Source: Ponticaulis sp.
GTDB taxonomy: Bacteria > Pseudomonadota > Alphaproteobacteria > Caulobacterales > Hyphomonadaceae
Direction: 5' to 3'
Length of the DNA: 46,804 bases
Assembly: GCA_002701295.1 (NCBI GenBank)
Contig: NZUJ01000028.1
Coordinates: 1-46,804 of the forward strand
Below are positions 1 through 46,804 of the stretch, piece after piece (position 1 is the first letter of the stretch; each line of letters opens with the position of its first letter). The position numbers were made by a program, and so were the translations under genes. The notes beneath the pieces were generated by a model that made no database searches, was not told the origin of the DNA, and saw only the letters and a list, made by a program, of their open reading frames with translations.

Positions 1-356
1 CCAGCTTCCACTTCTTCAACTGGCAGACCGCATTCGCAGGTACAGTCGTCAGCGGTGTGATAGTGTTCTTCGTGGATCAACTCTACGCCGCCATCGCTGT
101 CGGACCCATGGCCTTCATCTTCCTCGTCATAATGGAAATACCAATGACTGCCGCGATGGGTCAAAAGGCCATCTGAGATATCTTTCTCACCATTGAACCG
201 GCGTACCGTGCAGTGCGATTTCACGTCGCGCCAGGCCGCAACATCCAGCCTGGCCTCACTATCGAGCGGCGCCACGATGACATATCCCTGATCATGGTCA
301 CCTTCCGGATAACCCGGATTGCGCGCCAGTCTGAGTACGATCTGACTGAGTTTCAT
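1..356 (-). CDS. Hypothetical protein, N-terminal part (gene runs off the left edge)
   Basis: An open frame starts at the ATG at 356 and continues without a stop to base 1, giving about 118 codons of the N-terminus. A strong Shine-Dalgarno (GGAGGA, spaced 5 nt) precedes the ATG. The protein starts MKLSQIVLRLARNPGYPEG. It has an acidic, His- and Asp-rich middle (HYDEEDEGHGSDSDGG) and then a Cys-containing stretch (DDCTCECGLP) that could bind a metal. There is no signal peptide or membrane segment. I do not recognise the family. It is divergent from the quinoprotein gene, and the shared intergenic region carries inverted repeats. The reading frame and RBS make it a real gene; its function is unknown. 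Confidence 0.75.
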   Translation of the reverse strand, partial: MKLSQIVLRLARNPGYPEGDHDQGYVIVAPLDSEARLDVAAWRDVKSHCTVRRFNGEKDISDGLLTHRGSHWYFHYDEEDEGHGSDSDGGVELIHEEHYHTADDCTCECGLPVEEVEA

Positions 357-364
357 ATTGTCCT

Positions 365-435
365 CCGAATTTCGGTCTCTGAACTAAAGACCTTACAAAT
401 ATGGTGGCTTTTTTGTCGTACAGAATGCGACAAAA
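365..435. promoter_or_regulatory. Cluster of inverted repeats in a divergent intergenic region
   Basis: Three inverted repeats lie between the left-edge gene and the quinoprotein gene. They are CCGAA-T-TTCGG (365-375, beside the SD of the minus-strand gene), GGTCT-N9-AGACC (374-392) and TTTTGTCG-N9-CGACAAAA (411-435). The last is an 8-bp perfect dyad of the size of a dimeric repressor site. I cannot assign a regulator. The 411-435 dyad could also be a weak terminator-like hairpin. Confidence 0.4.
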
Positions 436-589
436 TTGCCCGGCAGAGGCGTGTCAGGTCGCCAAAACGTGATCAGCCAGCAGAGGCAAATGTCAGCTCG
501 ATCTCTTTCTGATCTTGCGGTTCGCGATAGTGTACTCTTCTGTTTGAGAGTCGGGCATCAGATCCGGCGCGCCACGGGGAGTGAAACGA

Positions 590-2500
590 ATGGCAACCAG
601 AGTTCTGACCAGCGGGATCAGTGCGCTCGCACTTCTGGCGGTTTCCGCAGTCGCGTCTGCGCAAGAGGCCGAGACCTCTAAGCCGGATGACACGATGCCG
701 GGCCGCGCAATTTATGAACGCTCTTGCCAGATGTGCCACGAGAACCCAGCGGACGAGCGCGCCATCCCTTTCAATCAGCTCATCGAACTTCCACGTGAGA
801 CGATTGAGACCGCGCTCGGCCCCACCGGCATAATGGCACCGATGGCAGCTGCCCTCTCTGCAGAGCAAAAGACAGACCTCATAGATTATCTGGTCTCTGG
901 CCAGTCAGAAGCACCAGACCTGTCCGGTTGGACAGATGACTTCATGTGCGCCCCGGAAGATCGCACCGTGGACCTCACTGGCGATGAAACCTGGACGACA
1001 TTTGGCGTGAACCGGGATGCCTGGCGCTATGTCTCGTCTGAACAGGCGGGTCTCACCAAAGAGGACATGGCCAATCTGGAGATCGACTGGGTGATCGGTG
1101 AGCCTGACGGCTTCCAGATGAGCGTCGCTACGGCCAATGTCGGCGACACGCTCTTTTATGGCGGCGGCGGCAACCTCTCTGCGCTCGACAAAGACACAGG
1201 CTGTGTAAAATGGACCTATCGGTTCGGCGCCCAGACGCGCTCGCCACTGACCTATGGCCAGATTGGCGACCGGAAAGCCATTCTCTTCGTCGAAGAAGAA
1301 CGGATGATCCATGTGGTCGATGCACAGTCGGGCGAATTGATCTGGAAAGCTGATGGCCAGCCTGAACGCGGCGATGGTGGTGATATCCGCCCGGGCGTAA
1401 TTGTGTATGAAGACAAGGTCATCGTGCCGATTTCGGCCTCGGGCGTGTTCCCGAATGTCGAAAGCTGCTGCACCGGACACGGCGCGCTCGTGGTTCTGGA
1501 CGCCGCAACGGGTGACTGGCTGTGGGAATACCACACCATGAAAGAGTCAGAGCCAAACGGCCTGACCAACAGCCTTGGTCAGCCGCAACAAGGCCCATCC
1601 GGTGCGCCGATCTGGGCGCAACCAACGGTCGATGCGAAACGCAATCGCGTCATCGTCACAACGGGCGAAAACACCTCCCTGCCCGCCACAAATACATCTG
1701 ATGCCATTATCGCCATCGATCTCGACACAGGTGAACCAGACTGGATTTTCCAGGCCATGGAGGGCGATGCCTGGAATGCGCATTGTCGCGGAACGGATGA
1801 AACCTCTGGTCCAAACTGTCCATGGCATTGGGATGAAGAGAATATCGGTCGCGATTTCGACTTTGGCGGCGCGGCTGTTCTGGTGACGGCTGAGATTGCT
1901 GGCGAAGCGACAGACCTCGTACTGGCCGGACAGAAATCGGGTCATTTATGGGCTCTTCGCGCCGATGATGGCAGCGTTGTCTGGTCTCAACAGGTCGGCG
2001 AAGGCACAGCACTGGGCGGCAATCACTGGGGGATTGCAACTGACGGCAAGACAGCCATTCTGACGATCAATGATCCGATCCGCGGCAATGAAGACACTGC
2101 CAAGCCCGGCGTATTTGCCTTCCGGGTAACAGATGGCGAACCTCTCTGGGGTTATGACGCGCAAGCTGATTGTGATGACGGACGCGGCGAAAAACTTGTC
2201 CGCTGCGAAGGCCTGTTCGGCTTCTCCGCGACGCCTCTGATTGTGGGCGAAACGGTTGTGGCGGGAACTCTGGATGGCAAGCTGTTCGTATTCGATATCA
2301 AAACCGGTGAAGTGTTGAACGAGATCGACACCGCTATGGAATTCGAGAGCCTGAACGGGCTTCCGGCGCAGGGTGGTTCAATTGACAGTCATGCCATCGC
2401 GGTTGCCAAAGGCATGATTGTGACCGGCTCCGGATATGCCCGTTTCGGCCAGAATTCAGGCAATGCTCTAGTGACTCTGAAGCCCGTCAGCAACGACTGA
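590..2500 (+). CDS. PQQ-dependent dehydrogenase with N-terminal cytochrome c (polyvinyl-alcohol dehydrogenase type)
   Basis: Periplasmic quinoprotein predicted to oxidise an alcohol or polyol and pass electrons to its own haem c. From the ATG at 590 it has a Sec signal peptide (cleavage near ASA|QE, residue 24). A cytochrome c module follows with the haem motif CQMCH at residues 46-50 and a likely Met ligand in GIMAPM. After that comes an eight-bladed beta-propeller with recurring A-x-D-x-x-T-G-x-x-x-W blades. A vicinal Cys pair (SCCTG, about residue 292) matches the disulfide typical of quinoprotein alcohol dehydrogenases. About 636 residues with the haem domain at the N-terminus is the polyvinyl-alcohol dehydrogenase arrangement. 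A GTG at 581 is in frame, but GGGGAG (577-582) overlaps it and is well spaced for the ATG at 590. Substrate specificity cannot be read from sequence. Confidence 0.87.
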   Translation: MATRVLTSGISALALLAVSAVASAQEAETSKPDDTMPGRAIYERSCQMCHENPADERAIPFNQLIELPRETIETALGPTGIMAPMAAALSAEQKTDLIDYLVSGQSEAPDLSGWTDDFMCAPEDRTVDLTGDETWTTFGVNRDAWRYVSSEQAGLTKEDMANLEIDWVIGEPDGFQMSVATANVGDTLFYGGGGNLSALDKDTGCVKWTYRFGAQTRSPLTYGQIGDRKAILFVEEERMIHVVDAQSGELIWKADGQPERGDGGDIRPGVIVYEDKVIVPISASGVFPNVESCCTGHGALVVLDAATGDWLWEYHTMKESEPNGLTNSLGQPQQGPSGAPIWAQPTVDAKRNRVIVTTGENTSLPATNTSDAIIAIDLDTGEPDWIFQAMEGDAWNAHCRGTDETSGPNCPWHWDEENIGRDFDFGGAAVLVTAEIAGEATDLVLAGQKSGHLWALRADDGSVVWSQQVGEGTALGGNHWGIATDGKTAILTINDPIRGNEDTAKPGVFAFRVTDGEPLWGYDAQADCDDGRGEKLVRCEGLFGFSATPLIVGETVVAGTLDGKLFVFDIKTGEVLNEIDTAMEFESLNGLPAQGGSIDSHAIAVAKGMIVTGSGYARFGQNSGNALVTLKPVSND

Positions 2501-2528
2501 CGCGACATCTCACTGCTTTTTCCTTATG

Positions 2529-2575
2529 AACTTCAACAGTGTTCGGGTTGAAGTTGACCCCGGATTGCGGTCAAC
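2529..2575 (+). promoter_or_regulatory. Two overlapping, mutually exclusive hairpins in a 5' leader
   Basis: AACTTCAAC (2529-2537) pairs perfectly with GTTGAAGTT (2547-2555). GTTGACC (2553-2559) pairs perfectly with GGTCAAC (2569-2575). The two stems share the bases 2553-2555, so they cannot form together. They sit 12-70 nt upstream of the SD and ATG (2599) of the Cys-rich secreted protein. Neither is followed by a T tract. A protein-binding dyad or a leader switch is possible. Confidence 0.4.
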
Positions 2576-2598
2576 ATCGCCCAAAAGGGGAAGAGTTG

Positions 2599-3405
2599 AT
2601 GAAAGTGTTTCAGCATTTGCTATTGGCCGCAGGCCTGATGATTTCTGTCTCGGGCAGTGCATTCGCCGATAATGTCATGGTCACCCAGGCTTGCAGGAAC
2701 GGCGAGCGCTATGACTGCAAATGCGCGAATGACACGTTCGACGCTGCGGCCAAAGGGCTTGATGCCGAGACCACAAAAGCTCTCGGCTTGTTCACAGCTG
2801 CCCTGATGGGCGACAAACAAGCCTCTCAGCAGGTGTCGACTTTGTCACCACAGATCATGATGTCGCTGCCGATGGATGATGTGATGGGTATTGTTGAAAA
2901 TTGCCCATCTGATGCCTTCAATCAGGAAATGGCCGCCGCTGAACAGGCTGCTGCCGAAGCCGAAGCTGAATTTGAAGCCGCCCAGGAAGCTGAAGAGTCC
3001 CGCATCGCGGCGATTCCAACCGCGCCTGAACCACCTGAAGTTTCCAATCCGCCATCACCTCTGCCGCCATCTGGAAATGACGGCGTTCTGGCCGCGTCCA
3101 GCTTCCGGGATGTGATCATCGCTCAGTGCCGAAGTTTCGGGAATAAGATCGGCTATTGCGCCTGTAATGCCGACGAAATGGAGAAGCAGATGCCTCCGCT
3201 GGCCTCCAAAGCGCATTATGTGACGAGCAAAATGAATGCGAGCATGGCGCCAGGCGAAATCCTGTCTGAACAGGCTGAAACCGCGTTTCTCGCCTCCATG
3301 GGCATGACTCCAGACGAGGCGAAACTGGGCGTGGCGCAATATAACAGCTTCGTTCAGTCACAGGCGCGAGAAGACATCAGCCATGCCTGTCAGGCCTATT
3401 ACTGA
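2599..3405 (+). CDS. Secreted protein with duplicated Cys-x-Cys modules
   Basis: Predicted periplasmic protein of 268 residues. The start at 2599 is chosen over 2539 because GGGGAAG lies just upstream and a clean signal peptide follows (cleavage near AFA|DN, residue 23). The mature protein holds two related modules. Module 1 has C32, C40-x-C42 and C102. Module 2 has C177, C187-x-C189 and C264. Each begins with a Q(A)C segment and a Tyr or Asp before the C-x-C. They are joined by an Ala/Glu-rich, coiled-coil-like stretch (about residues 110-133) and a Pro-rich linker (about 140-156). The eight cysteines suggest disulfides or metal binding. I do not recognise the family. It follows the quinoprotein gene on the same strand by about 100 bp. 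The 3' end overlaps the convergent hydrolase gene by 7 bp. Confidence 0.8.
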   Translation: MKVFQHLLLAAGLMISVSGSAFADNVMVTQACRNGERYDCKCANDTFDAAAKGLDAETTKALGLFTAALMGDKQASQQVSTLSPQIMMSLPMDDVMGIVENCPSDAFNQEMAAAEQAAAEAEAEFEAAQEAEESRIAAIPTAPEPPEVSNPPSPLPPSGNDGVLAASSFRDVIIAQCRSFGNKIGYCACNADEMEKQMPPLASKAHYVTSKMNASMAPGEILSEQAETAFLASMGMTPDEAKLGVAQYNSFVQSQAREDISHACQAYY

Positions 3406-4337
3406 TCCGCAGCGAAGGCTTTCACGTCAGAAACCCAAGGCGCGATGAGTTCCGGGAATTCAGGCTGACTTAGCGCGTTGACGTGATTGGCATTGGGCAG
3501 GCTGAGATACGTCACGTCATTGCCTTGCGAAATCAGTTCGTCGCGCAGACTCTCCTGCAGCCATGCCGGAAGCACATCGTCCTTGCCGCCGGAAATCACC
3601 AGAACCGGGCCGTCGAAATCCTCAATCCAGGCAGCATTATCCTGCCCGTCCTGTGTTGCCAGATCAGGCGACATTTCCATCTTCACCGGCAGGACGCGCA
3701 GAAACCAGGGTTTCCAGACTTCACTCGTTTCTTCGGCATTTAGCGCGGTGGACCAATAGGCCACAGCGTCGACTTCCGGGCTGGAGGCCGCATAGCTCGG
3801 ACAAATAAAGCCGCCGAGTGAATGCCCCCAATAGATAAGCGGACGATCGCCCGCTTCGGCTTCGGCCAGCGCCACGACATCGGGCTTCATTCCCTCAATG
3901 CCGGCAATGGATGGCGAACCCGGATTATCACCATAGCCAGGATAATCGAACTCGATCACATCGCCATAGGGCAAGAGGTTGCGGGCATAAGTGGTGCCAT
4001 ATGTGCGCCGGTCTGCGCCCGTGCCATAACACAGAAGGATCATCGGGCGATCTTCGGTCTGCGCGGCGTCGCTGGCGCGGATGATCGAGTAAGGCCCGGA
4101 TTTCGTTTCCGGATAGAGATAGCCGTGCTCAATACTCGCCGGCAGCAGACCAACATATTTTGCGTCAGTCACCAGAGGCGAGTCAGGCGAGGTTAGTTCT
4201 TCCTGATCATCCAGATACATCTCATCGACAGAACTCGCCATAGCCGTGCTCGGCGGCTGGAAAATCGTCTCCTCTTTCATGGTGATCGTGCAGGCAGAAA
4301 GGCTGAGCGCCGCGGCAGAAAGGAAGAGGAGTTTCAT
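3399..4337 (-). CDS. Alpha/beta hydrolase, lipoprotein
   Basis: A 312-residue serine hydrolase with a lipoprotein signal peptide: lipobox LSAC with the acylated Cys at residue 16. This predicts an envelope-anchored enzyme. The nucleophile elbow is GHSLGG (Ser near residue 172). The acid is probably in GGKDD and the His in NANHVN near the C-terminus, so the catalytic triad looks complete. The oxyanion region (LLCYGTGADRRTYG) and FDYPGYGDNPG resemble the bem46/ABHD13-like group. The substrate is unknown. It converges on the Cys-rich protein and lies about 900 bp from the quinoprotein gene. That neighbourhood loosely recalls pva loci, where a lipoprotein hydrolase acts after the dehydrogenase, but this is inference only. 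Confidence 0.82.
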   Translation of the reverse strand: MKLLFLSAAALSLSACTITMKEETIFQPPSTAMASSVDEMYLDDQEELTSPDSPLVTDAKYVGLLPASIEHGYLYPETKSGPYSIIRASDAAQTEDRPMILLCYGTGADRRTYGTTYARNLLPYGDVIEFDYPGYGDNPGSPSIAGIEGMKPDVVALAEAEAGDRPLIYWGHSLGGFICPSYAASSPEVDAVAYWSTALNAEETSEVWKPWFLRVLPVKMEMSPDLATQDGQDNAAWIEDFDGPVLVISGGKDDVLPAWLQESLRDELISQGNDVTYLSLPNANHVNALSQPEFPELIAPWVSDVKAFAADQ

Positions 4338-4412
4338 CAGATGGTCTGGTCCGGAGTGTTGAGGGTCTCACTCTGTACGCATGAACATGGTGAGAGGTTC
4401 ACTCTGAAGTGA

Positions 4413-4835
4413 TCAATCGTTCGGATCAACTTTCCCGCGAAGAGATTTCACCTGTCCGCGCTGGGTTTTGGCGTCGAGCCGACGTTTGACGGCATTGCGT
4501 GACGGCCGCGTCGGAATACGACGCTTTGGCACAACCAGTGCCTTCTGGATCAGCTCCGTCAGTCGCTCCTGCGCAATCTCACGGTTACGAGCCTGGCTGC
4601 GCGTGTCCTGAACTTTCAGAATAACTGCGCCATCCTGTGTCCATTTGCGGCCTGCAAGCCTCTTCAGCCGACGCTTCACAGGATCAGGCAGGTTCGGGCT
4701 TCGCTCAGCTTCAAACCGCAGCTCGACGGCCGTGGCAACTTTGTTGACGTTCTGGCCGCCCGGGCCAGACGAGGTCACAAACTGCTCAGTCAGTTCCCAG
4801 TCTTCGATTTGGATCTGATCATTGATGTGGAGCAA
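4413..4835 (-). CDS. arfB: Alternative ribosome-rescue factor, peptidyl-tRNA hydrolase ArfB
   Basis: A release-factor-like protein that frees stalled ribosomes on truncated mRNA by hydrolysing peptidyl-tRNA. The catalytic GGQ motif is at residues 26-28 within SSGPGGQNVNKV, as in ArfB/YaeJ. The C-terminus is the expected Lys/Arg-rich tail (KRRLDAKTQRGQVKSLRGK) that enters the empty mRNA channel. At 140 residues it matches the family length and lacks the codon-recognition domains of RF1/RF2. The start is a TTG at 4835, 5 bp after the stop of the upstream methyltransferase gene, so the two are probably co-transcribed. Confidence 0.92.
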   Translation of the reverse strand: MLHINDQIQIEDWELTEQFVTSSGPGGQNVNKVATAVELRFEAERSPNLPDPVKRRLKRLAGRKWTQDGAVILKVQDTRSQARNREIAQERLTELIQKALVVPKRRIPTRPSRNAVKRRLDAKTQRGQVKSLRGKVDPND

Positions 4836-4840
4836 GTGAG

Positions 4841-5581
4841 TTACTTTCCGGGCGTGGCTGACAAGACCGCATCTATTATCATGAATGTCGGGAAGCTGTC
4901 ATTCTGCTCAAACTTACGCGGATTGAGTGCTTTGAGTTCCGGAAGAGGCCGCGTTTCGGTTACGCCTTTGAGCGAGAACCCGGCCTGCATGACCGGATTG
5001 ATGATCTCTTCAAACGACCGATAATAATCCGGCACCTCCACAGGTTCGCCGCCAAAGCCTTTCCAGTCGGCTCTGCAGAGTTGAACGCCAAATGCACTCT
5101 TCGGTTTGTACCAGTTAAAGGCGCCCATGGGATGCTGAACAGACATGACCAGCCGCCCGCCTGTTTTCAGAAGCCGAGCGAACTCAGACAGCGGAACCGA
5201 CCAGTCCCGCACATAGTCGATCGCGAGAGATGACACGACCAGATCAAAGCTCCGATCTTCGAGAGTTTTCAGCGGCTGCGCCAGATCAGCCACAAAGCAG
5301 GTCGCCCTACACCCTGTCGTCCGCCTCGCGATCTCCACCATTTTGGGGCTGATATCAAAGGCCGTTGCGCTCGCCGCGCCTTTGTCGAGCAGATCCCGGC
5401 TCAGAAAGCCCGGGCCGCAACCGGCATCCAGAATCTGCAGCCCCGCCGGATCGCCAATCGCTATCCGCATGGCCGGGTGCTCATTATAGCCATTCTCAGC
5501 CTTGGTCTCAGCCATCGCGGCATAGCGCTCTGCCAGCGCTTCATAGGCTTCAAGGGCAATTGGTTTGTCGGTGTTGGACAT
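4841..5581 (-). CDS. Class I SAM-dependent methyltransferase
   Basis: A 246-residue Rossmann-fold methyltransferase of the Methyltransf_11 type. Motif I is LDAGCGPGFLSRDLL (residues about 51-65). An acidic residue after strand 2 lies in AFDISPKM, and a motif IV-like VSSLAIDYV follows. It resembles UbiE/BioC-type small-molecule methyltransferases, but nothing identifies the substrate. It precedes arfB by 5 bp. Its upstream neighbour, the YcxB-like gene, is 74 bp away on the same strand. Confidence 0.85.
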   Translation of the reverse strand: MSNTDKPIALEAYEALAERYAAMAETKAENGYNEHPAMRIAIGDPAGLQILDAGCGPGFLSRDLLDKGAASATAFDISPKMVEIARRTTGCRATCFVADLAQPLKTLEDRSFDLVVSSLAIDYVRDWSVPLSEFARLLKTGGRLVMSVQHPMGAFNWYKPKSAFGVQLCRADWKGFGGEPVEVPDYYRSFEEIINPVMQAGFSLKGVTETRPLPELKALNPRKFEQNDSFPTFMIIDAVLSATPGK

Positions 5582-5655
5582 ATGACGGTTCAGCTCAATT
5601 TAGATGAACAGCGCACCTTATACATTTGACTAAGCCAGCATAGCGCTTTTGGAGT

Positions 5656-6225
5656 TCAAACCTGACGAGCTATCAGCTTGCTGATCTTATCTTCACAAAA
5701 CGCACAGAAGCCATCTAGTTCTTCGTCACTGATAAACGCGTCGATAGGAATGTAGATCGCCTCGGCGCGGTCCGTGAAAAGCAAAATGTGCGACCTCGAC
5801 CGGTAGAGCTTCAGTATGGCTGACCAATTATAAACTCGCTGCGCATTGTTTTTGGTTTCACTAAGCGTGTCTTTATACGCCCTGACGGTGCAAGCCCCTA
5901 TAAACGAACCGTTTTCCGCCACCAGGAACAAATCGAATGGTAGGCGGGTATCTCCGATAAAATTCGGCACAACGAACATCGTCAGGAGTGCAACACCGAT
6001 CACAACAGCGACACAGATGAAATAGGTCTCAAGAGACCAGCCCTGCGAAATGCAGAGCCCTGCGCCAGCAAACACGCCGACCACAACCGCTATGGATGAG
6101 TAGAGAAAATCTTGAAACAACACCGCAAAGGACGCCTTCGCGATCCCCATTTGCATGTCATCATGATGCGCCAGAATGCGCTCGAACGTGATTTCAAAAT
6201 CTGGCGTCCGAGCAATTTCACTCAC
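5656..6225 (-). CDS. YcxB-like membrane protein
   Basis: A 189-residue protein with two adjacent membrane segments (about residues 33-55 and 65-88) and a cytosolic C-terminal domain. The ending [20 protein letters not shown] resembles the YcxB-like C-terminal domain, whose typical end is a Pro-x-x-x-Phe followed by an acidic helix. The function of that family is unknown. The ATG overlaps the glyQ stop by 4 bp (ATGA), so it is probably translationally coupled to glyQ. It occupies the place where glyS would often be found. Confidence 0.75.
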
Positions 6226-7115
6226 GCCGCGCGCTCGTCTTCCTGTTTTGCCCAGAGCTCTGCTGCACCGCGTGCCAGATCACGAACGCGCGCAATATAG
6301 GCCTGACGTTCGGTTGGCGAAATCGCACCACGCGCGTCAATCAGGTTAAACGTGTGGGACGCCTTCAGCGCATAGTCATAGGCTGGCAGAGGCTTACCGG
6401 CGTCACGCAGAGCGTTCGACTGCATTTCGCAATCCTCAAACCAGCGCTTCAACATATCGACGTTTGAGTGCTCGAAATTGAAGGCCGATTGCTGGCGTTC
6501 GTTCTCAAGGAACACATCGCCATAGGTCAGCGGATGCGCGCTGTCCGGATCATTGAACGGCAGGTCATAAACCCGGTCCACACCGAAAACATACATGGCA
6601 AGGCGCTCTAGACCGTAAGTCAGCTCGCCCGAAACCGGGCGCACATCAAGGCCACCGACCTGTTGGAAATAGGTGTACTGGCTGACTTCCATGCCATCAC
6701 ACCAGACTTCCCAGCCAAGCCCCCAGGCACCCACAGTCGGGTTCTCCCAGTCATCTTCAACAAAGCGAATGTCATGGATTTCCGGGTCAATGCCGATGGC
6801 ATACAGGCTCTCCAGATAGAGGTCCTGCAGATTGATCGGGTTTGGCTTCAGAATGACCTGAAACTGATAATAATGGCCAAGCCGGTTCGGGTTCTCACCA
6901 TAGCGCGCATCAGCCGGACGGCGCGACGGCTGCACATAGGCTACGTTCCAGGCTTTTGGCCCAAGCGCACGCAAAACTGTCGCCGGATGCAGCGTACCTG
7001 CGCCAACTTCCATGTCGTAAGGCTGCAGCACAGCACAGCCCTTGCTCGCCCAGTAATTCTGGAGCGTCAGAATGATGTCCTGAAAGGATTTTGGCTTGGT
7101 GATTTCGCGTGTCAT
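6222..7115 (-). CDS. glyQ: Glycine--tRNA ligase alpha subunit
   Basis: Catalytic subunit of the bacterial (alpha-beta)2 glycyl-tRNA synthetase, which charges tRNA-Gly. The N-terminal [17 protein letters not shown], the nearby [11 protein letters not shown] and the run [20 protein letters not shown] are hallmark GlyQ sequences. At 297 residues it has the normal length and looks intact. The start at 7115 is the natural family start ([14 protein letters not shown]). The beta-subunit gene glyS is not downstream: the next genes are a YcxB-like protein, a methyltransferase and arfB. glyS must be elsewhere in the genome. Confidence 0.96.
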
Positions 7116-7368
7116 TTCGACTCTTTCGATAGCGCGCGGAAGCTAGCTTCAACTCACTGCCGCGACAAGTGCCGATTCGCCAGAAATCGCCTGAGACGTG
7201 AGCAACCATGCCAGTTGGCTGCGCGAATTCTGATCCACCTCCCAGCGCAACTCAGTATTCGCTTGCGCTCACCGTGCGATTATTGCGCGATGTCTTCACT
7301 CAAACGACAGTCCTCACATTGGGTTTTTAAAAATTTGGGCTGCCGCCAAATAGTCAGAGGGGTTTTCC

Positions 7369-8535
7369 ATGTCGTCATCCGATACAGCTTCAGTCTCCAC
7401 CCTGTCCCGCCGCGACTGGTTGAAGTTCGCAGGCATTGGCGCAACAACGCTCGGTGCGTCCGCTTTTGTGTCGTCGTGCTCTCAGCAAACGGCAACAGCC
7501 GACACAGCAGATGCCATGCCAGACATGGACGCCATCGCGATCATGTCGTCTAACGAGAACCCGTTCGGGCCATCGCCGAAAGCGGTGGAAGCCATGAAGG
7601 GTGAGCTTTCAAATATCTATCGCTACACCTACCCGTCGATCGTTGCTTTGACCGAGCAGATTGCGAAACGCGAAAACGTATCGCCTGATCAGATCCTGAT
7701 CACGAACGGGTCCCAACCGATTCTTGGCCATTTCTCACTCTGGGCGAACAGTAAGGGTCTCAAGATTCTGACCTCTGAACTCACCTATGAAGGTGTGCCG
7801 CGCGTCGCAGAAGCATTCGGCGCTGAAGTCGATTATTCGCCAGTGAAAGCAGATCTGGGATTCGATCTTGAAACCATCGGCGCCAAGGTAAAACCGGGCA
7901 CTTGCGTTTACATCTGCAACCCGAACAACCCGACAGGCAAAACCATTGATCCGGCTCAACTCGACGCATTCGTCGACAGCGTGTCTTCTCAGGTCCCGGT
8001 CTTTATCGACGAAGCCTACCTGGACATTGCAGACGATTACGAAAAGCAGGTTATGACGAAGTATGTGCGCATGGGCCGCCCGGTGGTCGTTGCGCGCACC
8101 TTCTCCAAAATCTACGGCATGGCCGGACAGCGTATTGGCTATGCGCTGATGCCTGCCGACATGATTGCAGAATTCTATGAGTTCCAGCTGATGTCCAACG
8201 TAAACAAGCTGGGTCTGGTTGCCGCGTCAGCGTCACTGGACGACACGGCTCACTTTGAAGACATGCGCGTCAAAATCAAACTCGGTCGCGAAAAACTGAT
8301 CGCTATGGCACGCGACATTGGCCGCCCGATTGCTGAAGACCCGCAAGGCAGCTTCATCTATATGGATACCGGTATGAATGCGGGCGAGTTTTCGGCTCGC
8401 ATGATGGAAAAAGGCGTCCGCGTTGTCGGCTCTCGCTGGTCAGAGCGACCTGAATGGTCCCGGATTTGTGTTGGGCTGCCACATGAAATCGAAAAGTGTC
8501 ATGCGGCTGCGAAAGAGATACTGACGTCCATCTGA
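7369..8535 (+). CDS. Tat-exported, lipobox-bearing PLP aminotransferase (HisC-like, class I/II)
   Basis: A 388-residue fold-type I PLP enzyme resembling histidinol-phosphate aminotransferases. Catalytic landmarks are intact: NENPFGPSP, NPNNPTG, the Asp/Tyr of FIDEAYLD, the Schiff-base Lys in TFSKIYGMAGQRIGY, and a C-terminal Arg in SRICVGLP. The unusual part is the N-terminus. It has a twin-arginine motif SRRDWLKF (Arg 14-15), a hydrophobic stretch, then VSSC with Cys37 fitting a lipobox. This predicts export through Tat with cofactor bound, then lipid anchoring. AGAGGGG precedes the ATG. The leader holds ATTTGG-N7-CCAAAT (7333-7351). It lies 85 bp before the Stf0 gene on the same strand. The substrate is unknown. 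Confidence 0.88.
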   Translation: MSSSDTASVSTLSRRDWLKFAGIGATTLGASAFVSSCSQQTATADTADAMPDMDAIAIMSSNENPFGPSPKAVEAMKGELSNIYRYTYPSIVALTEQIAKRENVSPDQILITNGSQPILGHFSLWANSKGLKILTSELTYEGVPRVAEAFGAEVDYSPVKADLGFDLETIGAKVKPGTCVYICNPNNPTGKTIDPAQLDAFVDSVSSQVPVFIDEAYLDIADDYEKQVMTKYVRMGRPVVVARTFSKIYGMAGQRIGYALMPADMIAEFYEFQLMSNVNKLGLVAASASLDDTAHFEDMRVKIKLGREKLIAMARDIGRPIAEDPQGSFIYMDTGMNAGEFSARMMEKGVRVVGSRWSERPEWSRICVGLPHEIEKCHAAAKEILTSI

Positions 8536-8555
8536 CGCCCATCTGTTTGCAAGTT

Positions 8556-8590
8556 GTCTCCGCATGGAATTCATGTATCTGTGCGGGGAC
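8556..8590 (+). terminator. Possible hairpin terminator or attenuator after the aminotransferase gene
   Basis: GTCTCCGCA (8556-8564) pairs with TGCGGGGAC (8582-8590) with one G-T wobble and a 17-nt loop, starting 20 nt after the aminotransferase stop. Only a weak T-containing tail follows, so termination would be partial at best. It may separate expression of the aminotransferase from the sulfotransferase. Confidence 0.3.
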
Positions 8591-8620
8591 TTCTAAGCCT
8601 CTGGATTTGCAGCAGATAAC

Positions 8621-9448
8621 GTGTCAGCACCTCAGAAAACCATTCTAACGGCTCTGGCTGAAGCAAGCCCCGAGACCGATTTCAAACATCTCGATTGTTT
8701 TGTCCTCCTGTCGACACAACGGACAGGCAGCACGCTCGTTTGCAAGGATCTTGAATCCACCGGCGCATTTGGCGTTCCGGGAGAACACTTGCTTTGGCTC
8801 ACGCGGATGTTCAACAAACGCGGCGCCGTACCGACAATGGACGAGTTCCTGTCGCGTGGTCGCAGCGGCTCTGGCAACATGTTTGCCATCAACATCATGG
8901 CCAATCAGCTGATTTATCTGGGCGCATGGCTTGCCAGCCCCGAAGAGGCGCTTCCGCTGATCAACACGCCGCGTGGAAGCCGGAAGCTCGCCATCTCTGC
9001 GCTTCAGAAGCTCTCTCCGTTGTTTGGGGCTACCTATCTGGTCTCACTCAAGCGCGACGACATCTTTGCGACGACGTTTTCGCGTCTGAAGGCGCGCGCC
9101 ACACAGGATTATCACCGAGCGGACTCAGGCCCGGACACTGGGCCAAAAGACAGTCCGTCACTCGAGTTCAGCACATTTGAAATTCTTCAGGAAATGACGT
9201 CGATCGAGCGCAGCTACATCATGAATGCAGATGCGCTTGAGCTGGCCACAGTCGGCCACATGGCCATCAGCTATGACGATGCAGCCGAGAATTTCCCGGA
9301 TTATCTGAAACCCGTCATGCAGCACTGCAATCTGGACCCGGCGCTTTCATCGCGCGCAAAGAGGTCTCTCAAGAAAGTGGTCAGCGGAACAGAGCTGAAA
9401 GACCAGAAAGACAGTTTCCTCAGCCGTATCGGGTTTCTCACCGAATAA
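8621..9448 (+). CDS. Stf0-family sulfotransferase
   Basis: A 275-residue predicted PAPS-dependent sulfotransferase. The 5'-phosphosulfate loop is STQRTGST (residues 31-38), followed by LVCKDLESTGAFGVPGE, which closely resembles the trehalose-type Stf0 family. The length is usual for Stf0 (about 265-280). The start is a GTG at 8621 with no obvious SD; no other in-frame start keeps the PAPS loop and gives a sensible N-terminus. There is no signal peptide, so it should act in the cytosol, perhaps on a glycolipid or sugar head group. It follows the Tat aminotransferase by 85 bp and may be co-transcribed. Confidence 0.82.
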   Translation: MSAPQKTILTALAEASPETDFKHLDCFVLLSTQRTGSTLVCKDLESTGAFGVPGEHLLWLTRMFNKRGAVPTMDEFLSRGRSGSGNMFAINIMANQLIYLGAWLASPEEALPLINTPRGSRKLAISALQKLSPLFGATYLVSLKRDDIFATTFSRLKARATQDYHRADSGPDTGPKDSPSLEFSTFEILQEMTSIERSYIMNADALELATVGHMAISYDDAAENFPDYLKPVMQHCNLDPALSSRAKRSLKKVVSGTELKDQKDSFLSRIGFLTE

Positions 9449-9454
9449 CAGATG

Positions 9455-9580
9455 CTACCGGTCGAGAGACCGACGGGGCCCGCCAAATACGGCGCGATAG
9501 ATTTTCGGATGGCCGAGTGCCCAGATTGCGAGACCGAAAATCAATCCCGTCATCAACAAAATGGCAAAGAGCGTTTGCAT
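9455..9580 (-). CDS. Small single-pass membrane peptide, 41 residues
   Basis: A short frame begins at an ATG (9578-9580) with an excellent SD (AAAGGAGA, 6-7 nt spacing) and ends at TAG (9455-9457). The peptide begins MQTLFAILLMTGLIFGLAIW and has one hydrophobic helix (about residues 3-22). A basic tail containing HPKIYRAVFGGPRR follows. This is a plausible N-out or N-in small membrane protein. It lies 83 bp after trmN6 on the same strand and converges on the Stf0 gene. The family is not recognised. The RBS and membrane-peptide composition are the support. Confidence 0.6.
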   Translation of the reverse strand: MQTLFAILLMTGLIFGLAIWALGHPKIYRAVFGGPRRSLDR

Positions 9581-9663
9581 AAGCGTCTCCTTTCCACTGC
9601 ACCCTATCAGAAAGATGGGGGCTAAGCCGACATAATAGAAGGCGATTAGGTCCGAATTTGGGC

Positions 9664-10404
9664 TCAGACCCAGTCGAGCGGCGCCCCCTTCAATATGGCG
9701 TCGGCCCGATCAGTATAGGTCGGATTGCCTTTGGCCACGTGCATGGTCAGACCCGAATGCAGGCGCACCTCGCCGCGCTTGAGGCCTTTTCGCGCAGTAA
9801 TAATGACACGCTTTGCTGGCTCGCCGGGCGCTGAGAAAACAGGAAGCACCTCAATCTGGCCGGTGCGGCTCAGAAGATAGCTCAGAATTTCACCCAGTTC
9901 GCCGGCGCGATGAATGAGCGTTATCCGCCCTTTTGGCGCGACAACCTTGATCATGGCTTTCAGCCAGTCCACCAGAGATGTCTCCGCGAGATAAGCTGCC
10001 TGCCGCCCCTTGGTTGGCGACTGAATGCGCCCGGGCTCGAAGTATGGCGGGTTCGACATGACGAGATCGAACCGGTTTTCCCAGTCTTCGGGCAGGTTTC
10101 GGACGTCGGACGGAAACAGTGAAACGCGCCCTTCAAATCCGTTTGCACTGACACCCCTCTCGGCGAGTGAAACGCTGCTTTCTTCCCTTTCAACCCCGAC
10201 AAACCGCGATGAGTTGAGACGCCAGGCTGCCGGAAACAATGCCCCGCCGGCACCGCACCCCATGTCGAGAATCTGTTTGTCATTCAGGTCTGGCAGAGAG
10301 GCCGCAAGGAGAATCGCATCAAGTCCTGCGCGATATCCTGTCTCAGGCTGGAAGATCCGCACCTGCTCATTCAACAGCCAGTCTTCTGTCACAGCATCTG
10401 TCAT
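9664..10404 (-). CDS. trmN6: tRNA1(Val) (adenine(37)-N6)-methyltransferase-like protein (TrmN6/YfiC)
   Basis: A 246-residue SAM-dependent N6-adenine methyltransferase. Motif I is LDMGCGAGGALFPAAW (about residues 46-61). The N-methyltransferase motif SNPPYFEPG (about 118-126) is the NPPY type used on amino groups of adenine. The N-terminal FQPETGYRAGLDAILLAA is typical of the YfiC/TrmN6 group. The likely target is tRNA. Its ATG overlaps the stop of the DUF2007 gene by 4 bp (ATGA), implying coupling. This pair divergent from a polyprenyl synthetase gene is a familiar alphaproteobacterial arrangement. Confidence 0.85.
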   Translation of the reverse strand: MTDAVTEDWLLNEQVRIFQPETGYRAGLDAILLAASLPDLNDKQILDMGCGAGGALFPAAWRLNSSRFVGVEREESSVSLAERGVSANGFEGRVSLFPSDVRNLPEDWENRFDLVMSNPPYFEPGRIQSPTKGRQAAYLAETSLVDWLKAMIKVVAPKGRITLIHRAGELGEILSYLLSRTGQIEVLPVFSAPGEPAKRVIITARKGLKRGEVRLHSGLTMHVAKGNPTYTDRADAILKGAPLDWV

Positions 10405-10652
10405 TGTTTATCCAGAACGTCCTGAATTGCACGTTGAGCGGGTATCAAATCCTCTTCCGCCACAAGTATCCGTCGCGGTATCGCCCCTATAGAGCCATCC
10501 ATCGAACTTGCGAACTCATCCCCTAGTAGAAACGTGATTTGCGCCTCATCGAGTCGCGCCTGTATCACAGAGATTACGACTGGGTCATTTGTGCGAATTA
10601 ACGTTTCCAAACATTTGCCTTTCATTTCCAGATGCGCCAAAAGCATTGCCAC
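10401..10652 (-). CDS. DUF2007 domain protein (putative signal-transducing protein)
   Basis: A small protein of 83 residues from a GTG at 10652. It could instead be 81 residues from the ATG at 10646 or 74 from the ATG at 10625. The core LIRTNDPVVISVIQARLDEA and the later IPRRILVAEEDLIPAQ match the DUF2007 pattern, a ferredoxin-like alpha-beta domain of unknown function. Family members usually begin close to the RTND segment, which favours 10625, but no clear SD decides. It is coupled to trmN6 by a 4-bp overlap and divergent from the polyprenyl synthetase gene (71 bp between starts). Confidence 0.82.
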   Translation of the reverse strand: MAMLLAHLEMKGKCLETLIRTNDPVVISVIQARLDEAQITFLLGDEFASSMDGSIGAIPRRILVAEEDLIPAQRAIQDVLDKQ

Positions 10653-10723
10653 CGGTGACTTAGTGCCGCGCCCCAGCCAAAGGTACTTTCCTTTGCTCGA
10701 AAGCGCACTTTATTAAAGTAAGA

Positions 10724-11755
10724 GTGAGTAAAAGGGCCAGATCCTTGGACGCAACCCCACTAAAGCTTGATCCTAAACATGCCTTCCAGAATCTGTCTGG
10801 ACTGCTGGATGACGATGTACAAGCTGTAGAAAAACTGCTGATCGAGCGCGCCGCAAGTCCGGTGTCTGTTATCCCGAACCTGTCGGGCTATATCGTTGCC
10901 GCTGGTGGCAAGCGGCTGCGTCCGCTGATCACTCTGGCCGCCGCTAAGGCCTGCAATGCAACAGAGATGGCGCCCGTTCACAGCCTTGCAGCAGCCGTTG
11001 AGTTCATCCACACAGCGACGCTTCTGCACGATGACGTGGTTGATGAGTCTGACCTGAGACGTGGCAAGCCTGCGGCCAAAAATGTCTGGGGCAACTCAGC
11101 CAGCATTCTCGTCGGGGATTTTCTCTTCGCCCGCGCCTTTACGCTTATGGTCGAAACGGGTCGTCTGGCTGTTCTGGATATTCTGTCCAATGCTTCAAGC
11201 GTTATTGCAGAAGGCGAAGTGCATCAGCTGGCCGTTCAGGGCCAGCTCGACCTGCCGACTGAAGACTATCTGAAAATCATCGAAGCCAAAACGGCTGCAC
11301 TTTTTGAGGCCGCAGCCGAGTCAGGCGCTGTGTGTGCGGATGCCGATGAGAGCCAGGTTCGCGCGCTGAAAGCCTATGGCCGAAATCTTGGCCTCGCATT
11401 CCAGCTGGTCGATGACGCCCTTGATTATGGTGGCACGACAGCCGTAATCGGCAAGACGGTGGGTGATGACTTCCGGGAATGTAAAATCACCCTGCCCGTT
11501 GTAATCGCACGTCGTCGCGGCACTGACGAGGATAAGAGTTTCTGGGATCGTGCGCTTAATCCGGACAAGCAAACCGATGCGGACCTGCCTCATGCGATCC
11601 ATCTGATCCGGTCAACCGGCGCAGCGAAAGATACGCTGGCAGAAGCCCGCTCATATATCGAGATTGCGAAGAAAGCTCTGGCACCTATGCCGAAGTCAGA
11701 CTATCGCGAAGCCCTGCTGGATCTGGCCGATTTCTGTGTCGATCGCGCCTATTAA
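10724..11755 (+). CDS. ispB: Polyprenyl (octa/decaprenyl) diphosphate synthase
   Basis: A trans-prenyltransferase of 343 residues that extends farnesyl diphosphate with isopentenyl units to make the ubiquinone side chain. The first Asp-rich motif is LLHDDVVDESDLRRG and the second is LVDDALDYGG, both intact. GGKRLRP, the IPP-binding signature near the N-terminus, is present. The start is a GTG at 10724 (MSKRARSLDATPL), preceded by an AGTAAGA stretch. Chain length cannot be fixed by eye; alphaproteobacteria commonly make Q10. The gene ends 4 bp from the convergent WecA-like gene. Confidence 0.92.
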   Translation: MSKRARSLDATPLKLDPKHAFQNLSGLLDDDVQAVEKLLIERAASPVSVIPNLSGYIVAAGGKRLRPLITLAAAKACNATEMAPVHSLAAAVEFIHTATLLHDDVVDESDLRRGKPAAKNVWGNSASILVGDFLFARAFTLMVETGRLAVLDILSNASSVIAEGEVHQLAVQGQLDLPTEDYLKIIEAKTAALFEAAAESGAVCADADESQVRALKAYGRNLGLAFQLVDDALDYGGTTAVIGKTVGDDFRECKITLPVVIARRRGTDEDKSFWDRALNPDKQTDADLPHAIHLIRSTGAAKDTLAEARSYIEIAKKALAPMPKSDYREALLDLADFCVDRAY

Positions 11756-11759
11756 GGCG

Positions 11760-12797
11760 TTAAGGCGAAATCAGTCCATGCCTGATGGCTGAACCGCGAA
11801 TGCGGCGGTTCAGAATATAGAGAATGAGTATCAGCGCTGCGAACCCTGCCATCGCGCCGCCTCTGGGCAGCAGCAGAGACATGCCTGAAACAAACACCCC
11901 GTGCAGGGTCACCCAGATATAGATCCAGGCCACAAGCGCATGGCTTGCGCCTGTGCGGATCATGATCTGATAGACATGTTCCAGATGCGGTTTCATCAAA
12001 GAACGCTTGTGTTGATAGCGCCAGATGAGTGTCAGCAGAACATCTGCCAGAAAGCCGATAAACAGAAGAGGTCCCACCCAGACGGAAAGGCCAGTTCGCT
12101 CGATCAGGATCAGGGTAAGTCCCGCCAGGTAGAAGCCAACGAACAAAGCCCCCGAATCGCCGGTGAAGAGTTTCCCTCGCCCATTCCAGACCAGATGCCC
12201 TATCAAGGCTCCGAACATGATAAGCGCAAAAGCCATCAGGTCGTAGGCGCCGGATAGCCCTGCGAGCAATGCAATCCCTCCAGCGATGGTCGCCGATGCC
12301 CCCATGGCCAGACCATCCGAGCCATCCATGAAGTTCACGGCATTCGTCACAACGACGAACCAGGTGGCCGACCCGAGAACAGCGATCAAAAAACCCGTTT
12401 CCAGGACATTCCGGCCGAGATCGAATTGAGACACCCGAACACCGAACCAGGTCACAAACAGCGCGAGGACCACCTGAACAAGCAATTTGGGCAGTGCCGG
12501 GAGATTCACCAGATCATCCCACAGCCCCATCAGGAACATGCCTGCGGATGCGAGAAGCAAGACAATGATCTGCAGGCTCAACCATCCGTCAAACAGAAAC
12601 ATGCTGACGAGTGTTACCGGAATGGCCGCCAGAAAGATGGCAATACCGCCAGATGTCGGCATGGCTGTGCTTTGCGTTTTTCGTTCGCCGTCGGGATGGT
12701 CCTTGGGGCCGTGCTTCATCACGAGCCAGCCAAATCCAACAGTCAGAACCGCCGCCAGAACACTGATTAATGCTGCAAACAGATACACGCCCGACAT
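11760..12797 (-). CDS. Polyprenyl-phosphate sugar-1-phosphate transferase (WecA/MraY superfamily)
   Basis: A polytopic inner-membrane enzyme of 345 residues with about 10 hydrophobic segments. It predictably transfers a HexNAc-1-phosphate from UDP-sugar to undecaprenyl phosphate, starting an O-antigen, capsule or related glycan. Family signatures are present: PTSGGIAIF near the N-terminus, the Asp pair in GLWDDLVNLP, NAVNFMDGSDGL, GDSGALFVGF, and a cytosolic loop WRYQHKRSLMKPHLEHVYQ. The His-containing final loop fits WecA/TagO/Glycosyltransferase-4 proteins rather than MraY proper. It is the last gene of the etfQO-TPR-ispE run, 24 bp after ispE. Confidence 0.88.
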   Translation of the reverse strand: MSGVYLFAALISVLAAVLTVGFGWLVMKHGPKDHPDGERKTQSTAMPTSGGIAIFLAAIPVTLVSMFLFDGWLSLQIIVLLLASAGMFLMGLWDDLVNLPALPKLLVQVVLALFVTWFGVRVSQFDLGRNVLETGFLIAVLGSATWFVVVTNAVNFMDGSDGLAMGASATIAGGIALLAGLSGAYDLMAFALIMFGALIGHLVWNGRGKLFTGDSGALFVGFYLAGLTLILIERTGLSVWVGPLLFIGFLADVLLTLIWRYQHKRSLMKPHLEHVYQIMIRTGASHALVAWIYIWVTLHGVFVSGMSLLLPRGGAMAGFAALILILYILNRRIRGSAIRHGLISP

Positions 12798-12821
12798 TCT
12801 TTCTTTGCCCTAGCCAAAGGC

Positions 12822-13736
12822 TTAGGCGTCCTCTTTTCTCAGGTCAAACTGAGCATCACCAAATGCAGTTTCGAAAATACACCAATCTGGAAATTCCGAC
12901 TTCAGACTGCGAGCTGCCTTATGAACGTCTTCGGGTGAATCGAAAATACCAAAACATGTGGCCCCGGACCCGGACATGGCGAAGTGCCGGATGTCAGGAA
13001 AGGCGCCAAGCCGTTTCAGCAGGATTTCAATCTCAGGAACAATCGAGATGGCCGCTGAGGCGAGATCATTGGTATAGCCTTCTTGTAGCTCCAGCAGCCA
13101 GTCCTCACGGGTTTCCGCCTCGGGAGGAGACACCTCTTCAAATGATGGTGGACAGGACACTTCGTCAAACCTGCGAAAGACCGGAGCGGTCGGGCATTCG
13201 ACATTCGGCGTCACCATAAGGGCCGGAAACCCTTCCGGGATTCCGCTCACGCTTTCCAGACGGTCGCCATCGCCGCGCATCAAAACCGGACGACCGGCGA
13301 CACAGGCCGGCACATCACCGCCGAGGGGCCGCGCAAGATCAATCAGCTTTTCCAAAGACAGATTGAGATCAAACGCGGAGTTGAACAAATGGAGCAGCGC
13401 AGCAGCATCAGATGATCCACCACCAATTCCGGCCGCTATAGGCAAATGCTTTTCCAGAACGAGATCACCTGTGAACTTTCGCCCGGTCTCGTCTTCCAGT
13501 GCCCTGGCCGCCCGCAGAACCAGATTATCAGGATCGCTGAGATTTTGCGGCTTCTCGGATTGCGGCCCATCGACGACGAATGTCAGAGGATCTTCTGATG
13601 GCGACCAGATCAGCCTGTCTGCCGCACGCTGGTCGGCAAACACCACCAGGCTGTCGAGAGGGTGACGTCCGTCATTCCTCACTGGCCCGACGTGAAGATA
13701 GAGATTGATTTTCGCCGGAGCGAATATGGTGATCAT
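12822..13736 (-). CDS. ispE: 4-diphosphocytidyl-2-C-methyl-D-erythritol kinase
   Basis: A GHMP kinase of the MEP isoprenoid pathway that phosphorylates CDP-ME at the 2-hydroxyl. The N-terminal FAPAKINLYLHVG, the ATP-binding Gly/Ser-rich loop LPIAAGIGGGSSDAAAL (about residues 91-107) and the third GHMP motif MSGSGATCFGIF are all present. The length of 304 residues is a little above the family average, with an insertion-like stretch (about 195-215) rich in Pro and Glu. The ATG at 13736 follows the TPR lipoprotein gene stop (13771) by 34 bp with GGGGAG upstream. It probably shares the operon with etfQO. Confidence 0.95.
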   Translation of the reverse strand: MITIFAPAKINLYLHVGPVRNDGRHPLDSLVVFADQRAADRLIWSPSEDPLTFVVDGPQSEKPQNLSDPDNLVLRAARALEDETGRKFTGDLVLEKHLPIAAGIGGGSSDAAALLHLFNSAFDLNLSLEKLIDLARPLGGDVPACVAGRPVLMRGDGDRLESVSGIPEGFPALMVTPNVECPTAPVFRRFDEVSCPPSFEEVSPPEAETREDWLLELQEGYTNDLASAAISIVPEIEILLKRLGAFPDIRHFAMSGSGATCFGIFDSPEDVHKAARSLKSEFPDWCIFETAFGDAQFDLRKEDA

Positions 13737-13770
13737 CCGAGCGTGCTCCCCATCCCCCTGAACACGACGG

Positions 13771-15516
13771 TCAGCTCGGCTCAGTCACCCCCGATTCGCC
13801 TGCCATAACAGACGGTTCGGGTGCTTTCAGACCGGAAGCCAGCTTGGCCTCAATACCGGCAATGTCGGCTTCATCAGGATCAAGTGCCAGTGCATGTCGC
13901 CATTGGAACCGCGCTTCCAGTTCCCGACCCGCGCGCCAATAGGCGTCGCCAAGATGGTCATTGAGAGTGGGATCGTCCGGCGATAATTCCACGGCGCGCT
14001 CCAGATAAAGCACTGCCTGTGGATATTGGCCCAGCATGTAATAGGCCCAACCGAGACTATCGACGATATAGCCCGAATTCGGGCTTAGGCGCACGGCCTC
14101 CTGAATCAGATCGAAGCCCTTTTGAAGGTTTTCGCCGCGATCAACCCAGGAATAACCGAGATAGTTGAGAACCTGAGGCTGTCCATCGTCAATTTCGACG
14201 GCGCGTAAAAGGTCTCTCTCTGCACCTTCCCAATCACCAAGTTCATGAAGTGTCACGGCGCGCGCATAATAGCTGCGCCAGTCTTCGCGTCCTTCAGCTT
14301 CGTCTGACGTCACAACCGAATCGAACCAGCGATAGGCCTCATCGAACTTTCCAACGGTGCGGTAGAGGTCACCCAGCTGGATCGTGAGATCGCGATCACC
14401 TGTTTTCGCCTGTCCGTCACGCGCAACTTCGAGCGCTTCATCCTCTTGTCCCAGACGCAGAAGCGCCCAGGCAAGCTGCCCGCGTGACGTCGCATAGAAT
14501 GGCGAGGTCTCAGACACCTGGCGGAGAATTTCGACAGCTTCTTCGCCGCGATCAGAGTAATCGAGCGTGCTGCCCAGCATTGTCCGCGCAATATCAAGTT
14601 CAGGATCCAGCATTAGCGCCAGATTGAAATAGACACTTGCAATATCGTCTTCCGTTTCAGTCGCGAGCGCGGTGCCTAGCGAATAGACCGCGATCGCTGC
14701 GCCCTCAGTCGGTTTCAGGCGCTTCACAGAAATTGGTTCGCCAGCCCGAAGCTTTTTCGACAGCGAGTCTACGGCCGGATTTGGCCCGACTTCCCGGCGG
14801 AACTGATCGGCAATTTCGAGCGCCTTATCCGTTTCCCCTTTAGCGGACAGAAGGCGGATATAATGCTCACATGCCACGGCGAGACGCATGCGCTCGCCCC
14901 AGACAGCCTCGAAGGTTTCGAGCGCATCCTCATCATTTCCCGCTGACATCTGGATCAGGCCAAGCATGTAGAGCGAAACGCCGTCAAGGACGTCATCACC
15001 CACAAGGCTTTCAATCAGCTGGCTTTTGGACCCGTCTTCATCATCTTCTCCAAGCGCAGCCCATGCTGCGATGGACCGTGAGACGATACGGTTGAACAGG
15101 CCCGTCTCGCCATTCGCGAGAAGAATACGCGCTTCCTTGAAGTCATCGCTCGACATCTCGGAAATGGCGAGTGTCAGACGAGTGAGGGAAGAGATTTCAT
15201 CAACAGACTTCTGCCCTGCTTTTGCCAGCGCAAGCGCCTGATCGCGCTCACCGGCGAGAAGCAGCGAGAAGATGGCGCGTTCGAGGAGAATAGAATCGTC
15301 TGGTTCCCGCGCTGAGGCACGCACAAAATTTTCGGCAGCGAGCTCAGGGTCATTGGTCAGAGACGCATAGCGACCGACCAGAAAGTCGGAATATTGATCC
15401 GCCTGCGCTGGTTTGGCGACATTGAGCCAGTCAAATTCAGTCGCAGCAGGGGTCGCGCACCCTGCCAGCGCAGAGCAACTCGCAGCGAGAAGCAGTTTTC
15501 GAAACACAGATACCAT
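13771..15516 (-). CDS. TPR-repeat lipoprotein
   Basis: An envelope-anchored protein of about 581 residues, almost entirely tetratricopeptide repeats. The ATG at 15516 is preferred over an ATG at 15594: CAGGG lies about 8 nt upstream and the protein then starts with a proper lipoprotein signal (lipobox LAGC, Cys20). The upstream start would add 26 residues before it. Repeats such as LNYLGYSWVDRGENLQKGF, the following VDSLGWAYYMLGQYPQAVLY and LNDHLGDAYWRAGRELEARF are clear TPRs near the C-terminus. It is likely a scaffold in the periplasm or outer membrane; partners are unknown. The position between etfQO and ispE recurs in alphaproteobacteria. Confidence 0.85.
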   Translation of the reverse strand: MVSVFRKLLLAASCSALAGCATPAATEFDWLNVAKPAQADQYSDFLVGRYASLTNDPELAAENFVRASAREPDDSILLERAIFSLLLAGERDQALALAKAGQKSVDEISSLTRLTLAISEMSSDDFKEARILLANGETGLFNRIVSRSIAAWAALGEDDEDGSKSQLIESLVGDDVLDGVSLYMLGLIQMSAGNDEDALETFEAVWGERMRLAVACEHYIRLLSAKGETDKALEIADQFRREVGPNPAVDSLSKKLRAGEPISVKRLKPTEGAAIAVYSLGTALATETEDDIASVYFNLALMLDPELDIARTMLGSTLDYSDRGEEAVEILRQVSETSPFYATSRGQLAWALLRLGQEDEALEVARDGQAKTGDRDLTIQLGDLYRTVGKFDEAYRWFDSVVTSDEAEGREDWRSYYARAVTLHELGDWEGAERDLLRAVEIDDGQPQVLNYLGYSWVDRGENLQKGFDLIQEAVRLSPNSGYIVDSLGWAYYMLGQYPQAVLYLERAVELSPDDPTLNDHLGDAYWRAGRELEARFQWRHALALDPDEADIAGIEAKLASGLKAPEPSVMAGESGVTEPS

Positions 15517-15630
15517 CGACCGACCCTGAGGCATCCGGGCAGAAAAGACAATCTCCCGCACTGCCAGTTCTTGAAATGAGCTGCTGTCGCCCATCAGCCA
15601 ATCAGGCCGAAGGGCGACAGCATTTCTGAA

Positions 15631-17313
15631 TCACATATTTGGATAAGCCGGACCGCCGCCACCTTCCGGGGTTTCCCAGTTGATGTTCTGGTTCGGATCC
15701 TTGATGTCGCAGGTCTTGCAGTGAATGCAGTTCTGAGAGTTGATCTGGAACTTCTTGTCGCCATTCGCCTCTTCGACCCATTCATACACGCCTGCAGGGC
15801 AGTAACGCGCTGATGGACCGTCATAGACACCAAGCTCAGATGACTTCTGAAGCTCAGGATCAAGAAGGCGAAGGTGGCATGGCTGATCTTCGCCGTGATA
15901 GGTGTTCGTGAAGGACACATTGGTCAGCTTGTCAAAGCTGATCACACCATCTGGCTTAGGATAAGCGATTGGCTTGAACTTGGATGCAGGCTTGAGAGAT
16001 GCCGCATCGGTTTTGGTGTGAGACATCGTCCCGAACGGGCTGAAACCGAACAACTTGTTGAGCCACATCTCCATACCACCAAGGCCAGTGCCGATGATCG
16101 TGCCGAAGCGTGAGAGCAGCGGCTTCACATTCCGGACAGTTTTCAGCTCTTTATAGACGCCTGAGGCCTCATAGGCTTCCTCATAAGAGGTGAGCACATC
16201 GCCTGAACGGCCTTCCTGAATAGCCGCGACAGCTGCTTCAGCACCCATCATGCCGGTCAGGATCGCGTTGTGAGAGCCCTTGATGCGCGGCACGTTTACG
16301 AAGCCCGCAGAACATCCGATGAGTGCACCACCCGGGAAAGCGAGCTTCGGCACAGACTGCCAGCCACCTTCAGTGATCGCGCGCGCGCCGTAAGACACCC
16401 GCTTACCGCCCTCAATATATTTCAGCACTTCCGGATGGTGTTTCCAGCGCTGAAACTCCTGATAAGGCGCGATGTATGGGTTTTCATAGTTCAGGTGAAC
16501 GACGAAACCGAGCGAGATGAATGGCTCGCCATTGTCGCGGAAGTGATAGAGGAAGCTACCACCGCCAACATTGTCTGCCAATGGCCAGCCGAGCGTGTGT
16601 TGAACATAGCCTTCCTGGAAGTTTTCTTCAGGAACAGACCAGAGCTCTTTCAGGCCGATACCGTATTTCTGCGGTTCTTTGCCTTCATCGAGGTCAAATT
16701 TGGCGATGAGTTTCTTGGTGAGTGAGCCGCGTGTGCCCTCTGCGAAGAGAACATACTTGCCGAGAAGCTCCATACCCGGCTCATAATCCGGCTTTGGCTT
16801 TCCTTCAGCATCAAGGCCAGCGACGCCCGCGATAACGCCGCGCACTTCGCCATTTTCGCCATAGACCAGATCAGACGCTGCAAAACCCGGGAAGATTTCC
16901 ACGCCCATATTCTCAGCTTCCTGAGCGAGAAAGCGGGTCACATTGCCGAGCGAGCCTGTGAAATTGCCATGGTTCTTCATAAATCCTGGCATTGGCAGCC
17001 AGGAAATATCCAGCGAACCTTTCGGGCCGAGATATTTGAACTTGTCGCCGGTAACTTCTGTTTTCAGTGGCCGGTCGTCACGCGAGCGCCAGTCTGGAAC
17101 AAGCGTGTCGAGACCAATCGGGTCCACAACAACACCTGACAGAATGTGCGCGCCGATTTCGCCGCCTTTTTCCAGAACGATGACTGAAAGCTCTTCGCCT
17201 TTTTCCTGAGCGAGCTGCATGACTCTGATCGCGGCAGACAGACCTGCTGGTCCACCACCAATGATCAGAACATCGACTTCCATTGATTCGCGTTCGACTG
17301 CGTCTGACGCCAT
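15631..17313 (-). CDS. Electron transfer flavoprotein-ubiquinone oxidoreductase
   Basis: A 560-residue inner-membrane-associated flavoprotein (ETF-QO, ETFDH type) that passes electrons from ETF to ubiquinone during fatty-acid and amino-acid oxidation. The FAD dinucleotide fold is at the N-terminus (VDVLIIGGGPAGLSAAI). The 4Fe-4S cluster site is at the C-terminus (RYCPAGVYEW, then NCIHCKTCDIKDP, giving four Cys). The C-terminal IDKDPNQNINW-like segment (IKDPNQNINWETPEGGGGP) is the normal family end. GGGGAGAAG precedes the ATG. It heads the run etfQO-TPR-ispE-WecA-like. Confidence 0.96.
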   Translation of the reverse strand: MASDAVERESMEVDVLIIGGGPAGLSAAIRVMQLAQEKGEELSVIVLEKGGEIGAHILSGVVVDPIGLDTLVPDWRSRDDRPLKTEVTGDKFKYLGPKGSLDISWLPMPGFMKNHGNFTGSLGNVTRFLAQEAENMGVEIFPGFAASDLVYGENGEVRGVIAGVAGLDAEGKPKPDYEPGMELLGKYVLFAEGTRGSLTKKLIAKFDLDEGKEPQKYGIGLKELWSVPEENFQEGYVQHTLGWPLADNVGGGSFLYHFRDNGEPFISLGFVVHLNYENPYIAPYQEFQRWKHHPEVLKYIEGGKRVSYGARAITEGGWQSVPKLAFPGGALIGCSAGFVNVPRIKGSHNAILTGMMGAEAAVAAIQEGRSGDVLTSYEEAYEASGVYKELKTVRNVKPLLSRFGTIIGTGLGGMEMWLNKLFGFSPFGTMSHTKTDAASLKPASKFKPIAYPKPDGVISFDKLTNVSFTNTYHGEDQPCHLRLLDPELQKSSELGVYDGPSARYCPAGVYEWVEEANGDKKFQINSQNCIHCKTCDIKDPNQNINWETPEGGGGPAYPNM

Positions 17314-17351
17314 AAATTCTTCTCCCCGGGCCGGAACTGGTGTGTCTGTTT

Positions 17352-17375
17352 GATCTAGTTAGCCTTTATTGTCAA
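17352..17375 (-). promoter_or_regulatory. Candidate promoter of the etfQO operon
   Basis: On the minus strand TTGACA (perfect -35) is followed after 12 nt by TAGATC within ACTAGATC. This is 7 of 8 against the Caulobacter housekeeping -10 GCTANAWC. The spacer is slightly short for that consensus. It lies about 40 nt upstream of the etfQO ATG. The reading is tentative. Confidence 0.35.
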
Positions 17376-17520
17376 AAACCAAAACAACACAAGAATTCAG
17401 ATTTGAATGTTCATGGGACGAACGCCATGCTTGCGAAGCTGCCAGATTGTGCTTCGATTGCATTCGCTCTTACAATCTGATCAGACTGAGTTCGATTAAC
17501 ACACTTCTGGACAAGACCCC

Positions 17521-18336
17521 TTGCAGCTCGACGCTTCCAACTTGCGCAGACAAATCAGCGCCCTTACCGCCTGGTGGGAAGGTGCAGGCGTGGATATCGA
17601 TCAGCGCCAGATTGATCGCATGCTTCAGGCTCTGCAATCGAACCAGACGCCTGAGACGCCAACCACTGCACCTGCAGCTGAAGCTCCGAAGCTCAAGTCT
17701 TCCAAAGGCATTGCGCAGGCAAAAGCGTTCGCCGAACGGGCGACAACACTTGAAACCCTGCGCGACGCTATTCTGCAGTTTGATGGCTGTGAACTGAAAG
17801 AGGGCGCGAACAAGACCGTGTTTGCCGACGGTGTTGCTGACGCCGACGTTATGGTGATCGGTGAAGGCCCTGGCCGCGATGAGGACAGAGAAGGCTTGCC
17901 GTTCGTTGGCCGCGCCGGGCAACTGCTCGACCGCATGCTCGCCGCCATCGGCCTGTCGCGAACGGAAAACACCTACATCACCAATGTGAACTTCTGGCGG
18001 CCACCGGGAAACCGGAACCCAACGGAAAACGAGCTGGCGCTGTGTCGCCCCTTCGTCGACAAGCATATCGCACTCATCAAACCCAAGCTGATCATTGTGG
18101 CTGGCGCCGTACCCGCACAGTCACTTCTCGGGGCGACGCAAGGCATTACCCGGCTTCGTGGCCAGAAATTCGATCTCAGCATTGCTGGTATGGAAAAGGC
18201 GATTCCGGTCTATCCGATCTTCCATCCGGCCTATCTGCTTCGTCGCCCTGCTGAAAAGGCAAAGGCCTGGGCGGATCTTCTCAATATTCTGGCTGCACTC
18301 GAAGCGCTTGGCTGTGCGCCCGACAAACGCCCCTGA
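17521..18336 (+). CDS. Uracil-DNA glycosylase, family 4 type, with two Fe-S ligands missing
   Basis: A 271-residue protein removing uracil from DNA. Motif 1 GEGPGRDEDREGLPFVGRAG and motif 2 FHPAYLLR are those of family 4 (UDGa). Canonical enzymes hold a 4Fe-4S cluster with a CxxC pair, a Cys before RPP and a later Cys. Here the first Cys is Phe (FDGCEL), the Cys before RPPGNR is Trp (NVNFWRPP), and only two of four remain (GC and LC). An N-terminal extension of about 80 residues (helix, then Pro/Ala/Thr-rich linker) precedes the domain. The start is a TTG at 17521 and is uncertain. The downstream glycosyltransferase gene begins 12 bp after the stop. Confidence 0.86.
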   Translation: MQLDASNLRRQISALTAWWEGAGVDIDQRQIDRMLQALQSNQTPETPTTAPAAEAPKLKSSKGIAQAKAFAERATTLETLRDAILQFDGCELKEGANKTVFADGVADADVMVIGEGPGRDEDREGLPFVGRAGQLLDRMLAAIGLSRTENTYITNVNFWRPPGNRNPTENELALCRPFVDKHIALIKPKLIIVAGAVPAQSLLGATQGITRLRGQKFDLSIAGMEKAIPVYPIFHPAYLLRRPAEKAKAWADLLNILAALEALGCAPDKRP

Positions 18337-18348
18337 CACACATCAGCC

Positions 18349-19032
18349 ATGCCTGCCCCGTTTTCCGTCATCATCCCCACACTCAATGCTGGCGAGAGCC
18401 TGATCCCCTGTCTGCAGGCGCTCGCGCCCGGCCTGTCCCGTCAGCTGATCCGGGAAGTCATCATCGTCGATGGCGGATCGACCGACAAAACAATCCTTTA
18501 TGCCCATGAGGCTGGCGCACGTGTAATCGTTGGCGCGCGTGGACGCGGACATCAATTGCGTGCAGGCGGCGTGAATGCGCAGGGAGACTGGCTATTGTTT
18601 CTGCACGCCGACAGCTTTCTCGAGGCGAACTGGGCTGATGCCGTGATCTCTCACATGGAACATCATCACGGGCAGGCGGGATATTTCGCCCTCGCCTATC
18701 GTAGCGATGCAAAACAGGCGCGATGGCTCGAAGCACGCGCAAACCGCCGCGCCACCTGGTTCGGCCTGCCCTATGGCGATCAGGGCTTGTGCCTCTCGCG
18801 GAAACTCTATGATGAGGTCGGCGGGTTTCAGGATTTCCCGCTGATGGAAGATGTCGACATGGTTCGTCGGCTCGGGAAAGCGCGCCTCGCCCCGCTAAGC
18901 GCCCGAGCGTTCACTTCCGCGGACAAATATGAGCGCGATGGCTGGCGGAAACGAGCCTGGTCGAATGCGTTTCTGCTGGGTCGATACTTTCTTGGCGCCT
19001 CTCCAGAGAAGCTTGCCAAAGCGTATCGTTAG
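18349..19032 (+). CDS. Family 2 glycosyltransferase (TIGR04283-like)
   Basis: A small GT-A glycosyltransferase of 227 residues. FSVIIPTLNAGESLIPCLQA begins the fold, VDGGSTDKT gives the nucleotide site and LFLHADSFLE the DxD-like site. The segment YGDQGLCLSRKLYDEVGGF is typical of the short group labelled TIGR04283. That family name mentions arsenosugar biosynthesis, but no arsenic gene is nearby, so the substrate should be treated as unknown. It pairs with the DUF2064 gene 340 bp downstream. Its 3' end overlaps the intervening minus-strand gene by 4 bp. Confidence 0.85.
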   Translation: MPAPFSVIIPTLNAGESLIPCLQALAPGLSRQLIREVIIVDGGSTDKTILYAHEAGARVIVGARGRGHQLRAGGVNAQGDWLLFLHADSFLEANWADAVISHMEHHHGQAGYFALAYRSDAKQARWLEARANRRATWFGLPYGDQGLCLSRKLYDEVGGFQDFPLMEDVDMVRRLGKARLAPLSARAFTSADKYERDGWRKRAWSNAFLLGRYFLGASPEKLAKAYR

Positions 19033-19346
19033 AACTCATCCGCTTGACTTGTGTCTTCAACACTGATGCTGAACTTAAGATATTTGGCTTTGAACACAGC
19101 GTACAGGCCATAGGCGGCGCTGATCGCAAACACGAGACAACCCACCAGCGTATCCTTTATGAGTCCAAGCCAGATATTGTAGTTCATTATTCGCTCTAAG
19201 CTTTCGGGGTCTCCTTCGATGTAATTGTCAGGCTGATACAAAAGTAAGTCGCTGATAACGAAACCTACGAAGGTCAGTACGCAGAACGCCAACACAAACC
19301 TCCAGAAAAACGTCCAGAAAATTCGGCCAAAACGCTTGATCTTCAT
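19029..19346 (-). CDS. Small two-pass membrane protein
   Basis: A 105-residue protein with two hydrophobic helices (about residues 12-34 and 62-84), a basic N-terminus (MKIKRFGRIF) and a polar C-terminal tail. The family is not recognised. The ATG at 19346 is preceded by GGAGG about 11 nt upstream. It lies antisense between two glycosyltransferase genes and its start is only 24 bp from the divergent DUF2064 ATG. Its promoter must therefore lie inside that neighbour. The coding potential is supported by a membrane-protein composition and SD, not by family membership. Confidence 0.6.
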   Translation of the reverse strand: MKIKRFGRIFWTFFWRFVLAFCVLTFVGFVISDLLLYQPDNYIEGDPESLERIMNYNIWLGLIKDTLVGCLVFAISAAYGLYAVFKAKYLKFSISVEDTSQADEF

Positions 19347-19370
19347 TGAGACGCCCCCTCCAGTTGCACG

Positions 19371-19961
19371 ATGACTTTGACAACATTGATCGTGTTCGCC
19401 AAGCCCAACCGCATGGGTTTATCCAAAACGCGACTGGCGCGGGATATTGGCCCGTCGGCAGCCCATCGCATAAATACCATGGCGCAGGCGCGCGTTTTTC
19501 GTGAGGTAATGGATCCGCGCTGGCAAACCCGGCTTTATCTGACGCCAGATAAAGCACTTTTTGATCGCCACCCCGGATTTCCTGAAGGGGCTGAGCTCTG
19601 GCTCCAGTCACCCGGCGATCTCGGAACGCGACTGACGGTCGCCTTTGATGAAGCACCGCTCGGCAATGTGATTTTCATCGGTACAGATATGCCGGACCTC
19701 AGGCGCACGGATATCGCCGCCACGATAAATAGCTTGAATACCGCACCTCTTGTTGTTGGTCCGGCCATGGATGGCGGGTTCTGGCTGATGGGTCTGCGCA
19801 AGCGGATTGGATCTCATGCGCCATTTGACGAAGTACGCTGGTCCAGCGCACACACACTCAGTGATGTTTTGCGAAACGTTGAAGGCGAGAGAGCTGAATG
19901 GCTCGATAAGCGCATCGATCTGGATGATGGCCCTTCGCTAAAAGAATGGCTGGAGCGCTAA
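19371..19961 (+). CDS. DUF2064 / TIGR04282-type nucleotide-sugar transferase-like protein
   Basis: A 196-residue GT-A-like protein. LIVFAKPNRMGLSKTRLARDIG at the start (Ala-Lys-Pro, then K-T-R-L) and IFIGTDMPDLRRTDI, with GPAMDGGFWLMG, are the hallmark segments of DUF2064 (TIGR04282). The fold is that of nucleotidyl- or glycosyl-transferases such as CofC/MobA. Family naming as an arsenosugar enzyme is not supported by neighbours. The companion GT2 gene upstream suggests the two act in one glycan or glycolipid pathway. Its stop overlaps the convergent REC-REC gene. Confidence 0.82.
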   Translation: MTLTTLIVFAKPNRMGLSKTRLARDIGPSAAHRINTMAQARVFREVMDPRWQTRLYLTPDKALFDRHPGFPEGAELWLQSPGDLGTRLTVAFDEAPLGNVIFIGTDMPDLRRTDIAATINSLNTAPLVVGPAMDGGFWLMGLRKRIGSHAPFDEVRWSSAHTLSDVLRNVEGERAEWLDKRIDLDDGPSLKEWLER

Positions 19962-20722
19962 CAGTCCAGAACTTCCACATCCTTTGCCAGAACACCGCCA
20001 ACGGTATGGATGAGCTCTTCAGCGCCAAAAGGTTTCGGCAAAAAGGCATCCGCCTCCTTGAAGCGCGTTTTGTTTGAAGCGTCTGCGGACATGGCGATGA
20101 TGCCGATATTTTCCCAGACATCACGGACCAGACAAATCAGCTCCTCACCGGGCATGCCTGGCATGTTGAGGTCAGTCAGTACGGCATCGACGTGATCGAA
20201 ATTCAGCTGGCGAATGGCATCTTCGCCCGTCTGAAACCCAGAAACGCGATAGCCATATGACCTCAGAACCTCTGTTGCGATCCGGCAGCTCGTCTTGCTG
20301 TCATCAATGACAACCACATGCTGTCGAGGCCGACCCGTGATCTGGATGCTTTCGATATCTTTCAGAAGGTCAGAGACGCGGACCTTGTCGAACGGCTTTT
20401 TCAAGACGAGATGGGCCCCAAGGTTTCGGGCCTCAGCAAGAACAGCATAATCATCAGTGCTGTTTGCCGTCATCATCACGTTGACGATTGCTGGCCACCG
20501 ACGAGAGACGGGTTCGATCAGCTTCAGACCGCTGACTTCGCCAAAATGGACATCAATGATTGCTGCAGAAAATTTTTGATCAAACAGGTCTGGCGACATG
20601 GAGAATTCACGTGCGGTGCTGACGAGCTGAACATCTGCTCCGCACTCAACAAACATTTTCGAAATCAGATTACCCTGCGTCTGGCTATCTTCCAGAACAA
20701 GTATGCTTTGACGAGTCGCCAC
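19958..20722 (-). CDS. Tandem receiver (REC-REC) response regulator without output domain
   Basis: About 254 residues with two CheY-like receivers. Receiver 1 has the acidic pair in VLEDSQ, the phospho-acceptor Asp in AIIDVHFG, the Thr in MMTAN and the Lys in LKKPF. Receiver 2 has VIDDSK, LTDLNMPGMPG, AMSAD and LPKPF. Both look competent for phosphorylation. There is no DNA-binding, GGDEF or kinase domain, so it may act as a phosphate sink, a phosphorelay member or through protein contacts. I prefer the GTG at 20722 (preceded by GGGAGGGG, directly opening the first receiver) to the ATG at 20776, which lacks an SD and adds 18 residues. No histidine kinase is adjacent. Confidence 0.86.
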   Translation of the reverse strand: MATRQSILVLEDSQTQGNLISKMFVECGADVQLVSTAREFSMSPDLFDQKFSAAIIDVHFGEVSGLKLIEPVSRRWPAIVNVMMTANSTDDYAVLAEARNLGAHLVLKKPFDKVRVSDLLKDIESIQITGRPRQHVVVIDDSKTSCRIATEVLRSYGYRVSGFQTGEDAIRQLNFDHVDAVLTDLNMPGMPGEELICLVRDVWENIGIIAMSADASNKTRFKEADAFLPKPFGAEELIHTVGGVLAKDVEVLDC

Positions 20723-20828
20723 GGTTTCTGATCCCCTCCCGGCTGGCTGATCACTCAAGACTTCTTCTGAACACATACGTCACTGTAATTGAATTTTGGT
20801 GAAGAAAAACAGCCGCTTGCTACACTGA

Positions 20829-20848
20829 TCAGTTTTCTTTTTAACTGA
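20829..20848. promoter_or_regulatory. Inverted repeat in a divergent intergenic region
   Basis: TCAGTT (20829-20834) and AACTGA (20843-20848) form a 6-bp dyad with an 8-nt T-rich centre between the REC-REC gene and the lipoprotein gene. It could be an operator. The evidence is only the symmetry. Confidence 0.25.
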
Positions 20849-20955
20849 CAAGCACTTAATTTCCACCACTCGATGAAATTTTCCAGATCAGATCAAGAGG
20901 ATCGCAACCGGCTTGGCCGAATGACTAAACAGGTTCAATCTGGGGCAAGCAACAT

Positions 20956-22014
20956 ATGCGAATGACCGGTATTTCAATCGTCTTTTCGATCTGTCTTGGA
21001 GTGCTTGGTGCCTGCTCTCCGTCTGCGAAAGCACCTGAAACCCAATATGATTTCGCCGCTCTTACAGACGGTCGACCGCCTGTTGAGAAATGCGCTGGCT
21101 TTTTGAACTCCATTCTCAGTGACGAACTCGGGGATGACTATCGAAACCGCAAAAACATCGACGACATCTATGTCGAAACGACGTGCCAATGCATGGTTGA
21201 TGCTCAGAGCCAGACAATTTCAGACATTGCTCCGGATGATCCGGAAATACGCAATCTAATTCTAAATCTCATCTATTCGCCTGACGTGTTGGCCATTCTG
21301 ACAAACTCTGACCGCTATCCTGACGGCCTCGCCCAGTTCGAAACCCATATAAATAGTCTTGCCGATTCATCTGAGCCGTCAGGTTACGATCGATTAATCA
21401 CGATTTTTGAAACCATTGGAGCGAACTTTGTTGACCACCACAAATACATCGAAACAGAGGGACTAGCGGTCTGCGACGAGGTGAGATCCAGACAACTGCA
21501 ACGCTATCCAGCACCCAGCCTGGAACAATCCATCGCGCTCGAAGAACGCGACCTGGCCCTGCAGCGACTGAACCATGATCCCGGCGTGAGCGTCGCGCTG
21601 ATGGAAGCCTATCTCATGTCTGACCGGCTGTCGCAGGATTGTTTCGACATCATGGAAACGTTTCACGCTATTGAGGCTCGCACAAAACGTATGGCATGCG
21701 GCGACGCCTATCACAGGGGTTTATGCGCAATCGAGTTTGAGGAAATCGAGGCGGATTTTCCGCAGCTCATCCAATCAGAACTCGACTTTGTGAAGAGTTA
21801 TTCAAACCTCGCATCTTATCTCAACACCACACGAACAACGGCAAGGATCGAAGACCTGACCGCATTTGTTGAGGACATGTCCCCTTACCTGCCTTTGTCG
21901 TTTGACGAGTATCGCAATGCGGTGGCGGCACTCAGCCAATGGGACCAAGCGGCTTACCAGGCACGCGTTGAACTACGCCGTCAGAAATTAATCCGTGAGA
22001 CCACCGGCTTCTGA
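20956..22014 (+). CDS. Hypothetical lipoprotein with a Cys-x-Cys motif
   Basis: A 352-residue protein with a lipoprotein signal (lipobox LGAC, Cys20), so probably anchored in the envelope. The mature part is mostly helical and acidic. It contains VEKCAGF, then TTCQCMVDAQ, then AVCDEV, a spacing of Cys / Cys-x-Cys / Cys that recalls the modules of the secreted protein at 2599-3405. Further Cys occur at SQDCFD, MACGD and GLCAIE. No family or enzyme motif is recognised. ATGs at 20956 and 20962 are both possible starts. It is transcribed away from the REC-REC gene, with 179-233 bp between. Confidence 0.78.
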   Translation: MRMTGISIVFSICLGVLGACSPSAKAPETQYDFAALTDGRPPVEKCAGFLNSILSDELGDDYRNRKNIDDIYVETTCQCMVDAQSQTISDIAPDDPEIRNLILNLIYSPDVLAILTNSDRYPDGLAQFETHINSLADSSEPSGYDRLITIFETIGANFVDHHKYIETEGLAVCDEVRSRQLQRYPAPSLEQSIALEERDLALQRLNHDPGVSVALMEAYLMSDRLSQDCFDIMETFHAIEARTKRMACGDAYHRGLCAIEFEEIEADFPQLIQSELDFVKSYSNLASYLNTTRTTARIEDLTAFVEDMSPYLPLSFDEYRNAVAALSQWDQAAYQARVELRRQKLIRETTGF

Positions 22015-22046
22015 TCAACAAACTAGCTGTAGATAAGATTTCAAAT

Positions 22047-22061
22047 GTTCTTGTTTTGTTC
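22047..22061 (+). promoter_or_regulatory. LexA-type SOS box (GTTC-N7-GTTC)
   Basis: GTTCTTGTTTTGTTC is an exact match to the direct-repeat LexA site used in Alphaproteobacteria (GTTC-N7-GTTC). It ends 26 nt before the ATG of the radical SAM gene. It overlaps the best -35 candidate there (TTGTTT at 22051-22056, 17-nt spacer, TATTTA at 22074-22079). Repression by LexA and induction by DNA damage is the natural reading. The predicted transcript start falls at or next to the ATG and there is no SD, so the mRNA may be leaderless. Confidence 0.65.
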
Positions 22062-22087
22062 TTTTTGTCCTGATATTTATCCCGGGT

Positions 22088-24413
<2,326 letters not shown>

Positions 24414-24488
24414 TCAAACGCCTCAGCGTGCTTACCTTTTTACATAGCTGGACGGGCGAAACCGATTCGGGTTTGACACGGAGGCCCC

Positions 24489-24689
24489 ATGACACGGCTT
24501 ATAAATGTGTATGCGCTGGATTATTGGTACGAATCTGATGCTGAAGATCCTGATAGTGCCTACACCCTGATCGGTGACGAAAAGGGTGACTATGTTATCG
24601 CTGCCGACGGCACGCTGACATTTGAAGAAATCTGGGAACTTGCAGAGACCCATAACGAACAGGTCAAAGCAGAACTCCAGAACGGATAG
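24489..24689 (+). CDS. Small acidic protein, 66 residues
   Basis: Starts at an ATG with a strong SD (ACGGAGG, 4 nt before it). The sequence is acidic and aromatic-rich (NVYALDYWYESDAEDPDSAY), then GDYVIAADGTLTFEEIW and a charged C-terminal helix. There is no signal peptide or membrane segment. The family is not recognised. It lies 75 bp after ccrM on the same strand and could be co-transcribed with it. A regulatory or modulatory partner role is possible but only guessed from position. Confidence 0.7.
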   Translation: MTRLINVYALDYWYESDAEDPDSAYTLIGDEKGDYVIAADGTLTFEEIWELAETHNEQVKAELQNG

Positions 24690-24700
24690 GCTTCAAGCCC

Positions 24701-24724
24701 GGTCAGAGCAAGCGCTCTGACTGT
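24701..24724. terminator. Hairpin between convergent genes, possible bidirectional terminator
   Basis: GTCAGAGC (24703-24710) and GCTCTGAC (24715-24722) form a perfect 8-bp stem with an AAGC loop, extendable by a G-T and a C-G pair. It follows the 66-residue protein stop by about 12 nt and spans the mutY stop on the other strand. The T tract is weak, so termination efficiency is uncertain. Confidence 0.4.
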
Positions 24725-25758
24725 TCCAGATAGAGCTTCACCGCCTTCTGGAAAACACTGGGCAATCCAGCAGATTTCCAATCGCTGAGATTGACCCAAA
24801 CCGGGCTTGCTGTTTCTGCAGTTTCACGCTGCTCAACTCTCAGCGTCAGTCTGAAATGCGTGAACACGTGCGTGATCTGCCCAATTGTCTGGGATTGATC
24901 GTCTTCAACAGATGACGGTACGCCATCGCTGACCCAGTCTGTACCCGGCAATCCCACCATTCCGGCAAGCAGCCCTTTGTCTTGGCGTCGCTCGAGCAAT
25001 ATCCGCCCTTCATTTATGACGATATAGACTGTTCCTGTGCGCTCTGGTTTGGCGGCTTTGGCGGGCTTCACCGGGTAGTCTGCAACATTCCCTGCCTCAA
25101 ATGCGTGACATTCCGCCATCAGCGGACACAGATCACATTGCCAGTTGCGCGGCTTGCAGACCGTTGCGCCGAGATCCATCATGGCCTGAGCGAAATCGCC
25201 AGGGCGGTCTTCGGGCACCCAGTCCGTGACGATGGACTTGATGTCCTGTTTCACATCCCGAACGGGCTGATCGATGGTCAGAAGTCGGCTCGTGACCCGC
25301 TCGACATTGCCATCCACAGCCGCAACAGGTTGATCAAACGCAATTGCGGCAATGGCACCGGATGTATAAGGCCCGATGCCCGGCAGTTTTTGAAGCTCAT
25401 CTGCTGTTTCCGGAAACCCACCCAGGCGCACAACCTCCTGAGCACAGGCATAAAGATTTCGAGCGCGAGAATAATAACCAAGCCCGGCCCAGGCGGCCAT
25501 AATATCATCCCGGTCCGCTGCAGCGAGGTCTTCAACGCGCGGCCAGCGCTGCGTGAAGTCGAGAAAATAGCGTGTGGCGTGCGGAATCGTCGTCTGCTGC
25601 AGCATGATTTCTGACAACCAGACATGATAAGGGTTCGGTCGAACCCCCTTTCGCCTGTCAGAAGGCGCTGTTCGCCAGGGCAGACTCCGTGCATACTGGT
25701 CATACCAGTTGAGGAGCTTTGCGCTTATCGGGCCAGTATGTGGATAACTGCGCGTCAT
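24703..25758 (-). CDS. mutY: A/G-specific adenine glycosylase MutY
   Basis: A 351-residue base-excision repair enzyme that removes adenine opposite 8-oxoguanine. The catalytic Glu lies in SEIMLQQT. The helix-hairpin-helix LPGIGPYTSGAIA is followed by the catalytic Asp in VAAVDGNVERV. The 4Fe-4S loop has Cys-x6-Cys-x2-Cys-x5-Cys (VCKPRNWQCDLCPLMAEC). A C-terminal NUDIX-like 8-oxoG recognition domain begins near residue 235 (TVYIVINEGRILLERRQ). The length is normal. It is divergent from dciA with 59 bp between starts; GGGGCG precedes the ATG. Confidence 0.96.
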   Translation of the reverse strand: MTRSYPHTGPISAKLLNWYDQYARSLPWRTAPSDRRKGVRPNPYHVWLSEIMLQQTTIPHATRYFLDFTQRWPRVEDLAAADRDDIMAAWAGLGYYSRARNLYACAQEVVRLGGFPETADELQKLPGIGPYTSGAIAAIAFDQPVAAVDGNVERVTSRLLTIDQPVRDVKQDIKSIVTDWVPEDRPGDFAQAMMDLGATVCKPRNWQCDLCPLMAECHAFEAGNVADYPVKPAKAAKPERTGTVYIVINEGRILLERRQDKGLLAGMVGLPGTDWVSDGVPSSVEDDQSQTIGQITHVFTHFRLTLRVEQRETAETASPVWVNLSDWKSAGLPSVFQKAVKLYLEQSERLL

Positions 25759-25817
25759 CTGTGGACGCCCCTTTCATCCTGCTTGAAGCGCCGTCACCTG
25801 CCATGAGAGAATAAACC

Positions 25818-26366
25818 ATGTCCAGTCCACCCTCTCAGCGAATGTCAGATTCAGACAAGCAGATGGAAGAATCTCTGGCGCTTGCGCGCCTGTCGCGTCA
25901 TCGCGCCATTCCGGTGGACACCTCATCTCGTCGCGTTGGATTGCGCGCATCCGCACTCTTGCGAAGATTTTCAAAGGATGAAGGCCCCGGCCTTCCTTTG
26001 CTTCAACAACGTTGGAAGGATCTGGTTGGTGAACGCCTGTCGAAACTTTCAAAGCCGGTCAAACTGACCGGTAAAAAGGAAGCACGGGTGCTGACGCTGG
26101 AAATACTGCCCGCAGCCTCCCCCATCTTTCAGCATCAGGGCGAGTTTCTCAAACAACACCTGACGGCGGCGATTGGTGGACATATTCGCGATATCAAGCT
26201 GGTTCAGAAACGCATGGCTGACCCAAAAGCAGGCAAAATCTCGACCCGTCCCCTGACTGCACAGGAACGTGATGAGCTGAAACAGGGCGTCTCAAACATT
26301 AAGAATACGAAATTATCCGAGGCTCTGTTGGCCTTTGGTGAAGCGATATATACACAGGATCGTTGA
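25818..26366 (+). CDS. dciA: DUF721 / DciA-like replicative helicase operator
   Basis: A 182-residue protein whose central part (about residues 35-130) matches the DUF721 domain: WKDLVGERLSKLSKPVKLTG, a strand-rich LTLEILPAASPIFQHQ and a helix LKQHLTAAIG. DciA is the ancestral bacterial loader or operator of the DnaB helicase, in species lacking DnaC/DnaI. The N-terminus is basic. GAGAG lies 9 nt before the ATG. It is followed by the dsbA-like gene and smc on the same strand, a common alphaproteobacterial order next to mutY. The symbol is by domain homology. Confidence 0.8.
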   Translation: MSSPPSQRMSDSDKQMEESLALARLSRHRAIPVDTSSRRVGLRASALLRRFSKDEGPGLPLLQQRWKDLVGERLSKLSKPVKLTGKKEARVLTLEILPAASPIFQHQGEFLKQHLTAAIGGHIRDIKLVQKRMADPKAGKISTRPLTAQERDELKQGVSNIKNTKLSEALLAFGEAIYTQDR

Positions 26367-26412
26367 GCCCGCTATTTGGCGTTTCACCCGAATCTGTAGA
26401 CGGAACACGGTT

Positions 26413-27090
26413 ATGAAAATTTCGACCCTCATCATTTCAGCTCTGGCGCTGAGCGGTATTGCGGCCTGCGGACAGTCCGCAAGCACAGGCAGCACCTCCG
26501 GTTCCGGTGAAGTGGCTGTCGCTGGAACAGCGCTTGGCGACGTGTTTCTTGGCGATGCCGATGCCCCGGTAACGATTATCGAGTATGCGTCGATCACGTG
26601 TTCGCACTGTAAAGCGTTCCACGAAGAGATCTTCCCATCGATCCAGGACCGGATCGATTCAGGCGAAGTGAAATTCATCTTCCGTGATTTCCCGACACCG
26701 CCGGTTGATATCGCACTTGCAGGTTTCGCGATTGCGCGTTGTTCTGGCGAAGACACATATTTTGACGTCGTCGACGACTTTTTCACCAATCAGACAAACA
26801 TGATCCAGGCAGCACGCACAGGAACAGTCGAAAACTTCCTGAAGACCGTCGCCGCACGTCACGGCGTGGACGAAGCCGAATATCAGGCCTGCACACGTGA
26901 TGATGTTCTCTATGACAGCATGCTGGATATCGTCGATGGCGGACAAACCATGGGCGTGACAGGCACACCAACGTTCTTCCTGAACGGAACAAAAATGGGC
27001 CGCGAAGCTCAGGATCCGGCAGGTCTGAATGCTGCTATTGATGCGGCACTGGGTATCAAGCCCGGTTCGTCATCTGAAACCGAAGAGTGA
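26413..27090 (+). CDS. DsbA-family thiol oxidoreductase, lipoprotein
   Basis: A 225-residue envelope protein with a thioredoxin-fold DsbA domain. The ATG at 26413 gives a lipoprotein signal (lipobox IAAC, Cys19). A frame open from 26335 would place 26 unrelated residues before it and overlap dciA. The catalytic pair is Cys63-x-x-Cys66 (TCSHCKAFHEE) and the cis-Pro loop is GVTGTPTFFLNG. The first Cys is followed by Ser-His, giving a DsbA-like oxidising centre or a ScsC/BdbD-like role. A Ser/Gly-rich linker separates anchor and domain. It lies 8 bp upstream of smc, so the two are co-transcribed. Confidence 0.9.
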   Translation: MKISTLIISALALSGIAACGQSASTGSTSGSGEVAVAGTALGDVFLGDADAPVTIIEYASITCSHCKAFHEEIFPSIQDRIDSGEVKFIFRDFPTPPVDIALAGFAIARCSGEDTYFDVVDDFFTNQTNMIQAARTGTVENFLKTVAARHGVDEAEYQACTRDDVLYDSMLDIVDGGQTMGVTGTPTFFLNGTKMGREAQDPAGLNAAIDAALGIKPGSSSETEE

Positions 27091-27098
27091 GTATCTGA

Positions 27099-30000
27099 TT
27101 GCACATCACAGAGATCAGAATTGCCGGATTTAAATCCTTCGTAGATCCTGTCACTTTCTACGTTGAACAGGGACTCACGGGCATTGTTGGCCCAAATGGA
27201 TGCGGCAAATCTAATCTTCTGGAATCTCTTCGCTGGTGTATGGGCGCCAGTTCAGCAAAAGCCATGCGTGGCGGAGAAATGGATGATCTCATTTTCTCCG
27301 GCACGGCCAAGCGCCCTGCCCGCGAAAATGCTGAAGTTACGCTGGTCATCGATAACACAGACCGCCGCGCGCCTCCCGAATTCAATGATACCGATGTTCT
27401 GGAGATCACACGGAAACTCCGCCGCGGTATTGGTTCGACCTACAAGCTGAATGGCCGGACCGTTCGCGGTAAAGACATTCAGCTCATCTTTGCTGACGCG
27501 TCGACCGGTGCGAACTCGCCGGCACTCGTGCGTCAGGGACAGATCAGCGAACTGATCGCCTCTAAGCCGCAAAACCGTCGTCGCCTGCTCGAGGAAGCTG
27601 CAGGCATTGCTGGCCTGAACACCCGCCGACATGAAGCTGAGCTGAAGCTGCGTGGCGCTGAGAACAATCTCGAGCGCCTTTCAGAAGTGTCTGGCGAAGT
27701 TGAACGCCAGCTTGAAAGCCTGAAGCGTCAGGCGCGCAAAGCCCGCAAACACAAAATACTGTCCGATCAGATCACTGGCCTTGAGGCGCTTCTTTGCCAT
27801 CGCCGTTGGATGGCCGCTGACGAGGCCGTTACCAAACACAAAGAAGCGCTTCAGGAAGCTCGCAAAAGTGTAGAAGAGCTGACACTTCAGGACGCTGTAG
27901 CTGAACGCAAAGCGCTGGAAGCCCGGGACAAGATCGCTCCTCTGCGCGATGCCGAAACGAACGCGTCAGCGCAGGTCGGACAGGCGAAAGTCCGCATGAC
28001 CGAGCTTCAGGGCGAAAAACGTGCCAATGAAGCAGAGATCGAGCGTCATTCGACCGATCTGAAGCGACTGGTTGCTGATCTGGAACGTGAACAGGCGCAT
28101 GTTGAAGAAGCCGAAGCCAAGCTGGAAGAAGCTCGCAACGCGCTTAACAGCCTGCCAAGCCTCGACCCGGCTGCGTTTGAGCGTGATCAGATGGAGGCCA
28201 AAGCCCGCCTTCAGATGATCCAGAAAGATATTGCAGACGCAGAGCAACTCACTCAGTCACGCACTGAAGAACTCGCTCGCCTGCGTGCAGAGCGCGAGGC
28301 AGCTGAACGCAATCGCAATGGCCTCACACAACGCTTCAATCAGACGACATTGAAGGTCAATCAGCTCGAGAGCGAGATCGATCGTCTTCCCGATGTGAGC
28401 GATCTTGAGCAACGCCTGACCGAGGCCCGCGCCAAACTGGCTGAGCATGAAGCCAGTCTGGAAGACACCGCCAACTCGATCAGCGAGCTCGAGCAGACTG
28501 TGCAGGCTTGCCGCCGCGAGGAAGAAACTGCTGACGAACCGCTTCGCGCGGCCGATACAGTGGTCAGAAGCCTGAAGGCTGAGATTTCAGGTCTTGAACG
28601 CCTGTTGAGGAAGGCTGAACGGTCCTCTGCGCCGCCTGTGCTTGATTCGCTCTCACCACATCCGGGGTTTGAGCGCGCACTGGCGGCGGCACTTGGCGAT
28701 GACCTCAACGCGCCAACAGATCCTTCTGCGCCGGCCTATTGGGGCGGCGCCGCCGCAGGCACGGACCCTGCCCTGCCGTCTGGCGTTACACCTCTGAATA
28801 CGGTTTGTGACGCACCGGGTGAGTTGTCTCGTCGTCTGGCACAATGCGGTGTTGTTGAAAATGAAGCCGACGCCACGGCCCTGGCTGGCGCTCTGCAAGT
28901 TGGTCAGCGCCTCGTCAGCAAAGCAGGTGGACTGTGGCGCTGGGATGGATATGTCCGCAAGAGTGACGCGCCCCTGTCTCAGGCCGAACAGCTTGAACAA
29001 CGCAACCGCCTTGATGCCTGTCAGGCTGAATTGCCTGAAGCCGAACAACAGCTCGAGGCAGCCCGGGTCGCGAAATCCGGACTGGAAGAGAAACGCCGCA
29101 CAAGCGAGTCGCAATTGCGCGACCTGCGAGCGCATACACCTCAGCTGCAAAAAGCCCGAAACGAAGCGAACTCTCAGGTGTTCCGCTGCGAACAGGATGT
29201 CGAACGCGCCAGCATGAAACGCGATTCGATGGTTGCCTCCCTCGAAGAAGCCCGCCGTCAGCAGGCAGAAGCGAAAGCAGCCGTCGAGGCCCTTACAGAT
29301 AGCGGCGATCAGTCCCATGAGATTGAGCTGGCGGACGAACTCAATAAGCTTCGTCAGAATATTGGCGAAAAGCGCGGAGAAGAGCGTCAGGCACAGGCTA
29401 CGCTTTCCGATCTCCAACGAAATCGGGACCGTATCGAAGGCCGTAAACGTGCGCTGGAACGCGACATTTCGGACTGGTCGCGTCGCCATGACCAATCACA
29501 TGGCCGGATCACTGAACTCGGTAACGCGCGCACGAGAACGCGCGCAGCACTGGATGACGCCGAATCCCGCCCGGCAAGCATCGAAGAGCGGATCGAAGAA
29601 CTGGCGGTTCAGCTCAAGACGCTCGAAGACAAACGTCAGGAAGTGGCGGACGCTCATGCCGAGGCCGAAAAGTCGGTAAAAGAGACGGAATCCGAAGCCC
29701 GCACCGCCAAGGATGCTGCCAGCAAGGCGCGCGAATCGACAGTGATGATTCAGGCGCATCTGGAAACAGCCAAGGAACGCCTGCAGGACGCCGTTGATCT
29801 GGCCAGTTCGCAGTTCAACCGTCAGCCTCAAGGGCTCATACAGATTGCTGAGTCGACGCTCGAAGGCGACTGGATGGAGAAGGACGCTCGGGAGATCGAC
29901 ACACAACTGATCGAGCTGAAACACGAGCTCGGTGCGCTGGGCAGCGTGAACCAGGATGCTGAAAAAGACGCGGAAGAACTCGGAGAGCGTCTCGGAAGCC

Positions 30001-30563
30001 AAGAGGAAGAGAAAGCCGACCTGACGGCAGCCATCGCAAAACTGCGTGAAGGTGTAAATGCGCTGAATCAGGAAGGCCGCGGCCGACTTCTTTCCGCTTA
30101 TGAAACGGTGAACGAGCACTTCCAGAGCCTGTTCACCGCGCTATTCAATGGTGGCACAGCTGAACTTAAGCTTGTTGAAGCCGATGACCCGCTTCAGTCT
30201 GGGCTTGAAATCTTTGCCCAGCCTCCTGGCAAAAAAGTGACCTCACTCAGCCTGATGTCCGGTGGCGAGCAGGCTCTGACAGCTGCTGCCCTGATCTTCG
30301 CAGTGTTTCTGTCCAATCCGGCACCGATCTGTGTTCTGGACGAGGTGGACGCCCCGCTCGACGATGTAAACGTCGATCGGTTCTGTCGCCTGCTGGACGA
30401 AATGCGGCGTCGAACAGACACGCGATTCGTGACCATCACTCACAACCCGGTCACCATGTCACGAATGGACAGACTGTTTGGCGTGACCATGCAGGAACAG
30501 GGCGTTTCACGCATCGTTTCCGTTGATCTGGGTACGGCGGAACAACTTGTCGCAGCCGAATAA
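27099..30563 (+). CDS. smc: Chromosome segregation and condensation protein SMC
   Basis: A full-length SMC ATPase of 1154 residues that compacts and resolves the chromosome with ScpA/ScpB. The head begins ITEIRIAGFKSFVDP with Walker A GPNGCGKS at residues 31-38. Long coiled coils rich in Glu/Arg/Ala surround a hinge (about residues 510-620, shorter on Gly pairs than usual). The C-terminal head has the signature LSLMSGGEQALTA, Walker B in PICVLDEVDAPLDD and the H-loop in ITHNPVTMSRMD. The start is a TTG at 27099; no ATG retains the first strand of the ATPase head. scpA/scpB are not in the window. Confidence 0.97.
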   Translation: MHITEIRIAGFKSFVDPVTFYVEQGLTGIVGPNGCGKSNLLESLRWCMGASSAKAMRGGEMDDLIFSGTAKRPARENAEVTLVIDNTDRRAPPEFNDTDVLEITRKLRRGIGSTYKLNGRTVRGKDIQLIFADASTGANSPALVRQGQISELIASKPQNRRRLLEEAAGIAGLNTRRHEAELKLRGAENNLERLSEVSGEVERQLESLKRQARKARKHKILSDQITGLEALLCHRRWMAADEAVTKHKEALQEARKSVEELTLQDAVAERKALEARDKIAPLRDAETNASAQVGQAKVRMTELQGEKRANEAEIERHSTDLKRLVADLEREQAHVEEAEAKLEEARNALNSLPSLDPAAFERDQMEAKARLQMIQKDIADAEQLTQSRTEELARLRAEREAAERNRNGLTQRFNQTTLKVNQLESEIDRLPDVSDLEQRLTEARAKLAEHEASLEDTANSISELEQTVQACRREEETADEPLRAADTVVRSLKAEISGLERLLRKAERSSAPPVLDSLSPHPGFERALAAALGDDLNAPTDPSAPAYWGGAAAGTDPALPSGVTPLNTVCDAPGELSRRLAQCGVVENEADATALAGALQVGQRLVSKAGGLWRWDGYVRKSDAPLSQAEQLEQRNRLDACQAELPEAEQQLEAARVAKSGLEEKRRTSESQLRDLRAHTPQLQKARNEANSQVFRCEQDVERASMKRDSMVASLEEARRQQAEAKAAVEALTDSGDQSHEIELADELNKLRQNIGEKRGEERQAQATLSDLQRNRDRIEGRKRALERDISDWSRRHDQSHGRITELGNARTRTRAALDDAESRPASIEERIEELAVQLKTLEDKRQEVADAHAEAEKSVKETESEARTAKDAASKARESTVMIQAHLETAKERLQDAVDLASSQFNRQPQGLIQIAESTLEGDWMEKDAREIDTQLIELKHELGALGSVNQDAEKDAEELGERLGSQEEEKADLTAAIAKLREGVNALNQEGRGRLLSAYETVNEHFQSLFTALFNGGTAELKLVEADDPLQSGLEIFAQPPGKKVTSLSLMSGGEQALTAAALIFAVFLSNPAPICVLDEVDAPLDDVNVDRFCRLLDEMRRRTDTRFVTITHNPVTMSRMDRLFGVTMQEQGVSRIVSVDLGTAEQLVAAE

Positions 30564-30619
30564 CTGATCAAAGTTTTTCAACATCAATAAAAACAAGGCG
30601 TTATGAAGTTTAAGCTTTC

Positions 30620-30648
30620 TTGACTTCGCAACTGCACACAGATAGCTT
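30620..30648 (+). promoter_or_regulatory. Candidate promoter of the F0 (atpIBEGF) operon
   Basis: TTGACT (30620-30625), a 17-nt spacer and TAGCTT (30643-30648) form the best -35/-10 pair in the 130 bp between smc and atpI. The -35 is 5 of 6 to consensus and the -10 is weak. There is no clear terminator after smc, so read-through is also possible. Confidence 0.4.
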
Positions 30649-30693
30649 CCGCGCGACTTCGGTCGGTGTGACAACTGTAATCGTGGTGGCCAA

Positions 30694-31053
30694 ATGGCTC
30701 CTTCCCAATCTGGCAAAGACGATCTGTCTGCGCGCATTTCCGCTGCGCAGGCGCGTCAGGCTGAGAAGGTCCGCTCCAAACCACAGTCCTCCCATTCGGC
30801 GGGCTATGGTGTGGGGATGAAAATGGCCTTCGACCTGTTGGGGGGAGCGATTGTCGGGCTCGTGTTTGGTCTGGCTTTCGATCATGTGTTCGGGACTAAG
30901 CCCTGGGGCTTGCTTGTACTTCTTACCCTCGGAATGGTCGCCGGGTTCAGATTGATGTTGCGGTCGGCTGAGCTACAGGCTAAGCGCATGGCGCAAAACA
31001 ATGACGCAGCAGAGGACTCATCTGAAGCTGCACAAGACGGACAGGCGAAGTAA
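30694..31053 (+). CDS. atpI: ATP synthase protein I (AtpI/AtpZ-like)
   Basis: A small two-pass membrane protein of 119 residues at the head of the F0 operon. Helix 1 is GMKMAFDLLGGAIVGLVFGL and helix 2 is GLLVLLTLGMVAGFRLMLR. The loop between contains FGTKPWGL. AtpI aids assembly of the c-ring or Mg2+ handling. The N-terminus is charged and the C-terminus acidic (DAAEDSSEAAQDGQ). Its stop overlaps the atpB start (TAATG), so translation is coupled. Confidence 0.88.
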   Translation: MAPSQSGKDDLSARISAAQARQAEKVRSKPQSSHSAGYGVGMKMAFDLLGGAIVGLVFGLAFDHVFGTKPWGLLVLLTLGMVAGFRLMLRSAELQAKRMAQNNDAAEDSSEAAQDGQAK

Positions 31054-31814
31054 TGATCAGTCAAATGGCTATCGACCCGATGCACCAGTTCCAGCTCGAT
31101 AAGCTTATCGATCTGAAAATTGGTGGATTAGACGTTTCATTCTCGACTTCGTCTTTGGCAATGATGCTCGTTGTGGCAATTCTGCTGGGCATTCTGCTGA
31201 TTGCCGTGTCGAAACCAAAAGTGGTTCCAGGCAAACTGCAGTCGGTTGCCGAACTGGGCTACGAATTCATCGCCAACACTGTGCGCGACACAATTGGCGA
31301 AGAAGGCATGAAGTTCTTCCCATTCGTTTTCACCCTGTTCCTGTTGATTTTCGGCATCAACATGCTGGGTATGATCCCGTATTTTGAAACGCCAACTGCT
31401 CAAATTGTCGTGACTGCAGCGCTTGCTATCCTCGTTTTCCTGACGGTGATTGTTTATGGCTTCATCAAGAATGGCGTGAGCTTCCTGAAGCTCTTCGTAC
31501 CTTCCGGCGCGCCATGGCCGCTCTACTTCCTTCTGATCCCGCTTGAAATCATCTCATTCTTTGTCCGTCCTGTGACGCTGTCTCTGCGTCTGTTCGGCAA
31601 CATTCTTGCCGGTCACATCGTTCTGAAGCTGTTCGTGATGTTCACAACGACGCTTCTCGGACTGGCGAGCATGCTCTCCGTGATCGCGATCTTCCCATTC
31701 ACAGCAGCGATTGCCTTCACCGCGCTGGAGTTCCTGGTCGCTTTCTTGCAGGCATATATCTTCGCTGTTCTCACCTGCGTCTATCTGAATGACGCGTTCC
31801 ATCCATCACACTAG
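31053..31814 (+). CDS. atpB: ATP synthase F0 subunit a
   Basis: A polytopic membrane subunit of 253 residues forming the proton half-channels against the c-ring. The essential Arg lies in the helix TLSLRLFGNILAGHIVLKL. The last helices (FTALEFLVAFLQAYIFAVL) carry the conserved Glu and Gln. The N-terminus has the usual DPMHQFQLDKLI segment. The length is normal for Alphaproteobacteria. The start overlaps atpI by one base. Confidence 0.97.
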   Translation: MISQMAIDPMHQFQLDKLIDLKIGGLDVSFSTSSLAMMLVVAILLGILLIAVSKPKVVPGKLQSVAELGYEFIANTVRDTIGEEGMKFFPFVFTLFLLIFGINMLGMIPYFETPTAQIVVTAALAILVFLTVIVYGFIKNGVSFLKLFVPSGAPWPLYFLLIPLEIISFFVRPVTLSLRLFGNILAGHIVLKLFVMFTTTLLGLASMLSVIAIFPFTAAIAFTALEFLVAFLQAYIFAVLTCVYLNDAFHPSH

Positions 31815-31905
31815 GCGTTCATATCGAACATTTTACCCGTCTCGGCTCTTGACCATTTTGGCAGAGTAGGTTTCACGAGCACAATTCCATTAGGGGAGTT
31901 AAACC

Positions 31906-32127
31906 ATGGAAAGTTTGAAGTATATCGGTGCAGGTCTTGCTACGCTTGGAATGCTTGGCGCTGCTATGGGCGTTGGCAACATCTTCTCCAGCTTCCTGGA
32001 CGCTGCGATGCGCAACCCATCTGCTGCTCCACAGCAGCAAACAAACCTCTTCATCGGCTTCGCCCTTGTTGAGGCTCTCGGCATTCTGTCATTCGTGATC
32101 GGTATCCTCGCAATCCTCGCGATCTAA
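31906..32127 (+). CDS. atpE: ATP synthase F0 subunit c
   Basis: The c-ring proteolipid of 73 residues: two helices with a polar loop AAMRNPSAAPQQQ (RNP conserved). The proton-binding Glu is in FALVEALGILSF of helix 2. Helix 1 carries the Gly-rich packing motif (GAGLATLGMLGAAMGVG). A strong SD (TAGGGGAG) stands 7-8 nt before the ATG, which suits its high copy number. A perfect hairpin lies 27 nt past its stop. Confidence 0.97.
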   Translation: MESLKYIGAGLATLGMLGAAMGVGNIFSSFLDAAMRNPSAAPQQQTNLFIGFALVEALGILSFVIGILAILAI

Positions 32128-32154
32128 GCCGTCACTTTGACAAATCCCGAAGAC

Positions 32155-32176
32155 CGGGCCTCTATAGTGAGGCCCG
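32155..32176 (+). promoter_or_regulatory. Intra-operon hairpin after atpE
   Basis: CGGGCCTC (32155-32162), loop TATAGT, GAGGCCCG (32169-32176) make a perfect, GC-rich 8-bp stem between atpE and the b' gene. There is no T tract, so it is not an ordinary terminator. A 3' mRNA stabiliser or partial attenuator that raises atpE over the stalk subunits is the natural guess. Confidence 0.5.
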
Positions 32177-32205
32177 AGCTACCTTAATATGAGGTTTTTA
32201 CCGCC

Positions 32206-32769
32206 ATGGCTTCCGAAACACACGGACCAGAGCATGGAGATGCTGCCGCACACGGCGCCGGCGGGATTGCCGAGGCCTTTCCGCCATTTGATGCGTCGAC
32301 GTTCGCATCTCAGCTGTTCTGGCTCGCGATCGCGTTCATTGTTCTCTATGTCGTGCTTTCACAGGTCATCCTGCCAAAAGTTGGCGGTGTGATCGAAGAA
32401 CGCAGAAGCAAAATCGCCAAGGATCTCGATGATGCTTCACGCATGAAGGCTGAAGCTGATGAAGCTTTGGTTGAAATGGAGAAGCAACTGGCTGTGGCTC
32501 GCGCTGATGCGCGCACCAAGGCGGATCAGGCTCGTGCTGCTATTGATGCGAAAATCTCCGAAACAAACGCGGAGAAAGCTGCAGAGATTGATGCGCGACT
32601 GGGCGAAGCCGAAGAGCGCATTCAGGAAATGAAGGCAGCTCACATGGCGCGCGTTGCAGAAATCACATCCAGCACCACAGCAGCAGTTCTTGCTCAGCTG
32701 GGCGTGACCGCAACAGATGCTCAAATTGAAGCCTCTTCTCGCAAGTCAGTCGATGAGGTGACAGCATGA
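32206..32769 (+). CDS. atpG: ATP synthase F0 subunit b' (second b-type stalk subunit)
   Basis: A peripheral-stalk subunit of 187 residues. A His/Gly/Ala-rich N-terminus (EHGDAAAHGAGG) comes before one membrane helix (FWLAIAFIVLYVVLSQVILP) and a long charged coiled coil. The coil begins GGVIEERRSKIAKDLDDA, typical of b' in Alphaproteobacteria and photosynthetic lineages. A b/b' heterodimer replaces the b2 homodimer of E. coli. It ends with ATGA overlapping the b gene. The symbol atpG is used for b' in some genomes and for gamma in others. Confidence 0.93.
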   Translation: MASETHGPEHGDAAAHGAGGIAEAFPPFDASTFASQLFWLAIAFIVLYVVLSQVILPKVGGVIEERRSKIAKDLDDASRMKAEADEALVEMEKQLAVARADARTKADQARAAIDAKISETNAEKAAEIDARLGEAEERIQEMKAAHMARVAEITSSTTAAVLAQLGVTATDAQIEASSRKSVDEVTA

Positions 32770-33329
32770 TCACGCTTCAACGCCTCTCTCTCGCGGCTCT
32801 GACTGCGGCAATCGTCTCACCAGCCGCCTTTGCGGCCGAAGGCGAGCCCCTTCTGCTGAACAGCACGCACTGGACCTTCCTCGTTCTGGTTCTCTTCCTT
32901 CTTCTGATCTGGAAGTTGGGCGCATTCAAAGGCATTGGGAACTCTCTCGACTCTCGCGCCAATGAAATCCAGCGTGAGCTCGACCATGCACAGGAACTGC
33001 GTGAAGAAGCATCAGCTCTCCTGAGCGAAGCTGAGCGCAAGCAACAGGATGCCAGCGAACAGGCCGAGGCGATTATTCGTCAGGCTGAAAAAGACGCGAA
33101 GTCCCTGATGGCTCAGGCTGAGAAGGATCTGCAGGCAATGGTTGCCCGCCGTGAAGCTCAGGTCGAAGCTCGCATTGCGCGCGCTGAAGACGAAGCCATC
33201 GAAGCTGTGAAAAAGATCGCAGCAGATGCAGCCACGCGCGCTGCTGGCGACATCGTCCGCTCAGATGCTGAAAAGAACGGTGCAACAGCGTTCTCTAAAG
33301 CGCTCGGCCAGGTCAAATCAGCACTCTGA
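32766..33329 (+). CDS. atpF: ATP synthase F0 subunit b
   Basis: The partner stalk subunit, 187 residues. The N-terminus is signal-like (LAALTAAIVSPAAFAAEGEP) and is followed by a membrane helix (WTFLVLVLFLLLIWKLG). A long coiled coil of Glu/Ala/Gln/Arg (about residues 65-160) binds b' and reaches F1. It starts 4 bp inside the b' gene (ATGA), giving coupled 1:1 synthesis. It is the last gene of the operon; a strong terminator follows 30 bp on. The F1 genes are elsewhere, as usual in Alphaproteobacteria. Confidence 0.94.
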   Translation: MITLQRLSLAALTAAIVSPAAFAAEGEPLLLNSTHWTFLVLVLFLLLIWKLGAFKGIGNSLDSRANEIQRELDHAQELREEASALLSEAERKQQDASEQAEAIIRQAEKDAKSLMAQAEKDLQAMVARREAQVEARIARAEDEAIEAVKKIAADAATRAAGDIVRSDAEKNGATAFSKALGQVKSAL

Positions 33330-33358
33330 TCTGATCCTTCAAATCTGCCAAAACAATC

Positions 33359-33391
33359 AAAGCCGTTTCCTGTTCGGGAGACGGCTTTTTT
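33359..33391 (+). terminator. Intrinsic terminator of the F0 operon
   Basis: AAAGCCGTTTCC (33359-33370) pairs with GGAGACGGCTTT (33377-33388) over 12 bp with one T-G wobble and a 6-nt loop. A run of six T (33386-33391) follows. This is a textbook rho-independent terminator, 30 nt after the atpF stop. Confidence 0.88.
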
Positions 33392-33429
33392 GTTAGCCTG
33401 TCCTCATTGCAGAACAGGATCAGCTGGCC

Positions 33430-33678
33430 ATGACGGATATCCCTCTTTCCGCACAAGACAAGGAAGAGATCGCACGACGCATTCAGGTCTATTTCGAGGA
33501 TGAACTCGGGCAGGATATCGGCACCTTCGAAGCAACATTCCTGTTTGAATTCTTCGTGAAGGAGTTCGGCTCGGTTATTTATAATCAGGGCGTCTATGAC
33601 GCACAGGCAGCTCTGTCCAAAGAAACAGATCGCATCGGCGAAGCCATACTGTCTCTGGAAAAGCCAACCGGATTGTAA
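33430..33678 (+). CDS. DUF2164 family protein
   Basis: A small soluble protein of 82 residues. LSAQDKEEIARRIQVYFEDE followed by LGQDIGTFEATFLFEFFVKE and IYNQGVYDAQAAL reproduces the DUF2164 pattern of three helices. The function is unknown across the family. The start at 33430 lies 38 bp after the F0 terminator, so it needs its own promoter; none is obvious. It converges on a membrane-protein gene 7 bp away. Confidence 0.85.
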   Translation: MTDIPLSAQDKEEIARRIQVYFEDELGQDIGTFEATFLFEFFVKEFGSVIYNQGVYDAQAALSKETDRIGEAILSLEKPTGL

Positions 33679-33685
33679 AACCGGA

Positions 33686-34024
33686 CTAGTCCTTGTGATC
33701 CCCGAAGATGAGGCGCATCAGCCAGTCAGGTGCGAAACGCTCAAGCGTCGGATGACGGGCAAGCATGCCCTGCAGCCAGCGCCTGCCCCACAGCGCATTC
33801 CGCGCTAACAGAACCACACCCAGAATCACGATCGGCAGCCCCACAGGGATGATCGGCGTCAGGAAGGCGATAACCACGCCAAGGGGAATAAGAAGCGCCC
33901 CCAGAAGCGCAAGAGTCGTCCTGAGAAGACGCGCAACGCTTTGACGTACCAACTTGACCGGTGCGCCGGATTTAGGAGCTCCGTCACTGGAGGCATCATT
34001 GTCTGGAGGACGGGATTGAAGCAT
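33686..34024 (-). CDS. Small membrane protein with an IIPVGLP hydrophobic core (PGPGW-like)
   Basis: A 112-residue protein with a polar N-terminus and two closely spaced hydrophobic segments (about residues 36-56 and 60-76: LIPLGVVIAFLTPIIPVGLP, then IVILGVVLLARNA). A basic C-terminal part follows (WGRRWLQGML, HPTLERFAPDWLMRLIFG). The arrangement recalls the PGPGW-type small transmembrane family, but the exact motif is absent. The function is unknown. It is divergent from the acyltransferase gene (123 bp between starts). Confidence 0.7.
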   Translation of the reverse strand: MLQSRPPDNDASSDGAPKSGAPVKLVRQSVARLLRTTLALLGALLIPLGVVIAFLTPIIPVGLPIVILGVVLLARNALWGRRWLQGMLARHPTLERFAPDWLMRLIFGDHKD

Positions 34025-34147
34025 GACGGCAGATATGGGCTGGAACGACTAACAAAACAATTGGCAATTCGCCGGAGACCTGACCTATTCTGCCTGCAAA
34101 TGCGACGAATTAGTGAAGACACCTGGAAAAATCGGACTTAACCCCAC

Positions 34148-35329
34148 ATGCGTTTGGATACAATACAGGCTTTGCGGGCCCTCGCGGCTTATCTGGTGAT
34201 TTTCTTTCACATTCGCGCTCTCGAACTGGAGGCGGCAACCGCCACCAGCCAGGGCGACTCACCGCTGATTGGCGGCTTTCTGTCCAATGGCTATGCCGGG
34301 GTTGATCTGTTCTTCGTGATTTCCGGATTTATCATGGTGTTTGTGACCGCGAACCGACCGGAATCCCTATCGACGATTCGCGATTTTCTGCTGGCCCGAA
34401 TCTTCCGCATTTATCCCACCTGGTGGTTTTTTGCCGCGATTCTGGCGACGTATATGGTCATCACCTATGGTGTTCCGTGGGATCCGGCAGCTCTGGCGGA
34501 ATCAGGTAATGGGGGCGTGAATTACGTCATCCGGTCCATATTCCTTCTGCCTCAACCCAATTTCCCGATTCTCGGCGTAGGCTGGACGCTTGTCCATGAG
34601 ATGTATTTCTATTTTGCCTTCGCGTTTATTCTGTTGGCGCCGCGTAAGCTTCTGCCGATCGGTCTTTTGGTCTGGGCAGCTATCGTCACAGGCGGCGCAC
34701 TGGCGGGCTGGACGGAGTCATTCGGCAACACCTTCCGGGATCTCATCTTCTACCCGATGACCCTCGAATTCATTGCAGGTGCTCTTGCCGGCTGGTTGTT
34801 TGTGAAGGGCATCCGCATCTTCCCGCTTGCCGCGTTTCTGATCGGGCTTGTCTCGCTGTTTGTGGTGATGGCCTACCTTCCTCCACCAAATCGGTTCACG
34901 CTGATCTGGGGCCGCGTGCTCGCCTTTACCCTCCCTTGCGTTCTGCTGGTCTATGGCGCCGCAGGCTTGGGGCATCTGATTAAGGGTGCGCTAGCCAAAG
35001 CCATGACTACGCTGGGCGACTGGTCATACAGCCTCTATCTCAGCCATATGCTGACACTGGCCGCACTGACGCGCATTTATCCGGTGATTGCGCACAAAGC
35101 TGAAGCCAAGCTCGGCTTGCCGACGGAGCTGGCTGATATGCTGCGCTTAGGTAGCCCGGGAATTCTGGACAATGTGTTCTTCACCGTGACCGGCGTGATC
35201 GCCGTGACGATTGTCGCCGGCTTCAGTTTCTATCTGTTCGAGCGCCCTGTTCTGAAGCTGTTGAACCGCTTCAGGCATCGCCAACCCGACAAGGTGAAAG
35301 CGCGGCTGGCCGAAACCACCGCGCCCTGA
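34148..35329 (+). CDS. Membrane acyltransferase, OafA/YrhL-type (acyltransferase family 3)
   Basis: A 393-residue integral membrane protein with about 10 helices. The N-terminal signature LRALAAYLVIFFHIRALE carries the catalytic-region Arg/His, and GYAGVDLFFVISGFIMVFV follows, as in acyltransferase-3 proteins. GWTLVHEMYFYFAFAFILL and WSYSLYLSHM are further conserved segments. These enzymes acetylate or acylate polysaccharides, lipopolysaccharide or glycolipids. No SGNH domain is fused. No glycan cluster surrounds it, so the target is unknown. It converges with gcvPB 3 bp away. Confidence 0.9.
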   Translation: MRLDTIQALRALAAYLVIFFHIRALELEAATATSQGDSPLIGGFLSNGYAGVDLFFVISGFIMVFVTANRPESLSTIRDFLLARIFRIYPTWWFFAAILATYMVITYGVPWDPAALAESGNGGVNYVIRSIFLLPQPNFPILGVGWTLVHEMYFYFAFAFILLAPRKLLPIGLLVWAAIVTGGALAGWTESFGNTFRDLIFYPMTLEFIAGALAGWLFVKGIRIFPLAAFLIGLVSLFVVMAYLPPPNRFTLIWGRVLAFTLPCVLLVYGAAGLGHLIKGALAKAMTTLGDWSYSLYLSHMLTLAALTRIYPVIAHKAEAKLGLPTELADMLRLGSPGILDNVFFTVTGVIAVTIVAGFSFYLFERPVLKLLNRFRHRQPDKVKARLAETTAP

Positions 35330-35332
35330 AGC

Positions 35333-36925
35333 CTATTCTGCTGCCATTTGATCCGGTTCTGGCGCCGTCCATTTGAGGACCGGCTTGCGAGCGGCCTGTG
35401 TCTCGTCCAGACGACGCATTGGGGCAGAGTATGGTGCCCCCTTCAAGCGCGGATCACCTTCCGCTGCTTTCTTCGCAATGCCCTCAAGTGCGTCACAGAA
35501 GCGATCAAGTTCAGCCTTGCTTTCAGTCTCGGTCGGTTCGATCAGCATGGCACCATGGACCACCAGCGGAAAGTACATGGTCATTGGGTGATAGCCCTCA
35601 TCGATCAGCGACTTGGCGATATCAATGGTTTCAATGCCTTCAGCGGTGAATTTGTCCGAGAACAGTGCCTCGTGCATGCAGAAGCCGTCAAAGGCAGGCG
35701 TCATAACGTGCTTGAGACGCGCCTGAATATAATTGGCATTCAACACGGCATCCTCGGCCACCTGTTTCAGCCCATCTGCGCCGTGGCTCATAATATAGGC
35801 CAGCGCACGGACAAACATGCCCATCTGCCCCTGAAAGGCGGTCAGGCGCCCAACTGGCTGGACGTCGCTGCCTGGCATGTCGTCTTGATGGTCGGCATAG
35901 GTGAGGAGATCCGTGCCATGGCTGCTGTCCACAACCATCAGCGGCCATGGCGCAAAGCCTGACAGCGCCTCAGACAGAACCGTCGGCCCGGACCCGGGTC
36001 CACCGCCACCATGCGGCGTAGAGAATGTCTTGTGCAGATTGATATGCATGGCATCAATGCCGAGGTCACCCGGCCGAACCCGGCCGACAATCGCGTTGAA
36101 GTTGGCGCCATCACAATAGAAATAACCGCCTGCATCGTGGATCAGATCAGCGATCTCGCGGATATCGGTTTCGAACAGTCCGCAAGTGTTCGGATTGGTC
36201 AGCATGATGCCTGCAATATCGTCGGTCGTCTCCAGCTTGGAGCGGAGATCATCCATATCGACACGGCCGCGCTTGTCGGCCCCGATCTCATCCACGATAA
36301 ATCCGCACTGAGCGGCTGTGGCCGGGTTTGTACCATGTGCTGAGGCTGGCACGAGGACGCGCTTGCGGGTCTCGCTTTCACCGCGCGCAATCAACGCCTG
36401 ACGGATCGCCATCATGCCGCAATATTCGCCATGCGCGCCAGCTTTCGGACTCATGGCGACCGAATGCATGTTGGTCAGCTTCAGAAGCCAGTCTTCGAGC
36501 TCTTTGATCAACTCCATGGCGCCCTGAATGGACCTGAATGGCTGGAGTGGGTGAATATCTGCAAAGCCTGGCAGACGCGCCATTTTCTCATTGAGGCGCG
36601 GATTGTGCTTCATGGTGCACGAGCCGAGCGGAAACATGCCAAGGTCGATAGCATAGTTGCGCTGCGACAGGCGCACATAATGGCGCACGGCTTCGGGTTC
36701 AGAGAGGCCCGGCAATTGGACGTCTGCCTTCCGCGTGACACCACCGAGACGCGATTTGACGCCTTTAGTCTTCGGCAGATCCACACCTGTTTCGGCCCAG
36801 CGATCTGTTTCAAAGATGAGGGGCTCATGCTGTAGAAGGCCCTTCGATCCAGAAATCGTCGCGTCACCAGAGATATGGTCAGCATGTGCAGGAGCCGTTG
36901 GTCGGCCAGTGGTGTTCATGGTCAT
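35333..36925 (-). CDS. gcvPB: Glycine dehydrogenase (decarboxylating) subunit 2
   Basis: The C-terminal half of split P-protein, 530 residues, PLP-dependent. The cofactor Lys is in HINLHKTFSTPHGGGGPGSG. The N-terminal FPLGSCTMKHNPRLNE and SAHGTNPATA are diagnostic. With gcvPA it decarboxylates glycine and loads the aminomethyl group on GcvH. The ATG overlaps the upstream hydrolase stop by 4 bp, with GAGGTGA about 7 nt before it. It is the last gene of the riboswitch-controlled operon. Confidence 0.97.
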   Translation of the reverse strand: MTMNTTGRPTAPAHADHISGDATISGSKGLLQHEPLIFETDRWAETGVDLPKTKGVKSRLGGVTRKADVQLPGLSEPEAVRHYVRLSQRNYAIDLGMFPLGSCTMKHNPRLNEKMARLPGFADIHPLQPFRSIQGAMELIKELEDWLLKLTNMHSVAMSPKAGAHGEYCGMMAIRQALIARGESETRKRVLVPASAHGTNPATAAQCGFIVDEIGADKRGRVDMDDLRSKLETTDDIAGIMLTNPNTCGLFETDIREIADLIHDAGGYFYCDGANFNAIVGRVRPGDLGIDAMHINLHKTFSTPHGGGGPGSGPTVLSEALSGFAPWPLMVVDSSHGTDLLTYADHQDDMPGSDVQPVGRLTAFQGQMGMFVRALAYIMSHGADGLKQVAEDAVLNANYIQARLKHVMTPAFDGFCMHEALFSDKFTAEGIETIDIAKSLIDEGYHPMTMYFPLVVHGAMLIEPTETESKAELDRFCDALEGIAKKAAEGDPRLKGAPYSAPMRRLDETQAARKPVLKWTAPEPDQMAAE

Positions 36926-37770
36926 GTTGGGGTCACCTCATCTGATGGTGAGAGATTGCAATCAGGATAAATTGGCTGGAGGAACGTCCAGACGACGTCG
37001 TAAAGTCCGCGCGCGGTGAGATCGGAGTGACCCCCACCTTCAATCGCGACATAGGTTTTCGGCATGTTGGCGCGTTCATAGAGCTGGAGAGACTGGTCTA
37101 GCGGAATAACCCGGTCATCATCGCCGTGAACCATCAGTACAGGTTCGGTGACGTCGCCAATCCATTCGTCAGATCGGAACGTGGTGGTCAGCATCATATG
37201 AAACGGCGTTGGACCATCGCGAACATCCACGAGGTCCTTCAAAGACAAGTAAGGCGCTTCGAGCACGAGTGCGCCGACTTCGGATTGAGAGGCTAGTTTC
37301 GTCGAAGGTCCAGTACCTATGGAAAAGCCGTGAATGACGATGTCAGACGCGGGAACGCCATCCGATAGGAGCTTTTCTTCTGCCGCTGCGGCTGTGCGGT
37401 GAAAATTCTTTTCACCTGGCTTGCCGTCTGAACCCGCATATCCCGGCCAGGCGACAGCGAGAAAGCCAACGCCTTTGTCCAGCATGGCGTCATACCGGCC
37501 CTGATTTCTGGCAATATAGCTGGCATTGCCATGAAAAAAGAGCACGGTGGGGCAGCCCTCAGCTGCCTCAGCTGAAAACGCGAGGATTTCGCCAAGCTGA
37601 GGCACATCAAAGCTTACAAGGCTAATCCGCGGATCATCTGGCTCGCCGACAGGCGTCGGGTCTGGATGGAACAGGATCTTCCCCTGAAACAGGAACACGC
37701 CTACCACCGCGCCAATATGCACGATGGCCGCAACCGCCAGAAGCCAGATGAGGATGGTCTTCGCCTTCAT
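36922..37770 (-). CDS. Membrane-anchored alpha/beta hydrolase inside the gcv operon
   Basis: A 282-residue serine hydrolase of the bem46/ABHD13 type. An N-terminal helix (IWLLAVAAIVHIGAVVGVFL) anchors it. The oxyanion region is LFFHGNASYIARN, the nucleophile elbow GFSIGTG, the Asp in VHGDDDRVIPL and the His in GGGHSDL, so the triad is complete. The substrate is unknown. It overlaps gcvPA by one base (TGATG) and gcvPB by four (ATGA), which places it firmly within the same message. It has no known part in glycine cleavage. Confidence 0.88.
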   Translation of the reverse strand: MKAKTILIWLLAVAAIVHIGAVVGVFLFQGKILFHPDPTPVGEPDDPRISLVSFDVPQLGEILAFSAEAAEGCPTVLFFHGNASYIARNQGRYDAMLDKGVGFLAVAWPGYAGSDGKPGEKNFHRTAAAAEEKLLSDGVPASDIVIHGFSIGTGPSTKLASQSEVGALVLEAPYLSLKDLVDVRDGPTPFHMMLTTTFRSDEWIGDVTEPVLMVHGDDDRVIPLDQSLQLYERANMPKTYVAIEGGGHSDLTARGLYDVVWTFLQPIYPDCNLSPSDEVTPT

Positions 37771-39119
37771 CAGCCGATGATGTCCTTCAGGCTGTCGACA
37801 TAAAGCGCGATATCTTCATCGCTGGTACATTCAGTTGCCGTGGCGATGATGACATTCGAGAGGTCAGGCTCTTCCGGGAAGAGCCGCGACACGCGCACAC
37901 CACCCACAACATCACGGTCGAGAAGCTCCTGCAGCGCGTCATAGGCGCTGATGGGTACTCGGAAAGCGAACTCGTTGAAGAAGCGCGGCGTGAGGATCTC
38001 GACGCCTTTGATGCTCTCCAGACCATCCGCCAATTGGCAGGCTTTCTCGTGATTGATCTCTGCGAGCTGTTTCAGCCCCGTGCCGCCAAGAAGCGTCATG
38101 TGCGACGTAAAGGCCAGCGTACAGAGCCCTGAATTCGTACAGATATTAGATGTCGCCTTGTCGCGACGAATATGTTGTTCACGGGTTGAGAGCGTCAGCA
38201 CAAAACCGCGCTTACCATCCGCATCGACTGTTTCACCACACAGCCGTCCCGGCATTTGCCGCATCAGCTTTTGCGTGCAGGCAAACAGACCAACATAGGG
38301 TCCGCCAAAATTGAGCGAGTTGCCGATAGACTGACCTTCGCCAACGGCAATGTCAGCCCCCATCTCACCTGGAGGCGGGACAAGACCCAGCGCAACAGCT
38401 TCTGTGAAGACAGACACAAAGAGGGCTTTTTTCTCATGCGCCGCCTCGGCTACGGCGGACAGATCAGTCACTGTGCCGAAGATGTTTGGGCTTTGGCCGA
38501 TCACGCAGGCCGTATCGTCATCGACTGCGTCTGCCAGCGCCAGTTCGTCATCCACGCCAACAGGCAATTGAACGACCTCAATCCCCTGTGCATCACAAAC
38601 GGTTCTCGTGACCTCCGCATAATGCGGGTGCAGACCACCTGACAGGATGACCTTTTTCCGGCGCGTCGCGCGGCACGCCATCAGCGCTGCTTCACCACAG
38701 CCCGTTGAGCCGTCATACATGCTGGCATTCGCCACATCCATGGCGGTCAGCTCAGCAACCTGCGTCTGGAATTCGAACAGGGTTTGCAGCGTGCCTTGCG
38801 CAATTTCGGGCTGATATGGCGTGTACGTCGTCAGGAATTCCGAACGTTGAATGATGTGGTCGACGCTCGCCGGCACGTGGTGCTTATAGGCTCCGCAACC
38901 CACAAAGAACGCGCTGTCTGAGGCAGTGGTATTCTTCGCCGCCAGCTTCGTCAGGTGACGTTCGACCTGAAACTCTGTCATGTGATCGGGCAGATCAGGC
39001 ACCTGACCATCAAGACGCGCCACTTCAGGCACATCCTGATAAAAGTCGTCGACGCTTTTCGCACCGATCACGCTCAGCATGTCTTTCCGGTCTTCTTCGG
39101 TAAGCGGGAGATAGCGCAT
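37770..39119 (-). CDS. gcvPA: Glycine dehydrogenase (decarboxylating) subunit 1
   Basis: The N-terminal half of split P-protein, 449 residues. [19 protein letters not shown], the later [16 protein letters not shown] and [20 protein letters not shown] are diagnostic. It pairs with gcvPB to form the PLP dehydrogenase. The length is normal. AAGGAC lies upstream of the ATG. It follows the PaiB-like gene by 4 bp and is coupled to the hydrolase downstream. Confidence 0.97.
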
Positions 39120-39123
39120 GAAA

Positions 39124-39756
39124 CTAAAGGTCCTTTGACATTTCTGCAGCGATCAGCTGCGAGGACAAATTGGATGACTGCGACAGGCCGGCGATCACGC
39201 CTTCCCGGTCATTTTGTCTTTGGTTCTGATTGAGTTTTCGGATGCCTTCGAAGGACTCGACGGACAAACGAAGCCCGGTGATGGCTTTCACCATGGCGTC
39301 AACAAAGCTTTCCGGCGCGTCAGAAACGGCCCAGGGGGCTTCAACACCCTGTTCAAGCAGGTCGGTCAGGTCATTCAGATGGGCGTGCAGCTGGTCCGGT
39401 TCGCTGAAGGCCTCAAGACGCCCTCGCGCGTGAACCGCAATATAGTTCCAGGTGGGTGCGACTTTGCCGTGGATCGTCTTCGAAACATAAAGCGATGGAG
39501 TGACATAGCTGTCCGCACCATTGAAAATGGCCAGCGCAGCCGTACCGCCCACCGCCAGTTTCGCGACCGGATTGGTGGCCGCGACATGGCTTTCCAGAAC
39601 AAATCCGCCATTCGCGCCGCGCTTGAGCAACATGGGCACATGCGCAGCTTCCGGACCATCGGGTCCAGAGATAACAAGGTTCGCAAACCGGCGGTCTTCA
39701 ATAAAGGCCGTTTTCGCCTCGTCATCCTTCATTTCAAATGGCGGATAGTTGTGCAC
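39124..39756 (-). CDS. PaiB-like FMN-binding protein inside the gcv operon
   Basis: A 210-residue split-barrel flavin-binding protein of the PaiB family. HNYPPFEM at the start, [11 protein letters not shown] and the stretch [18 protein letters not shown] are the typical motifs. Family members are called negative transcriptional regulators (B. subtilis PaiB) but may be FMN enzymes; there is no HTH. The start is a GTG at 39756, 3 bp after gcvH, with GAAGGTCT as SD. Its insertion between gcvH and gcvPA is unusual. Confidence 0.87.
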
Positions 39757-39759
39757 TGA

Positions 39760-40131
39760 TCAGAGACCTTCGCAGAACTTTTTATAAGCGTCTTCGTCCA
39801 TCAAACCATCGAGTTCTGACGGATCAGACATAAGAAGCGTGACAAACCAGCCTTCGCCTTCGGGGTCTTTGTTGACGGTTTCCGGAGCGCCCTCCAGCGT
39901 TTCATTTGCCTCACGGACAATACCGGATACTGGCGCATAGACGTCAGAAGCGGCTTTCACGCTCTCAACGACGGCCATTTCTTCGCCTTTGTTTGAACTG
40001 CGGCCCTGTTCCGGCAGTTCAACGAACACCACGTCGCCCAGCTGCTCAGCGGCATATTTGGTGATGCCGACAGTCGCTGTATCGCCATCAACTTTCACCC
40101 ATTCATGATCTTCTGTGTACTTCACCGTCAT
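39760..40131 (-). CDS. gcvH: Glycine cleavage system H protein
   Basis: The lipoyl carrier of glycine cleavage, 123 residues. The lipoylated Lys is Lys59 in [17 protein letters not shown]. The start [12 protein letters not shown] is the family norm, and AAGGGG lies 9 nt before the ATG. It shuttles the aminomethyl group from GcvP to GcvT. It lies 46 bp after gcvT. Confidence 0.98.
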
Positions 40132-40177
40132 GTCACTAAACCCCTTATTTACTCTTGCTCGCCTCGTTGGAGACGCA

Positions 40178-41326
40178 TCACCTTTTATAATTGTGCGGAA
40201 CGAATGGCAGTTTCGCCACTTTGGCAGCGCGCGGTTTTCCGCGGACCATCAAGGTCAGCTCAGTACCGATTTTAGCGTGTCCAACCTCGACATATCCCAT
40301 GGCGACAGGTGCATCGACGCTCGGGCCAAAGCCACCTGACGTGATCTCGCCAACCTGCACATCGTCATACATAATGGGTGTGCCTTCGCGCGCCGGAGCC
40401 CTGTCCAGCGGCTGAATTCCGACACGTTTGATGCGTGGTCCATTAGCGATCTGATCGAGAATTTTTGTTGCGCCCGGAAAGTCGGCTGCTTCACGCCGGT
40501 TTTTCTGGATGACCCAGGTGAGCGAAGCTTCGACAGGTGTTTTTTCCGGGTCGAGATCATGCCCGTACAGGCAAAGACCGGCTTCGAGGCGTAAGGAGTC
40601 TCGCGCGCCAAGACCGATCGGCTTCACGCGCTCATCAGCCAGAAGCTCGGTCACAAAGGCCACGCCGTCAGACGGGATCAGCAGTTCGAACCCATCTTCA
40701 CCGGTATATCCGCACCGTGAGACCAGACAGCTGAGATCGCCTTTTTCGAGACGAATGCATTCCATGAAACCAAGCTCAGCAGCTTGCGGGAAATGTCCGG
40801 TCACAACCGCTTCAGCATCCGGCCCTTGCAGCGCGACAAGGATGTGATCATCCGCGCGTGTCAGTTCTGCATGCGGACCTACGGACTTGCGGATCAGCTC
40901 CCAGTCCTGATGCTTCATCGCGCCGTTCACAACGATATAAAGCATACCCTGTTGATGGGGCTGGCGTGGGCGCGTGATGATCAGATCATCCAGAATGCCG
41001 CCATCTTCATTGAGAAGAACCGTCAGGCGCGCCTGTCCGGGCTTCAGGCCCTGAATGTCACTCGGGACAAGTTGCTCAATCAGTTTGGCGACTTCGATAT
41101 GCGCCTGCGCATCATCGCGCGGACCACCCGTTATCGTCAGAAAGCATGGTCCCATATGAGAGACATCAAACAGACCGCAATGTTCACGCGTCCATAAATG
41201 CTCAGCTTTTACCCCTTCAAACTGAATAGGCATGGAATAACCGGCAAAACCGACCATTTTCGCACCGAGCTGCTCATGCAGCGCGTGAAGGGGTGTTTCA
41301 AGAAGGTGTGTGTCCTGTTCGGCCAC
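40178..41326 (-). CDS. gcvT: Glycine cleavage system T protein (aminomethyltransferase)
   Basis: Tetrahydrofolate-dependent aminomethyltransferase, 382 residues, that releases ammonia and makes methylene-THF. [20 protein letters not shown] at the start, LFDVSHMG, and [15 protein letters not shown] are diagnostic. The C-terminal barrel is complete. The start is a GTG at 41326 with GGAG 7 nt upstream. It is the first gene after the glycine riboswitch. Confidence 0.97.
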
Positions 41327-41348
41327 GCGGTAACTCCAGCTCTTGCCG

Positions 41349-41363
41349 CGCGGAGAATCCGCG
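41349..41363 (-). promoter_or_regulatory. Short hairpin between the glycine riboswitch and the gcvT RBS
   Basis: On the minus strand CGCGGA-TTC-TCCGCG is a perfect 6-bp stem with a 3-nt loop, lying between the second aptamer and the gcvT SD. It could be part of the expression platform. No T tract follows, which suggests control of translation or of an anti-structure rather than termination. Confidence 0.5.
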
Positions 41364-41371
41364 TCGGTTCA

Positions 41372-41553
41372 AGCCCCCGCTGTCTTGGTGCCTGAGAGAT
41401 TCCGATCCCGCACATACTTTGCGGTGAATCTTGCTCCTTCGGCGAGGCTATCGGCCTCTTTCCAGCGTTTTAGTCTACCAGTGCGGTCCTTTTGCCTGAG
41501 CGTTTCCGGGGCGGTTGCGCCTTCGGCCCTGACTTTCGCCAGTGTCTCCCGCA
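41372..41553 (-). ncRNA. Tandem glycine riboswitch
   Basis: Two glycine aptamers in series in the gcvT leader. Aptamer 1 (about 41481-41553) has GGGAGAC, then GCCGAAGGCGCAA, then the GCUCAGGCAAAAGGAC core. Aptamer 2 (about 41372-41466) has GGAAAGAGG, then CGCCGAAGGAGCAAGAUU, then UCUCAGGCACCAAGAC. Both carry the conserved GCCGAAGGxGCAA and CUCAGGCAxxxxGAC elements, joined by a short linker. Glycine binding is expected to switch on gcvT-gcvH-paiB-gcvPA-hydrolase-gcvPB. Confidence 0.95.
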
Positions 41554-41558
41554 ATTTC

Positions 41559-41587
41559 CAACTAGCTCGACTCAGTGAGCGCGACAA
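41559..41587 (-). promoter_or_regulatory. Candidate promoter of the gcv operon
   Basis: On the minus strand TTGTCGC, 14 nt, GCTAGTTG fits the Caulobacter housekeeping layout TTGACGS-N10-14-GCTANAWC (-35 nearly perfect, GCTA conserved in -10). The predicted start is at about 41552, right at the first aptamer base. It fits entirely in the 50 bp between the sulfotransferase stop and the riboswitch. Confidence 0.6.
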
Positions 41588-41606
41588 GAGGCGTTGGCGC
41601 GACGCA

Positions 41607-43409
41607 CTACAGATTTGTGTCAGTGATTGCGTTCTGAGCAGCACTGATATCTTCGAGGCGCGCGAAGGCGTTTGGCGCAAAGGCCTGATAGGCTTTCCAG
41701 TGCGGTATCGAGGCGGGCCTGATCGGCTTGCGAACCTGCCGGGAAGAGAAGGTCTGCACCGGTTCTGGTCGTGCAGACGGATCGAGGTAGTCCGCTTTCC
41801 AATCGAGACCGACCAGTCCGAATAGACGCTGGCCCTGATCGTGAGGATCAGCAACAAACGCGTCATAGGAAAACGCGGGAATATGCAGGCCAGCATCGAT
41901 CCACGCGGTTCTGGCTTCGAGACGAAATTCCAGCATATCTGCCAGTGCATCCAGACTGGTCGCCTCTTCGAATGCCGCTGAGAATGGCCGCAGAAGCATT
42001 GACAGCGCCACATCGCCAGCATTTCTCAAGACCTGAACGAATTGCGCACCCGGATGAATGCGGTCCAGAAGCCCCGCGACATACAAATGGTGAGGCGTCT
42101 TATCGACAAGCTGTTTGCCCGCCACTTTTTGTCGCGCGAGCCCCGCAAGGTCTGCCTGCGCGAGCTGATCGCGATAGGAGCTGAAGCCGTCTGCTGACAT
42201 TCCCATTTCGGCTGCTTTCGCCAGATAGGGATAGAGCGAAGTTCGCTCGCCGATCGAGGTGACACCATCCGGTGCTGCAACGACCGACTGGATCAGCGAA
42301 CTTCCGCTTCGCGGCGCGCCGAGCAAATAGATGAACTGTTGCCCGCTCGGCATCGCAGGCGCTGCAGCAGTCTCTTTTAACAAGGCAATGGCGTTCTGGA
42401 GATGTTTTCGGTCAGTCGCCAGTTTCTCAGCGCGACGCTCAGGTGTCTGAAGACGGCCAAAATGCTTGGCGAGACACGCGTTAGCGGTTTGCGCAACTTG
42501 CCAGGCTTCGTCATAGCGCTTCTCGCGGTCGAGCCGGAGCGCATAGGCCAGCCCGAGATTGGCCTGCTCTTCAAGACGCGCAGCATTGTCGGCCAGCAAA
42601 GCTTCGACCGAGGAAATAAGATCATGATTAAGGTCTGGCGCATGCTCGACGACCAGCGACATCGCGTCGGGACGTGCGCGTCCTGACTGGGCCAAAGCTG
42701 CACAATGTTCATCAAGCACCTGCGTCTGATCCTGCCAGTCAGCGAGTCGCAGCGCCGAAACTCGAGCGTCTATCGATGCCGGGTTATCAGCAAGCACCTT
42801 CGTAATGAGTTCACCTGCTTCCTGATAGTCACGAAGCGCCATGGATATGCGCGCGAACTGCAGCTGGTCTGTCTGAGTTAGCGGCCCCTCGGCGCCGTAC
42901 AGTTCTGAGAATACGTCTTTTGCGCCGTAGATATCGCCAGAATTGAAGCGCGCTTCAGCGAACAGTCTGATCTGCGACGGGCTCGCCTGACCGGCTTCGA
43001 CGAGTGGACCAAGAATCTGAACAGCCTCAAACGCTTTATTGCTGGCGATCAGGCATTTTCCCAGCAAAGTCGCCGCAGCCGGATGGTTGCGGCTCAGCCG
43101 CCAGGCCTGCATCAGCGGTGCTTCCGCCGCATCAAGCTCACCAATGCCAAGCAGTGCCTGCCCCAACGCCATATGGAATTGAGGCTCCTGCGGGTCGAGC
43201 GACACAGCTTTCTGGATCTCTGCGATGCCTGCGCGATTGCCCATCTGAACTTTCGCCGTCCCCATCAGGGAAAGCGCCTCTGGCACCCGGCGATCAGTTG
43301 ATGACAAAAGCGACAAGGCCTGTTCACAGTCAGTTATACATTGGTCCAACCTTCGTTGGCGCAGCGCATCTGTCGCCGAATTCAAAAGAGCTTCTATTGC
43401 GTCACTCAT
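41607..43409 (-). CDS. TPR-repeat sulfotransferase (copy 1)
   Basis: A 600-residue protein. The N-terminal 340 residues are tetratricopeptide-like helices. The C-terminal part is a sulfotransferase with the PAPS loop YLLGAPRSGSSLIQSVV (about residues 358-374), then SIGERTSLYPYLAKA and a 3'-phosphate segment around FVQVLRNAGDVALSMLLRPF. The fold resembles tyrosylprotein or glycan sulfotransferases with a TPR scaffold; the acceptor is unknown. There is no signal peptide, so it is cytosolic. It shares order and motifs with the adjacent copy and starts on the last base of it (TGATG), so translation is coupled. Confidence 0.88.
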   Translation of the reverse strand: MSDAIEALLNSATDALRQRRLDQCITDCEQALSLLSSTDRRVPEALSLMGTAKVQMGNRAGIAEIQKAVSLDPQEPQFHMALGQALLGIGELDAAEAPLMQAWRLSRNHPAAATLLGKCLIASNKAFEAVQILGPLVEAGQASPSQIRLFAEARFNSGDIYGAKDVFSELYGAEGPLTQTDQLQFARISMALRDYQEAGELITKVLADNPASIDARVSALRLADWQDQTQVLDEHCAALAQSGRARPDAMSLVVEHAPDLNHDLISSVEALLADNAARLEEQANLGLAYALRLDREKRYDEAWQVAQTANACLAKHFGRLQTPERRAEKLATDRKHLQNAIALLKETAAAPAMPSGQQFIYLLGAPRSGSSLIQSVVAAPDGVTSIGERTSLYPYLAKAAEMGMSADGFSSYRDQLAQADLAGLARQKVAGKQLVDKTPHHLYVAGLLDRIHPGAQFVQVLRNAGDVALSMLLRPFSAAFEEATSLDALADMLEFRLEARTAWIDAGLHIPAFSYDAFVADPHDQGQRLFGLVGLDWKADYLDPSARPEPVQTFSSRQVRKPIRPASIPHWKAYQAFAPNAFARLEDISAAQNAITDTNL

Positions 43410-45220
43410 CAGCCTGCCGCCCAGTCTTCAAGAAGTTTATCTTGCGCTGTGGTGATCTCAGCCAGTCGGGCAAACGCTTCAGGCGCAAAGGCCTCATAGT
43501 CTCTCCAGTGCGGCCTGGCATTGGCGTAGATCTTTTTACGCACTTGCTGAGCCGAAAATGTCGTCACCGCTTCCGGGCGCTTTTCAGGGTCGAGATAGTC
43601 TGAAGACCAATTGAGCCCCAAACGGTTGAACAAGGCTTCACCCTGCTCTTCCGGGCGCTCACGGAAGGCATCGAATGACTGAGCAGAAATGTCCAGGCCT
43701 GCATCTCTCCAGGCATTGGCGACGTCGAGCCTCAGCTCCAGCATATCAGCGAGTGAATCCAGACTGGTCGCTTCGGGGAAGTGCGCGGAAAACGGCCGCA
43801 GGAACATGGAGAGCCCCACTTCACCAGCATCCCGCAAAACATTGACGAACCTGGCCCCTGGATTGACGCGCGACAGCAGTCCCGCAACGTATAAATGATG
43901 CGGCGTTTTCTCTATCAAAAGCGGCCCTGTGATGCCCATTCGCTTCAAACCCGCAGCCTCGGCCTGCCCAAGCTGTTGTGCAAGCTGAATAAACTCCTGC
44001 GTCGGCGCATTTCGCTCTGTCGCGAATGCCAGATAAGGGTAAAGGGATGTGCGTTCACCAATTGACGACACGCCCTCAGGCGCCGCCAGAACCGACTGAA
44101 GCAGAGTGCTCCCGCTGCGTGGCGAACCGACGAGATAAATATAGTCGTATTCGACCTTCTGGACCGGTGTATCTCTGGTCTCTTCAAACAGGCGAAGCGC
44201 GACTTCGAGCCGCTTGCGCATGACGCGAAGTTGTGTCGCTCTCACATCCGCGTTCTGTTCGAAACCAAAATGTCTGGCAAACAGATCATTCGCGGCTGAC
44301 GCCTGTTTCCAGGCGCGCTCATGATCCTTTCTGCGATCAAAATATTGGCCAAGCGAATAGGCCAGGCTGATCCGACCATCGTCGAGTGAGCCTTCTGTCC
44401 GAGCGGCCAGAGCTTCGGCATCCGCCAGTTGCGCATCAGTCAGCTCATCTGAGTGATCAACAATGAGCGCCATGGCGTCAGGTTCGTTCGACCAATCGCG
44501 TTTCAAAACATGGATGTGTTCCGCCTGCGCCTCTTTATCGTCTGTCCAGTCCGCAAGCGTGACGGAAATAAGCCGGGCTGTAAGCGAATTTGGATTATCC
44601 TTCAGGCAGGCATCGAGAAGTTTCTTCGCAGCATCATATTCCCGAAGCGCCAGCTCAATTCTCGCCAGTTGCGTACGGTCATCCTCACGCTGCGGGCCTG
44701 CCTCACCATAAAGATGCGACAGCACATCCCGGGCCGCATAGATGTCGCCGTTCTGATGCAACGCCTTCGAATACGCTCTGAGAATAGCCGGCGTCGCCCG
44801 ATTGGCCTTCAGCACGCGATCTATGATCTGAAGGGCCTGTCTCGGTTTTTTAAGATCGACAAGGCATTCGCAATACTGCGCGACGATGTCCGGATGACCA
44901 TTGCTGAGCTGGACTGCGCGGCCTAACGGGGATTCGGCCTCCTTATAGAGGCGAGCCCCCAGAAGCGCGTCACCATAGGCTCGCTGCACGTCGGCATCAT
45001 TGGGGGCCAGTTCGGCTGCCTCACCCATATCTTTCAGGCCACGTTGAGGATTGGACAGCATTCTCCCGGCACCACGAATGGAGATTGCTCTCGCCGTTCG
45101 AGGGTCTGACGAAACCAGACTTGCAAGAACCTGACTGGCAGCCGCTTCCACGCCAGCCTCGTCATCCGCCTCCAGGCAGCGGATCGCTTCATTCAGAAGG
45201 CGATCAGGGTCGGCTGACAA
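43409..45220 (-). CDS. TPR-repeat sulfotransferase (copy 2)
   Basis: A 603-residue paralogue of the next gene. The TPR region covers about residues 1-345. The PAPS loop is YLVGSPRSGSTLLQSVL near residue 363, followed by SIGERTSLYPYLAFA and FVNVLRDAGEVGLSMFLRPF. The C-terminus (TFSAQQVRKKIYANARPHWR) matches the same region of copy 1. The two are clearly an old tandem duplication that has diverged at most positions outside these motifs. The gene begins 2 bp after the argS stop, so it shares the argS message. Confidence 0.88.
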   Translation of the reverse strand: MSADPDRLLNEAIRCLEADDEAGVEAAASQVLASLVSSDPRTARAISIRGAGRMLSNPQRGLKDMGEAAELAPNDADVQRAYGDALLGARLYKEAESPLGRAVQLSNGHPDIVAQYCECLVDLKKPRQALQIIDRVLKANRATPAILRAYSKALHQNGDIYAARDVLSHLYGEAGPQREDDRTQLARIELALREYDAAKKLLDACLKDNPNSLTARLISVTLADWTDDKEAQAEHIHVLKRDWSNEPDAMALIVDHSDELTDAQLADAEALAARTEGSLDDGRISLAYSLGQYFDRRKDHERAWKQASAANDLFARHFGFEQNADVRATQLRVMRKRLEVALRLFEETRDTPVQKVEYDYIYLVGSPRSGSTLLQSVLAAPEGVSSIGERTSLYPYLAFATERNAPTQEFIQLAQQLGQAEAAGLKRMGITGPLLIEKTPHHLYVAGLLSRVNPGARFVNVLRDAGEVGLSMFLRPFSAHFPEATSLDSLADMLELRLDVANAWRDAGLDISAQSFDAFRERPEEQGEALFNRLGLNWSSDYLDPEKRPEAVTTFSAQQVRKKIYANARPHWRDYEAFAPEAFARLAEITTAQDKLLEDWAAG

Positions 45221-45222
45221 AA

Positions 45223-46804
45223 CTACATCCGCTCCGGTGTTTCGATACCCAGAATATCAAGCGCTGTTTCCAGCTGGTTCAGAACGGCCTCGCATATCGC
45301 GAGACGGGAGGCCCGTTTCGCCGGGTCTTTCTCGGCTGCGATCGGATAAGCCGCATAGAAGGCGGAAAACGCCTGCGCCAGATTGTAGACGTGCTCACAC
45401 AGGAAATGCGGCATGCGCTTCTGGAAAGACTGGTCCAGCGCTGTGTTGAACCCATCCATTTGCAGTGCGAGTGTCTTTTCTGTATCGCCTTCAATCAGGA
45501 TGTCACCCGCCTGATTTCCCTCGGCTTTTGCCCGGCGCAGAAGCGCCTTGATCCGGACAGCAGCATAGAGAAGATAGGGCCCGGTCTTGCCTTCAAAACT
45601 GGTAAAACGTTCAAGGTCGAATTTGTAATCCGTCGTCCGCGTGTTCTGCAGATCGGAAAACCGCGTGGCCGCGAGAGCGATTTTCAGACCAATATCGCGC
45701 ACCTCTTCTTCGGACAGATCAGAAGAGAGATTGGCTTCAGAAATCCGCTTCTCAGCTTCTTCGAGGGCCATCCGATTCAGGTCTGACAGACGGACCGTCC
45801 CACCATCACGGGTTTTGAACGGCTTGCCATCATCGCCATTCACCGTACCGAATCCGATATGCTCAAGGCCAGCTTCCGGGAAGTAGCCCGCTTTTTCAGA
45901 GGCACGGAAAACCTGCTGGAAATGCAGCGCTTGGCGCTGGTCGACCACGTAAAGGATCGTGTCTGGCTTCAGGTTCTGTGCCCGATCATAAATCGTGGCA
46001 AGATCCGTCGTATGATAGCCGACACCCCCGCGCGAATTCACGAGAATAAACGGCGGCATTTCTGTTTTGCCCTTATCGCCCTCACGCGCGACGCGGATGA
46101 TCCAGGCACCATCGCTTTCTTCGGCAATATCGCGTGTCTTCAGATCTTCGATCATTGGCGCAACGAACGGATCAGCGTCGCTTTCGCCCTTCCAGAGATC
46201 GAACGACACATTCAGGCGATCATAATCGACCTTCAGTGCAGCCACAGAGACATCAATGAAGTGCTTTAAAAGCGCACGATAGCCCGCACGCCCGGCTTGA
46301 AGCTCAGCCGTAGCAAGCTGGCACTTGGCCTTGAAGGCTTCGTCTGTCTTGGACTTGCCAGATGCAAGCGGATAGAGACGCGCCAGATCATCAATCGTGA
46401 CCGGGCTTGCGGCTGGGAATGGTCCGTCATTCGCCGCATCAAAATACGGCAGGTTTGGCTGTTCCTCTGAAAGGCCGACGATGAGCTGCCCCATCTGAAG
46501 CCCCCAGTCACCCAGATGCGCATCGCCGATTACCTCATGACCGAGAAACCGGCAGAGACGCTTCAGCGTGTCGCCAATCACGGCAGAGCGCAAATGGCCG
46601 ACATGCATTGGCTTGGCGACATTCGGCCCGCCAAAGTCGATCACAATGGTCTGGGTTTCAGAACTAAGCTCGCCGCCAGCCTTTTCGCTCCGACGAACGC
46701 CTTCGACGCGTCCTGCCAGACAAGCTTCGGTGACTTTGATATTCAGAAAGCCAGGGCCTGCGACCGTGATGTCTGCGATCAGCTCATGATCTTTGAGCTT
46801 TTCG
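45223..46804 (-). CDS. argS: Arginine--tRNA ligase (N-terminus beyond the right edge)
   Basis: Class I synthetase charging tRNA-Arg. The frame is open to the window edge, so about 526 residues of the C-terminal part are seen. The end of the N-terminal additional domain (GPGFLNIKVTEACLAGRV) is present. The HIGH motif appears as KPMHVGHLRSA and the KMSK equivalent as GKPFKTRDGGTVRLSDL. The C-terminal DALR anticodon domain ends YPIAAEKDPAKRASRLAICE and onward. An internal ATG at 46644 is not the start, because conserved sequence continues upstream. It leads the operon with two sulfotransferase genes. Confidence 0.96.
   Translation of the reverse strand, partial: EKLKDHELIADITVAGPGFLNIKVTEACLAGRVEGVRRSEKAGGELSSETQTIVIDFGGPNVAKPMHVGHLRSAVIGDTLKRLCRFLGHEVIGDAHLGDWGLQMGQLIVGLSEEQPNLPYFDAANDGPFPAASPVTIDDLARLYPLASGKSKTDEAFKAKCQLATAELQAGRAGYRALLKHFIDVSVAALKVDYDRLNVSFDLWKGESDADPFVAPMIEDLKTRDIAEESDGAWIIRVAREGDKGKTEMPPFILVNSRGGVGYHTTDLATIYDRAQNLKPDTILYVVDQRQALHFQQVFRASEKAGYFPEAGLEHIGFGTVNGDDGKPFKTRDGGTVRLSDLNRMALEEAEKRISEANLSSDLSEEEVRDIGLKIALAATRFSDLQNTRTTDYKFDLERFTSFEGKTGPYLLYAAVRIKALLRRAKAEGNQAGDILIEGDTEKTLALQMDGFNTALDQSFQKRMPHFLCEHVYNLAQAFSAFYAAYPIAAEKDPAKRASRLAICEAVLNQLETALDILGIETPERM

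Follow-up and report, generated by a model that had tools for sequence, protein, structure and literature searches.

Control of a gene named splB by LexA was predicted for Alpha- and Betaproteobacteria (Sanchez-Alberola 2012, PMC3323433). SplB (COG1533) is also listed as SOS-regulated in several groups, including the Bacteroidetes (PMC8565304), and has been described as an SOS gene (PMC3765255). Two early SOS genes of Caulobacter bear GTTCttgttatGTTC, and their induction by mitomycin C was measured (PMC12700426). In spore photoproduct lyase (SPL) itself, the hydrogen donor is an essential fourth cysteine, and the exchange C141A inactivates the enzyme (PMC3742179).

Here, we describe a locus of Ponticaulis sp. 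in a window of 46,804 nt, the whole stretch of DNA that was analysed, in which GTTC-N7-GTTC precedes a radical SAM gene of the PA0069 family (Table 1). Sequence comparison makes it highly probable that this site is an operator for the organism's own LexA, placed on the leaderless promoter of a damage-induced gene, and that the gene encodes a radical SAM enzyme of SPL fold that acts on DNA.

Table 1. Features of the radical SAM locus, numbered by position in the window
Feature	Position	Strand	Basis
Predicted LexA operator GTTC-N7-GTTC, GTTCTTGTTTTGTTC	22047..22061	+	Exact match; box at equivalent position in 119/140 alphaproteobacterial orthologues
Predicted -35 element TTGTTT, within the LexA box	22051..22056	+	Spacer TTG in 71-82% of 120 alphaproteobacterial boxes, at -35 if ATG = +1
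Predicted -10 element TATTTA, 17 nt after the -35	22074..22079	+	Matches TAnnnT at -12..-7 of 84 orthologues, shifted by 2 nt
Predicted transcription start, leader 0-2 nt	22086..22088	+	Position of the -10 element
PA0069-family radical SAM gene, 378 aa, [4Fe-4S] cysteines C96, C100, C103, SPL fold	22088..23224	+	NF033668, 496 bits; alignment; model and fold search
ccrM-like N6-adenine methyltransferase gene with RAMA domain, next gene after a 107-nt gap	23331..24413	+	Pfam N6_N4_Mtase and RAMA; synteny conserved in Ponticaulis

The sequence-only reading had reported a perfect GTTC-N7-GTTC site 26 nt ahead of the start of the radical SAM gene, and this is exact in sequence and coordinates: GTTCTTGTTTTGTTC is separated by 26 nt from the ATG at 22088. 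By count alone, a single box is not significant, as the window holds three matches versus 1.7 expected and at least three were reached in 24 of 100 shuffles. Genome-wide, 109 sites versus 61 for a reversed-letter control suggest a regulon, while the count leaves individual sites undecided. The box at 22047-22061 owes its significance to conservation in orthologues and not to its number in the window. Of 289 alphaproteobacterial genomes, 155 contain the family, 143 of them with a match above the cut-off; sufficient upstream sequence was available at 140 loci, for which the 450 nt preceding the family-profile start were examined. An exact sense-strand box was present in 119 of these and a reversed one in 3, compared with 0-4 for each of the controls (spacings from 3 to 13 other than N7, the reversed-letter motif, and positions inside the gene). 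About twelve of the 18 loci without an exact box show a box with one mismatch near the usual position, and about five orthologues have no recognisable box, though lexA is present in their genomes; a lack of lexA as the cause of box-less orthologues was ruled out, lexA being found in all 50 genomes checked. The absence from orthologues of close relatives, which the sequence-only reading had held to count against itself, did not occur: all five Ponticaulis or Hyphomonadaceae relatives carry the box 38-41 nt ahead of the ATG. It is also found at loci of Microvirga, Ensifer, Methylobacterium, Sphingobium, Rhodobacter and Acidocella. Whereas the intergenic sequence flanking the box has diverged between orthologues, the box itself and some of the -10 region are retained. 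Four Acetobacteraceae orthologues (L052, L093, L098, L103) have a second, oppositely oriented box about 50 nt from the first, and the pair may serve a divergent gene as well.

The LexA box of Beta- and Gammaproteobacteria is CTGT-N8-ACAG. Among 65 orthologues from these two classes, this motif lies upstream of 18 (other spacings: 0-1); it precedes none of 143 alphaproteobacterial ones, and GTTC-N7-GTTC is found upstream of none of the 65. That the gene bears the operator type read by the local LexA is the strongest evidence for LexA as its regulator. Most of the gammaproteobacterial orthologues sampled have neither box. Predicted SOS control of the family is therefore the rule in Alphaproteobacteria and extends to Pseudomonas and some of the betas, but is not universal.

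The genome has one lexA, with GTTC-N7-GTTC 32 nt from its start, and further boxes at uvrA and comM, both named as SOS genes of Alphaproteobacteria in PMC3323433; recA has a site with one mismatch. The marks of an alphaproteobacterial LexA regulon are thus found together, namely a box in the promoter region, conservation in orthologues that tracks the motif of the class, and boxes at lexA and core SOS genes. Two other sites of the same genome lie outside the window. One (L148:1707-1721, contig C9) overlaps the start of a gene for a C5 cytosine methyltransferase with HTH domain and is possibly a further LexA target, or chance. The other, GTTCCGGATTTGTTC (L150:1668-1682, contig C11), lies 18 nt ahead of a fragment of a gene for a 549-aa SMC/RecN-like ATPase, a possible further SOS gene.

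Among 120 alphaproteobacterial boxes the spacer itself is conserved, roughly as TTG(T/A)TTT, and the first in-frame ATG most often lies 23-27 nt beyond the end of the box, with a mode of 24. In 84 genes this interval is 22-27 nt; they show prominent T at -12, A at -11 and T at -7, and a -10 score of at least 4 is reached at -14..-9 in 35 genes (shuffles: mean 6, maximum 13). Counting the ATG as +1, TTG falls at -35 in these genes and, after a spacer of 17 nt, TAnnnT at -12..-7, while a Shine-Dalgarno-like tetramer is present in only seven of the 84. This layout is probably a leaderless promoter covered by LexA, in which the middle of the box serves as the -35. In the window, no Shine-Dalgarno-like tetramer was found ahead of the ATG at 22088, and since no ATG, GTG or TTG lies in frame above it, 22088 is the earliest possible start. 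A generic consensus sigma-70 scan found no promoter, because TTGTTT and TATTTA each match the consensus at only three of six positions. The promoter was therefore judged by position-specific base frequencies across orthologues, and it is from these comparative positions that we infer the two elements of the window, both of which are weak. The ATG lies 2 nt further downstream than in the 84 orthologues, which places the predicted start at about 22086; a transcript that is leaderless or has a 2-nt leader is probably the best reading. At this level, the earlier proposals that the box overlaps the -35 and that transcription starts at about the ATG without a Shine-Dalgarno sequence both stand, the former because the conserved TTG of the spacer falls at -35, the latter strengthened by the equal spacing in 84 orthologues.

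We infer LexA binding, damage induction and leaderless translation from these features. In the undamaged cell, LexA would sit over the -35 of the only evident promoter of the gene and block RNA polymerase. Upon DNA damage, activated RecA would trigger self-cleavage of LexA and free the -35, and transcription would then begin at the AUG or no more than about 2 nt from it, so that the mRNA would have no leader or almost none. The encoded protein would be an SPL-fold radical SAM enzyme, most likely acting on damaged DNA, though not via the cysteine/tyrosine pathway of SPL; its DNA substrate is suggested by fold and regulation.

The protein matches the NCBIfam model rSAM_PA0069 (NF033668) with 496 bits, versus a cut-off of 360. 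The second-best family, the Rv2578c-family radical SAM proteins (NF038135), reaches 223 bits, below its cut-off of 430. In phage records only partial matches with 25-34% identity were found. For the AlphaFold2 model (mean pLDDT 79.7), the best Foldseek match is SPL (E 1.4e-8), and in the fold comparison the SPL structure 4fhc reaches Z 19.3 (rmsd 3.5, 273 residues), with the next family at Z 15.8. Only the fold comparison pointed to SPL; a search of solved structures by sequence profile missed it. The Pfam SPL model PF20903 gave no match to the protein at E up to 10 and none in its own genome, and it is present in only 2 of 142 alphaproteobacterial genomes. The CxxxCxxC cysteines C96, C100 and C103 are invariant in 222 homologues, and no fourth cysteine that could act as hydrogen donor is conserved among them. 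FEAACTSD of SPL corresponds to IALGxNTD in the family, with T, A, S, V, G or I at x. Comparison by hhalign of the family with three SPL-like sequences gave 94% probability, with an alignment that is doubtful around the key cysteine, and the cysteine argument therefore rests on the absence of a fourth conserved cysteine. The description of the protein as spore-photoproduct-lyase-like thus holds for the fold and fails for the chemistry, for which the essential cysteine is missing. PA0069-family proteins should not be named spore photoproduct lyase, as the modelled likeness is one of fold only.

If GTTC-N7-GTTC had arisen by chance in this AT-rich intergenic sequence, it would have no regulatory role, and the number of sites in the window, which lies inside the shuffled expectation, agrees with such a view. 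Conservation specific to N7 in 119 of 140 orthologues, the fixed distance to the ATG and the replacement of the motif in betas and gammas argue so strongly against it that we regard chance as ruled out for practical purposes. It is also very improbable that the protein is a true SPL which repairs 5-thyminyl-5,6-dihydrothymine by the SPL mechanism. The nearest solved fold is that of SPL and the alphaproteobacterial gene is named splB in the literature (PMC3323433), but 0 of 222 homologues have the fourth conserved cysteine whose loss in C141A abolishes activity (PMC3742179), and the Pfam SPL model does not match.

A wider regulated unit is a more serious alternative, though we consider it unlikely: a LexA-controlled operon would reach rnhB and/or the cell-cycle methyltransferase gene ccrM, and damage would alter RNase HII or adenine methylation. 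The gene for RNase HII, rnhB, lies downstream on the same strand in 68 of 137 alphaproteobacterial loci; in about 30 the two genes almost touch, and in 57 ccrM comes next. Co-regulation of rnhB with the radical SAM gene is plausible. In Ponticaulis and in the window, ccrM directly follows the radical SAM gene after a gap of about 105-111 nt, and rnhB is absent from this interval (23224-23331 in the window); read-through from the predicted SOS promoter into the ccrM-like gene is possible. Against an operon, the gap ahead of ccrM is mostly 80-200 nt (107 nt in the window), which leaves space for a promoter of its own, and half of the alphaproteobacterial loci lack the linkage. The ccrM gene of Caulobacter is transcribed from a separate, CtrA-dependent promoter. 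Upstream, a 352-aa ORF without family match (20956-22014) separates the radical SAM gene from a response-regulator gene. In the five Ponticaulis relatives this ORF is missing there, and the response-regulator gene is directly divergent from the radical SAM gene. PA0069 proteins may be a class of their own among radical SAM enzymes, induced in the SOS response to repair a DNA lesion by non-SPL chemistry; their conserved leaderless promoter would be the LexA operator itself, and in many Alphaproteobacteria they would be co-expressed with RNase HII, a proposal that we hold to be somewhat short of an even chance.

The much larger sample confirms the predicted membership in the SOS response of a widespread radical SAM enzyme, which follows LexA through a change of its binding motif. 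Such consistent control of the damage type makes the enzyme a promising candidate for a direct DNA-repair reaction not yet described. The arrangement is fixed, with the operator on the -35 and the AUG at about +1, and offers a simple test case for SOS control of a leaderless message.

In comparison with the described systems, the alphaproteobacterial splB of the literature is probably the PA0069 family, because true SPL (PF20903) is so rare in alphaproteobacterial genomes. The proposed tie between this radical SAM family and DNA damage is supported, but its novelty is not, as it was predicted in 2012 (PMC3323433) and SplB is listed in PMC8565304; since LexA control of splB had been predicted, the present finding adds a further case to a regulatory link already known. 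In the open-access literature searched, no LexA paper for PA0069 or Rv2578c was found, nor was a linkage of ccrM with rnhB in the open literature. Within the literature searched, which included few subscription journals, what appears to be new is the probably leaderless layout kept across orthologues, the lack of the cysteine, and the linkage to rnhB and ccrM. PMC3323433, in its accessible part, treats species with several chromosomes and says nothing of promoter geometry, a missing cysteine or neighbouring genes, yet it shares with our locus an SplB-like radical SAM gene under the class-specific LexA box in both classes. With SPL of Bacillus and Geobacillus (PDB 4fhc) the protein has the radical SAM CxxxCxxC motif and the overall fold in common at about 11% identity, whereas only SPL has the hydrogen-donor cysteine (C141 in Bs, C140 in Gt) and a match to PF20903. 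The SOS genes of Caulobacter are genes other than the radical SAM gene, and leaderless transcripts are unmentioned in that paper, but the operator GTTCN7GTTC is the same and GTTCttgttatGTTC is almost identical to GTTCTTGTTTTGTTC (PMC12700426).
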